A stretch of DNA of 64,000 bases, from the NCBI GenBank assembly GCA_031763025.1, contig JASSKH010000002.1, positions 19,038,168-19,102,167 of the forward strand, given 5' to 3'. The position numbers and the translations under genes were made by a program. Source of the stretch: Macrocystis pyrifera. Its lineage: Eukaryota > Sar > Phaeophyceae > Laminariales > Laminariaceae. Shown one piece after another: positions 1 through 64,000 of this stretch. The notes under the pieces were generated by a model, which did not search any database, had not been told where the DNA came from, and was given only the letters and a program-made list of their open reading frames with translations. Position 1 is the first letter of the stretch. Each line of letters starts with the position of its first letter.

Positions 1-1890
1 ACATACTGTACCTGGGATAATGTAGAAGCAACATAGGGGAGGGGGTATCGATAGAGCTAATGCCTTAATATTATTAGACTTCGTACAAGATTCCCCTCTG
101 GGACTTGCCTAGGGAAATGGCGCAAGAACGAATTGACAACCATGCAGCATGCACTTGACACAATATTACGACGTTTATGAAATATCTGCATGTAGACCCT
201 TTGAGAACAGCACCTGCATTTTGGGGACAAAACGTACATGGAAATAGTGTGGAACTGTTGCGTTTGACTGAATGTTTTTGATAGATTTTCTTGATTCCGC
301 CAAACGTTTTATCATATTCTGTATGTTAATGCGTATCTTTGTTGTGGCGCTCACGACGAAGAAGGCCTCTCCCCCACAAAACAAAGGACTGCAGACAACA
401 GAAAAGGTTTGGAAGCACTCCACGCGTGACAGACGGCACACACCGCACACACGCGCGCGACACACGAAAAACAGCTGTCAGTAGTGGTATATATTTACAG
501 AAATAGAAAAGGATGCACCGAAGAAGGTACTGCAACTCTCGACAACACTCGGCTACCCACGAAAATCGCACTGCAGCAGCAGAAGCGTTGTACCTGTCGT
601 AGCATGCATCACACCACAGCAGAGACCCCCAGCTCTACAGATCGTAGGGTCCGATAAAAAAGCAAATACGTATTAATAGGCAGCCACAGCTATACAGCGC
701 GGAAAAAACCACCGCACCCGCTTTTGATGCTGCTTCCTGCTCTGCTGGCGGGCGGCAGGCGTGTATGGCGTTGTAGCCGGCTGGTTGTAGCACGCACCCT
801 GTACTGCTCGTGTGGTGTTAGCTGTCTGTCGTGTCTGGGTTACGTAATGATACAAAAATTAAGATGGGGAAGAAGTGAAAAAGAATAGACATCATCTCTG
901 CGAGGATCGAACTCGCTCCTGTAAGTCCAAAATCGGGCATCGTGAGCATTTGACGATATTACCGAAGATCCATGTTACTATTTTCCGCGGCGCGCAGGAC
1001 ACACCGCACACACATGCACAGAAGCACATCCGAAGAGAGAGGTGGTGATAACGGACGACGAATCGCAGCCTCCGATGAAGCAACCAGCCGCAGCAGTACG
1101 GCGTGCGCGTGTGGTGTTTCTGACCGCTGCTTGTGCTGTTGGGCGGCGTTGTAACGTTGTTTTTGTTCTCTGCGTTGTATTTGCTCTCTACAGTAGAGGT
1201 CTATTAATAGTGTGTGCTCGGGGCAATAAACACAAAACATTGGAAATAGAACGACCGTTGTGGCGAATTGTGTTGATCGGAGCCTGCGTCCGTACTCCAT
1301 CTACCTGTCTTTGCTGCTGTGTTTGACAGACCCACACTAACTCTGGACGGAAATGTGAGCACCGTTTGGATTGAATATTAATACGCCAACAGTACAGCGC
1401 AGATGGGTGTGTCACACGCACGGTGTTGCCTGCTGGTGCTTATGGGCGGGAACATTGTAACGTTGTGCTCTCTGCCTGTTGTCTGTTGCCTACCTGGTAT
1501 ACGTCCGGGTTGTGTGTATACGTCCGGGTTGTGTGCTCGTGAATGCGAAAAAAACTGACTACATTTTACCGCGGTACGTGCGTACAAAATAAGGCCTCTC
1601 GTACTGAAACCAGGCAAATCGTTTTATCCACTGTCGCCGAAACGAAAACTTTGAGGGCTTGCCACGCGCTCCAGAGGGCACGGATCGCACTTCGACCTCG
1701 ACCAATTTGCCTGGACCGGCTTCCCGTGTCGACTACTTAGCGTTTTGCCAAAAAGTGCTCGTACGAAGAGATATGGTCGAAAAGTACGAAAAAATTACAG
1801 ACATAAGTATGCATATACCTGGTGCGTATGATACTCTTGTTTGATTTGTTATGCGTACGAGTACTGTCAACGTGAATTCGTTTTACATAG
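1..1890. other. No gene recognised; low-complexity and repeat-derived DNA
   Basis: No reading frame here resembles a known family. The stretch holds CA/CG-rich simple sequence (about 425-475 and 1000-1020), a 19-bp unit repeated twice at about 1497-1534, and TATTAATA motifs at 671, 1202 and 1376. Positions 1570-1670 are homologous to 58180-58280, sharing a core around TCGT(T/C)TTATCCACT and GGCTTGCCAC, so this is a dispersed repeat and not a gene. Confidence 0.5.
893..972 (-). tRNA. tRNA-like sequence with intact T arm, probably a pseudogene or SINE head
   Basis: On the minus strand there is a perfect 5-bp T stem around a 7-nt loop (GCGAG TTCGATC CTCGC), which also fits an internal B-box promoter. 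I could not fold a convincing acceptor stem or anticodon stem from the surrounding bases. A functional tRNA is therefore doubtful; a tRNA-derived repeat or pseudogene is more likely. A covariance-model search would settle it. Confidence 0.25.
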
Positions 1891-1896
1891 AACTAC

Positions 1897-3170
1897 TTAC
1901 TTAGATCTCGATCTCTGAGCGTGCTCGGTTGGTACATCCCTGGCCTCTCAGAGCTCCCACTTCTTGGAAATCGCCTCCTTTTATTACTTGCCGGATCCTT
2001 CCAGCGAGTCATTGTTTTCTCCATTTATTTCTCGTCGTACTTTCTTCTTTCCTTTTTTCTTCTTTAGTTTCGTGTGCGTGCGTGTACTCCGAGCACGGTT
2101 GCGCGGGCGAACCCGGCACCGTCGCGGGTGTCAGCGGATGCTGGCGGGTAGAGGGGGAGTTGCAAGGAGAGCTGTCGCCGCTTTCGTGGCTAGGCGTCGC
2201 GTGTGCCTCGAGATACGAGGGATGCATCAGTAGGCTCTGTCTGGCCTCTAGTTGTGATTTTTAATAGAGTACGTACGAGTATTCAAGGTTCGTTCGGGAT
2301 TGTAAGATAATATTCAAGCGGTGCTTATTTTTGCGACTGAGATGAAAGTCACAAGAGGGAGGTACCCCAAATGAGCACCAACATTGTCGAGCTTTCGTCG
2401 AGCTCCACGGTGAGCACCGGGCTTCACGCGAAGCGGGCGACGGGGCTCACTGTGGAAGAGAGGGAGGAAAGCTTTACCCGGACTGAATCGGTGGCGAGAT
2501 GGTCGCGAGAGGGGCGGGCTGCGTACGAGGCTGAGAGGGAAGCTCTGCTGTCTGATTTTTTCTTTTTTTTCTTTTTTTGTTCTGACCGGTGCAATCTGTT
2601 CCAATCAGGTATTACGGGAGTCCATAGTTAACAGGACCTATGGTGTACATAAAAACCCATATATTTGCCTATTTTTACTAACAAAATTTGGTCCCGTTAA
2701 CTATGGACCCCCGTAATAGTAAATTATTACACGACAGAGGAAACGGGGATTTTTTTCTTCCAGAATTTTTCGGTTTCATTTTCACTGTTTGTGCTGTGTT
2801 GCTGTGCCGTGCTGTGCTTTACCTTTCTTACATACGAGTACAGACACAGAGCATGTCGAAAGAAGAAAATAAGTGCCCTATACCTGGGGTATGTACGTAT
2901 AGTATGTACGACATGTGAGCGAGCGTAGCGGTAAACCGCCCGCGACGCGAAGCATATTATATGTGGCGTCCGAGCTGTTTTCTCCTGAAACATGGCGGCG
3001 GGACTCTTGGCATTATCAAGTCGCCAGTTTGCAACTACGGAGGGGTCATGAAAAAAACAGTATTCAATCATGGACCTCTGTCCGCTTCGCATAATTTGAT
3101 TTATTTTTCCTTCCTGAGCGAGCGTAGCGGGCGGCGTAGGCCGCCCGCGGAGCGAAGCGCCTTGTAACTA
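1897..3170 (+). repeat. Dispersed repeat family R1, copy 1
   Basis: This 1.27-kb block aligns along its length with 29995-31115, from AGATCTC...CTGAGCGTGCTCGGTTGG at the left to GCGAAGCGCCTTGTA at the right. A GC-rich core (about 2080-2170, GAGCACGG..GCGGGCGA..CCCGG) also recurs at 20200, 23640, 30190 and 53920. The right end carries a 9-bp perfect stem with a 4-nt loop (GCGGGCGGC GTAG GCCGCCCGC, about 3127-3148). No transposase-like frame was seen. The family type is unknown; a terminal GC hairpin is reminiscent of Helitron 3' ends, but the CTRR terminus is not evident. Confidence 0.75.
2612..2716. mobile_element. MITE M1, 105 bp, flanked by TA target duplication
   Basis: The ends are inverted repeats, TTAC-GGG-(A/G)G-TCCATAGTTAAC at the left and its complement at the right. 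TA lies immediately outside each end (2610-2611 and 2717-2718). It interrupts the R1 repeat: the paralogous sites at about 30701-30717, 24136-24152 and 54418-54437 lack the insert. A second copy of the same length, in opposite orientation, is at 50206-50310. TA duplication and short length fit a non-autonomous Tc1/mariner-type element. It has no coding capacity. Confidence 0.88.
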
Positions 3171-3199
3171 CTTACATATACGTGATGCGTCACATCATC

Positions 3200-4560
3200 T
3201 GTTCAATGATATAGTCAAAGGCCCCGAAAGGTGCTCGTCAATGGCCATTTTCGACCACAATAGACCGGCAACGCTGTCTATCGATACAGCAGTATACGTT
3301 GTCGGCAACGATATATTTGGATATTCTGGGCAATGGACAAACATACTCGTGGGATATAGATTATGTCTGAAAGTACTTACACCCTGGACAATGAAAAGGA
3401 AATAGAACATTGCCACTACAATGTACTCGAAAATGTACGTGTCGGTGGCCATTACTAACCACAGTAGACTGTCAACACTGTCTATCGATAGATATTGTCC
3501 ATCACAATGGATTGGGTCTTGTGTCCATCGATGACGATCGCCGGCCACCAAATATTGTGTAGGGTGTTTATCGATAGTCATTTGTCGACCGCAAAAGTTT
3601 GTGTGAGATATCCATTGATGGTCACTATTTTCAAGATATATACATAGATATTGCATCACATTCATTATTTTCGCCGTTCCTTCCCGCTCTCCTTCCTAGT
3701 CGTAACTCAATTCCGCGGTCACGAAGCAGGCTCTTCTTCCTCCTCCCCACTAAAGTTTTTGGTTTGCTTTTTTATCGCGAGAAGACTTCGGCCCTTTCTT
3801 CCCTGTCGACTAGCATGGAATGGACCAGTGCTGTTGTCTATCGGTAACTATTGCGGCCAACAACAGATACCTGGTACACAATGATGTCCCATCAAAAGCC
3901 ATTTCCAACCACATTAAACCATAATTGGGGCGTGTTTCCATAGTAGACTCTTTCCTCACATTTTATATTGATGTCGTGAAATGGTGGACATCAATGGCCA
4001 TTGTTGCCGACCGTCGACGTTTGTATGAGAGCAAAAAGGGATCAGAACCCATCGAGCAGCAGACTGAGGAAGGACAGAAGCTAATGCTTCAGAGTCGGTG
4101 CCTTATTTTGTCAACCCGTTCTCCCTTTTGATCTCAGCTAAAACGTCTTTTTAACTTGACTTATAGGTCTTCGATGTAGAATATTGATTGATGGCCTCCG
4201 TAATCTATTGCGGCCGACAGTCGCAATCGATGGACACCGTGCACAACCTACTGTCGTGGACAATGTATATCGATGAATAGCTTGCACAACCTATTGCGGC
4301 CGGCAATGGCCATCAATAAAACCCCCCCAACATATTGTGTCAGACGAAGGTAATTGACTGACAGCAGTACTCCCAGTCTGTTGTTACCACAGTAGAAACC
4401 ATTGCTACCAATTTTCCCAATCTTTTGTTGTCGACAGCTGTGTCGATAAACACGTTCCACAGCCTATTGTGGCCGACAATGGGCATCGATAGATTTCCCC
4501 CCTCGTCCATTGTCGAAGCAACAGACTACTGTTGAGTCTGTTGTCCGGGGTGTGAATTTT
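3200..4560. repeat. Degenerate satellite built on a near-palindromic unit
   Basis: A motif close to CTATTGYGGCCGACAATGG, usually continuing into CATCGATAG, recurs many times at irregular spacing, in both orientations and with much divergence. Examples lie near 3240, 3470, 3560, 3850, 3990, 4200, 4290 and 4465. The unit is itself nearly self-complementary (CTATCGATG versus CATCGATAG). No gene is visible. The 3660-3835 part instead matches 4580-4760, a separate C/T-rich dispersed unit ending near GAGAAGACTTC..CCTTTCTTCCCT. Confidence 0.65.
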
Positions 4561-4764
4561 CAAACCCTAGTATAGAATCGTTATTTAGTTCAATCCGTTT
4601 TTTTTTCGCTCTTTCTTTTCTCTCCCTCCTAGTCGTAGCTCGTAGCCCCGGTCACATCCTCAGCAGGTTATTCTCCCCGCTCCACTACGGTTCGTGCCTT
4701 GCATTTTTATACCGAGAAGACTTCAACCCTTTCTTCCCTCGCGGATTCGAGTCGAGTGTAGCAA

Positions 4765-5050
4765 TATTGTTGGAACCCGGTCGATACAGAATACGCACAG
4801 AGTACAGCAACTTACAGAATACCCATGGCCCCAGGGCAAGTACCGTTCATAACTCGATTTTTCCTGAACAGGAAGGTTGGAAATACCGGCTCAAGTTTTT
4901 CAGAAAAATCTGGTCGAGATACAAGCGTTCCGAAAATATAATGTTCGACTTTGGCACCCTTACCGTGGTCGAGAAAACGAGCGCTGAACAACGATCGCAC
5001 CCCTGTGCGAGCTCAACGCTTTTTACAGTATACGACGGACATACGTAGCC
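4765..5050. repeat. Dispersed repeat D1, copy 1
   Basis: This block aligns with 9740-9960. Shared landmarks are CTCGATTTTTCC, CGTTCCGAAAAT (CCTTCCGAAAAT in the second copy), GTCGAGAAAACGAGCGCTG and CACCCCTGTGCGA, followed by a short CTTTTTAC/CTTTACCGTATAC tail. Divergence is moderate. No reading frame is preserved between the two copies, so it is not treated as coding. Confidence 0.65.
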
Positions 5051-5398
5051 TGGTACTAGCTACCCACTATAATCAATAAACAAATTAAGTACCGTTTTTT
5101 TGCTGTCTCTTCCTTTGTGATCACAGAGCTTGTACTTAAACCCGCTACGTATTTATAGGATAAATCGGCACGAACACTGGGTGTGCCGAATGTCAATGAG
5201 TACAAAATAATGCGAGAAAACACACGGCAGCTGCAGCAGTAGACGATGGGCCCAGGCCCGCACGCCAAAAATAAACACCTCGCACTCGTACCCTGAGCGA
5301 AGGCTGCCATATTTTTATTGTTCTGACATCAGCCCTTCGGGGATAAGCTATTCCATGCATAGATATTTTATCATTTTTTTGGTCCAAGGACTCATAAA

Positions 5399-5810
5399 GT
5401 GAAGCAGAAATATCAGAATTTCCGCCGATCATCTCGGTATGAAACCAAGATCCGTTCGCCTCCGGAATCGGGCTTCGCCCTCGCTTTCTCGCCCGCTTTT
5501 CTCGAGGATCGCGTTTCACGGCTTCCGCCCCGTTTATTCCCGCGCCCGCACTCTAGGGGTCGCGCGCCGCCGCCGAGTGCGGCGACCCTGAACAGCGTGG
5601 ATCTCGCGGACATGGAGAGACATCGAGAGTGTTTCTTGGACGCAGCGAGGTTCTGCTTTTTCTCTGGAGATATCTACAATCTGTTTCGTGGCGATCTGTT
5701 TTTATTGTCGTCGCGAGCTCCGGTGTCTCTTCTCTTCGATATCTCGGTCGCGACCGCTTTCTACCGACTACCTGCCTGGGCGGGTCTTCATTAGCGCTCT
5801 TCCGCCCCCT
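5399..5810 (+). other. GC-rich island with an unrecognised open frame
   Basis: GC content rises sharply from about 5450 to 5610. A frame stays open for about 130 codons, with its first ATG at about 5611 (MERHRECFLDAARF...). The composition is low-complexity R/P/S/L, no motif is recognisable, and there is no second copy in the window to test for conservation. It could be a chance open frame in GC-rich DNA. Confidence 0.15.
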
Positions 5811-5829
5811 CAGCCTTGCCCCGTCGGGA

Positions 5830-6530
5830 CACAAGTACAGTACCTAAGTAGCAAGAACAATGCAGTCTTTGCACGAGTACACCATACAACCCGTTGGCAC
5901 AGCAGTAAGTACGACAACAAAAACTCGACTTGATAATACCCGAGGGTATCTTTATCTTCGCGGGTTGGTTCAAAGCTACCTTTTCGCGGTGTGATAACTT
6001 GCTGTATTACAGCAGCTGCATAAATCATACACACCAGTCTGCTCAGAGACGAGCCTAAGAGAGGATTGATATATAGACACATAAACTGCTGCTGTACTCA
6101 AGAACTGAGCCTCTCTGGTGGGCGAAAAATCAGACTAGACTGAGTAAATTTCAGATATAAATGATGGTGATGCGTCATATTGAGCATTGGATAAAATATA
6201 CATGCGCCTGGCCTGAAAGAGAGTCTGGTAAAGGAAACCAGGTATCACAGACGAGCCTGAGAGAGGCATGAAGTGAAATGAGGGTGTGGATTGGATACCA
6301 GAATACTCTTAACGAGCCTGATAAATGATACTGGCGAAAATTAGACTGCTCTGGCTGCTGACACACTTGGCAGTTTACCTTTATCCTGTAATACACTACT
6401 GTAGTGCTAGTTGACGTTGATTGGCTTCTTTGCTCCTGTAAAAAACACTTTATTTGGAATTCTTCCTGCAACACTTGGCATTGAGTTGATCCTGTACGTA
6501 CAATCAGGTCTCGAAACATGAATTACACTG
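5830..6530. repeat. Decayed repeats around a GACGAGCCTGAGAGAGG motif
   Basis: The motif GACGAGCCTRAGAGAGG occurs at about 6052 and 6251, with weaker versions near 6106 (inverted) and 6313. The surrounding sequence is loosely repeated at about 200 bp. No gene is recognised from here to 7100. Confidence 0.35.
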
Positions 6531-7124
6531 GGGTTTATTCCTATCCGAAGCGTGGGTGCCGGTGAATGCCAGCAGCTATGCGTCCCTTGTAACATGCAAA
6601 ATATAGCAGCGCCCCAAGGACGAATTTCAGGACCTATTTTCTCCACAACATTGATGTCACTTGCATAATTTATCCATTAATTCGCAAGGGTTGTTTTTTT
6701 TTTTTTTTTCTTGTCTTACAGTCTGTGACCACATAATTTGTAACTCTAGAATAAAGAATCAGGACGGGACGCCGGGTGTCCTCATGTAGTTGGATAGGAA
6801 CAATGGTTTGATGTGAAGACAACACAAGGCACACATCGGGAAAAAACGCAAACACCGAAACTGGTAGTATTTGGAAAGACCTCGGCGAGTTCTTTCCGTA
6901 GACGACGCGTCGCTCGTTGTTTAGCATCAGAAATTCGTCCGAGGGTGTGTGTTATCGCATGTGTTTTCGGCGTTCGATGTGCATATATACAGTACCGTAT
7001 AACACGCAATATAACACCCCTGGGACGATTTTTCGAGTCGATATTCTCTATTCTCCAAAACAAGGGGAGGTATACTCGTACGCACAACGAAAAATGGTAG
7101 GGTTCACGAGGTATGTCCCTCTAA

Positions 7125-7715
7125 AACGCCTCACAATACAATGGAAACCCATCGGAACGTGCGCACGAGAAGGGAGAGGACACCAGAGACGTGGGGGGGA
7201 AGGAGGGGCCCACTATGGTTCTAAGCAATTTTATACAATCGAAGAGATTTTCAAGGTTTTCTTTTTGGGGTTCCATTTCTTGTTTCAGGTAGTGCTCGCA
7301 AGATCAAATATATAATATTGTCAACTACTAGAGATGATGCACCCGGTAATATGTATATTACCTGAGTTACGAGTTACTGATACGCGTATTGAAACTTGTA
7401 GATGAATGCATCTTCCAAGTTTCAGTGTGATGCACCTCGCTACATAATACGGCAGAAACCCATCGGAACGTCCGCACGAGAAGGGAGAGGAAAGCACTAT
7501 GATTCCAAGCAGTTTTGCGTAATCGAAGAGATTTTGAAGTTTTTTGTTTTTTTTAGTTCCATCTTCTTGTTTTAGGGTTCACGTACTCGCAAGCCGATCA
7601 AATATAGGCTACGGTCAACTGTTAGAGATGATGCACCTGGTTATATGCACTTTGTCTAAGTTACGAGTTACTGATATGAGTAACGCATCTTTCAAGTTCA
7701 AGTGTACTGCACCCC
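7125..7715. repeat. Tandem duplication of an approximately 310-bp unit
   Basis: Unit 1 (about 7140-7440) and unit 2 (about 7450-7715) share ACCCATCGGAACGT, GCACGAGAAGGGAGAGGA, AATCGAAGAGATTTT, GCAAG(CC)GATCAAATATA, AGAGATGATGCACC and AGTTACGAGTTACTGATA in the same order. They differ by several small indels. Neither unit has a conserved reading frame. Confidence 0.75.
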
Positions 7716-7719
7716 GCGG

Positions 7720-7860
7720 CAGCGACAACAGCACAAACAACACCACAACCAACACCACCACCCTCTTCACCGACACCACCACCAACAGCACTATCACCAT
7801 CACAACCCAACAACACCGCCACCACTCCCACCACCACCTCCACCACATGACATGACTACC
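7720..7860. repeat. (CAC/ACC)n microsatellite
   Basis: About 140 bp of A/C-rich triplets (CAACACCACAACCAACACCACC and similar), purely repetitive on inspection. In frame it would encode Thr/His/Asn runs, but nothing supports translation. A related short CAC tract lies at about 9285-9335. Confidence 0.8.
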
Positions 7861-8159
7861 ACCACCGGCACCAACTATTAATAGCGCACCAATTGACAAC
7901 CAATACGGATGGGGTGTTTGCGATATAGTCCAGTTTGGTTGGAGTGTAATCGTATTTGAAGACAACAAACATGAGGAGCTAATTGACGAAGCAGGTGAAT
8001 TCGAAGGCTATAAGCCAGTCGGAATATGCTCCGTTTCCTAACCAGCAGAGTAAACCCAACCCAAAAAACATTCGAGTAAAAAACTTCATTTAGGTCACTT
8101 TTCCTCCAAGCAATATTTTTTTTGGTGGGTTGGCATTGCTACTACTGCAGTATATGGGA

Positions 8160-8440
8160 AACACTACAACCAGTGACGGATACCGACACCGTACCGCACG
8201 GGAAACACCGTGATACGGTGTCGGTACAGGCATATACCAAAACTACGAAAAAACGGTATCGGCATTTTTCGGCATATTACCAATGCCGCATTACAGTATT
8301 TCGGTATTGGTCGTCCGCCCTGTACGCAAGCCTCCGCATGGCATATGACAACACCTCTAGCTTAACAGCGAACCACAACACGGACAAAAGCTCAAGCCGT
8401 ATCGGCTAAAATACCGATCACCAGTGTTGCACTGCCAACA
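8160..8440. repeat. CGGTAT/ATACCG-rich block, possible DNA-transposon subterminal region
   Basis: The pentamers TACCG and CGGTA occur densely on both strands from about 8180 to 8310, and CAGTG occurs near both edges (8171 and about 8421). Such subterminal repeats are common in hAT-type MITEs, but I could not align convincing terminal inverted repeats or an 8-bp duplication. A similar TACCG-rich block is at 29780-29975. Confidence 0.3.
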
Positions 8441-8449
8441 AAAAAGTTG

Positions 8450-9680
8450 TGTTTTTTAAGATCAAGGTCGGGACACTTGTATCCCTGGACAGGTTTGCCT
8501 AATAAGTCGGTACTCGTTGGTATTCACGTGTGTTGTTTGCTTAGAGATAGGAGAGAGCAACTTTATTCCTTTCGTGCACGCGGAGACTAATCAGGCACGA
8601 GCGATACGCCTCCAAATTACTACAAGTACGATCCTAATAACCTAGGTAATTGCCGAGCTTTCAGCCTCATTCAAGGCAGTGTAATAACATGTTGCTGAAT
8701 CTCTTAACAAAAAAGCACTGGAACCACGTCTGTCCCCGTTTTTTTCCTGTTGGACATTGGTTATTCTGCCCTGGCTCCAAAGGTTCTCATGGAGCCAAAA
8801 TTTGGCAGGGCGGATATGAGCTTGCACTGCCGTGAGTGTGCCAAAGCGACAGCGCGTGACATGTCCTTCTTCGAGGCGGGCCTCGTCGCTGAAGTTTGAA
8901 AATATTATTCCAGGCGCTTGGATCGTGCTGTAGGTATTTTTTTTGTGTTGTAGAACAAGAAGGAGGAACTATGTCCCGTATCTAATATAGTGTTGCACCG
9001 TACCAGGTACTCAGTACCAGGTACAGCGAGAGGTACTCACCTCTTACCGCGAACGCGATTGTCAGTACTATCGATAAAACACAGAGACAATTCCGATACA
9101 TGTACCGTCATTCGATTTTCTGGAACACCGGAAAATGCCTGAAAAATGCCGTGGCGAGTTTCGAGCGGACAGTATTTTACTGACCGTCCTGCTGTTGACG
9201 ACGGTATCCATCACTGACTACAACCAAATTAGTTCCAATCAAATTCTTCGCAAACACCCTGAAAAATCAACATTGCCAACAGCCCCACCCCATACAACAA
9301 CCACCACCACCGCCACTTCCACTACCACTATCATCGTATGCAGGAGCCAGTATCTCCCTCCGTACCCAGTCAGTCAATCAGTCAATCAACCGCATCGCTT
9401 TCGAGGACGGACGGGCGGATGGACCACTCACACCAAAAAAACGACCAAACAAAGTAACAAAAACAGCAACATGTGGGATATGGACCTTCCGTAGAATATA
9501 ATATAACTATTAATAGGTACTTCATAGATCCACGTGTATTGTATGTTTACAGGTAATAACTGCAGTATGCTTTGGAGTACATTACGTGGTACACGCTGGA
9601 ATATACATATAATACATGGCAAGTCAACCTGTGTCAACGGAACAACCCTTTTATTTATATTCGATTTTTTGTACTTTCAG
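8450..9680. other. No gene recognised
   Basis: This stretch has no recognisable coding frame. It contains two adjacent TACCAGGTA motifs (9001-9009 and 9015-9023) and a TATTAATAG at 9508-9516, discussed in the findings. Confidence 0.4.
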
Positions 9681-9739
9681 CTGCTGTAAAGACCACTCAT
9701 AAATGTGTGGTATGTACTCTTGTTAAGAGCATCAGTTCG

Positions 9740-9960
9740 CGCAGGGGTGCGATAATATTGCAACGCTCGATTTTTCCAGAGCGCGAAGATTGCCAAGACC
9801 AAACAAGGTGATTCCGGAAAAAAAACTGATCGCGACCCTTCCGAAAATGTAGTGTTCGGCTTATCAAACAGCCTCACCGTTGTCGAGAAAACGAGCGCTG
9901 GAAAACGAGTGCACCCCTGTGCGAAGTCCATGCTCTTTACCGTATACACACAATAGGTAG
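9740..9960. repeat. Dispersed repeat D1, copy 2
   Basis: Homologous to 4765-5050, with the GTCGAGAAAACGAGCGCTG core at about 9883-9901. Same orientation as copy 1. Confidence 0.65.
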
Positions 9961-9964
9961 CCCT

Positions 9965-12400
9965 TCTTAAGGGACCCCGCGATGAGGCAAAACGGTACAT
10001 AAGGGATCTAGTTTTTCTGCTCACCCTTTTTTCCCACTACTGACTGTAGGGGCCGGTGCCAACTCTGATAGGGGACGTTGGCATAAAAGGGACCTCCAAT
10101 CCCGAACGCACTAGGGTGCCTTAAAACGGACTATCTACTCCCTTGAAAGGGGCTACCTGAACATCCAATATGTGTGGTCTTCCCGTTCTGTCTGCAAAAC
10201 CAATATGAATGTCCTTAGAGCACTATGGCCGATAAGATAATGCACGTTGACGTTGACATTAAAACATTGTATCACCGGACATAGTGATGAATTATACCAT
10301 TACTCTCCACCTCTAATTCCGGGAATGTCATACCTGGCACATATTTTATTATAGTTGTGCGTACAAGGAATACATTTCGAATTTTCCACACCTCGGACAG
10401 ATCACGATGGACTACGTAAGATCATTTAGGTCCTAACCTGCCGTTATGATACTCTGCAGGATCTGTTTGCATGGTACAGGTTCAACCAAGAAAAATGTCT
10501 GAGATACGGCAGGTTATACGGCTCCCACGCCGCAACATGAGCTACTGTAGATCATGCAGATCAGACATCTATCTGCCCTGAAAGATCCACCAGTAGTTCA
10601 TGAAATGGGAATCGATGTATCTGTCCGAGGTGTGGAACAGTTATTCCGAGCATTTTGATGCCGAAATTTGTCTAAAAAAGGTATTCTGCTGTACCGGTAC
10701 ACTAGTTCTCCAAGGATTTTGTCCCCGGAACTTGTTCATGACAGCAGTCAGTAGTGAGGCCTATAAAAGGCGGTATGAATATGGCGGCCGCTCGAGATTG
10801 AGGCGACCCAAATCGGCTGGCACGACAAAAGGGCCGTCAACCGCCCTAAAACGAATACGGCGGTCACTCGTGATATTGCGTCTACTACTGTTAGGCATGG
10901 GAATGTATTCGTCTTTGACGTAAAAAAGTGTCCAGTCTGTTCGAGAATCCGTTCAATAAAAATCGAAAGAACAATTTTTGAAAATAGTCTGCCACCACCC
11001 TATTTACTTTGTTTTAGAATACATTCACGTGTGGCACCGAGCACCTGATTTCTCGACACAGGAAACGAATTGGATGATGAAGTTCGACAGACACCTCCCA
11101 TCGATGGAGAATGATCGAGTGAGTCGTTGTGTTGTGATCTGCAGATTTTTGCTCCGTTAATTTTTTGTGGAAATACGCGGGAAAACTCGATTTTACAGGT
11201 TGCATTCGTATCTTTCAGTCTATCTGACTATACTCGAAAATCTAAACCAGTGAATCGATGCGGAAGGACTTTGCGCACATAGCAATGCAATCCGCGCCTG
11301 AATCCGACAAGTAGCCGACATGAAATCCGTTGCACGAGTTGACCCTCTTTTGAAGAGTCAATTGTTGACGGGAAATTCGACCAAAAATATCCCGGGATAA
11401 AAACAAAGGACATCCAGTCTGCATGATATCGGACAAACGGTGCCAGACATGAAAGCGGCCGCACGCCGAGCGATCACCATCACACCCGGTGTCATCGCAG
11501 TAGCGAAGACCATCTGTGATCGGGCCTTGATGCAGCAGGAAGCAAGGTACCCCTAGTGTTCAGATGCGAACGCATCACTATTGTTGTCTCACGTGAGAAA
11601 ACGATCGAGTAAAAATACTCTACCGTACCACTCTGTCCGGAGATATATGAATGGTTCAATCGTAAATGTGAAGATAAGCTGTTCTTTACATTTCCGGACA
11701 GAGTGGTAGGTACGTACGAGTACATACAGTAGCAGCATGCAAATTTCAGGCGCGTGGTGAATGCAGCCTTGGCCGCAAGGCTCAAGCCTAGCTGCACGCA
11801 CAGCAACAACTTGCCCGTGTACTAGAAATGGGGCGCGCTGCCACGGAGGTGCAGGCAGCGCCGTCGAACTCCCGGTCTCGACGAAGTTCAGTATAGCAAC
11901 ACGCAGTCGAGTGTCGATGCTGTGCGTAGGTACGAGGTATGTTCTTGTTTACACGTGTCCAACAGCAGTAAAACGGGACCGCATACTGCGACTAGATCTG
12001 TACAAGATGTGTTTCACAGGGGGCGGCAGCTTTCTCGTGCTAGCGGTCGCCAATCCCAAGGTCTTCCCAGGAACGTGCGGTTCGTCCACGCTCGCGCGTC
12101 CGTGTCTACGCTGCTACTCTACCCTCTAGGCTTGGTTGTGCGCTGTCCTGCAGCACGTGTCATGCAGAAAGCTAAGCTGACTTTTTTCCAGCTATTGCTC
12201 AACGCCACAACATCGATGCCGGCACTGCTTTTTATTTTATTTGTGAGAGGCAGCATCCTAGAACGGATTTTTTGGTGGTAAAGTTTTTTTTTTTTTTTTC
12301 GAATCACGCATTGGTTAATTTCCTCAAGTTTTTTCCCCCCGATAACGACCATGCGAGATCTTTTGTTTTTTACGTACTAAAACAGATCCATTCCCATCCC
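9965..12400. other. No gene recognised; about 2.4 kb of unique-looking DNA
   Basis: No frame resembles a known protein. A frame without ATG is open from about 10780 to 11045 on the + strand and reads through FDVKKCPVCSRIRS (a CPxC pair), but it is short and unsupported. The only clear structure is the small inverted-repeat element at 11626-11708. Confidence 0.4.
11626..11708. mobile_element. Small TA-bounded inverted-repeat element (MITE M3)
   Basis: The left arm TACCACTCTGTCCGGA and its complement at the right are a perfect match of about 15-16 bp, separated by about 53 bp. Written with TA as target duplication, the element is about 79 bp with ends beginning CCACTCTGTCCGG. Length and TA flanks suggest a Tc1/mariner-type MITE. 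The arms would also form a strong hairpin, so a structured RNA cannot be excluded. Only one copy is present in the window. Confidence 0.55.
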
Positions 12401-12404
12401 TAAC

Positions 12405-12450
12405 AGTGTCGTTGCCAACCGACGCCAACCCAACCCATATATAATATATG
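12405..12450 (-). repeat. SINE family S, 5'-end fragment
   Basis: Read on the minus strand, the sequence following the poly(C) tail of the LINE copy is ATATATTATATATGGGTTGG, then GTCGGTTGGCAACGACACTG. This is the start of the S element seen in full at 14356-14894 and 47152-47677. It breaks off after about 45 bp. Confidence 0.7.
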
Positions 12451-12467
12451 CGGGGAGGGGGGGGGGG

Positions 12468-14355
12468 CGTACTCATTTGTTGCTTGCCTTAGTCATTTGA
12501 CCATTGACCACGCATCCCTTTCGAGACGGAGCACCGTTCCTACTCCTAATAGAGACACCTCCAACAATTGGGCGCTCATTACGTTGTTTCCATAAATTAC
12601 ATAGAAACTTTTTGCTAATCTTATCCCCTTCCTGTTTGGCCTCCTGTGGCCACCATCTATCTCCTAGGATAGCGATCGTTTTCTCGCTGCTTTTCATTGT
12701 ATCAAACTCCTCCATGTCACATTCGTCTATTTCCCTCATCTCCTCTTCTAATACATGCCGTTCCTCCTTGTATATTTCACGTTTTCCTACTATGTGAAAT
12801 CTACTCTCTATTGCTTCGCCACACGGGCACATCTGTACGTCTACTTCCTCCTCCTCCCGGCTACTGGTGTAGCTCTTTCTTCTTCCTGGCAGGTCCAGGT
12901 CACCTACACGAAATCGCAGTTTCAGCGATTTCGCCAAGTCCATTGGGCCATGCAAATATGTTTTCATTCCTATTCCTTCCCTCAATCCCCCGTATATCTC
13001 TAAGTCTTTTTCCGATTCCACCTTGCTTCTTATCGCTAGGCTTTCCCATCTTTCTATCCTTTCTTCTACTTCTTCCTTGTACCTCCCAAACTTCCCGGCG
13101 GACATCATCTCTTCTTGGTTTCCCCCTAATCCTTCCATACTTTCTCAACTACGCCATCCCACCTTATTCCAGCTCGCCCTTTTGTTACTTTCTCCCATAC
13201 AGCTCTATCAACTATGGCTGGCAACCTCTTTTTTGGCATGTCCTTTTTTTATTACCAGTTCAACTTTCTCATGTCTCTATTTGTCTTGAGTGGGCGCATT
13301 CCCAGTTCTGCTCTTAATACTGTATTACTAGTCGTACTTGAGCATCTTAGGATTTTTTTAGCTGCTGTCATTTGTACTGTTTCCAACTGTTTTACGAGTT
13401 TGGCGTTCCCTTCCCATACTTCTCCTGCATATTCTAGCTTTGGTACTATCACATTCATCAAGATACATCTCTTAATCCTTGTGTCAAGGTTCGGGTCTGT
13501 TGGGATCGCATCCATCTTGCCTACTTGTGCCTTACCCTTTCCTATTACTTTTCCTGTATGTGTATCCCAAGAACAGTCTTTTGAGATCTCTACGCCAAGG
13601 TATGTATACTGGTCTACGATCGGCAATTCATCTTCTCCCCAGTTCCGACTGAAATTTACCGGGTTTACCTTATCTTCGTTGCAAACAACTACTGCGCATT
13701 TCTTGACGTTCGCCGTCACCCTCCATTTCCTGGTGTATTCTAGCGCCTTCTCTATTTGTTTCTGCAATCCTTCGGGTGTTTCTGATATCCCAACGAAGTC
13801 ATCCGCAAACATCAATCACGACACCGTATCCTCCCCTACCGTGACTCCCTGCCTTGCTCCCTCGACGGCTACTATCAGGTCGTTAATATATATATATATT
13901 GAATAAGTTAGGTGACAACGTACATCCCTGTGTAACTCGTTGTAAAATATCAACATACTTCGATATTTCCCCGTCCAGCATTACAGCACTTCTCGCACAT
14001 TCCGTCATCTTTTTCATCATTCTCCACATCTTTCCTCTGATTCCTATTTCCCACAGTTTTTTCCACAATCCATTTCTCCATACTCTGTCGTAGGCTTTCT
14101 GCACATGTAGAAAGAAACAGTACGTTGTTAGTCCCGCGTCTTTCCTACCTCGAATAATCTTACCTAAGGTGTACACATGGTCTACGCAGCTACGGTTTGG
14201 CCTAAACCCTGCTTGCCCTTCGCTTATTTTGTTTTCCTTCTCCATCATCGTTCCCATTCTATCGTTCAAAATCTTACAAAATGTTTTGCCTACTGTGCTT
14301 AGTAGCGTTATCCCTCTATAGTTCCCCGGGTCAGCCTTATCTCCTTTCTTGAGTG
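12468..14355 (-). pseudogene. LINE (non-LTR retrotransposon) copy L1: 5'-truncated ORF2 with reverse transcriptase and C-terminal domain
   Basis: Frames at 14269-13883, 13815-13252 and 13138-12473 are consecutive parts of one ORF2 broken by a stop or frameshift near 13820-13880 (a TA repeat) and another near 13140-13250. In order they show the RT motifs GFRPNRSCVDHVYTL, the motif A block (FLHVQKAYDRV), motif B (TQGCTLSPNLFN), motif C (FADDFVG) and the YLGVEI block. A CPCG..H element lies in a 221-residue C-terminal frame. The first catalytic Asp of motif A is His here, so the copy is inactive. The 5' end is cut inside RT, and the 3' end runs into poly(C) (poly(G) on the + strand, 12452-12467). 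Confidence 0.92.
14308..14355. repeat. 48-bp direct repeat, inner copy (target duplication of SINE S1)
   Basis: These 48 bases (TTATCCCTCTATAG ... TTTCTTGAGTG) are identical to 14895-14942. They lie at the start of the L1 fragment, and the two copies bracket the S1 element exactly, as a long target-site duplication would. Confidence 0.8.
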
Positions 14356-14894
14356 GGGGGGGGTATACTCGATAGGAGAGATGTACTCGATCTCATGCAT
14401 GGCCGTAGTCGTATGACCGTAGACCCTCGCATCCCTACAATGCCGGGACGGAGCATTTCGGGTTTTCACCGACCAGGCAGACATTGCTTGCACCAAGCGC
14501 GAAGCGCCGTGAGGTGTCCGGCGAGTCGCATGAAGGGTGAGCTGCATCCTACTAGGAACCGCTTGTGAGGCGGACTTGCATATGGATGACAGCCTCAATG
14601 AGTTAGTTTAATTTCCGGTGTAGCCACTTCCAGAGACAGGAATGGGAGTACTATGTAACTGCCTCTTGGGTGCCTTACCTTGAACACTACGTGATACGAT
14701 CAATTCCCTTGTGTGGAGTAAAGGTTCTTTACTTCGCACAAATGATCTCACTCGACAACCAGCTGTGGGCGACCGCCAAAGAAAAAAAAAAAAAACGGTA
14801 CCCTGGATGTTTAGCTCACGTAGTGAGCGGCATGTTTTACAGTGTCATTGCCAACCGACGCCAACCCAACCCATATATAATATATAATGGGGGG
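14356..14894 (-). mobile_element. SINE family S, full-length copy S1
   Basis: About 540 bp, bounded by poly(C) on both sides (G runs at 14356-14363 and 14889-14894 on the + strand) and by the 48-bp direct repeat. It has no coding frame. On the minus strand it starts with an AT-rich leader and GGGTTGGGTTGG, has a T-rich tract in the middle, and ends in CTACGGCCATGCATGAGATC followed by GAGTA and poly(C). Its last 75 or so bases resemble the LINE 3' end. Other copies are at 17979-18505, 40742-41259 and 47152-47677, with fragments elsewhere. The origin of its 5' part is unknown; no clear tRNA, 5S or 7SL promoter was found. Confidence 0.85.
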
Positions 14895-14942
14895 TTATCC
14901 CTCTATAGTTCCCCGGGTCAGCCTTATCTCCTTTCTTGAGTG
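14895..14942. repeat. 48-bp direct repeat, outer copy
   Basis: Identical to 14308-14355. It sits between the poly(C) tail of LINE copy L2 (14944-14950) and the leading C run of S1. It therefore looks like an isolated 48-bp piece of LINE RT. Confidence 0.8.
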
Positions 14943-14950
14943 TGGGGGGG

Positions 14951-17428
14951 TGTACTCATTTTGTTGCTTGCCGTAGTCATTTGACCATTGACCACGCATC
15001 CCTTTCGAGACGGAGCACTGTTCCTACTCCTAATAGAGACACCTCCAACATTTCGGCGCTCATTACGTCATTTCCATATATTACATAGGAACGTTTTTGC
15101 TAGTATTATCCCCTTCCTGTCTGGCCGCCTGTGGCCACCATCTATCTCCTAGCATAGTGATCTTTTTCTCGCTTCTATTAATATCTAGTGTATCAAACTC
15201 CTCCATGTCACATTCGTTTATTTTCCTCATCTCTTCTGACACATCCCGTTACTCCTAGTACTTTTCGCATTGTACTATGTGAGTTCAACTCTCGATGGAT
15301 TTGCCACATGGGCACATCTGTGCATCTGCTTCCTCTTCCTCCCGGCTACTGGTATACCTCTTTCTTCTTTGTGGCAGGTCCTGGTCACGTACACGAAATC
15401 GCAGTTTCAGCGTTTTCGCGATTTCCATTGGGCCGTGCATATACGTTTTCATTCCTATCCTTCGCTCAATCCCCTGTATAACCGTACGTGTTTTTCCGAT
15501 TTCACCTTGTTTCTCAGCGCTAGCCTTTCCCTTCTATGTCTACTTCTGCCTTGTACTTTCCAAACTTCCCGGCGGACATCACCTCGTTTTGGTCCCTCCC
15601 TATATCCTTCCATACTTTTTCAACTACGCCATCCCACCTTATTCCAGCTCTCGCCCTTTTGTTTATTCCTCCCATACAGCTCTATCAACAATGGCTGGCA
15701 ACCTTTTGTTGGCATGCTCCTTGCTTTATATTGCCATTTCAACGTTCTTATGTCTCTTTGTCTTGAGTGGGTACATTCACAGTTCTGCTCTTAACACTGC
15801 GTTACTATTAGTAGTCGTTGATCATCTTCGGATTTTTTAGCTGCTGTCATCTGTCCTGTTTCCAACTCTTTTACGAATTTCGCGTTCCCTTCCGATACTT
15901 CTCCTGCATATTCTAGCTTTGGTACGATCACATTCATCAGGATACGTGTCTTGATCCTAGTGTCAAGGTGCAAGTCTGGTAGTATGGCATCCATCTTGCC
16001 TACGTGTGCTTTACCCTTTCCTATTACTTTTGCTATATTTGTATGCCAAGAGCAGTATTTTGATATATCTACGCCAAGGTACGTATACTGGTCGACGATC
16101 GGCGATTCGTCTTCTCCACACTCCCGACTGAAATTAACCGAATGCACCTTATCTTAGTTACAAGCAACTACTGCGCATTTTTTTACGTTCGCCTTCGCCC
16201 TCCGTTTCCTAGTGTACTATAGCGCATTATTTATTGCTTTCTTCAATCCTTCGGGTGTTTCTCATATCCCCACGAAGTCATCCGCAAACATAAATCCCGA
16301 CACCGTATCTTCTCCTACCGTGACCCCGTGCCTTGCTGCTTCGACTGTTACTATCAGGTCGTTAATATATACCTGGTATCTTGAATACTCGTAGGTTAGG
16401 TGACGACGTACATCCCTGTGCAACTGCGTGTAGAATATCAACATACTTTGATATTTCCCCGTCCAGCATCACAGCACTTGTCGCACATGCCGTTACCTTT
16501 TTCATCATTCTCCACATATTTCCTCTGATTCCTGTTTCCCACATATTTTTCCGCAATCCATTTCTCCGTACTGTGTCGTAGGCCTTTGTATATTTAAGAA
16601 GAAACAGTACGTTGTTTGTCCCGCGTCTTTCCTGCCTTGGATTACCTTGCCTAAGGTGTACACATGGTCTACGCAACTACGGTTTGGCCTTGACCGTGCT
16701 TGCCCTTCGCTTAATCTGTCTTCCTTCTCCATCATTGTTCTCAATTCTATCGTTCAATATCTTACGAAATGTTTTGCCTACAGTGCTTAGTAGCATTATC
16801 CCTCTATCGTTCCCCGGGTCAGCCTTATCTCCCTTCTTGAGTGGGTTTACTACTACCCCTTCTCTCCACCTTCCGGTGCTTACTCGTTTTTCCGTATCCA
16901 GTTGTACAATATTTCCATCATGGCAAGCATTCCTTCTCCCCCGTACTACGTAACTTCATTCGGTATGTGGTCTGCCCCTGCTGCCTTTGTATTCTTAAGT
17001 TTAGCTACACACTTTTTTACTCCTTGTGAACTCGCTGTAACCCTCCTGAACCACTGTCTTCCCTTTCTGATGCATCTACGTTCGCCACTTCCCACCGGTT
17101 GATTTTCGTGTTGAATTGTGCGTCGAATGTTTGATAGGCTGTGGGTGTTCCTAGCTTCCGGTAATTCCCTTTTCCCCTCGGAACTACTAACCATTTTACC
17201 GTTCTGTGCTGTAGCTATTTCCGTGTCTGCTTCTCCTCCTTGTTTTCCCGGTATCCCTTTTATCCCTACCCACATCTGGTTCATCCCGCCCTCAAAAGTC
17301 TTGATTCGTTTAATTTACTACTTCTTCCTTTCATATCCTTTTCTTCTTCTCCATCTCGTGTACTTTTTTTCTAGCTGTAGCATATTCCTCCCATCCTGTC
17401 GTAGTGTTACTCGATGTATATCTTGCGT
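14951..17428 (-). pseudogene. LINE copy L2: 5'-truncated ORF2, heavily decayed
   Basis: Same family and orientation as L1, covering more of the 5' side. RT pieces are readable: SRPNRSCVDHVYTLGKVI (about 16690-16640), VYINDLIV and FMFADDFVG (about 16350-16262), YLGVDISK and the WEG/SEGNAKFVKELET block (16147-15791). Many frameshifts and stops are present, and no frame retains the motif A aspartate. The 5' end begins immediately after the poly(C) tail of L5 at a point matching about 44940 of copy L3. It carries insertions absent from L1 and L3: TATTAATA at 15176, TACCTGGTA at 16370 and TACTCGTA at 16386. Confidence 0.88.
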
Positions 17429-17434
17429 GGGGGG

Positions 17435-17897
17435 CTGGCATACTCATTTGTTGCTTACCTTTGTCATTTGACCATTGACCACGTATCTGTGGAGCACCAT
17501 TGCTACTCCTAAGAGAGACAACTCCAACAGCTGGGCGCTTGTTAGGTTGTTTCCGTATATTACGTGGATTTTTTTACGAACCTTGTGTATGCCCTTCCTG
17601 TTTCGCCGACTGGCCACCATCTATTTCTTATTAGTAGGATAGCGATGGTTTTCTCTGTACTATGTAGTGTACCGAACTTCTCCGTGTCACATTCTTCTCT
17701 TTTCCTCGTATCCTCTTAACACAGCTCGTTCCTCCTTGTAAATTTCACGTACCCCCACTATGTATGTGACTTTTACTCTCTATTGCTTTGCCACAAGGGC
17801 ACATCTGTACATCTACTTTCACCTCCTACCGGCTTCTGTTGAAGCTTTTTCTTGTTTCTGACAGGTCCAAGTCCCTACACGAAATTGCAGTTTCATC
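17435..17897 (-). pseudogene. LINE copy L5: 3'-end fragment
   Basis: Corresponds to the last 450 bp or so of the LINE (C-terminal coding region and 3' end) and matches about 46690-47139 of L3 and 12470-12930 of L1. Its 3' end meets a C run (17429-17434 on the + strand as G). Its 5' end starts directly after the CCCCGCCC tract at 17901-17908. Confidence 0.8.
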
Positions 17898-17908
17898 GTT
17901 GGGCGGGG

Positions 17909-17969
17909 TATAATAATGTAAAACATGGCCGTATTCGTATAACCATTGAGCCTCGCACCCCTACAATGA
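17909..17969 (-). repeat. SINE family S, 5'-truncated 3' fragment
   Basis: A 60-bp piece containing only the S 3' end (GGTGCGAGGCTCAATGG ... ACGGCCATG). It lies between two C-rich tracts, so it is another 5'-truncated copy starting at poly(C). Confidence 0.7.
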
Positions 17970-17978
17970 GGGGGGGGG

Positions 17979-18505
17979 TGTATTCATTATCATAAATGAC
18001 CGTAGTCGTATGACCGTAGACCCTCGCATCCCTGCAATGGCGGGGCTGAGCACGTCGGGTTTTCACCGACCAGGCAGACATTGCGAGCACCAAGCGCTCA
18101 GCGCCGCGAAGTGTTGAGCGAGTCGCATAAAGGGTGAGCTGTATCCTACTATTAACCACATTTGGGGTGGATTTCCTTACATATAGATGACAGCGTCAAT
18201 CAATTGATTCATTCCTTAGTTTGGCCACGTTCAGAGACAGCAATGGGTTTACCATGTAACTGCCTCGTGGGCGCTTTACCATACACCTGGTACACATTAC
18301 GTGGTACAATCACCCCCCTTTTGCGAATTTGAGGTTCTTCCCGCACAAAAATGATGTAACTCGACCGCCAGCGGTGGTAACCGCCAAAAAAAAACAAACA
18401 ACAAAAAAAAAAAAAACGTTACCCTGGTTGTGTAGCTCACGCAGTGAGAGGCTTGTTTTACAGCGTCATCGCCAACCGACGCCAACCCAACCTATAAATA
18501 TACCA
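17979..18505 (-). mobile_element. SINE family S, copy S2
   Basis: Aligns with S1 over nearly its full length. Its poly(C) tail is 17970-17978 (G on the + strand). Two small extra blocks are present relative to S1: ACCTGGTA near 18285 and TACCAGGTA at 18501-18509 at its 5' border. Confidence 0.8.
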
Positions 18506-18509
18506 GGTA

Positions 18510-19740
18510 CAAGACTTTCCTTCGGAGTGGGAGTAAAATGGAGTCGTTTCTTGTACCAATACGACGTCGTTTGGTTGGCTTTGGGCTATTCCAGCAATCA
18601 GTGCAGAATAGCCGGAAGAAAGCCAACCAAACAACCTTTTTTTGTGTGTAAAGGCCTATGATACTGGGAACGCGGAGCCCGAAAGTTTTCTAAATATTGC
18701 TTTTAAAAAACAGCCGAAGATATCCTCGTTCCGCCGTTGTGGGAAAAAAAGGAAAACATGTATGTGTTTGTTTTTATTTTTTCTAACGGCTGCAGGCGGC
18801 GCAAGTTGTTGGAAATTGTCAACGCGCGGATTTATCATCAGCTCGTGTGACGATAGACGCTCGATCTCTCGACATAGACTCAGCCCACGGCCAACCCACT
18901 TGGTATCGGGCAAGGCCAACGAGTATACATGACGGCCTCGAATACGTCAGGTGGATCCATGGCCTAGGGGACGAGAGCTTGCTGGAGGCGTCTTATGGTC
19001 TTCCAAATAAAAAATAAAAAATAATATTTTGCCATTCGAGACGGATCGAGAATTTTCTGTCATTCATCTGTTTTGTGCACACCAGCGGCCAATAGTTTTT
19101 CATCATACGCCTGGCGAGCGCCCGCCACATATCACCGGCTAGTGTGTGAACATGGTGACCCTAGGGTGGGTCGCAGCCCCTAACGAGCGCACTCCTCCCA
19201 TAATTCACGACGCGGTGGTTGGTTTTGTCGATCGATGTCTGTGGAGTACTCGGAATCCCGCCGCTCAGAGCTAATCATCCGCCTGAGCTTTTTTTAAGTC
19301 GATCTTGGCCCAACTTAGGCCGCAGAATTGCCTTTTTCGGGGTTTTCCAAAAGTTTAGATATTTTTGTTTGAAAAATCGTGCTCATAGCAAGCTGTACCT
19401 GAAAATTTTCTGGCGGGTATCTTTTTTTCATTCAAACTCTCTATGGATACTTGAACTTTGCGTTTCCATTGGCATAGGTCTAACAAATATTATCTTAGCA
19501 GCTACAATGTGTCAGATGAGCGGGTGACCTAAGAGTAAGGTTTGAACGCGGTGAACAACAGCGTAATACCAGGCACTAATTAGAAAAAGCCCAGGGCAAG
19601 GGTTCCGTGGTGCATGGCATGGGGATGGCATATTTCGTATAGGCTAGTGATTAGAGGAGGGTTTGGTCCGAGGGGGAAGGCAGCAGTGCCCGCAACAACT
19701 ACGGTTCGGTTGTGGCAACAAATGTCGTATAGTTGTTGAT
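18510..19740. other. No gene recognised
   Basis: No frame resembles a known protein and no internal repeat is obvious. Confidence 0.4.
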
Positions 19741-19744
19741 CGGC

Positions 19745-20300
19745 CGCGGTTTCGACAGGCAAAAAACGGTACACCAGTGTTTTTTTGCCATTTTACGTAC
19801 AAAATATGAACACCAGGAAATCAGGGTACACCAAACCCAAGTAATATGACGTTTTCTGTCAAGGTATACCGTTTTATGGCGGAACATATATGTCCGTCCG
19901 TTTCACTTGCCAAAATGACAAATAGCGGTGCACCATTGTATTTTTGCGAGTTTACGGTACGAAAAAGTAATACGAAGTGATTAGGGCACAACAATGCCAA
20001 GTTCTATAACGTTCTCTGTCAAGGTATACCGTTTTATGGTAATAAATCAATGTCCCGGTATAGCTTATAATTACCAACATAAACCGTGTTCGTGAATACA
20101 AGATCCTTGTGTACTCGTGTTCATACGAACATACCAGGTACGAGTCAAGCATAGCTTATATTCCGAATGAAGTTTTATTTCGTTTCGTGCGCGTGCGTGT
20201 AGTCAGAGCACGGCACCGCGGACGAGCCCGGCGCCGTCGCGGGTGTCCGCGGGTGCTGGCGGGTAGAGGAGGGGTATGTACGAAGCGCGGCGGCAGTATC
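19745..20300 (+). repeat. Dispersed repeat family K, copy 1
   Basis: Homologous to 23160-23700 and 53450-54000. It consists of two related sub-units of about 200 bp, each with (A)AACGGTACACCA, TTTTTGCCA.TTTACGGTAC, CACCAAACCCAAGT and GTCAAGGTATACCGTTTT. These are followed by a TACCAGGTAC motif and the GC-rich R1-type core. No coding capacity was seen. Confidence 0.75.
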
Positions 20301-20639
20301 TGTAGTAATAGCGAGCGCGATCATGCAACTATTAATAGTGGTTGTACCGGTATATTAATAGTACATAGTAACATCTACCGGAGGTATCTATCTATCGTAT
20401 TTTCTACTCTTCCGCTATTGCTGCTGATTATTATATTGATTGGCAATACACCAACGCGATGAGCAGCATGCAGCGATTCACATCGTGGACACCCGCATCG
20501 GTACACAACAAAGCAGTGGACCCGACAAAGTGGAGCAGCAGTTGAGACAAACTAACGCGCCCAGGATACTCGTATCTACTATTATACACCGAGATGGACA
20601 GCATGCCAAATATATGGTTTATTGTGCATGATGCTGTTG

Positions 20640-21190
20640 TTGTAAACGCTCGGAAAATTGCGATGTGACGCGTCAGGAGTCACGAGACGGCAGCAGCACA
20701 GCCAAGAGCTTTGGCCGCCGAAGGCTTTGAACTTTTGCAGCTGCTGGTCGTGAGTAGCAGCTCTTGAGCAGCGGCTTAGCTGCTGCCTGCCGCTGACGGC
20801 GAAGAACTTTCTTTTCAGCTAGCTGCTTGCTGCTGTTTCAGAAGCTGCAGCTGCTGCGGTTTGGCCGCCGAGAGCTTTGACCGCGATCGACATAATATAT
20901 ATGCTTGTTCAGGCTGCCGCGACGGCAACATCTGAGGCCGAAGCGACAGAGAGGGACAGCACCATCAGCACAAGAAGTAGCTAGCTGCTGTGTAGCTGCT
21001 GCTACTGAGCTCAGCTGCCGCCCGCCACTGATTGGGAAGTTTTTTTCTTTTTGCGGCTAGCTGCTGCTGCTGCTTCTTCTGCTGCTGAGCTTTGCCCGCC
21101 GAGAGTTTTGGCCACCGGCAGACACATGAACGACTACGGAGAGAGACAGCACCACCACACAACAAGTAGCTGCTGTCGTTGCGATCACAG
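20640..21190. repeat. (CTG/CAG)n-rich region
   Basis: Imperfect CTG/GCTGCTGC runs are interspersed with a repeated GGCCGCCGA.AGCTTTGA phrase (about 20711, 20860 and 21094). This suggests two or three diverged tandem units of about 180-230 bp. No gene is seen. Confidence 0.5.
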
Positions 21191-21584
21191 ACAACTGGCC
21201 GAGATTACCTGGTACCCACAGTACTATTGGCACGATGGTGATAGCTTCCGACAGGCCGATTGAAGGTGTATGGCATTTGCTTCATAAAATACAATGTTAA
21301 CCCAGGCAGAAGAGTCAGAACAATTATTTCCAAGAAAAAAAGGCCGACTGCGACAATAACAACGGCCTACAACAACAAAGGACGACAGACAACCTACCCT
21401 TCTACACCAGGTCGAAACAAGACGGCCGCGGTACCTTTTGTGCATCCAAGCACCGGGTTAGCGTTAGGGTTCGGGTCGGGTGGTCAGCGTCTACTGTATT
21501 CCTGGTAGTAAGCATGCGTGGTGTCTCCTGCTGCTATCATCTCTTCTGAAAACCCACGCAAGGAACAATAAAGTGCAGGAAGCT

Positions 21585-21806
21585 GCCTCTACCTCCGAGG
21601 CGCGCAAGCGCCAACACTACGCTCGTCAGGGACATGTGTCCATTGACGAACGGAGTCACAAACTTGCCACTTTAGCAGTGGAAAGCTTTGGGCATCTCGG
21701 AGTAGAGAGCAGTAAGTTCATCGACCAGCTGGCAGCTAGTGTCGTGGGGGGGAGGGATGGTGGGTCGATTCAAAGGAAAGGATTGGTGAAGGAACGCCTA
21801 CTCTGA
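21585..21806 (+). pseudogene. Remnant of a second, different reverse-transcriptase C-terminus
   Basis: The frame reads EARKRQHYARQGHVSIDERS followed by HKLATLAVESFGHLGVESSK and FIDQLAASVVGG. The pattern K+..HY, then LA..ESFG.LG.E...FID.LA, is the kind of tail found at the C-terminus of many non-LTR reverse transcriptases. It is unlike the C-terminus of the L1-L5 family, so it would be a separate element. RT core motifs are not present upstream. About 300 bp of possible 3' untranslated sequence follows. Confidence 0.5.
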
Positions 21807-22185
21807 ATCGTCTCGGTGACTACACAGGTCGCCATTTCGAGAGGGTATCGCGATTTAGACTCCAGGTTAGGGATCGTCAGGAATCGGGATGGAGCAGAGG
21901 GGGGGGAGATGACAAACCCACACCGATGGCGTGGGGGTGGAGGCGTGGAGGTGGAGCTTGGATGCGGCTTAGGATTGAAGAATAGAAAGTAACGAGTACA
22001 TGGTAAGATGTAGGAGGGAGTAAAGACAACACGTAGAGTATCGTAGATAAAACACAAAAGGAAGTAGACATAGATGATAGATAGACCTTGTATCCGGGGA
22101 TTTCTTCTTTCAAGAATGTTTTGATCGATCAACGGTGAAGCTCAAGCTGCACATTTTCGGATGGCAAGCCTAATAGCAATAAATA

Positions 22186-22315
22186 GCAGCAACAGCAGCA
22201 TCTTCAAACAAGTACAATTCTACCTATTAATAGCAAATATCTATGCCGCGAGAGAATTTCAGTACCTCCGTCCAACCTTGTATTAAAGGGTAACACCTAG
22301 GGAACAGCAGGGCTC
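22186..22315 (+). repeat. Fragment of the right end of the large repeat (copy C)
   Basis: Matches 28450-28576 and 57470-57590 (GCAGCATCTTC..ACAAGTA, CGCGAGAGAATTT, ACCTCCGTCCAACCTTGTAT, AACACCTAGGGAACAGCAGG). It differs by a TATTAATA insertion at 22225. Confidence 0.75.
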
Positions 22316-22319
22316 TAAA

Positions 22320-23100
22320 ATATAGATTTATTTACAAATTGTATCAGTTCTCTCCTTTTGAATAACCAATGCCCTGCACCTATGTAGTCGAAAGACAACT
22401 TCAATAATAGTTGCAAGTACGAATTTCAGACCAAATCGTATATAACTGTATGCTACTACGCGTATTACAAGCTGCTGACGTTTGTAAATTTATAAATACT
22501 GTAAACACTGGCTATTGTAACGATGTGCTTGGAGAGAAGGACGCAGGAATGTCGATGCTGGCGAGGACACGCTTCTTCTTGGTAAAGTTCTTCTTGTTGC
22601 TTATCTCATAACCTACTGATATGTAATACCATCACATTATGCTTGAGACAGGTTGAAAGGACGAATTAATGAAACACACAACAAGCGACCTACTACCACT
22701 AAGTAATAATGTAGACAAACGGCATATCTGGTACCGTAGAGTTTAGTAAATCACCATACCAGGTACACATTGGTGAACTACTCTGTGGTGCTGACCACCT
22801 CACACCTTGATCTTTCCTAAAAAAAACAGAAAACTTGACTTGTATAAATAGCCAGGATAGATTAGTTTTGGGAATGCCGATACCTGATTTAGGTGCCACC
22901 TCGAGCTGTAGCAAGTACAAGATAGGCATCACAGCAGCAGCAATAGCAGCAGCAACAGCAGCTCATCCCCCGAACAATTCCTCACATTTAGAACCATCTC
23001 ATACAACAACTCAACATCATTCAATCAATAATTTAAAGTTGCTTGGTCCGGGGGAAAAAATCAACATGTTGCAACGTCATATTACTTTACTTTTTTCGGG
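22320..23100. other. No gene recognised
   Basis: AT-rich sequence with a short (AGC)n run at about 22931-22960. No supported frame. Confidence 0.4.
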
Positions 23101-24283
23101 TTATTCCCTAGGTTTACCCTAGGGTAATCTAGAAGCAAAATTAATTTCCTACCCTAACGGACATAATGACAAAAAACTGTACACCAGCGCTTTTTTACCA
23201 GTTTACGGTACGAAAAACTCAAACCAGGCCATCAGGGTACACCAAACCCAAGTTGGATGGCATTTTTTGTCAAGGTGTACCGTTTTTTGGCGAAACATCC
23301 ATTTCCGTCCGTCTCACTTGCGAAATTGTCAAAAAAAAAACGGTACACCATTGTATTTTTGCCAGTTTACTGTACAAATAGTAAAACGAGGTGATCAGGG
23401 CACACCAAACCCAAGTCATATGATATTTTCTGTCAAGGTATACCGTTTTCTGGCAAACAATGTCCCGGTACAGCTTATATTTTCGAAAAAAAAAAACACT
23501 ACGTTCAATAGAAGCGCCTTCTTGTACTGTGTACTCGTGTTCAAACGAGCGTACCAGGTACAAGTCAAGCGTTGGTTATATATATAATCTGAAGCCAATT
23601 TATTTCGTTTCGTGCGCGTGCGTGTAGTCAGAACACGGTACCGCGAGCGAGCCCGGCGCCGCCGCGAGTGTCAGCGGGTGCTAGCAGGTATATAGGGGGT
23701 GTTGCAAGGAGCGCCGTCGCCGTTTGCATGGCTAGGCGTCGCGTGTGTCTCGAGACACGCAGGAAGCACGAATGGGCTCTGTCTGGTCTCTTTGTGAGGC
23801 TCCGCTTCACCGTATACGAGATATAAGGGTCGTTTTGATATGCGAAATAAAATTAAAGCGGTGCTTATTTCTGCGACCAAACTAAAGTTCAAAGAGACTT
23901 CAATGCAGTTTGAGCACCAACTTTGTCGAAGTGGCGAAGAAGGGCCACGGTGAGCACCGGGTTTCACGCGAGGCGGGCAACGACGCTCACTGTGGCAGAG
24001 AGGGAGGAAAACCTTATCCGGGCCCAATCGGTGGTGAGGTGGTCGCGAGACGGGCGTGCGGCGTACCAGGCTAAGAGGGAAGCTCTGCTGTTCGCTTTTT
24101 TTTTTTTTTTTTTGACGTGTGGAACGTGTTCCAATCAGGCAGAAAGTTATTACCTGGTACATGAGAGGAGACAGGCACTGGGCCAAGGGATAGGTACAAA
24201 GTTATGCACAAGCAAAAAACAACGTAAAAACAGACTATCAATAGACTTTTCGAGCTTGCACCAATCAAAGCAGAGAGCTATGA

Positions 24284-25040
24284 GGGTGTGTCTAAACAGA
24301 ATCGAAAAGCTCAATCAAAAATCGAATTCATTTCGATTTCGATAAAGATTTGCCGAGGTGTCTAAACAGAATCGAAAATTGAAAATAGAAGTCCAGGCGA
24401 AAAGCAACGGAGAGCACAACCTACAAGGCCGTTCGCATCTGTGCACACATGCCGGCAATCTAGCGCTCGGCAACACCGATCCACCGCACAAGCAGGCAAA
24501 CGCGACGGCGAGTCGATTCCGGGAGGTCGTTGGGCGTCTCATGGAGGTGGTGGCGCGTCCAACGTTGACGCCCCAAGATCAGACTTGAAATTATACTCAG
24601 AACGAACTTCCGACCTCGTTCTCGACGGTATTATCCTGAATTTTCCTCAAACTATGTTCGCTCTGGCTCGAACGCCGGGAAACAAAGGCCCGAGAACGTC
24701 TGGGCTGGTGTTGTGGTTCGCCTGCTGGCTGTTTATGGGGGGTCTGCGCGGCTGTGTTGCCGTGCTAGCTGTGGGTTGGATGCTGTGTGCGGCGGTCCTG
24801 ATGTGATATTGTTACGTGGCTGCGCTGACCAGTAGGATGAGCTGAATTGTTGCTGTTCGTGCTTTTGATTTCGACTTCCGGCCGTCAACTTTTTGATTTT
24901 GGCATTGGGTTGTAAATCGTTCATATTCTCGGAACCTAAAAAACGAAGGGAACATGTTTTGACCAGGGACCAATCAGCGCCTTGTTTACTATTATTTCGA
25001 TTTTCGTTTTTCGATTTCGATTCTGTTTAGACACACACCC
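24284..25040. mobile_element. Harbinger-like MITE E1, 757 bp, TGA target duplication
   Basis: The ends are inverted repeats beginning GGGTGTGTCTAAACAGAATC; the right end has one extra GT. TGA flanks both ends (24281-24283 and 25041-25043). The paralogous site near 54561-54570 has a single TGA and no insert, so the boundaries are exact. A 3-bp duplication and GGG-starting ends fit PIF/Harbinger-type MITEs; CACTA elements also make 3-bp duplications. A partial extra copy of the end motif lies at about 24355-24380. No transposase frame was seen. Confidence 0.88.
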
Positions 25041-25047
25041 TGACTTA

Positions 25048-25553
25048 GGCCATCTCTTATGGCAAACCGGTTTTGATTTCGGGAAATCGAGGTTTCAGCA
25101 CCTTCGAGGGCGTGTTTGACCAGGGAAACGGGCGAATCGGGCACGCGTTTCTTGGAGTCCCACCAGCCATTTTGCGAGAGGCATGCAACGCCGTTTGCCG
25201 TTTCTTCAGGGTAGCAGTTTGAAAATATGTGGATATACTCCAGTTTCCTCTATTCAGTTTCGGACGCGATTTATCAGAAAAAGTCTTTTTTTTCGCTGAA
25301 ACGTCGATACATATCTGAAAATGCCTTGTTGATTTTTTTGGCTGAAAATGACAACATCGTAAAAAACTTGGAACGACTCCCCTGGAGAAAAGAAAAAACG
25401 GATCTAGATACCTCTCTCCAAAAGACTGCAAGTATTCCGAGAAGAGCGAGCCTGATTCGGTCGGACTCCGGGTGTAAAATACGTGAAAGCACGTATAAAA
25501 CACAGTTGCGGGTAAGTTTTTCGGTTTTGAAAAACCTCCCATAAGAAATGGCC
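25048..25553. mobile_element. Harbinger-like MITE E2, 506 bp, TTA target duplication
   Basis: The ends are inverted repeats, GGCCATCTCTTATGG at the left and GGCCATTTCTTATGG as complement at the right. TTA flanks both ends (25045-25047 and 25554-25556). The empty site in copy B (about 54568-54571) has one TTA. The TWA-type duplication is typical of PIF/Harbinger. A long minus-strand open frame overlaps the element, but it has no recognisable domain. Confidence 0.88.
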
Positions 25554-27453
25554 TTAGCTTATGACTATTAATAGCAAAATGACCGTGATTGGCCAACAGT
25601 GCCGTTACAACGGCTGCACAGATATCGTTTTGAGCGTGCTACCAGCACTACAAGCAGGCTGTTGTACATCGCTGCGGCCATGCCGCCCAGCAGCAGCAGC
25701 AGCAGGCAAAACCATGCGCGTGAGGTGGCACATCCGCAGTATACTCTATGGATGGCTTGTATCGGGGCCTGCGATATGCATCACGGAGGATGGATAGGTA
25801 GAGTTTGGGGTGCGGGCGCATGTATGTATCCCGACTCCTGACCACACCCACCACGACGACGATCAACAACAACCACCACCTGCTGTTGCCCAGCGGTATA
25901 GTAACAGGCCAAACCAGCGTGTGAGGTGCACACCCGCAGTGTATTCTTGGCTACTGTACCTGTAGTTGCAAGTGTTGGAGCCTACGACGCGTCATCGAGG
26001 ATAGATAGGCAGAGCTTGGTGTGCGGGGGCATATGTGTATCCCGACTCCCGAACACGCCCACCGATCAACAATCAACTGGCAAAATTGCGTGAGGTGACA
26101 CATCCAGGGTGTACTCTTGGCTACTGTACCTGTAGTAGTTGCAAGTGTCGGAGCCTTCGATGCATCATCGAGGACAAATAGGAAGAGCTTGGGATGCGGG
26201 CGTATGTATGTATCTATGTACCCATGTATGTATCCTGACTCCCGACAACGCCCACCACAACGATCAACGACCAACTGCCACCAGACAAAACTACTCATCC
26301 TCCAGCAGCAGCAGGCGCCCAGCAGCACACCAGCAGCAGGCAAAATCACGCGGGCACGGTGGCATATGTGGGTTGTAATTTATGACTAGTTGCATGTATC
26401 GGAGCCTACGATGCAGCACCGAGGACGGATAGTAGGCAGAGCTGGGGGCACGGGCGCATGTACAGCATGAATGACATCCCGACTCCAAACCACACCGACC
26501 ACAACGATCAACAACCGCCACCAGAAAAAAAAAACTGCTGCACTCCTCTGCTGTTCTGAAGAGCAGTGCAATTCTCACAGCCAATCGAGAGGACAGCAGT
26601 GCGCATGTGCCTGCTGTCGCCACCGTTTGCCTGCGATACCACCACGCACCGCCGTCTCTGCTGTTGTTCGAGCTGCGCGGTTGGTATTTTGGATCGACAA
26701 GCTCGTCATAATTTCATCGACGTATATAGTGGACCCAAAAGCTGCGTCACAGTAGTAGCAGGGTGTCCCCTGCAACCACTTGAGAGCACAGCAGTAGTAG
26801 TAGCAGTATAGCTCCTGCGGTCGTCCTTTGCCTCCACACCATACACACCGCCTATATCTTGCTGTGCAAACGTTGCTCGACCGGCATTGAGGCGGACGAA
26901 AATCGACTGAAACGCCTCAAAATCGTTGGACGACAGACAACCTACCCTTCTAACACCCTACACAGCTGGTCGAAACAAGACTGCAGTGATACTGACTTAT
27001 CGATACCTGCAACATACGGTACCCACTTCTTATAGTGTCAAAACCAAATTTTATAGTGCCAAAGCCACAAGAAAAAGCGGAAATTCTATGGTACGAATAC
27101 GTGCTTCCTACGTACTTTTCTGGATACTTACATTATCATTAGAACGATAACGGCCCACGTCAACAACGGTGCTGCCGCTTAGCGGCCGGGGTCTCGATCG
27201 GACCTCTCTGTATCACCCTTCGACCTGATGATGAACTCCACCCCAACAGCGGATGGCCAAGTGACGTCGTGGGACGGCATGCTCGTATCATGTACACTCG
27301 GACGGCTCTCGGATTAAACTGGCAACTACACTACCGATTGCCATGTCGAGGACCATGGCCATATCGAGACAACCGCATTCCAATGTGCACGATGGCGAGA
27401 TCCCGCACCAGTCTTGATTCCGCACGGACCACCCCAGTCACTCCAGGATGCAG

Positions 27454-28011
27454 TCAATGTCTTGTTCTTGACCGGGGCCGCCTCCGACTTGTCATTTCCT
27501 GGACCTGCTCCGTGCCCCCCCTGCGACGAGAAGCTGCGCCCGACACATCAGCACATCCATATGGTCGATTCTTCCTTGGAGTGCGGACAACGCCCCAGAT
27601 CGCGTTTTCTTCGCGTCTGCACGTGTAGACATCTACGAGGACCCCGGAGAGCCGCCAGCACCGTCGCCCATTTTGGTGATAGGCGTTGAGTACTGTCTCG
27701 TAGCTGTCATCTACTCCATTCCGAACCATTTCGTGACCCAGTTGCGTTCGAGAGGGCGGTGGTTGAAGTACGATTGTATACTCGGGGGGAGTACCACGTC
27801 TTGCGACGATTTCGACTATGACTGGCATCATGGTTTCCAGCATATGTCTGTCTACCTTCGAAAGTCTATGACCTTGCCTGTTCCCCAGGCACAAACGACA
27901 CCATACCGTAGTGCTAGCTACCATGAGCGCGCATGCCAAGAACGCGCGGAGATAGTCGAGGCGACTAGACAAGGACCCATCGTGCCTCCGCCTTACCGAA
28001 GTCCTGGCCAC
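27454..28011 (-). other. Unrecognised open frame inside the large repeat
   Basis: The frame is open for 185 codons and has no ATG at its upstream limit. It includes a hydrophobic stretch (LRAFLACALMVASTTVWC) and a segment with HMLETMMPVIVEIVARRG. In copy B (56729-57028) the same frame is broken by a 1-base difference in a G run near 27787/56806 and by a stop (CGA to TGA) near 56690. It is therefore either a decayed element gene or a chance frame. No family assignment is possible. Confidence 0.2.
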
Positions 28012-28979
28012 TATGACGTGGGGAGCGCAGCTGTGCCTTGCCGACTCAACTCCGACCTACCGCCGCCTTGAGCGTCTCACGTGTTCTTCACATGTGTGTT
28101 GAAACGTTTTGTTTTTTTGTGTGATGTTGCTTCTCGATTCGGACTGCCTGCCTTCTTGTTTCCGTCTTTTTGCTAGAACGCATTTTGCAGAAATGTTGCA
28201 CGGCGCGTCCAGCCTTTCGAGTTCTGCGCAGCTACATTTATAATATCAACTGTTCGGTCGACAGAGTGTTGCTTACGGGGTGCATGTACGTGGCGATCAT
28301 TGGCGAAAAGTCTACTTGTATGTCTTTTATCATCTTGGGCTTCACTGCGGCGTTTTATTGGGTATGGGTGTGTTCGCGAAACGTCGAGGTCATCGCAATC
28401 TGCGCGATGCGACTGTGATGTTATGTTTTTGTTTTTTTGCTTCAAAATAGCGGCAACTGCAGCATCTTCGGACAAGTAATATTCTACGTGGCAAATATGG
28501 ACGTCGCGAGAGAATTTTCATACCTCCGTCCAACCTTGTATTATATGGTAACACCTAGGGAACAGCAGGGCAACCCTTGCGCTGCCGTACAGTATACCAT
28601 CAGCGCGCAGAATGGTTATGGAAATTGTCCTGTTGATCCGGGTGGCATCCAGGAGAGGTACTGACCTGTATCCTTACCAAGAAATTACATATAGAATACG
28701 CGCGAACGGCTTTTCCTACAACTTTTGAAGATCAATAGTAATTCCTATATAAGCACATCGCACATTGTGCACAACCCCCATACTCTGAACGAAATATAGA
28801 ACAGGCGTATTCCGCAGCTTGTAAACCTGAGTATCAACTATGTAGTCAGTCGAACTCACAGCTGGCGTATTTCATCATTTTATAAAATATAGAACACTCA
28901 GCACACACAATCTGCATGTCGGAGGTTTCCAAGGAGGTTGTCTTGAGCGTTCGCAGCGAAGCCCCTGGCAACAGCAGCA

Positions 28980-29660
28980 GCATAGCAGCAGTAGCACAAT
29001 GCAGAGCAGAGCTTTCCCTTGCGTTGTCCCAATGCCGAGTTTCTAAAAAAACGATGTGAGTTTGCTTGGTAAACCATCCAAGATACTATGTACGTATGCT
29101 GTCATAGCTGTCAAGCCACAAGTTTCAGTGGTTGCACAATGCGGGCAAAAACACGAAAAAAATACTGGAAAGCAGCAGAGTTACAGACACGTCATGGTAC
29201 AGTGCAGCAGCAAAGCAGCAGCAGCCGCAGGCGGAGCAGAGCAAGGCCCTCAACTATTGATTCCCCAATCTCCGTACTCTTGCTTTCCTGAAACGTACAG
29301 CAGCAGTATTTTGCTCTGTCCGTATGTCGTGTTTCGAAAATAATTCAGAACCTGTGAGTCTGCTCTGTTTATTTAGAGCAGATACCTGTGATAATACGAT
29401 CGTATGTTTGATTTTTACGTACGTACGTGCTGTCACAGCTGTCAAGAAACAGCTGTCCGTGATGAAGGAATGCAGGCAAATCGTGACATTGGTGACGAAG
29501 TACATACCACTGGCTATCCGTGCGTACGTCACGTCAGACTCTGACGCTTAAAACCCGCCTGCTTCAGGCTAGTCGTGCTGTGCATCGTCAGCTGCTGTCA
29601 ATTGCTGACGCTTAAAGCCAGCCTGCTCGGGCTGGTCGTACCGACCGATTGTAATACGAA
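28980..29660 (+). repeat. Dispersed repeat family T, copy 1
   Basis: Aligns in opposite orientation with 48000-48690. Landmarks are CTTGCGTTGTCCCA, CGATGTGAGTTTGCTT, CACAAGTTTCAGTGG, GGAAAGCAGCAG, and a right-hand part in which TGACGCTTAAA..CCTGCTTCAGGCTAGTCGT occurs twice in tandem at about 65-bp spacing. Coding is not supported. Confidence 0.7.
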
Positions 29661-29759
29661 CCGAAGAGCTAACAAGTAACACTGACCTTGCTAATCCTGA
29701 AAATTAGTCATATGTATTTAATTTAGGGGGCGGGGGGGGGTAACCTAATATGGGACCCC

Positions 29760-29985
29760 AGATCTGAGTTGCGACATACGGCACTACCCTGGTATTGCGT
29801 ACGTTTCGCCAAGGGTGTGTTTGGTAGGGCACGTACCAAAGTATACCGGGGGTATATTCTCGGTAAGTACCTTACTGAACTCCTTGGTAGTGTTCGGTAT
29901 GGACGCGTTACCGAATATTCCGGTATAGTACGAACTCGATACCGATACCCGACCGTTCGTTAAGTTCGGTACGCCCACTAGAAAT
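29760..29985. repeat. TACCG/CGGTA-rich block
   Basis: Dense short direct and inverted TACCG/CGGTA pentamers, as at 8160-8310. Possibly the decayed end of a DNA transposon. No boundaries could be set. Confidence 0.3.
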
Positions 29986-29994
29986 ACTTGGGGT

Positions 29995-31115
29995 ACCCGT
30001 ATAGAACCAATGAGATCTCACTCTCTGAGCGTGCTCGGTTGGTACATCCCTGGCCTCCCACTTGGGAATCACCTCCTTCTATTTTTTACCGGACCTTTCC
30101 AGTAGGTCTTTGTTTTCTCCATTTTTCTTGGCACTTTCGGTTCTTTGTTCCTTTTTTCTTCTTTCGCTTCATGTGCGTTCGTGTACTCGGAGCACTGCAC
30201 CGCGGGCGAGCCCGGCGCCGTCGCGGATGTCAGCGGGTGCTGGCGGGTAGGGGGTGGGTTGAAACGAGCGGTGTCGCCGTTTTCGTGTCTACGCGTCGCG
30301 TATGCCTTGAGACACGAGAGGGAAGCATGAATGGGCTCTGTCTGGCCTCCGTTTGTGGTTGTTGATATTATTAGCTTATATTCGAGATTATAAGGGTCGT
30401 TCGAGATTTCAAGATAATATTCAAGGGGTGCTTATTTTTGCGACCGGTCTTGAAGCTCAAAGAGAGAGGTGCGCAGTCTGAGCACCAACATTGTCGAGCT
30501 AGCGAACGACGGCCACGGTGAGCACCAGGCTTCACGCGAGGCGGGCGACGTGGCTCACTGTGACAGAGCGAGGAAGGCTTTACCCGGACCGAATCGGTGG
30601 CGAGGTGGTCGCGAGAGGGGCGGACTTCGTACGAGGCTGAGAAAGAGAAGCTCTGCTGTTGGATTTTTTTCTTTTTTGACCAGTGCAAGGTGTTCCAATC
30701 AGGCAGGAAATTATTACATGAGAGGGGACGAGGATTTTTTTTTCTTTCCGAAATTTCGGTTTTATTTTTATTGTTTTTGCGGTGCTGCTGTTGGGCCGTG
30801 ATGTGCTCTCTCTTTCGTACCCATACATACAGCAGTTACTCACAATATGAAAAAAGTACCCTACTTACCTGGGGTATGTACGTACGTACGGCATGTGAGC
30901 GAACCGCCCGCGACGCGAAGCGTATGTGCCTTCCGACCTGTTTTCTCCTGAAGGATAGCGGCGGGACACTTGGCATTATCAAGTCGGCAGTTTGCAACAA
31001 TCATAAAAGAACTATATTCTATCATGGACCTCTGTCCGCTTCGCATAATTTGATGTACGTGAGCGAGTGTAGCGGGCGGCGTAGGCCGGCCGCGGAGCGA
31101 AGCGCCTTGTATACC
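29995..31115 (+). repeat. Dispersed repeat family R1, copy 2
   Basis: Aligned with 1897-3170 over its whole length. It lacks the M1 MITE at the corresponding site (30701-30717). The terminal hairpin has one mismatch here (GCGGGCGGC GTAG GCCGGCCGC, about 31072). Confidence 0.75.
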
Positions 31116-31269
31116 CTACCGAACATTTTTATACCTTGTATATATTGATGATTCCACACCTATTTCAAGTAAGCTGTTTGTCCCTTACATGTGAGGACAA
31201 CTTGGAGGGTTCAAGGTACCGGTCAGGAAGGGCAAACTAGTCATGTTGACCTCTCGTGTGGTAGTTCGA

Positions 31270-31920
31270 CACCAGTGCTGCTGCTAATTGTGTTGTTGTT
31301 GATGGTGCTGATGTGGTGTTGGTGGTGTTATTGGTGTTGTTGTTGATGATGGCGGTGGTGTTGGCGGTGTTGGTGGTTTTTGTGGCGGTGTGGGTGCTGT
31401 TAGCGGTAGTGTTGGTGTTGGTGGTTGTGTTTTATTTTGTTGGTGGTGATGGTGCTGGTATTCTTGTTGGTGTCGGTGACATTGTTCGTGGTAGTGGTGT
31501 TTTATTTGGTGTTGCTGTTGCTGTTAGTGGTGTTGGTGATGGTGTTGTGGCGTTGGTGGTAGTGTTGGTGTGATATTTGTGTTGATGGTGTTGATGATTT
31601 ACTTGGTGTTAGTGATGTTGGTGATGGTAGTGTTAGTGGTAGTGGTGGTGATGGTGGTAGTGTTGGTGTTGGTGGTGTTGGGTGGTGGTGGTGATGTTGG
31701 TTTTGGTATTAATGTTGCTGATGTTGGTGTTGGTGGTGGTAGTGTTATGATGTTGTAAGGGGGTATTGGTGTTGGTGTAATGGTGGTGTGTGCTAGTGTT
31801 GCTAGTGGTGGTGGTCGTGGTATCATTGTTGCTGATGATGGTATTCGTAGTAGCTATGTTGCTTCTGCTTCCCTTGGTGCTGATGTTGTTGTGTTGCTTG
31901 TGCTGTTATGCTACTGTTAT
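31270..31920. repeat. G/T-only microsatellite (GTTGGTGGTGTTG-type), about 650 bp
   Basis: The + strand is almost entirely G and T in GGT/GTT/GAT triplets with few interruptions. Apparent Val/Leu-rich frames on it are composition artefacts. The G-rich strand could form G-quadruplex-like structures. It abuts the left end of the DNA transposon at 31931. Confidence 0.85.
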
Positions 31921-31930
31921 GGTATAGTTA

Positions 31931-33161
31931 GCCCTGCGCGTGAGGTCCGTATCGACCAGAAATCGGTGGCATGTGAAATTTTATTATTTTTTTTCCAAAC
32001 GTAACAACCAACAGACTGGACGATTGTCAGCAATTTCGAACTGTCATGGTGCTCCAAAATAACTTGAATACAGTATACCGGAAGGCCAGCCTTGCATCGC
32101 TTTTAACTCCTGATACGTCACGAATTGGCTGGCCATAGGGTGCTCAGACGTATAAGAACATATCTTCTAGCCAAATTTAGCAATCGGAATGTTTTTCCGT
32201 TTGATGCTGATCTCAAAAACAGCGATTGGTGTGATTTTAAGCGTAGTGTGGCATAATGTACCTGGCTGTAGAGCGCATCGACTGATGCGAAAAATCGAGG
32301 CTACAGAAACCTACAGTAAGTAGTTCGTGGTATGCCGCACACGGATGAACCAAAATCACCCTAATCGTACACTTGAGTAAGGAGTACCACCCCGTCAAAA
32401 AAGAGTAGTTTTTTATATACATCATACAATGGGAAACACGCAACACAAGAAAAAAAACAAGAAGGAACTACAGGAGGCTTTGAAACAAAAACGAGGAGTT
32501 CTTCGCCCGCACGGGGAAAACAAATGGAGAAGCGGGGAGAATACGAACGCGCCGATAACACAATGGAGCGCCGCGACTATCGTGCGTTGCAGCGACACCA
32601 TGACGGTGCTGCCCGTGCACGCGACGAGGCTGTGGTCAAATGTGCTGCTGAGACCGAAGCTCGCCAATCGGCCGAGAGTCTAGCCGAGGAGCGAAATTTG
32701 TCACTGGAACCCGAGGAGCGGCTGCGACTTGTCACGGCAGTAAAATTTCCGGGGAGCGTCAACACCGGCTGCGCGCGGAGGCAGAAACGCGTGCACCACT
32801 AGCGGCGCTGGCAGCCGAGGAGAGGGGCGGAGGTGGGCAGAGGTAGCGAGGGTGGCGAGGCTGTCGGAGGAGATGGATTGCCACCTTCCATCTCCTCCTC
32901 CTCTCGCTGCTGCGCTCTCTGTTGCTGCTGCTTATCAAACCTTTTTATATTCTGTACAAAGGTTTTCCCCGATGTTCTAATTCTTGGTCTCCTAAAATGC
33001 TTCTGAGCTTTGTTGGTCTCCAATGAAAAAAATGATGACGGCTGCTGTCAATGTTCTTCGTTGTGGTTGGTCGAAAAAAACGAAATTCATCTCTGCGCAC
33101 AATGGTCAGTGCACACCGATGTTGCTGGTACCGGCTATAAAAGGGACCTGACGCGCAGAGC
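31931..33161. mobile_element. TIR DNA transposon family X, deleted copy X-A
   Basis: The ends are GCCCTGCGCGTGAGGTCC at the left and, as complement, GCTCTGCGCGTCAGGTCC at the right. Subterminal sequences match the ends of 61540-63910 in inverted orientation (for example CAGACTGGACGATTGT..CAATT, and TCTCTGCGCACAA.GGTCA). Relative to the long copy an internal 1.1 kb is missing, with the junction near 32875. I could not identify a flanking target duplication. Superfamily uncertain. Confidence 0.8.
32429..32815 (+). pseudogene. Coiled-coil protein of transposon family X, broken copy
   Basis: It starts MGNTQHKKKNKKELQEAL at 32429. A frameshift near 32500 moves the frame to MERRDYRALQRHHDGAARAR (about 32563) and then DEAVVKCAAETEARQSAESL, an Ala/Glu/Arg-rich heptad pattern typical of coiled coils. 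A further shift near 32745 and the internal deletion truncate it. The homologous frame at 63253-62690 extends further. The function is unknown; no nuclease or DDE motif was seen. Confidence 0.45.
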
Positions 33162-33164
33162 TCG

Positions 33165-34420
33165 TAGTATAGCTACGGTATGTTGTGGTACGGTACGGTA
33201 TGGCAAGTATGCACCGCGTAGCGGGCGGGCTCTTGTTTAGGAACAAGCATAAGAAGAGGCAGCACCAGTAGCAGCAGCGGCGGCGACGGCGGCAACAGTA
33301 GCACAGACAGCAAAACCGACACCACCACAGCAGCGCGACAGCAGCACACGCGGCACATCGCAAATACTCCTTGTGAAGTCTTCACAATCTTGTTGCTATT
33401 GTTCTTGTTCTCTCCTATTTCGTTCCCGTTAGGCCGATGGCAATGGAACCATTATGTTGTGAAAAACAGTTTGAATTTCAAAGATACTCGCCGTAATGTT
33501 TAGGTACCACTCTCGCTATGAGCACGAATATTAATTTTGAAGAAACCAAAATTGAAACAAAGGACGAAAAACAAAATCCTGGCCGGATGTTGGGGCAACT
33601 TACATCGGCCCGAGAAAAACTCAGCGAAAGGTTTCATTCGAAGCGGCGAGATTCTGGGTAGTCGACCGACATGGATCGGCAAACCTAGCGACTGCGCCGT
33701 GAAATCTGAACAGGGCCCGCTCGCTATATACGAGCCCCGACCCACCCTAGGGTCACAGAGTCCACACGACGGCCGGTGATATGTGCCGAGCGCTACCCAT
33801 GCGTCTTATTAACAAAAAAAATAACATTGCTGTGCAGAAGACAGACGACCACTATTTTTCGATCTCTTTCCGATGTAAAAAAAACTTTTCAAGTTCGGGT
33901 GAATAACGGAGGACGCCGCGGGCAACCTCATGCCCGCCTAGACCACGGGTCCACATGACATTTTCTAGGCCGTCATCTGCATTCACTGGCTTTGCCCACT
34001 ACGGTGTCGTTTGATTGACCATGGGTTCTTTCTGTGTCGAGATCGAAGTTTTATCGTCGCAATAACGTGTGTTCGATCAGCGTGTTTTGACCATTTACAA
34101 CGTGAAAGAACAAATTGCAACACGTGCAGGCAGCCTCATGAAAAAATACTTCGAAAAAAAAAAAAACAAAAGGCCATTTTTCCCACAGCGGCGATACGAG
34201 AAAAAAAAAATCCAGCTGCGTCTTCTAAATATGAATATTTGTTTGGAAACTAAACTTTGCAAGATTGTGTATACCCTATTCTTGTTCTCATATATACCTG
34301 GTACACATTTTCGGGGTTTTCTTCGAGCTTCCTCTGTTTGTCGTTGTTCTTTTTCTGATTATTGCCTTTCATTCATTATGATTACTATTTTTCATTTCCC
34401 CCGTTCCCCCCGGATTATAT
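33165..34420. other. No gene recognised (upstream of the exchanger exon)
   Basis: Contains an imperfect (CAG/GCGG)n tract at about 33250-33350 and otherwise unremarkable sequence. An upstream exon of the exchanger gene would be expected here or further left, but none could be identified. Confidence 0.4.
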
Positions 34421-34428
34421 TGTTGTAG

Positions 34429-34561
34429 GTGATGATCCTGATCCTGTACGTTGTTCTGGGGCACAGCCTAGAGCTGTGGAAGGATGCGCACAAGTCAGAC
34501 CCGGGTCAGAGCAGAGGATTTCTCTGCACTTTTCACGAATCCGGCCCGGCGATACTGCTCG
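34429..34561 (+). CDS. Na+/H+ exchanger (SLC9/NHE-like), N-terminal exon
   Basis: A 133-nt exon between TTGTTGTAG (acceptor, after a pyrimidine tract) and GTGAGAATC (donor). In phase 0 it reads VMILILYVVLGHSLELWKDA ... FHESGPAILLG, ending one base into a Gly codon. A hydrophobic helix followed by a HES..AILLG block is the start of the conserved membrane domain of monovalent cation:proton antiporters. The leftover base (phase 1) fits the next exon at 37778, whose first two bases complete the Gly. The product would be an integral membrane exchanger swapping Na+ or K+ for H+; which membrane it serves cannot be told. The upstream start codon and exon were not found. Confidence 0.85.
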
Positions 34562-34692
34562 GTGAGAATCATTCCAGTTATAGTTGCAGTTGGAGTTGCA
34601 GCTGATGTTGAATATTACGTTGGAAGTTGGTGTTGAAATCGATTTTAAAGTTGGGGACCTATGATGCGGTAGAGGGTGAAGGGCGTGATTTT

Positions 34693-34751
34693 GGTCAGAG
34701 CAGAGGGTTCTTCTGCACTTTTCCACGAGTCCGGCCGGGCGATTCTGCTCG
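34693..34751 (+). pseudogene. Duplicated exon end, unit 2
   Basis: Repeats the 3' part of the exon at 34504-34561 (GGTCAGAGCAGAGG .. CTGCACTTTTC.CACGA.TCCGGCC .. CTGCTCG) and its donor (GTGAAAG). One extra C shifts the frame relative to unit 1, but FHESGRAILLG is readable if splicing entered at the GGTCAG in a different phase. It lies 189 bp from unit 1. Probably non-functional, but a candidate cryptic or alternative exon. Confidence 0.6.
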
Positions 34752-34878
34752 GTGAAAGTCATTCAAGGTGAAGTTGCAGTTTATGTTGAATTTGAAGTTG
34801 ATGAGGCAATTGAAGTTGCAGATGTTGATGCAAAGTTGCGGAACCATTGGTATGGTTGAGGGCAAAGGAGATGGTTTT

Positions 34879-34929
34879 GGTCAGAGCGGAGGATCCCTTT
34901 TTCACGAATCCGGCCCGCTGTATTGCTCG
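34879..34929 (+). pseudogene. Duplicated exon end, unit 3
   Basis: A third, shorter copy (GGTCAGAGCGGAGGATCC .. TTTTTCACGAATCCGGCCCG .. TTGCTCG) with a consensus-like donor GTAAGCC. A small deletion removes the AILL codons and puts it out of phase with the 37778 exon. It is 186 bp from unit 2. Confidence 0.6.
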
Positions 34930-35027
34930 GTAAGCCAGACGATTGGGTTGCTTCCTTTGCAAGGTGCCAGGTATACATATGTAGGTTAGCTTCACAGGTG
35001 AAGATGGCTGGGGTGAGGTCGGGGGGG

Positions 35028-35265
35028 GAACCGGACTCATGCCAGACATGGGCGTAGTTTCATGTATGACCATAGACCCTCGCATCCCTACAATGTCGGG
35101 GCGTAGCAGGTCGGGTTTTCGACGACCAGGCGAACATTGTTGGCTTGCACCAAGCGCGAAGCGCCGGAGGTGTTTGGCTGGTCGCATGACGAGTGAGCTG
35201 TATCTACTAAGAACCACTTGTGAGGCGTGTTCTCTTGCAACATAGATGACCGCGTCGAATTAATT
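35028..35265 (-). repeat. SINE family S, 3' part, in the exchanger intron
   Basis: Matches the 3' half of S (GCGCTTCGCGCTTGGTGC, ATTGTAGGGATGCGAGGGTC, TATGGTCATA) in minus orientation, next to a short C run (G at 35019-35026 on the + strand). More diverged than S1, S4 and S5. Confidence 0.75.
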
Positions 35266-35274
35266 GACCCGCGG

Positions 35275-35695
35275 TAATAGTGTGGTGGTTGAACTTCTGG
35301 TGATGGTAGAGTGGTGGTATTTTTTGTTGGCGGTGGTGAGATGATAGTAGGTGATAGTGGTAATAGTGGCGGTAGTAGGGGCAGAGGCATATATGGTAGT
35401 CATTGTACAAAGGGTAGCGGCGGCAATGATAATCGTAGTTTTAAGATTATTAGGAGTATTCGTAGTATTTGGAAAAGTAGCAGTGGTGGTGGGGAGGTAG
35501 TGGTAGTGTTGGAAGTTGTAGTAGTGGCCGTGGTAGTACTGGTAACGATGGTGCATAGGGGCAATGACAGTTGTTGCGGTTATTATGCTAAGGTTAGGAG
35601 TGGCAATGATGGTAGTAGCAGTGTTGGTAGGGGTATTGGTATTAATAGGAACATCCGCCGTAAATCCGTCATGTCTAGCAAAATTCTCTGGAAGT
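35275..35695. repeat. (GGT/AGT)n microsatellite region
   Basis: Imperfect GGT/AGT/GAT triplets with interruptions, including TATTAATAG at 35640. Intronic in the exchanger gene. No coding. Confidence 0.75.
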
Positions 35696-35699
35696 GCCC

Positions 35700-36955
35700 G
35701 AATAAAATGCTGTTCTAAACAGTGAGGGGTTTTGTCACGAAACTGTAAGGGAGTTTTTCCCGATGGTGAAATTATTTCCGGCTTCAGCTCACGGCGGCCA
35801 CCATCCCGACCAGGAACTCTTAACCCTTACTGTAACCCCAACCCTAACCAGAGGCCTACTTAGTTGATGTGCCAGTTGGTCTTTGTGCTCGGAAAGCCTC
35901 TATTTGCTGTTCGGGCACATGAAAGGAATTTCGCCTGACAGATCTGCGCGAACACTAGTAGGAATGGAAGTCGTGGTGGCGAGGTTGTGATAGTGGTGAT
36001 AATAACTACTACGCGAGTTACTCATTTTGACCAAAGTCGTGATAGGAGCCCCTTGCCAGATAGCCGAAGCCGTTGTTTTACATGATCAAACAGCTAGTTG
36101 ATTCTGTGCGCACTTTCTTTCAAATGATCCAGCAGTGTATCCGGTGTAAAACAGACATACTGTGTCCATCGCGCGGACGAACAAGAGCACCTGCCGGTTG
36201 TCGTGGGGTTCATTTTCATTTCATTGTTTTTTGCGATTTTTTGCGTTTTTCCTGTTCCCGCTGATCGTGATTCTTTTTTCCACGGCCACCAAACGCCACC
36301 CTAAACCACCATCACCAGGCTTCGCGTCCCCCCCCTGTGTTGCAGTCGACCCTCTTGCTTCTTGGTTCGGCCGACGCTAGGTGTGGGTGGGTGGTACGTT
36401 TGGGCGGGCCACCGCGGTACTGTTCTGCCATTCCGCTGCTTGCCTGAAAAAACAGCTTTCTTCCGGGTTTTCAATTATTTCTGCCATCAAGCAGAAGGCC
36501 CAGACTAACAAGAGCAGAAGCATAGTCGCGCACCCACAAGCGCCCAGCGTAGGCCGAGGCAGGAAAGAAGAGGGGTCGACTGGGGAACAGGGCTAGATGC
36601 GACGCCTGGTTCTGGTGGTGGCGGTTGGCGGTTGGTGGTGTTAGCGAATATTGTCGTAGCGAATATCGTCGCGGTGGTGCCTTTGGTGAAGTGGTGGTTG
36701 TCGTCATGCCTCTTGCGCCACGAACAACGTGTGTGTAGTACCTGGTATCTGCTGGTATGACACTTTTTCGACTTTTTGGAGATGTGTTTTCTTTCTTATG
36801 TATATGTACTGCTGTATGTACTCGTATGTCTTTTTTCTCAGTACGTATGTAGGTATGGTAAGGTCATTGGAGCCTGGCTTGCGCCCCTGTCCCCCATCCA
36901 CCAGCGTACACAAGTTTGCGTCAGTTACAAATATCCTGCTGCGCGAGTTCCTAGC
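35700..36955. other. Intron sequence, no gene recognised
   Basis: Includes a short CCCTAACC-like phrase at about 35835-35850 and a TACCTGGTA motif at 36739. No exon with conserved exchanger sequence was seen. Confidence 0.4.
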
Positions 36956-36959
36956 GACA

Positions 36960-37650
36960 GCTATACTATATTAATCACAGTGGTGGTACTGTTAGCAGTA
37001 GCAGTGGTACGTAGTGGCAGTAACAGCTGTGGTACTAGAGATAGCAGTCGCAATGATAGTAGGAGTGTAGTGTTGACCCTATTGGCACTTCAGAGGGGAA
37101 AATTGACGATCAAAAGTGACAATTGCAGCAACGACCACCACTGCGTAATTGGCGGATGGTAAAGATGGCACTTCAGAGGGGAAAAATGACGATCAAAAGT
37201 GGCAATTGCAGCAACGACCACTACTGCGTGATTGGGGGATGATAGTGATTGGTGTCCGAGTTAGTGACGATGCAAGCAGTCGTACGGCGCGGGAGCAACA
37301 TGATCCTGTCCGTACTGCTGGGCGCTCACGCTGCTCCTGGACGGTTGAAAACATCAAGGCTATCGTTGTGTTGGTCGCTGTCTTGGGGTCCCAAAGGTAT
37401 TCATAGTGATAGTAGTGGTGATGGTGGTGGTACAAACGTGGTAAAATATTAGAAATAGTTGTATTAATAGTACGCGGTAGTAGTATCGGTAGTACGTAGA
37501 GGCAATGGCAGTGGAAGGAGTAGTGTTGGTCCAATCGAGGATTGCAGTACTAAAATGCTCAATAGGGATGTTCGTATTAACAGTAATAGTAGTATATACC
37601 TGGTATCATGCTACTGTAGTATTAGTAGTAGGTGATGATGGTGATACAAG
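36960..37650. repeat. (AGT)n microsatellite region with a 74-bp tandem duplication
   Basis: AGT/GGT triplets interrupted by unique stretches. The segment GGCACTTCAGAGGGGAAAA..TGACGATCAAAAGTG..CAATTGCAGCAACGACCAC occurs twice (37084-37143 and 37168-37225). TATTAATAG (37462) and TACCTGGTA (37597) both interrupt the triplets. Confidence 0.65.
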
Positions 37651-37777
37651 TGGTAGTTTCTTGTTTCCGTTTTGTTTTCGTTTTTGGTTGTTTGGCTCTG
37701 GCTTTTGCTTGGCTGACTTTTATTTTTGTTTTGTTTCATTGTGCGCTGGGGATGCTTCGTCCACGGGGTGCATGCAG

Positions 37778-37881
37778 GTTTGGCTGTGGGGCTTATGGTG
37801 AACTACGGAGTGGGGCAACAGTTCGACTTCAACGCGGACGTGTTCTTCTATGTCGTCCTCCCACCCATCATCTTCCATCAG
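37778..37881 (+). CDS. Na+/H+ exchanger (SLC9/NHE-like), second recognised exon
   Basis: A 104-nt exon after GTGCATGCAG and before the donor GTATAAGG. With the phase-1 base from the 34561 exon it reads (G)LAVGLMVNYGVGQQ, then FNADVFFYVVLPPIIFHQ. The FF..LPPIIF block is the hallmark of the NHE membrane domain and part of the transport/inhibitor-binding region in animal homologues. It ends in phase 0, matching the next exon. It is flanked by repeat-filled introns of about 3.2 kb upstream and 9.9 kb downstream. Confidence 0.93.
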
Positions 37882-38278
37882 GTATAAGGTTACAGGAGGA
37901 GTCCCTTTATAATGCCGGTGTCCGATATATGGTCATTGAAATCGCTTGGCACAGATGGGATTGACCGGTGTGACCGTTTGAAATAAATGATGGCGGTGCC
38001 CGCTGAAAGGCCGGTATGCAAGAGACTACTGCACCCCTCTTCTCAGTATATGGAACGTTCGGATATTAATATCGAATCTATTTACTTCGGATGTATTGAA
38101 CAGAGTGGTTTTTACTCACTATGTATACCGCTAGTTTTTTTTTCATCTCTTTTGTTTTGTTTTGTTCTTCATTCTTTTTTGCAAACCGTTATTTCGCCGA
38201 CAATCATGTTTTCGTTTTGCCGTTCCCACATTCCTGTCTGTCCGTCTGCTTGCCTGCCTGTCTTTCGTGCCGGTGTGT

Positions 38279-38310
38279 CGTTTTTTTTTTTTTTTTTTTT
38301 TTTTTTTTTC
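38279..38310. repeat. Poly(T) tract
   Basis: About 31 consecutive T residues on the + strand, within the exchanger intron. Not next to an identifiable retroelement end. Confidence 0.8.
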
Positions 38311-38776
38311 GTTAGTTTTTGGCGACAGCCTCCTCTTCGTACCCTGATTCGTTTCGGTTCAGGTCCATTTACTTGATTGCTTGCTTGTTCTCGTATTTGG
38401 TTTATGTCTCTCAATGTATCTGGATTGCCGGCGTGTGTATGTTGTGCCTTTGTGTCCAGTGCGATATCATTGCGTCGTCTTCTCTCCTGTTGCTGCATTA
38501 CAATGCAGTTTCTCTGTGTCGTGGTTTGGTGACCACCGAGCTTGTATCTCTTTCGGGCGAAGAATCAGCACGGACACTGGGTGTGCTGGATGTCGACGGG
38601 TGGAAAAAATGGTTCAATGTAAAAAACAGACACCCTTACCCTTCGCAACCCCACCTGCACCCCTTCCACCTCGACCAGTCCCACCCCCACCCAACTACAC
38701 CCACCCCCCCCATCCCCAGCCCCACCCAAAAGCCGCTGGCAAAACGTTTTTAGGTCAAAGATGAAAAAGGCAGTGA

Positions 38777-38882
38777 TCGCCAAAATGTTGGAGGTGTCTC
38801 TAATAGGAGCAGGAACGGTGCTCCGTCCCGAAAGGGATGCATGATTGATGTTGAATTGGCTAAGGCAAGCAGCAAATGAGAA
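38777..38882 (+). pseudogene. LINE copy L4a: extreme 3'-end fragment with poly(C) tail
   Basis: Contains the last 105 bp or so of the LINE (ATGTTGGAGGTGTCTCTA .. GCTCCGTC .. AAGGGATGC .. GCAAGCAGCAAATGAG). It ends in an interrupted poly(C) tract (38883-38903). Immediately upstream is a C-rich simple sequence (38640-38740). Confidence 0.8.
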
Positions 38883-38903
38883 CCCCCTCCCCCCCCCCCC
38901 CCC

Positions 38904-39195
38904 ATTACAAGGAGGAACGGGATGTGCTAGGAGCACATGAAGGAAATAGATTAATGGGACATGGAAGAGTTTGGGTACACTAGATAGCAGCAAGAGAACG
39001 ATCGCTATCCGAGGAGATAGATGGTGGCGACAGGCAGCAAAACGGGAAGGGGATAAGACTAGCAAAACGTTATTATATGGAAACTACATATTGAGCGCCC
39101 ACATGTTGGAGGTGTCTCTATTAGGAGTAGGAACGGCGCTCCATTCGAAAAGCATGCTTGGTCAACTGTCAAAATGACTAAGACAAGCAACAAAA
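38904..39195 (+). pseudogene. LINE copy L4b: 3' fragment starting at the L4a poly(C)
   Basis: Starts at ATTACAAGGAGGAACGGGAT directly after the C run and corresponds to about 46835-47130 of L3. Its own 3' tail is lost: CAAGCAACAAAAT runs straight into the internal part of an S element. Confidence 0.8.
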
Positions 39196-39473
39196 TCTCT
39201 GGAAATGGCCACACCGGAAATTAAACTAACTCATTGAAGCTGTCATCCATATGCAAGTCCGCGTCACAAGCGGTTCTTAGTAGGATGCGGCTCACCCTTC
39301 ATGCGACTCGCCGGACACCTCACGGCGCTTCGCGCTTGGTGCAAGCAAGGTCTGCCTGGTCGGTGAAAACCCGACATGCTCCGTCCCGGCATTGTAGGGA
39401 TGCGAGGGTCTATGGTCATACGACTACGGCCATGCATGAGATGGAGTACATCTCTCCTATCGAGTACACCCCT
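39196..39473 (+). mobile_element. SINE family S, copy S3 (5' part missing)
   Basis: Carries the downstream half of S from CTCTGGAAATGGCCACACCGG through GATGGAGTACATCTCTCC. It is followed by one of the longest C runs in the window (about 39474-39497, with one T). Same orientation as the host gene. Confidence 0.85.
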
Positions 39474-39499
39474 CCCCCCCCCCCCCCCCCCCCCCCCGA

Positions 39500-39905
39500 C
39501 CAGCGCGGCTAATTGCACTTCTACAACTGCAGCACTATTTCCAATACACACGCTATTACCCGTGTTTTACGGGAGGAGCAGTGGTGTTTTAGGGGCGAAA
39601 CGCGTTGCGGGGCCAAGATCAATAGACGACTAGCCCTCCGTTGTTTGGTCGGATCGCCCATACCACCCTCACCCTGATCCCACCCGGACCTGCATCCCGT
39701 TTGGCACCTTGCTCCCACTTGGTGGTGTCGAAATATAATCGCCATCTGCGCAGGAGCCCGCTGGAGGCGTAGAACATGAGGCGGGAACCGTAATCGTGTG
39801 CGTTTCAATTGAATCAGTGCTGCGGTTCTAGAATAGCAAATAGCCCCGCTCTACCCCGACGCCCAACCCCACCCCTACCCCCCCACTCCAGCCCTACCCC
39901 CCTTG
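39500..39905. other. Intron sequence, no gene recognised
   Basis: C-rich, with no recognisable frame or repeat partner in the window. Confidence 0.4.
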
Positions 39906-39907
39906 AA

Positions 39908-40115
39908 ACGTCATCCATATGCAGGAAAGTCCGCCTCACAGGCGGTCCTTAGTAGGATGCAGATCACCCTTCATGCGACTCGCTGAAAACCTCACGGCGC
40001 TTCACGCCTGGTGCAATCAGTGTCATGCTCCGCCCCGACATTTTAGAGAGGCGAGGGTCTATCGTCATACGACTACGGCCATGCATGATATCGAGTATAC
40101 CCTCCCACCTCAACC
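39908..40115 (+). repeat. SINE family S, copy S6 (3' part, diverged)
   Basis: Matches the S 3' half (CGTCATCCATATGCAGG .. GTAGGATGCAG .. CATGCGACTCGCTG .. GACTACGGCCATGCATGAT). It lacks an internal segment around GTCTGCCTGGTCGGTGAAAA, and it has only a short C-rich tail. Confidence 0.75.
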
Positions 40116-40416
40116 CACGTGAATGTTGGCAGGGATTTATGCGTTGAAAAGCGGGGTTTCTTCATATACATGCACCACGTACGTACTTCGTGTAGCACCA
40201 GCTTTGGCTTTCTGGTTGTGTCTAATGAAACATTAGTTTAGTTATGTTGGCAGGGATGTATGCGTTGAACAAACGTAAATTATTTCAAGTACATCCATGA
40301 CGTACGTACGTACTTTGTGTAGCATCAACTTTGGCGTTTTGGTGTTGTCTACTTGTCATCACAACTATTTACTAGATTGCTTGTTCTGTTTGTTTTTTTA
40401 CCCTCCCCACCTCGGC

Positions 40417-40482
40417 ACTGTAGGGATGCGAGGGTCTATGGTCACACGAATTTGGCCATACACGATATCGAGTACACCCCCC
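40417..40482 (+). repeat. SINE family S, 3'-end fragment S7
   Basis: Only the final 65 bp are present (CACTGTAGGGATGCGAGGGT .. GGCCATACACGATATCGAG), with a short C tail. The 5' breakpoint follows a CCTCCCCACC tract. Confidence 0.75.
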
Positions 40483-40741
40483 ACCCCACCATCCTCTAAA
40501 TCTGGATGGGTCGGCGTCGAGTGGCGACGACGCTGTCAAACAGTCACCAGACACTAGGCTGCAATGCGCAGACTGCCCCTTCCCGCACAACTGCCACATA
40601 GACCAGACATAGACACTACGCAAACAACAGCTCAAAAAAGATACCCACAGGAATAGGAAAACACAACACAATAAATAACCAAACCAGTTATTTTCCCATT
40701 TGTTGTTATACCCTTTTCCCTGCGAAGTCGATGATACCCCC

Positions 40742-41259
40742 CCACACACACCTACTGTAGTATTATATACGGTATAGGTTAGGTTGGCGTCAGTTGGCAA
40801 CGGCACTGTAGAACATGTCGCTCGCTACTTGAGCTAGGCAACCAGGGCACCGTTTTTTTTGTTTTCGGTCGGTCACAGCTGGTGGTTGAGTTATAGATAA
40901 TTTATGCGAGGGGAATGATCGTTTTAAGTTATGATAAGGCACCAAGAGGCACTTACGTAGTACTCCCAGCGCTGTCTGTGGAAGTGGCTACACCGGGAAT
41001 TATATTAACTCATTGAAGCTGTCCTCCATATGCAAGTCCGCCTCACAAACGGTTCTTAGTAGGATGCAGCTCACCCTTCATGCGACTCGCCCAACACCTC
41101 ACGGCGCTTCGCGCTTGGTGCAAGAAATGTCTGCCTGGTCGGTGGAAACCCGACATGCTCCGTCCCGGCATTGTAGGGATGCGAGGGTCTATGGTCATAC
41201 GGGTTCGGCCATGCATGAGATCGAGTACATCTCTCCTATTGAGTCCCAACCCCCCCCCG
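40742..41259 (+). mobile_element. SINE family S, full-length copy S4
   Basis: Preceded by a C run (about 40734-40741). Begins with the TAGTATTATATACGGTATAGG leader (AT-rich leader plus GGTTAGGTTGG), continues through the T-rich middle and the 3' conserved half, and ends in CCCAACCCCCCCCC at about 41246-41259. About 85% similar to S5 by eye. Confidence 0.85.
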
Positions 41260-41930
41260 TACCCTGTCATTCTGCGTCGGCTGCGTCACATTATTGTTGG
41301 TTTGTGTGACCGTTTGCTATTTTTTCTTTTTTTCCGACTCTGTTGACATGTTTCTTGGCCCGTCTGTTTCTGTCCGCTTTCTGTCGGTTATGTCGTCCTT
41401 GACCCTCCAACTGGACAGGACTGCTCGTTTTTCGTTTCTTGTTAGCTCTGTGTCTTTACCCTCTTGTTGTCTTGTTGCCCTCCATCTGGCCTTCGTGTGG
41501 CGTCCTTGTGTTGGTATATCAGCTGGGATATCATAGGACTGATCGTACCAGCAAACAGCAACCTTGTCCTCGGGACTCGGCGTGCGCCTTGAGCGCATGT
41601 TTGCTTTTTCTTCGCTCCTGTATTTTTTATTTTTTTCCCCTTTCTTCTTCCTTCTCTCTTCCGTGTTTTCCTTTTCTCTTTTTCCTTTTCTTTCTTTTCA
41701 AGTGTACATATAATACCATGGATATATTCCTGGTGTTATTTGTTGCAAGTGATACGGGATGGTGTACCGCAGCTCGTACGTACCGTTTCCCTTACGGACT
41801 GGTATGGTACTCCCGTGCGCAACTATTTCGTACTTGCTTGTTTTCTCTTCTCGACATGCATTCTTGCTGCAGCCTGTCTTTGTGACCGCAGGCAGGACTT
41901 CAGGGAAGTGAGCTAATGTGATAACACCAT
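41260..41930. other. Intron sequence, no gene recognised
   Basis: T/C-rich (41600-41700), with no recognisable exon or element. Confidence 0.4.
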
Positions 41931-41934
41931 CACT

Positions 41935-42410
41935 GTTCTCCCATACTAAAATACAAGACCAAATTTAAGCATGAAAGCTCTCAATTAATATTTTTTTTCT
42001 CATACCAAAACGCAAAAACCAGATTAGGACGTGAAACAGTTGAACTAACTACAATAGTTTTTTTTCCCCCTTATCATACCCAAACCGGATTATAGACCTG
42101 AAATTACTCAACTGAGTACTATTTTTTCTCGTACCAAAACGTAAAATTCATGTATCGACTGCAACAATTGAACTAACCAGTTTTTTCCCTTTTGGTAACA
42201 CAAACTAGATTAAGACATAAAATGACTCAACTACCCACTTTTTTCCCACACCAAAACACAAAAATCAGATATAGATCTGATATTACTGGTCTAACCGTTT
42301 TTTTCTCATACCAAAACACAAAAATCAAGTGTAGACTTGATATTACTGGTCTAACCAGTTTTTTCCTCCCATATCGAAACACAAACCAGATACCTCTCGC
42401 TCTCCGGGGC
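41935..42410. repeat. Tandem array of about eight 55-60-bp units
   Basis: Each unit reads roughly TTTTTTCTCATACCAAAAC followed by a CAAAAATCAGAT segment, a short inverted motif (for example AGATATAGATCT) and a CTGGTCTAACCA-like end. The two units at about 42240-42360 are nearly identical; the outer ones are more diverged. Lies in the long exchanger intron. Confidence 0.8.
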
Positions 42411-42599
42411 ATTAAAAAAAAAAAATACCTGGTGCAAGACATGCAAAAAACAAATACATAGTTTCCCCCATATCGTAACACCGGTAGTAAAGGCACGAAG
42501 CATAAACCAAAAACCTAGCGTAAAGGCGAACCACCTCACATGCAGATACAGACACAGCAAGGTAACCCCGACATGCTCAATTAACACGAAGCTTGGGTC

Positions 42600-43855
42600 T
42601 CGGAGTAGTATGCCTGCAAAAAAACTACCTATTTCCAATGGGCGGTGGAAATCTGGTCTGACGTTATTCCTAAAAGCCACGACATTAGGTGGACATGCCA
42701 TGCGCCAAATGAAGGGAAGGTGTGGATCATGCATGACATTAAGTCAAGACCTATTATACTCATGAAGCAAGCACCTTGCAATTGACCGACCACATGACCA
42801 AAGAGAAGGAGCACCAAGCGGTATGCAGGTATCTTGATGTCTTGAAGGATGGAAGCCGGTACACAATGTGGGGGGGATCGTTGGTCAAGTTTCGACAGCG
42901 AAGGTCTACTCGGGAGCATTAGTGATGTAGCTACCCATGGCGAAACGTCCATAAGACGGAGAAAGCGACATACGGGGTATCCCGGTGTGTGAGTAAGACG
43001 TTGGATTACGTAAGCCGTCCTTGAACCTTGCACGGTAGAATCTACCTCCCTAGAGGAAATTAACCAGTACAGCAGCGGGGCAAGAAGATAGAAGATACGA
43101 TCGTGGGACGCCAGGATGGTTACCGTGTAGATCGCCTGACACAAAGTTGGGGTACTTGTGTTGAGGGTGCTGAATTTGGCTCGAGGCTACGAGCCTGTTG
43201 GAGACACTGTTTGGTGTGGTGCGCGCCGGCAAGAGTACTGAGAGACACCAGACCCTCAACGAAAAATTGGATTGGGAAGTCCCAGTAACTTGGACACTAC
43301 CCACTACGAATATGAACACAAACAAACTGGATATATTGTCGGGAAAGATCAGGAGAAAGACAATGAGGCAGGGTGGGTGGAGAAAGGAAGATTGGTAGAG
43401 TAAAGTGCTAATAGTGCTCATGTATGGAGTTCCTAGCGACGCGACGAGGATTGAGTTCCAAGAGGAAGTGCGACAAAGTAAGATTATACTGCTTTGCAAT
43501 AGGAAAAATAGAACCAGAGGGAGAACACTTTCGAGTCACGCTAAAGCCGGAAGCGAGCATGGCGGGGCAGCGAATAATGACAGAAAAAGTGTCGGCATGG
43601 GTTAGAAGACTAGGATGGAGAGTATGTATAGCTAATATCAAAGCGAAACTAAGACGTAGTCCTAGGGTGAACGAAGGTAAGGGGAGGCAGAAAACAGTTG
43701 GTGGCCCAAAGAGAATGAGGGAGAAACATGGGGATGCAGAGCAAGCAGACAAAACCAGAAACGGAAACGGCGAGAAAGCTCAAAGAGAGAATAGAAATAT
43801 TCGAAGCTACAACGGAGAAGGAAAAACAGACTTGAAGAGCGTGAATAGTGAAACG
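42600..43855 (+). pseudogene. LINE copy L3: probable 5' region and ORF1, decayed
   Basis: Broken + strand frames precede the endonuclease: YFQWAVEIWSDVIP (about 42627), MTKEKEHQAVCRYLDVLKDG (about 42795), VLIVLMYGVPSD (about 43408) and IGKIEPEGEHFRVTLKPEAS (about 43500). The last two, a short hydrophobic strand with YG followed by a second strand pattern, recall RRM-like ORF1 proteins of LINEs. The region then becomes Lys/Arg/Glu-rich. The 5' limit of the element is not determinable, because no other copy reaches this far. Confidence 0.4.
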
Positions 43856-46800
43856 AAAAAGAGGCTGAGAGTAGGATCGTGGGACGTATGTGGATTCGCC
43901 ACGGTAGAGCGCAACAGGATGGAAATTGCCGAACAAGTAAGCGCGACCTAGAACGTAGTGGTAATTCAAGAGTCGTGGGAGAAAAAGGGGGGGGAAATAG
44001 AATGCAAAGTTGGAGAGTACGCATGGATAGGGAAATGACATAATAGCAAGAATAGGGGGTCGTGCGGCGTAGGGTTCCTAGTCAAAGAATACCTGTGTGG
44101 CGTACCAGAAGTGGTCAAAGACACTAAATTCGACGAAAGCTTATGGATGAAGGTACCATTGGATCAAGGAGAGAAATATTACTTGCCAGGAAACATCTAC
44201 AGTATATGTCCCCAGAGTCGAAGAGTACGGTAATATGTGTACAACGGACGTTCGGAGGAGTAGCAGCAGATGTACAGAAGTGTAAAAGGCAAGGAGACTT
44301 AGTACCAGTGGGAGATTTTAGCTCAAGAATTGGGAAGGCAAGCAACCCCAATGAGAACATTGTACAATATGGGAAAAGTAACAATTGATAAGAATGGGGA
44401 AGACATGTTGAGGTTCCTTGAGCACAACGAAATGAAGACGTTGAACGACAGAGTAAAAAAGGCCAGAATGGACTAGGCAGTGTATACAAAAGATAGAAAG
44501 CTCTCTCCTTGATTTTTAGTGGTCGAAAACGAAAGTAGCAAGGAAACGGAAACACATGTATGCGCAGCGGACGTAGGAACTGCGGGTCACTGTCTAATAA
44601 GGACAGCCAGTCAGCAGACGAAACATATAATAAATAGGCGAGGCAGGAATTGTACAGATGGGAAAGTAGAAGTGAAAGAAAAACGGGAAGGGATCCAGGA
44701 GGAGATGGTTAAAATTTCAAAAAGTGCAGATCAATTTCCCTAGCTGTTGGAAATAATAGGTACGACAAAGAATTGTATAAAGAGGAATAATGCAGGAGCT
44801 AGGATAATAGAAGGACGGGAGCAATTGGTCAAGACCGCAGCAAGTAAAGTGATCGGGAAGAAGTTGATAGTATGCAATAGAGCAGTAAAATGGTGGGACG
44901 AGGAAGTGAAAGAGGCTATCAGAGTAAGGAGAAAGGCACACGCAATATATACATCGAGTGAAACTACGACAGGATGGGAGGAATATGCTAAAGGTCAATA
45001 GAAATAAAAGGGGTGGTGTAGAAGTACAAAGGGATTTAGAGAGACGTAGTAAACGAATGAAGATTTTGCGGGCGAGATGAAGCACATGTGGGCAGCGATA
45101 AAACGGATACTGGGCGAACAAGCAGTAGAAGCAGACACGGGAACACAGAACAGCAAAATGGTTAGTTCGAAGGGGAAAAGGGAAATGCTAGTAGTGCATT
45201 GCCGTAAGCTAGGAACGCCCACAGCCAACGGAACTTTTGACGCATAATTCGAGATGGGAATCAAGGCGTGGGCAGAGGCGAACGTAGATGCACCAGGAAG
45301 GGAAGGCAGTGGTTCAGAAGGGTTACAAGGAGAGTTCACAAAGGCAGAAGTAAATAAGTGTGTAGCGTAACTTTAGGGAGACAAAATAAGCAAAGGGCAA
45401 AGAGGGTCTAGGCCAAACCGTAGCTGTGGAGACCATGTGTACAATTTACGTAAGATTATCCAAGGTGGGAAAGGGGGGAGGCTAATAACGTACTGTCTCT
45501 TTCGAGATCTGCAGAAGGTATACGACACAGTATGGAGAAATGGATTGTGGAAAAAGCTGTGGGAAATAGGGATCAGAGGGAAGATGCAAAATGAGGAGGA
45601 GGATGATGGAATGTGCGAGGAGTGCTGTGTTGCTAGACGGGGAAATATCGTAGTATGTTGATATACAAGGAGTTACCCAGGGATATACGTTATCACCTAA
45701 TCTATTCAAGATCTAAATATATATATACAAAACTGCGACCTGATAGTAGCAGTTGAAACAGCAAAGCAGGGAGTCATGGGGGAAGATACGGTATCGAGAT
45801 TGATGTTTGTGGATGGCTTCGTGGGGGTATCAGAAACACCCGAGATTGCAGAAATGAATAAAGAAGACGCTACAATAGAATACCCTAGGAAATGGAGGGT
45901 GACGGCGAACATACAAGAAGGACACAGTAGTTGTATGTAACGAAGATAAGGCGAACCCGGTAAATTTCATTTGGAAGTGGGGAGAAGGTGAATTGCCGAT
46001 CGTAGACCAGTATTCGTGCCTTGGCGTAAAAATCTCAAATTTCTGCTCTTGCGATACACACATAGCAAAAGCAATAGGGAAGGGTAAAACACGTAGGCAA
46101 AGTGGATGCGATCCTAACAGACTCGCACCTTGACACTAGGATCAAGAGATGTATCCTGATGTGATAGTACCAAAGCTAGAATATGCAGGAGAAGTATGGA
46201 AAGGCAACCTTAAGTTCGTAAAACAGTTGAAAACAGTAGAGATGACAGCAGCTAAAAAAAAATATGCGCTTAAGTACGATGAGTAATGCAGTGTTGAGAG
46301 CAGAACTTGAGGCGCTCCTACTTCAGACAGGTAGACATGAAAACGTTGAAATGGCAATATAAAGCAAGGAACATGCCAAGAAAAAGATTGCCAGCCATTG
46401 TTGGTACATTTGTACGGGAGAAAGCAACAAAGGGGCGAGCTGGCATAAGGTGGGATAGCGTAGTTGAGAAAGTATGGAAGGATTTAGGAGGAAACCCAGA
46501 AGGGGTGATGTCCGCAGAGAAGCTTGGGAGGTACAAGGCTGAAGTAGAAGAAATTATAGAAAGAAGGGAAAAGCTAGCGCTAAGAAACAAGGTGAAATCG
46601 GAAAAACACTTATGGTTATACGGGGGATTAAGCGAAGGGATAGGAATGAAAACGAATTTGCACGGCCCAATGGACTTCGCGAAAACGCTGAAACTGTGAT
46701 TTGGTGTAGGTGACCTAGGCCTGCCAGAAAGAAGAAAGAGGTATACCAGTAGCCGGGCGGAGGAGGAAGTAGATGCACAGATGTGCCCGTGTGGCAAAGC

Positions 46801-47139
46801 AATAGACCCACGTAGTAGGAGAACGTGAGAATTGTACACGGAGGAACGGGATGTGTTCGAAGAGAAAATGAGGGAAATGAACGAATGTGACATGGAGAAG
46901 TTTGGTACGCTAGATAGCAGCGAGATAACGATCGCTATCCTAGGAGATGGATGGTGGCCACAGGCGGCGAAACAGGAAGGGGGTAATATTAGCAAAAGGT
47001 ATCCGAGTAATAAATGGGAACAACGTAATGAGCGCCCAACTGTCGGAGGTGTCTTTTTTAGGAGTAGAGACGGTGCTCCGTCTCGAAAGGGATGCGTGGT
47101 CAATGGTTGAATGACTAAAGCAAGCAACAAATGAGAACC
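43856..47139 (+). pseudogene. LINE copy L3: ORF2 (APE endonuclease, reverse transcriptase, C-terminal domain), decayed
   Basis: The longest copy. Endonuclease pieces: LRVGSWDVCGFATVERNRME (43863), NVVVIQESWEKKG, SCGVGFLVKEYLCGV. RT pieces: RPNRSCGDHVYNLRKII (45412), LFRDLQKVYDTVWRNGLWKK (motif A, Asp kept), FVDGFVG (motif C, normally FADD, second Asp lost) and CLGVKIS. The C-terminal part (46318-47110) is more open and includes MCPCGKA and RWDSVVEKVWKDLGGNPEG. Multiple stops and frameshifts make it non-functional. It ends in poly(C) at 47140-47151, directly followed by an S element. It lies in sense orientation in the exchanger intron. Confidence 0.9.
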
Positions 47140-47151
47140 TCCCCCCCCCCC

Positions 47152-47677
47152 TAGTTTATATATATTGTATGGGTTGGGTTGGTGTCGGTTGGCAACGACA
47201 CTGTAAAACATGACGCTCACTACGTGAGCTAGACATCCAGGGTACCGTTATTTTCTTTTTTTCTTTTTTTTGGCGGTTGCCCACAGCTAGTCGTCTAGTT
47301 AGACCATTTGTGCGAAGTGAAGAACCTTTACTCTGCACAAGGGAATTGATCGTATCACGTAGTGTTCAAGGTAAGGCACCCAAGAGACAGTTATATAGTA
47401 CTCCCATTGCTGCCTCTGGAAGTGGCCACACCGGAAATTAAACTAACTCATTGAAGCTGTCATCCGTACGCAAGTCCGCCTCACAAGCGTTTCTTAGTAG
47501 GATGCAGCTCACCCTTCATGCGACTCGCCGGACACCTCACGGCGCTTCGCGCTTGGTGCAAGCAATGTCTGCCTGGTCGGTGAAAACCCGACATGCTCCG
47601 TCCCGGCATTGTAGGGATGCGAGGGTCTATGGTCATACGACTACGGCCATGCATGATATCGGGTACACCCCCCCCCC
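47152..47677 (+). mobile_element. SINE family S, full-length copy S5
   Basis: Starts right after the L3 poly(C), at TAGTTTATATATATTGTATG. It is nearly identical to S1 through the conserved 3' half and ends GATATCGGGTACA plus 9-10 C. It stops about 65 bp before the third exchanger exon. Confidence 0.88.
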
Positions 47678-47744
47678 TCGCTCAGCGCTCACCATCCCCA
47701 CCCTCACCCCTACCTCCACCCCCACTCTTCGTCATTCCTGGCAG

Positions 47745-47873
47745 GGGTACGCATTGAAAAAGCGGAATTTCTTCAAATATTTCCACTACATCTTCAGTTT
47801 CGGGTTCCTGGGGACGGTCATCCAGTTCATCACCATCACCGTGCTCGCCTTGTACGCCAGCAACTCTCAATAC
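47745..47873 (+). CDS. Na+/H+ exchanger (SLC9/NHE-like), third recognised exon
   Basis: A 129-nt exon (43 codons, phase 0 at both ends) between CATTCCTGGCAG and the donor GTGAGATAT. It reads GYALKKRNFFKYFHYIFSFG, then FLGTVIQFITITVLALYASN. Joined to the previous exon this gives LPPIIFHQ/GYALKKRNFF, matching the invariant NHE order (LPPIIF..GY.LK+..FF..L..I..F..LGT). The helix after it is the expected next membrane segment. The following exon (ISATDPV and GESLLND region in the family) was not found in the remaining 16 kb. Confidence 0.93.
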
Positions 47874-47999
47874 GTGAGATATATCGTATCGTGCAGTAAA
47901 TATGTCTGTTTTTTCAGGAGTCAGGGTCGGAATTACTTGCTAACTCTTCGGTTTTCGTGCCGGCGGTCGGTACGACAAGCTCAAACAGGTTGTATTTTA

Positions 48000-48690
48000 G
48001 AGTCAGCACTCACAGCAGGCGACGATGCACAGGACGACTAGCCTGCAGGAGGCGGACTTTTAGCGTCAGCACCCGGGGTGACGTGCGCACGGCACGACTA
48101 GCCCGTATGTATGCTTCGTCAACATTGTCACGATTTGCCCGCTTTCCGTCGCCACGGACAGCTGCTGTGTCTTGGCATCTGTGACGGCAAACAAACGTAC
48201 GTACTACTGCTGCTGTAGGTATCTTCCCTAATGAACAGAGCAAACTCAGGTTCTTTTTGAAGTACGACTTGCGGACAGAGCAAAACACCATAATACTGCT
48301 GTATGTTTCATGAAAGCGAGAGTACGGGAGAAGGGGGAATCAATAGGTAAAGGTCCCGCTCTGCTCTGTCTGCGGCTGCAGCTGCTGCTCTGTTCCTGGT
48401 GTACTGGGGTGTCTGTAACTGCCTGCTGCTTTCCAGTTTTTTGCCGTTTTTTTTGTGTTCGGTGTTTTCGCCCCCATTCTGTCGCCACTGAAACTTGTGA
48501 CTTTACAGTAATGACAGCAAACGCACCATGTGTGGTTGACGAAGCAAACTCACATCGTTCTTTTCGAAACTCGGCCATGGGACAACGCAAGACAGCATTG
48601 CAGGAAGGGGACAGGTCCTGCTCTGCTCTGTGTGGTGGTGGTGGTGGTGGTGGTGCTGCTGCTGTCAACGGTGCTAAGTGCTGTTGCTGG
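48000..48690 (-). repeat. Dispersed repeat family T, copy 2
   Basis: Inverted relative to 28980-29660, with the same landmarks in complement. The duplicated phrase (GACGCTAAAAGTCCGCC .. GCAGGCTAGTCGT) is again present in tandem at 48015-48110. A GGTGGTGGTGGTGG run lies at about 48633-48652. Confidence 0.7.
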
Positions 48691-48694
48691 GGGC

Positions 48695-49640
48695 TTTGCG
48701 AAACGCCTGGACATTCTCTTCGGAAGCCTCTGCTGACTCGAATCTGCAGATTGTATGTTTTTTGTGTTATTTCTACATGATGTATATGGTACGATGCAAC
48801 TTACTTTTACTTCGTATTATTTGTCCCTAATATTTGGCCGTGCGAGAGTCGCCAGAATAATATTGTTTTTAGTCTTTTCTTGCTTTCGTTTTTTTTTTTG
48901 GCTCTCATCATTACGCACTGATTGCTGTTTTAGCTCTCGGCAGCAAAGATGTCAGGAAGCAGCGCTTTCATTCGTTGACATACAGCGTCTTGACATGCCT
49001 TGACTGACTTGATCCCAAACTACAACTGGTAGGTGTTAGTCTGGAAGCCTTGGGCCTTCGATAGGGCACATTTTGCTTTGCTTGACATGTCCACTGACAC
49101 ATTTGCTACTGTATGATACACGTATACGTTCCGGGTCCAATTTCACGCATGCGTTTTGAGTGGTTTACTCGTAGTTTAGTATTAATACATTTGCGACACT
49201 GCTGCTTTTCTGTTGTTGCTGTGGTCTGCCTTTAACAACGCCCTCGGTGACCCCGACGAAAGAACGGGCGCCGATGACAAAGTCGGCGAGCGGGGGGCGC
49301 GGAGAGGCGCTCTCCCGGGGACGGCTCGCTCTCTTCCCGAGAGCTTGCGCGGATCCCCCTCACACTCGATTGTGAGAAACCAATCTACAGGAATTGAATA
49401 TAATACTTCCACACTATTTTCGAGACAATAAGTTCCAAGACAATTTTTTCGACACTAGAAAAATAAAATTTACAAAAAAAAGTCTATCAAAAGTCAACGT
49501 TTGGATCCGCACGACTCGAGTCAGAATCGAAAAACACTCAAAACTGAGCGACATAGCCGCTCCTACGCTAAATGCAAGATCTAAAGTTCCAAAAAATCAA
49601 AATTGCAAAATAATGAACCCCAAGTATTCAACGAAGAGGG
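48695..49640. other. No gene recognised
   Basis: A short GC-rich stretch (49235-49350) is open on both strands but has no recognisable motif. If the exchanger gene continues, this is intron. Confidence 0.35.
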
Positions 49641-49654
49641 TGTTTTGGTGTACG

Positions 49655-49728
49655 AGGGGGTCCCGCGGTAAGGCGCTCGACTGATGAGCGTAGACACGTG
49701 AGTTCGAATTCCATCACCTGCATTCTTC
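49655..49728 (+). tRNA. tRNA-like sequence (pseudogene or SINE head)
   Basis: GGTAAGGCGCTCGACTGATG is typical of a tRNA D-arm and anticodon region. The CGCTC/GAGCG anticodon stem pairs perfectly around a 7-nt loop (GACTGAT), and GAGTTCGAATTCC is a good B box. However, loop position 33 is A rather than T, the T stem pairs poorly, and no acceptor stem is apparent. Probably a tRNA-derived relic. Confidence 0.4.
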
Positions 49729-50205
49729 GCGAATTTGTGTTGGGTGGGTAATTATTACCTTGGTATATGTGTCTTAGTTGGGGCTATGAGTTGGCTGAAG
49801 TTCCCACCTAGCTTCGCCAGCCAACTACAGTAGGCGACTAAAGGGTCCGCCCGAGGCCAAAAGTACGCGATTTGGCTTCGTTTTACACTCAAAAAGTATG
49901 ACAATTCGGCCAGGTTTGTCTTTGATTTTTATCACGAAAGGTCAAGTTTAAAGTTCGTCTCCGTTTATCAGACTTGATAGGGATGCACCAGAAATATGGA
50001 CATGCTATCCCTGTTTGGAGGTCTCTCACTGGTGTTACATTTTGTCGTAACGGTAGATACTCTTGAGGCACGCAGTAGCAGACCACCAGTAAAATAACAC
50101 AAAGAATAACATAAACAACAGACTGGGACCTCTTCGACGACAGGAGCATAGATAATAAGTTATGCATCGCCGGCGATTCAGTGATTCACGAACGGTTCAT
50201 AGTTA

Positions 50206-50310
50206 TCACGGGGGTCCATAGTTAACGGGACCAAATTTTGTTATTAAAAATAGGAAAATATAGAGGTTTTTATGTACACCGTAGGACCTGTTAACTATGG
50301 ACCCCCGTAA
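50206..50310. mobile_element. MITE M1, second copy, 105 bp
   Basis: Same length as the copy at 2612-2716 and its reverse complement, with TA on both sides (50204-50205 and 50311-50312). The left end has TCACGGGGG where the consensus is TTACGGGGG. The inner sequence is AT-rich and non-coding. Confidence 0.88.
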
Positions 50311-50319
50311 TAGCAATCA

Positions 50320-50900
50320 ATAGCAAATACCGTGTCATACCCTCCGTGGTGGTACCAACTAACACACGAAACGAATCTGTGCTCTATGAGGTTTCATTTC
50401 TGAGCCTTTGGTTTTCGCTGAATAGACACGCAGCTCAGGGCGAGCATTGGTCAAACACCCGAGCCAGAGGTGCTCATCATCCACTGGACACTGAACATAC
50501 TAACGAGAGAGACATAATTGTGTTGGAGGACGTTAGGACAAAGTCCCGCCGTCAGAGTTGGCCTCATGGGCCATGTATCAATTTACCTAGGAAACCCGCA
50601 GAAGAACCCAGTGTGTTCCCTGGCGACCACAGCCCGGACAGCAACGATCAGGCGAAAGCGCAGTCGTAGAGAAACGAAAAAGGAAATCCGGAGGCAACAA
50701 CGGGGAATCCGCTCACCGATGAGCCAACCCACCGTACGATACGGCTACACCCACAGACAAACTTTGGGTGAGCGCTATTTCTACTGTACACTCGTACAAA
50801 GATGCAGAACCCGGCAAATCACCTCGCATGAAACTACGTACCTTGCCCTAGTTTTCCGCCCGGGACCCAAACAAAAGTGCAACACGTGCAAAGTTCAACA
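50320..50900 (+). other. Unrecognised open region
   Basis: A frame from about 50518 includes MGHVSIYLGNPQKNPVCSLA followed by a basic stretch (RRKRSRRETKKEIRRQQRG). No family could be assigned. It may be a decayed element protein. It ends just before the 3' side of the hAT gene on the other strand. Confidence 0.2.
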
Positions 50901-50904
50901 GAAG

Positions 50905-52640
50905 AAACCGCACTAGCATAGAGTAAACACTAAGACACAAAGCCGAGAAATACGTAAAAACAGTTCGAAGTACTCTTTCAGCCATTTTTTCCACGGCATC
51001 CCAGTTGCGTCGCAGGAAAACCAGCAGCTCCACATTTTCCGGGTCGAGCGAACCACGCCTCTTGTTCACTGTCAGCCCTGCAGCTGAGAACATGCGTTCA
51101 GACTGTGCCTCCGTGGCGGGATAGATAACACGCGGCGCGCGATCTTTGCGAGGTAGGGGAACTCCTTCGCCTTCTTGCGCCACGTGTCCAGCGGGTTGTT
51201 GTACACCGTCTTGACCTCTCCGTTGGGGTTTTTCTCGTCTCGAAACGTAAGCATTCCACTTGCTTTCCTGAACAAGGCCACCTCGATGCTTACGGTGTGA
51301 GCCACGCCGTGCCTGATGCTGTATGCGTCCGTGTCGATGTCACCGCCGCCCCCCGCCTCGACATCCACGGACTGAGATTGCAGGGCAGCCTAAAACCCGG
51401 TAAAGGGCGGCTTTTTGCTAGCGGCGGTCACGGATGCTGTCGACCCATCCTCAGACGCCACAGAGGCTAGAGAAGCACTCGTCAGAGGTGTTGGAGTCGC
51501 GCGGTCGGCGAGAACCAACGCAGCAGTCTCCGTCACCACGAGCTCCCATAACTCCTCTTCATCGTCCTCGTCGAAGCCAAAAAAAAACGTTTTTCACGCG
51601 CCCATCCAGAGCAGTCGCTACCAGCTGCCACCGCTCAAATCCCTGCAGTGACCCGCCATCCACTCTAGCAAGTTCGTGCCGTCCCCCCAACGGCGCTCGA
51701 AATCGTCGATGAGAGCGAGCGCGCAGATGATGACGAGCGGTATTGCTTCAAGCTGATGTGCAGGGGTTCCGTAACGGGGGTCATCTTGCAGCTTCTCGAT
51801 ACCCTCGCGAAGACCAAAGCGCAGTCCTTGGATGGCGGGAACGACTAGGCTTACCGTTACGTACTCCTCCCTCTCGAGCAATCGCTGCACCATGAATGGC
51901 TCAAGAAAAGGCACCAAAAGCTCGATGGCAGCCCTGTCCACCAAGAGAATGGACTGATATGTTGTCCTGGAAACCCTCGCGAGTTCAGCCTCATGCATTT
52001 GGATCGACGAAAAAAGGTAAACCAACCGTTCCAAACAGGAGTGGGTCGACCACATTAAGTACAGCCATTCTCAAAAACACCAGGCACTCCGCCAACCGGT
52101 GCGTAGCCTGGCTTGACCTAGTGTACTGCCGCGCGCACAACCTCGCATGCGCCATGCTGTCCCTTGTGCATGGTCCGTCGAACGCGACACCGGTGATGCA
52201 TTCCAAGCGATGAGCCACGCAGCCTTTTGGTGCTCGGCAACTTCTTCCGCCTCTACCTGGCGACCGGCCTTTACCATGGCCGATTTGCAGTGGGTTACGA
52301 AGGCCACGGCGAGCCCCTCAAGCTTGTGCTGCATGACCTGGGCACTGACTGCGGCGGCTAGATCCCCCCCCTTCGCCGACCCACTAGCCTTCGAACAGTC
52401 AAGCGAGAGGGTCCTCAACACCCACCCACTGTCGATGAGGCTGGTGGTGAAGGAGTGATAGGTATCGTTGGCAAGACGTCCACCCGTCTGACGTAAAAGT
52501 GAAGTGCAACCCCGCGATCAGCGTATAATTTTTCGCCAGCAGCACGGCGCTGACCTCATGCATGCCCCGTACGATGTCGCACCTTGGACCTGCTCAAAAA
52601 GTGCACCATATTATTGATTTCTCGGTTGTCCACGATCTGC
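50905..52640 (-). pseudogene. hAT-superfamily transposase, broken
   Basis: Read on the minus strand: HFTFTSDGWTS (about 52505-52470, the first catalytic Asp motif of hAT RNase-H domains), a HRLECITGVAFDGPC block (about 52210), and LLVPFLEPF..REEYVTVSLVVP (51925-51850). These are followed by VATALDGRVKNVFFGF (51630-51580) and the C-terminal dimerisation region NPLDTWRKKAKEFPYLAKIA / ATEAQSERMFSAAGLTVNKR (51200-51060). The pieces fall in different frames, with shifts near 52060-52220, 51650 and 51150 and an in-frame stop near 51390. It would have cut and pasted its own element in the nucleus. N-terminal zinc finger and terminal repeats were not identified. Confidence 0.9.
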
Positions 52641-52644
52641 AGGG

Positions 52645-53390
52645 ATGCGTTCGGAAAGGGAACTAAAGTGATGAGCGATGAGCTATCTAAAACGGCTACA
52701 GGCTCGTACAGCTCAAACAAATTGCAGCGCATTCACCAGTCAAAGTTAGTTTAGAACACCACACTTATCACTCAGGTAGAATAAAATAACGACAGCAGAT
52801 ATTGCCACCGGTTTTGTGCGTGATAAAACGTGCCCCGTTAGACTATGCACTATCCATCAATCTGGAACCGTATAATAGGAATCAGGTAGCATTGGAAAGG
52901 TGCGTACAACAAGCAGTAGCTAGCAAGCAGGTAAATGTGAGAAAGCATACAGCAGTACACATGATGTACCGGTACGATTTTGTGCGGACTATAGAATGTG
53001 CCAGGTATACCGTTTACTCATCACGCAGCAGCCTGGAAATGATAAGGAAGCAGATAACGCTGGATATTGCCAACACTTTTGTGCGATGATCACACTGCTA
53101 CGGCCTTGTTTAGGAGAAACCCGGTGGTGTACAGCAGCAGCAATAGGACAAACAGCAGTCTGTGCTTCGTACGATGATGGTGCCAACGACGAACATGTCA
53201 TATATACGCGTACACGGGAGGGAGGGATCGGTTCCACTTGGGTGCGGCGAAGAAAAAAATATGCAAAAACTGCGTGCGAACTGCAGCAAGCCGAGTAACG
53301 AGCAACTCGTACGTGCATACTTGCTGACTGCTGGCCTCTCCGCTGCTGCGAGCGTCACACTACTGCTTCACTGTTGCTGCTGCTCTGCTG
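52645..53390. other. No gene recognised
   Basis: Ordinary sequence ending in a (CTG)n run (53355-53395) that adjoins the large repeat copy B. Confidence 0.4.
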
Positions 53391-53396
53391 CTGCTG

Positions 53397-56300
53397 TTCC
53401 CTAGGTTTACTCTAGGGTAATCTAGAAGCAAAATTAATTTCCTTTCCTAACGGACATAATGACAAAAAACGGTACACCAGCGCTTTTTTTTTTGCAGTTT
53501 ACGGTACTAAAAACTCAAACCAGGCCATCAGGGTACACCAAACCCAAGTTAGATGGTATTTTCTGTCAATGTATACCGTTTTTTGGCGCAACATCCATGT
53601 CCGTCTGTCTCACTTGCGAAAATGCCAAAAAACGGTACACTAGCGTATTTTTGCCAGTTTACGGTACGAATAGTAAAACGAGGTGATCAGGGCACACCAA
53701 ACCCGAGTCATATGGCATTTTATGCCAAGGTATACCGTTTTATGGAAACAAACAATGTCTCGGTACAGCTTATATTTTCGAACAAACACTGCGTTCGTCA
53801 ATAGAAGCGCCTTCTTGTACTGTGTACTCGTGTTCAAACGAGCGTACCAGGTACAAGTCAAGCGTTGCTTATATGTAATCCGAAGCTATTTTATTTCGTT
53901 TCGTGCGCGTGCGTGTAGTCAGAACACGGTACCGCGGGCGAGCCCGGCGCCGCCGCGGGTGTCAGCGGGTACTAGCAGGTGGAGGGGGTGTTGCAAGGAG
54001 CGCCGTCGCCGTTTGCATGGCTAGGCGTCGCGTGTGTCTCGAGACACGCAGGAAGCACGAATGGGCTCTGTCATGCCTCCTTGTGAGGCTCCGCTTGCAC
54101 CATATACGAGATATAAGGGTCGTTTTGATATGCGAAATGAATTTTTTGCGGTGCTTATTTTTGCGACCAAACTAAACTTCAAAGAGACTTCAATACAGTT
54201 TGAGCACCAACTTTGTCGAAGTGGCGAAGAAGGGCCGCGGTAAGCACCGGGTTTCACGCGAGGCGGGCGACGAAGCTCACTGTGGCAGAGAGGGAGGAAA
54301 ACTTTATCCGGACCCAATCGGTGGTGAGGTGATCGCGAGACGGGCGTGCGGCGTACAATGCTAAGAGGGAAGCTTTGCTGTTCGTTTTTTTTCTTTTTGA
54401 CCGGTGGAACATGTTCCATCCAGGCAGAAATATATTACATGAGAGGAGACAGGCACTGGGCCAAGGGATAGGTACAAAGTTATGACCTATTTACAGGCAA
54501 GAAACAACGTAAAAAACAGACTATCAATAGACTTTTCGAGCTTGCACCAATCAGAGCAGAGCTATGACTTACGGTATGACTTGCAAAATGACCGTGATTG
54601 GCCAACAGTGCCGTTACAACTGCTGCTGAGCACAGATATCGTATTGAGCGTGCTACGAGTACAACAAGCAGGCCGTTGTACATCGCTGCGGCCATGCCGC
54701 CCAGCAGCAGCAACAGCATCAGCAGGCAAAACCATGCGCGTGAGGTGGCACATCCGCAGTATACTCTATGGATGGCTTGTATCGGGGCCTGCGGTATGCA
54801 TCACGGAGGACGGATAGGTAGAGTTTGGGGTGCGGGCGCATGTATGTATCCCGACTCCCGATCACACCCACCACGACGACGACCAACAACAACCGCCACC
54901 TGCTGTTGCCCAGCAGCATAGTAACAGGCCAAACCAGCGTGTGAGGTGCACACCCGCAGTGTATTCTTGGCTACTGTACCTGTAGTTGCAAGTGTTGGAG
55001 CCTACGACGCGTCATCGAGGATAGATAGGCAGAGCTTGGTGTGCGGGGGCATATGTGTATCCCGACTCCCGAACACGCCCACCGATCAACAATCAACTGG
55101 CAAAACTGCGTGAGGTGACACATCCAGGGTGTACTCTTGGCTACTGTACCTGTAGTAGTTGCAAGTGTCGGAGCCTACGGTGCATCATCGAGGACAAATA
55201 GGTAGAGGTTGGGGTGCGGGCGTATGTATCTATGTACCCATGTATATATCCTGACTCCCGACAACGCCCACCACAACGATCAACGACCAACTGCCACCAG
55301 ACAAAACTACTCATCCTCCAGCAGCAGCAGGCGCCCAGCAGCACACCAGCAGCAGGCAAAATCACGCGGGCACGGTGGCATATGTGGGTTGTAATTTATG
55401 ACTAGTTGCATGTATCGGAGCGTACGATGCAGCACCGAGGACGGATAGTAGGCAGAGCTGGGGGCACGGGCGCATGTACAGCATGAATGACATCCCGACT
55501 CCAAACCACACCGACCACAACGATCAACAACCGCCACCAGAAAAAAAACTGCTGCACTCCTCTGCTGTTGTTCTGAGGAGCAGTGCAATTCTCACAGCCA
55601 ATCGAGAGGACAGCAGTGCGCATGTGCCTGCTGTCGCCACCGTTTGCCTGCGCCACCATCACGCACCGCCGTCTCTGCTGTTGTTCGAGCTGCGCGGTTG
55701 GTATTTTGGATCGACAAGCTCGTCATAATTTCATCGACGTATATAGTGGACCCAAAAGCTGCGTCACAGTAGTAGCAGGGTGTCCCCTGCAACCACTTGA
55801 GAGCACAGCAGTAGTAGTAGTAGCAGTATAGCTCCTGCGGTCGTCCTTTGCCTCCACACCATGCACACCGCCTATATCTTGCTGTGCAAACGTTGCTCGA
55901 CCGGCATTGAGGCGGACGAAAATCGACTGAAACGCCTCAAAATCGTTGGACGACAGACAACCTACCCTTCTAACAACCTACACAGCTGGTCGAAACAAGA
56001 CTGCAGTGATACTGACTTATCGATACCTGCAACATACGGTACCCACTTCTTATAGTGTCAAAACCAAATTTTATAGTACCAAAGCCACAAGAAAAAGCGG
56101 AAATTCTATGGTACGAATACGTGCTTCCTACGTACTTTTCTTGATACTTACATTATTATTGGAACGATAACGGCCCACGTCAACAACGGTGCTGCCGCTA
56201 AGCGGCCGGGGTCTCGATCGGACCTCTCTGTATCACCCTTCGACCTGATGATGAACTCCACCCCAACAGCGGATGGCCAAGTGACGTCGTGGGACGGCAT

Positions 56301-57597
56301 GCTCGTATCATGTACACTCGGACGGCCTCGGATTAAACTGGCAACTACACTACCGATTGCCATGTCGAGGACCATGGCCATATCGAGACAACCGCATTCC
56401 AATGTGCACGATGGCGAGATCCCGCACCAGTCTTGATTCCGCACGGACCACCCCAGTCACTCCAGGATGCAGTCAATGCCTTGTTCCTGACCGGAGCCGC
56501 CTCCGACTTGTCATTTCCTGGACCTGCTCCGTGCCCCCCTGCGACGAGAAGCTGCGCCCGACACATCAGCACATCCATATGGTCGATTCTTCCTTGGAGT
56601 GCGGACAACGCCCCAGATCGCGTTTCCTTCGCGTCTGCACGTGTAGACATCTACGAGGACGCCGGAGAGCCGCCAGCACCGTCACCCATTTTGGTGATAG
56701 GCGTTGAGTACTGTCTCGTAGCTGTCATCTACTCCATTCCGAACCATTTCGTGACCCAGTTGCGTTCGAGAGGGCGGTGGTTGAAGTACGATTGTGTACA
56801 CGGGGGAGTACCAAGTCTTGCGACGATTTCGACTATGACTGGCATCATGGTTTCCAGCATGTGTATGTCTACCTTCGAAAGTCTATGACCTTGCCTGTTC
56901 CCCAGGCACAATCGACACCATACCGTAGTGCTAGCTACCATGAGCGCGCATGCCAAGAACGCGCGGAGATAATCGAGGCGACTAGACAAGGACCCATCAT
57001 GCCTCCGCCTTACCGAAGTCCTGGCCACTATGACGTGGGGAGCGCAGCTGTCCCTTGCCGACTCGACTCCGACCTACCGCCGCCTTGAGCGTCTCACGTG
57101 TTCTTCGCATGTGTGTTGAAACGTTTTGTTTTTTTGTGTGATGTTGCTTCTCGTTTCGGACTGCCTGCCTTCTTGTTTCCGTCTTTTTGCTAGAACGCAT
57201 TTTGCAGAAATGTTGCACGGCGCGTCCAGCCTTTCGAGTTCTGCGCAGCTACATTTATAATATCAACTGTTCGGTCGGCAGAGTGTTGTTTCCGGGGTGC
57301 ATGTACGTAACGATCATTGGCGAAAAGTCTACTTGTGTGCCTTTCGTCATCTTGGGCTTCACTGCGGCGTTTTATTGGGTATGGGTGAGTTCACGACACG
57401 TCGAGGTCATCGCAATCTGCGCGATGCGACTGTGATGTTATGTTTTTGTTTTTTGCTTCGAAATAGCGGCAACTGCAGCATCTTCGGACAAGTAATATTC
57501 TACGTGGCAAATATGGACGTCGCGAGAGAATTTTCATACCTCCGTCCAACCTTGTATTATATGGTAACACCTAGGGAACAGCAGGGCAACCCTTGCC
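53397..57597. repeat. Large repeat unit, copy B
   Basis: Direct-orientation copy of 23104-28580 without the E1 and E2 insertions and without the TACCTGGTA and TATTAATA micro-insertions of copy A (24151 and 25566). The two copies differ by scattered substitutions and short indels, including in microsatellites. Its ends (TTCCCTAGGTTTAC at the left, complement TTCCCTAGGTGTTACC at the right) are inverted relative to each other. No recognised transposase or RT was found. Confidence 0.85.
56729..57028 (-). other. Unrecognised open frame in copy B, counterpart of 27454-28011
   Basis: Shares LDYLRAFLACALMVASTTVW with copy A, then diverges in frame at a shorter G run. The next copy-A segment continues in another frame and meets a stop near 56690. 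This argues against a maintained protein in at least one copy. Confidence 0.2.
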
Positions 57598-57599
57598 CT

Positions 57600-58175
57600 A
57601 CCCTATAATTTATTTATAGCAAGCAGAAGAAGAGCACAACAGCGGCAGCAGCAGTAGAAGTCAATTTTAGCCGTTATGCACCACACACAGCAGGAAGTAG
57701 CAGCAGAGCAATGGTGTAGTCATTCGATTGCTCGCACAGGCTCGGATGTAGGGCAGCCATCCGCCGCACAGCGCGGGTCTACTGGACGTGCAAGGTGCCG
57801 CCTACTATTGATGTTGTAGTTAGCTCGGGCTAGCACGCTCTCTGCACTGCTGGTGTTGATGTCTGTCGCCGGAGTCGCACTGCTCTGGGCAACAGCGCCA
57901 ACATGTTGTACGATCACACGATCGGGCACAGCGTCAGAGAAGTGGTGCGTTGTTGCGCGGTGATCGATCATGGGCTCAGATATAAACCACTACTGTAGCC
58001 ATGGCAGTATGGCGGGGACCTACCCGCATGTGGACCTGCCACACGCGCACTTGACTGCCCGCTGCTGCTGCTGCTGACGACAGGGTTGTAGTCTTGTAGG
58101 TAGCTTGGGGTAAGCACGCTCTCTTCTCTGCTGCCGTATTGTGTGTTGTCTGTGCGGTGTTGGACGCAAAAAAAT
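57600..58175. other. No gene recognised
   Basis: AGC-rich with no supported frame. Confidence 0.35.
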
Positions 58176-58179
58176 GGTA

Positions 58180-58390
58180 CTGGTACGTTCGTACGAAAAA
58201 CTTTGGCACCATCAGAGAAACCCGGGAAATCGTCTTATCCACTCCGGCCGAACAAAAACTTCGAAGGCTTGCCACAACTCTCATTACATGATATATCGTA
58301 TCGTATAATGTTGCAAGGTTCCCCTTCGAGTTTTGGGTCACATGAAATCCCGGGGGCGTCGCAAGGCACAAAGGGAGCCACAGGTAACAC
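58180..58390. repeat. Dispersed repeats F and Q
   Basis: The first 100 bp match 1570-1670 (CGTCTTATCCACT, GGCTTGCCAC). From about 58300, GCAAGGTTCCCCTTCG .. GAAATCCCGGGGG.GTCGCAAG matches 59930-59990 and 59140-59190. Confidence 0.6.
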
Positions 58391-58479
58391 CCGTGCAGCT
58401 GTTATTGGTGGAAACGGGAGCCATGGGTTAGCGTATTGCTTGAACGAAAGAGTACTATAGTAGTCGGCGGGAACTGAGT

Positions 58480-58990
58480 GAGTACTACTCTTTCTGTGGT
58501 GAATACTACACCATGCACGCGGTACCTTGGGTTTACTATACCGTCACTATACATTACTACTACGCGGATAGATGTACCGGTAGAAGCAGCGCGCACTCTA
58601 AAAAAATCTACCTGGTACACTACTACTACGACTACTCACTATACTACTACTTAGCAGTACTGCTGACCAAAAGCTCATGCAATACACAGACAACCGCATG
58701 GTAAACAGAGAGGTGAAATAACCACGCGGTACCATGGGTTGGGGCATGACTACTATACTGTTACTATGACACCATCACCAGTCACACGTAGATGCAGTAC
58801 AGGTAGAAGCAGTATGAATATATACTACACTACTTTACCTACTACTGCTGCTTCTATAATTCTAAAACTTCCATACAACGGCGACGTAGCATGCAAGCGG
58901 CACCACTACCTCGCAGATAGATGGACTGCAGTAAAGGTGGAAGCAGCATGCACGCTACAAACTATACATATATTAGTAATGATTTTAGTT
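58480..58990. repeat. Imperfect (ACT)n region, duplicated
   Basis: ACTACT-rich segments recur. The phrase CGCGGTACC.TGGGTT followed by CTATAC.GT.ACTAT occurs at about 58519 and 58725, and GATAGATG at 58566 and 58916, indicating two diverged units of about 205 bp. No coding. Confidence 0.5.
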
Positions 58991-59029
58991 CGGAAGTGGG
59001 AGCCCATTATCTGAGTTGCTTGCTGGGTC

Positions 59030-59195
59030 ACGCGACTTTGACCACCTAGTAGAGCATTTGCCACGGAGCCCGGCCGGGGCCAACGCTTGCACCGTACTGT
59101 GCACGCCGCCCCCCTGCGGGCCCCGCAGCAGGAAGCGGGATGCCGTTGACTTGGAATCCCGGGGGTATCTCAAGTTGAAATTGGGGGGAGCAGCA
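59030..59195. repeat. Dispersed repeat Q, copy 1 (possible tRNA-derived SINE)
   Basis: Aligns with 59745-60000: GAGCAT.TGCCACGGA.C, CGGCCGGGGC, then GTTGACTTG.AATC.CGGGGG. Confidence 0.5.
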
Positions 59196-59744
59196 TCATC
59201 GTCAGTCATCCGTATTTACTCCGAGTACTGCTGTATACTGCGGTGTGACAGGACGAGGTTTGACGACGTGTGCTGTATTTGAAAACTGCACTGCTGTTGT
59301 CTCCTCGTGAACACTGCACACACATACTCTACGAACACCGCTGTTGTACTCCTGCTGCTGTTGTTGTAGTGCTTACCGTAGCTGCGCATTGCTTTTGAAA
59401 TACGGAGGAAGTGTGAGTTCGTACGAATCGTCGTCCTGCCGCTGCGCAGCATCCAATTAGTTGCACCATTGTTGAGATTATGTATGTGTTCGTTCCTACT
59501 TCCTAGGTCGACAGGAATCACGGCCAACACACATAAAAAATGCGTTACCCGTGGCCGCCACAAAAGGGAGAGCTTGATGAACGACTATTGCTGTGCCGTG
59601 GCTGCCTCTGTAGAGAGCTCGAAGGACGGTGTGATCAGACATGATACAGCGGCAGCCAGGAGCAGACAAAAATCTTGAGACTTGTGGGGTCTCCATTGTT
59701 CTGCTTAGCTCTAGCAGGTCGGATGACTCCCCGTAGTTATTTGC

Positions 59745-60000
59745 CAGAATTCTCGACTTAGGAGGCCCAGAGCATGCGCCACGGACCTCGGCCGGGGCTC
59801 GCATTTGCGCCGTGGTGTTCACGCGGGCTCCCTGTGTGCCACGCAGCCTAGAGTGCGAGAGAAGACTCGCGGCCGGACGAGAAAGTAAAGTGTTGCTGAA
59901 AGCAGTCAATTTGGTACAAAGTAACAAGGTTCCCCTTCGGGATGTGGTTGACTTGAAATCTCGGGGGTGTCGCAAGTTAAAAAGGGGGAACACAGAACAC
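59745..60000. repeat. Dispersed repeat Q, copy 2
   Basis: Same family as 59030-59195 with an extra internal stretch. The 3' part (GGTTCCCCTTCGGGATGTGG) also matches 58310. CCTAGTAGAGCATTTGCC in copy 1 resembles a tRNA D-arm, but no B box is clear in either copy. Confidence 0.5.
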
Positions 60001-60339
60001 AGGCGTTCCGGTGTACAATGAGCCTGCGCTAAATCGACTGATGTTGTGCCCCTGCATCTGCGGCCGCTGTATCACTGCTGTAGTGCGCTGGTACTATAGT
60101 GCGCTGGTACTATTGAAAGGTGCTATTGAAATTCAGAGGAATGGTGGGTTGGAATCGTCCAGGCTGCAACGTCCAAAACTGACGGTGTGATAAAGATACA
60201 CAGCAGCGAGCAGGGGGGTCGTTACGTCGACGTGCACGAAGTACGCGTGATTACGGGATAGCAGCCTTCTGGAAAACGTCGTAATTTCGTCTATAATGAG
60301 GGGATATCTGACATGCGCATGCATAATCGGCGAAGATAA

Positions 60340-60368
60340 GGAGTGTGGCGGCAAGAGTGCACGCGCTT

Positions 60369-60399
<31 letters not shown>

Positions 60400-60620
60400 C
60401 AAGCAGCAGTAGCGCTTGCAACAACGCTTCCGGCAGCGCTTGCTTGAGGCGGCTCTCTTGTTTGCAGCAGCGCTCGCTTGCAGCAGCGCTTGCTTGCAGC
60501 AACGCTTTTGTTTGTAGCAGCGCCTGCTCACCGCGGCGCTCGCTTGCCGCAACGCTTGCAGCAACAGCAATGCAGCACGAAGCACACTTGCATGCAGCAG
60601 CATACTTCATGCAGTAGTAA
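60340..60620. repeat. (CAG/CTG)n and GCAGCAACGCTTGCTTGCAG tandem repeats
   Basis: A (CAG)n run at 60370-60400 is followed by repeated units of about 21 bp of the form GCAGCAGCGCTTGCTT. Ala-rich and Cys/Arg-rich open frames here are composition artefacts. Confidence 0.8.
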
Positions 60621-60624
60621 CAGT

Positions 60625-61535
60625 AGTCCGTGACAAGGAGCAGCAGCTACACCATCACCTATCTGCTGCAGCAGCAGGCGTCAGAGGCATGCAGAATCAA
60701 CGGCAGCAATTCTTCTCGCAAAACCCCGCCGGTAGCAGACATGGTCCGAGGCCACTCTCGGGGCAAGCTTGGCCAATCCAAAGCGTCCGGAGAGTTGACG
60801 GCGAACCGAATGCAACCGTCGGATATGTATCACATAAATATGCGCTCAAGTATAATATGCTATCCAAAAGTACGTAACTTTGTCATTTTTATTCAAATTT
60901 GATCAGGTTTTTCGATTTGTCGTCGGTAGCGGGGGAATAGATGAGCAAAATTCGCTATATTTTTTATTTTGCTCACTCTACTGTCCCCCTGAGAACGAAA
61001 ATGGTGTATCCCCTGTAAAATGTCTTTACTAACGCGGGAACTCTGTTTGGCCTGTATGATGTTGTTGTACTTGTAATTAATGATAGAACTTTTACTGCTC
61101 CCAGTGACTGTGCAGGGCGGCGCACCGAAGCAGCAGTTCGCCATGTAGGATTGTGTTTAATAAGCCCTATCCATTGGTGGATTGCGTGCCCTATTTCGCT
61201 GTTTTTTTAGTACACGTACGGGGTACGGGGACATACGTGAACACCCCAAAAAAAACAGTTGCGGCTGTTGGTTTTTGGGTTACGCGTAATGTGTTGAGCT
61301 GTAAGAGGGCCATCCCTGACAGTTGTTGTTGTTGTTGCTCTCACATGAACTCAAATGAAGGAGTCCGTGGTCACACAAAGGTGCTGAAGCCCTATATAGG
61401 AAGTTCCGAAAAAACTTTTAAAAATCGAAATTCGGCTGCCTAAAAATACACGAGACGACGAAGGTGCTCGCAAGATGAAATCAATGTGCAAACTGAACAA
61501 ACATGGCACCGGTAATCCTCTCAAACTATGGCACA
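60625..61535. other. No gene recognised
   Basis: No supported frame or element boundary. Confidence 0.4.
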
Positions 61536-61817
61536 GATAGCTCTGCGCGTGAGGTCCCTTTAATAGTCGGTACTAGCAATATCGGTGTCCAGTGACCGTT
61601 GTGCGCAGAGATGAATTCGTTTTTTTCGACCAAGCACAACGAAGCAAATTGACAGCAGCCGTCATAATTTGTTTTCATCAGATACCAAAGCCATAAAGCC
61701 TGAAGCACTTCAGGAGACCAAGAACTAGAAAATAGGGGAAAACCTGCGTATGGGATATAAAAAGGTAGGATCAGCAACAGCAACAGGCAGCGCAGCAGCG
61801 GGAGGAGGAGATGGAAG

Positions 61818-62252
61818 GTGGCGATGCAGCGCGGTCCGTTGCCGTTCTGGCGGAATAAATCATGTACGCGTTCCGCATTGGGTGCTTCTTGCATGTCCTC
61901 CACCTTTGCCGTCAACGTGGGGATGGAGAACCAATTCTCCATGTGTCCCTTGGGTTCGGGTTCTTGGCATGAGTGGCCGAAGCAACACCTCGTTTGCTTG
62001 CTCGGTTCTGTATGGTACAATATGAGCCGATCGGATGTTTCGAACACGACTTGGCGGCAGTTCAAGCATATGGTGTACGAGGCTAGCGGTGTTAAGTGGA
62101 ACACGAAGTTTGTCAGGCTTGCAGACACGCGTTGTATGTTTTTTTCGGACGGCGCGGCTATGCTGGAAGAGCGCTGGGACCAAGCCACGTGGATTGTTGC
62201 CGTGTGGGCCCCGACCAAGCTTCTTGGAACGCATTGTATCAAAAACTGGTAA
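61818..62252 (+). other. Open frame in the centre of transposon X-B, possible transposase fragment
   Basis: Open for about 145 codons with no ATG at its limit; MSRSDVSNTTWRQFKHMVYE starts at about 62023. The segment VKWNTKFVRLADTR..FF..GAAMLEERWD resembles the 'RLADTRW...AV.R.LE.W' stretch of hAT-related transposases, but the match rests on a few residues. The long minus-strand frame over the same bases is an alternative. Its absence from the short copy fits a role in mobility, which is inference. Confidence 0.3.
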
Positions 62253-62689
62253 AAGCCCTACGTGATGCTCAAAAATCCTTTTCTCGGACATCTTTTCTAC
62301 GTCTTGCTGCTGGATCGGCCTTGTCAGGAGAAAGACAGGCGTGCGCCTGCTGCCGGCGCCAACGGCAATAGCTGCTGCAGCTGCTGTAGCTGCTGCTGTG
62401 GAGATGGCCTCGATCTTTTTCCGTTGGCGTCTGTTCTGTTGTCGTCAAAACCAGGAGAGTCGCGGCATGACAACAAGGCATCGGCAACAGCAGCGGCAGC
62501 TGTTAATACGAAGTACTCCGTATTGGTTAGATAACTTTGTTTTTGTGATGCCTCAAATAACAAGTAATACAAATATACGTGAATCCTGCACGAGTCAAAA
62601 CAACAAAACTCAGTAAAAATATGCGTCTGTCCTGCAGCAGATGCATCATGTTGCAAGCAAATATAAAACTACGCCAAAATCGGTGTAGG

Positions 62690-63420
62690 TTACCCCAAGC
62701 CGAGTACGCCATGAACAAAACGACTGCTTGCGCGGCTGCTCACCCTCTTCCTCAAATTGACATTGCTCACTAGCTGCTGCCTCCCCCAAGCTTCAGCGTT
62801 CTTCGCCTCCCTTTCCATCTGCTTGAGCTTGTCGAAGCCAAGCCGCTCTCGAAGGTGCACCCCGGGCTGACCCTCCTGCTGCGCCACACGTGACCTCCAA
62901 AAACGTAAAAAATCACCGACACGAGCTGGTTCCTCTCCTCGATGAGACCACCTCTGACCAACGACAGGCGATCTATCTCCTCCGACAGCCTCGCCACCTC
63001 TGCCCACCTCCGCCCCTCCTCGGCCGCCAGCGCCGCTAGTTGTGCACGCGTTTTCTGCCTCCGCGTGCAGCCGCTGTTGACGCTCCTGGGAGAATTTTGC
63101 TCCCGTGTCAAGTCGCAGCCGCTCCTCGGTTTCGATTGACAATTTTCGCTCCTCGGCTAGACTCTCGGCGGATTGGCGAGCTTCGGTCTCAGCAGCACAT
63201 TTGGCCACAGCCTCGTCGCGTGCACGGGCAGCACCTTCGTGGCGTCGCTCCAACGCACGATAGTCGCAGCGCTCTGCTATGTTCTAAGCCCGCTTGTCTC
63301 TCCCCGTTTCTCCCATTGTTCTCTCCCCCATGCGGGCGAAGAACTCTTTGTTTTTTTTTTCATAGCCTCCTGTAGTTCCTTCTTGTTTTTTTTTTTCTAG
63401 TGTTGTCTCGTGTTTCCCAT
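62690..63420 (-). pseudogene. Coiled-coil protein of transposon family X, long copy
   Basis: Minus-strand frames together give ALERRHEGAARARDEAVAKC, AAETEARQSAESLAEERKLS and IETEERLRLDTGAKFSQERQ. After a frame change come LAALAAEEGRRWAEVARLSE and EIDRLSLVRGGLIEERNQLV, and, back in the first frame, GDFLRFWRSRVAQQEG and FDKLKQMEREAKNAEAWGRQ. This is about 190-230 residues of heptad-rich sequence. Two compensating frame changes relative to a single reading frame suggest decay or assembly error. No known family; possibly the accessory protein of the element. Confidence 0.45.
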
Positions 63421-64000
63421 TGTATTATTTGTATAAAAAACTAGTCTTTTTTGACGGGGTGGTACTCTTTACTCGAGTGTACGAATGGAGTGATTTTTGT
63501 TTATCAGTGTGCTGGATATCACGAACTAGTTTTCCATAGCCTCGATTCTTAATATCAGTCAATGCGCTCTACAGCCGGATTCAATTATACCGAAATACGC
63601 TTAAAATGGCACCTATCGCTGTTTTTCAGATGAGCATCAAACGGGAAAACATTCCGGTTGCTCCCAAAAGTTTGAACATGTGCTTGTATACCTCTGGGCA
63701 CACCATAGACAACCAGTTTGTGACGCATCAAGAGTTACAGACGATGCAATGCTGGCCTTTCGGCATACTATATTCAAGGTATTTTGGAGCGCCACGACAT
63801 TTCGGAATTGCTCACAATCGTCCAGTCTATTGGTTGTTCCGTTTGGGAACAACTTGATAAAATTTACCATTCCACCGATTTCTGGTCAATACTTACCTCA
63901 CGCGCAGAGCCAACAGGCCCCCCCCCCGTTCCCGCAACTAACCAACTCGTGGCTACTGACGACAGCGGTTGCTGTCTGGAGTGGTGCCTGCACCGTACGA

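Follow-up and report, generated by a model that had tools for sequence, protein, structure and literature searches.

In a 64,000-nt stretch of the Macrocystis pyrifera genome (hereafter the window), copies of a LINE, L, and of its short partner S follow one another head-to-tail on the minus strand with runs of C between them, which raises the question whether both elements are inserted preferentially at poly(C), as the first-pass annotation had proposed. The chain (12403-18505) is composed as follows, with Cn denoting a run of n cytosines and Cn+ a run of at least n (likewise for G).

17979-18505, minus strand: S2, full-length S with a C9 tail (17970-17978), its own 5′ junction lacking C5+
17901-17969, minus strand: 5′-truncated S fragment directly after the C9 of S2, terminating in CCCCGCCC (17901-17908)
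17429-17900, minus strand: L5, 5′-truncated LINE starting at CCCCGCCC; body to 17441; C6 tail at 17429-17434
14944-17428, minus strand: L2, 5′-truncated LINE starting at the C6 of L5; body to 14951; C7 tail at 14944-14950
about 14894-14943 (aligned 14939-14894), minus strand: 5′ piece of L1 at the C7; left copy of the 49-bp repeat around S1
14889-14894, minus strand: C6 between the L1 5′ piece and S1
14355-14888, minus strand: S1, full-length S inside L1; body 14888-14364; C9 tail at 14355-14363
12457-14352, minus strand: main part of L1, 5′-truncated LINE with reverse transcriptase fragments; body to 12469; C11 tail at 12457-12467
12403-12449, minus strand: S 5′ head without the 3′ part, right after the C11 tail of L1

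These coordinates bear out the annotated order (S2, S fragment, L5, L2, L1 with S1 inside, S fragment), and L1 is indeed split by S1, with a 49-bp direct repeat at both sides. The proposal that each truncated copy starts at the preceding C tail holds for the S fragment after S2, for L2 and for L1 but not for L5, which follows CCCCGCCC and has no C5+ within 40 bp. The last S fragment (12403-12449) had been taken for another 5′-truncated copy, which it is not, since it is the 5′ head of S lacking the 3′ part. Identity to young L is 78.9% for L5, 85.3% for L2 and 95.5% for L1, and the main part of L1 is about 96% identical to its best other genomic copies. Further copies lie elsewhere in the window.

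35021-35267, minus strand: S9, old truncated S; C8 tail; C-rich DNA farther upstream; no C5+ in the 40 bp next to the aligned 5′ end
38739-38903, plus strand: L4a, short LINE 3′ end with C-rich DNA upstream; C15 tail at 38889-38903
38906-39194, plus strand: L4b, 5′-truncated LINE starting at the C15 of L4a; its own 'gagtac-C' tail missing
39196-39497, plus strand: S4, 5′-truncated S abutting L4b; C24 tail at 39474-39497
39910-40112, plus strand: S7, 5′-truncated S preceded by a C-rich stretch, with CCCCCC at 39897-39902
40413-40482, plus strand: S8, S 3′ fragment just 5′ of the L3 head; C6 tail; no C5+ at its own 5′ junction
40501-47151, plus strand: L3, near-full-length old LINE interrupted by S6, with endonuclease and reverse transcriptase remnants; C11 tail at 47141-47151
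40758-41258, plus strand: S6, S copy within the 5′ part of L3, with C7 (40737-40743) upstream; C9 tail
47157-47677, plus strand: S5, full-length S after the C11 of L3; C10 tail at 47668-47677

As annotated, L4b follows the C15 tail of L4a and S5 directly follows the C11 tail of L3. The tail assigned to L3 was likewise correct, but its extent was not, the 5′ head lying at about 40501 with S6 within the 5′ part. The joint of S4 with L4b at 39196 is where the 'gagtac-C' tail of L4b is absent. A Na+/H+ exchanger-like exon lies after S5, from about 47746.

L has endonuclease (APE-type) and reverse transcriptase domains. The endonuclease domain of one copy (L097) matches PF03372 (E 5.9e-12, 46.2 bits, cut-off 24.5) and also PF14529 (E 2.7e-6), which places it no more closely than as APE-type; a relative with a matching known target preference, as sought by the suggested check, was not confirmed. 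The reverse transcriptase matches RVT_1 (E 2.3e-31) and L1 ORF2p chains (E about 6e-20), and against solved structures it scores about equally with 8c8j (75 bits), L1 ORF2p chains (73-74.5 bits) and R2 protein (71.5 bits). The 5′ truncation points vary among L copies, as in APE-type LINEs. S is about 0.5 kb long; its 5′ head resembles that of L itself for about 35 bp, and its 3′ end does so for about 60 bp. The genome holds 3856 exact L ends and 8585 exact S 3′ 26-mers. In the best explanation, L is an APE-type LINE of the kelp that is accompanied by S, a short non-autonomous partner. With respect to S as a strict SINE, ARAGORN found no tRNA in the window and no Rfam family was matched at gathering score. 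An HDV-like ribozyme at the common 5′ head was considered and rejected, as it had no Rfam support and four S-head folds gave z from -1.44 to 0.03. Viral contigs yielded no relatives.

Both elements usually terminate in GAGTAC followed by a C-run. On the forward strand of the whole genome, C6 begins within 6 nt after 1705 of 1936 exact L 3′ ends, and the tails of L are C-runs rather than poly(A). Most insertions leave a tail with a median of 12-14 C (maximum 80), old copies have short runs of 4-9, and an adjoining C tail was not found for 11 of the 85 copies of our first sample, which comprised L and S. L/S tails were detected at 9 of the 16 C8+ runs that the window contains vs 1 of 47 in 20 other stretches, and the idea that such tails may be the source of the genome's C-runs was dropped on these counts.

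The upstream junctions were then tabulated, in samples and, for S heads, genome-wide. CCCCC occurs 8-38 bp 5′ of 1032 of 1157 exact S heads and GGGGG 5′ of only 3 (whole genome, reverse-strand counts), while the matching interval at random positions contains C5 in 615 of 13,800 cases. The C-run before S heads could partly be carried at the 5′ end of S itself, a problem that does not affect truncated L copies. In an anchored sample of L copies, chosen solely by their exact 3′ 22-mer, C5+ lies within 40 bp upstream of 35 of 37 junctions and G5+ of none; four copies sharing one duplicated structure (L059, L064, L066 and L067) were counted as one event, giving 32 of 34. Background 40-mers contain C5+ in 4-5% of cases. 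The first sample gave C5+ for 64 of 85 copies and G5+ for none, the 21 without C5+ including S2, S4, S8, S9 and L5 of the window. The run lies in the last 20 bp in 85% (anchored) and 72% (first sample), vs 3-19% in bins more than 40 bp away. It reaches C8+ in 23 of the 34 anchored events, whereas in 19 other stretches (excluding L037) only 16 of the 329 runs of C4+ do so. The signal is also present outside clusters: 32 of the 48 first-sample copies without a detected L/S tail within 130 bp upstream still have C5+, and some of these 'host' C-runs might themselves be old tails, from L, S or related families, that escaped detection. Insertions are thus concentrated at C-runs far above background, as expected of a target-specific LINE, and both L and S have one orientation relative to the runs.

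Target-site duplications of at least 6 bp were detected in a minority of copies, 13 of 108 (shuffles: mean 2.1, maximum 6 in 300), some of which may be chance matches. They start at the C-run or a few bases after it and mostly measure 6-10 bp. An earlier, weaker prefix-only test found duplications of at least 4 bp in 8 of 60 (shuffled mean 1.4, maximum 7), and both tests favour duplications. Examples are GAGGTGAT in L014, TTCCACGT in L095 and TACTTG in L030, the last after CCCC only; nested copies in L005 show TGC, TGCAC and TGCACT after successive C-runs. The right copy of the 49-bp repeat flanking S1 begins at the C-run and the left copy one base after it. A comparison of flanks within the sampled sequence picked out no repeat-embedded empty site.

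We weighed these observations against other origins of the pattern. Selection of C-rich regions such as intron ends, with C-runs riding along by composition, agrees with 3′ flanks that are C-rich over about 60 bp (50% C dropping to 29%, 65 flanks) and with copies just 5′ of exons. It is nevertheless unlikely, as the C-run signal is mostly confined to the last 20-40 bp, is strand-specific (1032 vs 3) and grows with run length. Template jumping, in which the reverse transcriptase leaves one RNA for the C tail of another in a single insertion, would build chains without target preference and yield truncated copies starting right at the upstream member's C tail, and 37 of the 85 first-sample copies do have an L or S copy within 130 bp upstream. 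For the other 48 no such tail was detected and 32 of them are still at C5+, downstream-flank duplications occur between chain members (e.g. L014, L011 and L005) and divergence within the chain is unequal (L5, L2 and L1, above), making this quite improbable. We give still less weight to unselective insertion followed by microhomology joining of the new DNA 5′ end to C-runs, which would mark the 5′ join and not the nick: among 106 copies with C4+ nearby, 28 (8/33 anchored, 20/73 first sample) have the run directly adjoining the first aligned base of the element, but a gap separates the two in 78, and where duplications are seen the run stands before the duplicated bases and therefore was present in the target before insertion.

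Fusion of unrelated reads at long C-runs during assembly has a precedent in the available part of a lichen paper (PMC12542154), with two chimeric PacBio contigs at long poly C/G stretches, and the assembly may misstate how long C-runs are. Such artefacts are highly improbable here, given that old copies have runs of only 4-9 C, that duplications match across the element and that a false join requires a C-run at both sides and therefore cannot create one upstream of an element. That the chains represent one segmental or tandem duplication has a negligible chance: the four anchored copies named above do share a duplicated structure, but they were merged to one event, the remaining copies differ from one another in truncation point and flanks, and chains with unrelated flanks and breakpoints were observed. 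Within chains, too, truncation points and divergence vary between members, and some members have target-site duplications of their own.

Taken together, C-runs at most upstream junctions, inside and outside chains and on one strand only, support the annotated poly(C)-targeted insertion: L and S, both poly(C)-tailed, very probably insert at C-runs, with tails serving as later targets. For the chains the best reading is repeated insertion at poly(C), earlier tails included, because the C-run signal is near the junction, is also found without an upstream tail and is accompanied by duplications. We infer that the LINE endonuclease would nick the G-rich strand at the run or within it, that the G-ended 3′ end would base-pair with the poly(C) tail of the L or S transcript, priming reverse transcription, and that the top strand would be cut a few bases downstream. 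Reverse transcription would often stop early, leaving 5′-truncated copies whose start coincides with the C-run or lies a few bases beyond it. As most insertions leave a new C-run, tails would become targets, and same-strand chains and nests would grow. Simple tail insertion predicts that the downstream chain member is younger, a rule that was not supported overall (9 of 18 same-family pairs; L-L 8/10, S-S 1/8).

Pfam searches of 25 anchored flanks identified two exons in sense (sulfatase, and a weak tyrosinase at 0.0083, below cut-off) and one in antisense (Cu/Zn superoxide dismutase), which does not allow a claim of biased orientation with respect to host genes. Of eight more frames, chosen by hand from flanks of the first sample and of the window, one matched sulfatase, others matched GH30, Na+/H+ exchanger and amfpi-1 below cut-off, and four matched nothing. 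Tentatively, and with somewhat less than even confidence, a broader reading may be proposed, in which RNA tail and DNA target are both poly(C), insertions make fresh targets and the family feeds its own spread, while the host C-rich tract before a 3′ splice site is also a landing place and can be replaced by the incoming C tail. If such replacement occurs, intron insertions would be less harmful. On the main reading, the family exemplifies a transposon that can create target sites for itself, in thousands of copies, and offers a clean test of the extent to which base-pairing between target primer and RNA tail, and not protein recognition alone, governs LINE target choice.

Short non-autonomous elements sharing both ends with their LINE are known from trypanosomatids (RIME/ingi and NARTc/L1Tc); S and L have common ends alike but differ in tail and target, so the pairs are comparable in outline only. 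A brown-algal counterpart, compared by description only, is RTEX-N1_Ec32 of Ectocarpus, a non-autonomous element of about 600 bp with more than 6000 copies whose 3′ end is in common with an RTE-X LINE; a possible RTE-X placement of L is suggested by this paper (PMC12477816) alone, the available parts of which mention no C tail or C target. RTE insertion sites, according to the accessible portion of another source, appear not to be sequence-specific (PMC2887409). Choice of a simple repeat as target is described, in the excerpts at hand, for TRAS and SART of Bombyx, LINEs targeting telomeric repeats (PMC7265360), and for Togen and HERO elements, which target microsatellites (PMC4640811), and in this they are like L. 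SART1 depends on a poly(A) tail of greater length together with a telomeric target (PMC7265360), so that tail and target differ, whereas in kelp L they are one simple sequence. Simple repeats are thus already known as LINE targets, and the literature searches turned up no LINE combining a poly(C) end with insertion at poly(C). The L1 family (as distinct from our copy L1) has a poly(A) RNA tail, a T-rich target strand and an APE-type endonuclease, and inserts into earlier tails. L resembles it in its APE-type endonuclease, in an RNA 3′ homopolymer complementary to the strand that would be nicked and in insertion into tails, but differs in that tail and target are C and G instead of A and T. By this analogy, the targeting of L would in outline follow the rule of L1 with the letters swapped to G and C.

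The first-pass annotation had described copies of the abundant LINE (L) and of its ~0.5 kb non-autonomous partner (S) as chained head-to-tail at poly(C) tracts, from which it inferred poly(C)-targeted insertion. The minus-strand chain is present as written, with some details of the description corrected. C-runs lie at or near the 3′ ends of most L and S copies in the window, those lacking one being L4b and the last S head (the 5′ head of S after the L1 tail, its 3′ part absent). Across 30 LINE loci, the usual tail is a sequence such as GAGTACG followed by a C-run, often of 10 to 60 C. In the whole genome, an assembly of 537,376,219 bases in 223 contigs, the exact 22-mer of the L 3′ end has 3856 matches on both strands, and six C begin within 6 nt after it in 1705 of the 1936 forward-strand matches; this tally covers the forward strand only, since the reverse-strand figure was inflated by sliding along the run and was left out. 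In locus L050, short stretches missed by the L and S references (about 2044-2120 on the plus strand, and 1191 as a minus-strand coordinate) end in GAGTA or GAGTAGTA and then in long C-runs, and are possibly the tails of families related to L and S. Locus L037 carries a C-rich tract of ~0.7 kb (1778-2500) that contains long C-runs by the dozen; neither L nor S was detected in it.

To the upstream side, a first sample of 265,734 bases was assembled from the window, 29 LINE loci (L001, which repeats the window, left out; six loci lengthened at their upstream ends) and 20 stretches taken at round-number coordinates from three contigs. The L reference was a single full-length copy of 5972 bases including a MITE (stretches L055 and L020). 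BLAST chains gave 127 hits, of which 85 copies were kept after dropping 35 matches to the MITE inside the reference, 5 copies whose 5′ side was cut off at the end of a stretch and 2 hits that continued a split copy. A run of at least five C on the element's strand occurred within 40 bp upstream of 64 of the 85 (L, 35/43; S, 29/42), far above the 4.1% (outside L and S) or 5.2% (the 20 stretches) of background 40-mers, as the proposed targeting had predicted; runs of at least five G occurred in 0/85. The C-run was found in 32/37 chained copies and in 32/48 with no L or S tail detected within 130 bp upstream. By position, it fell in the last 20 bp in 72%, in the preceding bin in 28% and in farther bins in 7-19%.

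A second sample comprised 39 L copies on contigs C16 to C126, each anchored at one of the 100 places listed for the exact L 3′ 22-mer, and fetched, in 40 stretches of which two are halves of one, before their flanks were seen. The 5′ junction lay inside the stretch for 37 of the 39; 35 of these 37 had the C-run and none a G-run. Four small contigs (L059, L064, L066 and L067) carry one duplicated L/S structure with an identical truncation point, and counting it once leaves 32 of 34 events (binomial tail 3e-39 against 5.17%), the exceptions being L082 and L093. Of these events, 85% had a C-run overlapping the 20 bp next to the junction, 38% one in the preceding bin and 3-19% one in bins farther out; the signal at the upstream junction is sharp.

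S heads were counted genome-wide with an exact 28-base sequence, which has 1126 forward-strand and 1157 reverse-strand occurrences. CCCCC lay 8-38 bp upstream of 1032 of the reverse-strand heads, compared with 615 of 13,800 random positions (4.5%) for the same interval, and GGGGG of 3 on the reverse and 2 on the forward strand. The C tally is that of the reverse strand, where each site appears once among the matches listed; the forward-strand figure (8519), in which the match slides and one run is counted repeatedly, was set aside.

Where the target is an L or S tail, a C-run is expected to have been there already, because unfilled copies mostly end in C-runs. Elsewhere, non-tail sites with a duplication begin with the C-run, followed by the duplicated bases, the element with its C tail and the duplicated bases again. 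Tail and flanks could be measured in 108 of 119 copies. Shared words of at least 6 bp occurred in 13 of these copies, compared with 2.1 on average in shuffled data, where none of 300 shuffles gave more than 6; some few of the 13 could be coincidental. S1, inside L1, has a 49-bp repeat at C-runs, and the insertion site in L030 has CCCC only. Locus L005 holds a succession of L copies, each behind a C-run, whose flanks read TGC, then TGCAC, then TGCACT; insertion time and again at the edge of a single C-run would be expected to give this pattern.

Some insertions lie at C-rich tracts just upstream of exons. Two sulfatase paralogues each carry an L copy at such a tract immediately before the corresponding exon; the two copies are truncated at different points and differ in age (97% and 83%):

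L008, 3059-3194, sulfatase exon site (PF00884, 2.7e-8)
L073 as oriented, 2231-2357, sulfatase exon site (PF00884, 4.5e-8)

Weaker cases involve GH30 in L011, tyrosinase in L076 and a Na+/H+ exchanger downstream of S5, where a C-rich stretch and CAG directly 3′ of the copy precede an exchanger-like exon (window 47678-47870; Pfam 0.0063, below the cut-off). The downstream flank of L089 holds a Cu/Zn superoxide dismutase exon opposite in strand to the inserted L (PF00080, 1e-12). Exon-adjacent cases are too few for any claim of host-site preference.

The copies establish a poly(C) tail, the target, its strand and position and, for a minority of them, short duplications. The insertion steps themselves can be proposed: the G strand would be nicked, a G-ended primer would pair with the C tail, and insertions could in turn seed new targets for themselves.

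L encodes an endonuclease (PF03372, 5.9e-12; PF14529, 2.7e-6) and a reverse transcriptase (RVT_1, 2.3e-31). Part of the endonuclease, as a protein query, had at least 152 matches genome-wide (150 of 1226 candidates scored). One of them falls in a frame that stays open for 1137 aa, so the family has one long open frame or more. The 5′ region of L3, an old near-full-length copy, has direct repeats ~60 bp apart (window 42171-42385; 42171-42322 self-matching 42229-42385), matched in L055 too. A ~110-bp element starting TATTACGGGGG lies at window 2610-2719 and 50204-50313, in many copies on both strands of the sampled stretches, and within the L020 LINE copy.

No element with such a poly(C) tail or target is described in the relevant passages of PMC4992247 (chicken simple repeats), PMC12809410 (L1 endonuclease on overhangs) or PMC12542154 (assembly joins). 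The literature searched, which leaves out many subscription papers, showed no retrotransposon with a poly(C) tail or target; this does not prove that none has been described. S and L align over their 5′ heads and again at their 3′ ends, a likeness suggesting that L mobilises S. In Ectocarpus, an abundant RTE-X LINE with a ~600 bp partner is described in PMC12477816, and by analogy L may belong to the RTE-X clade.
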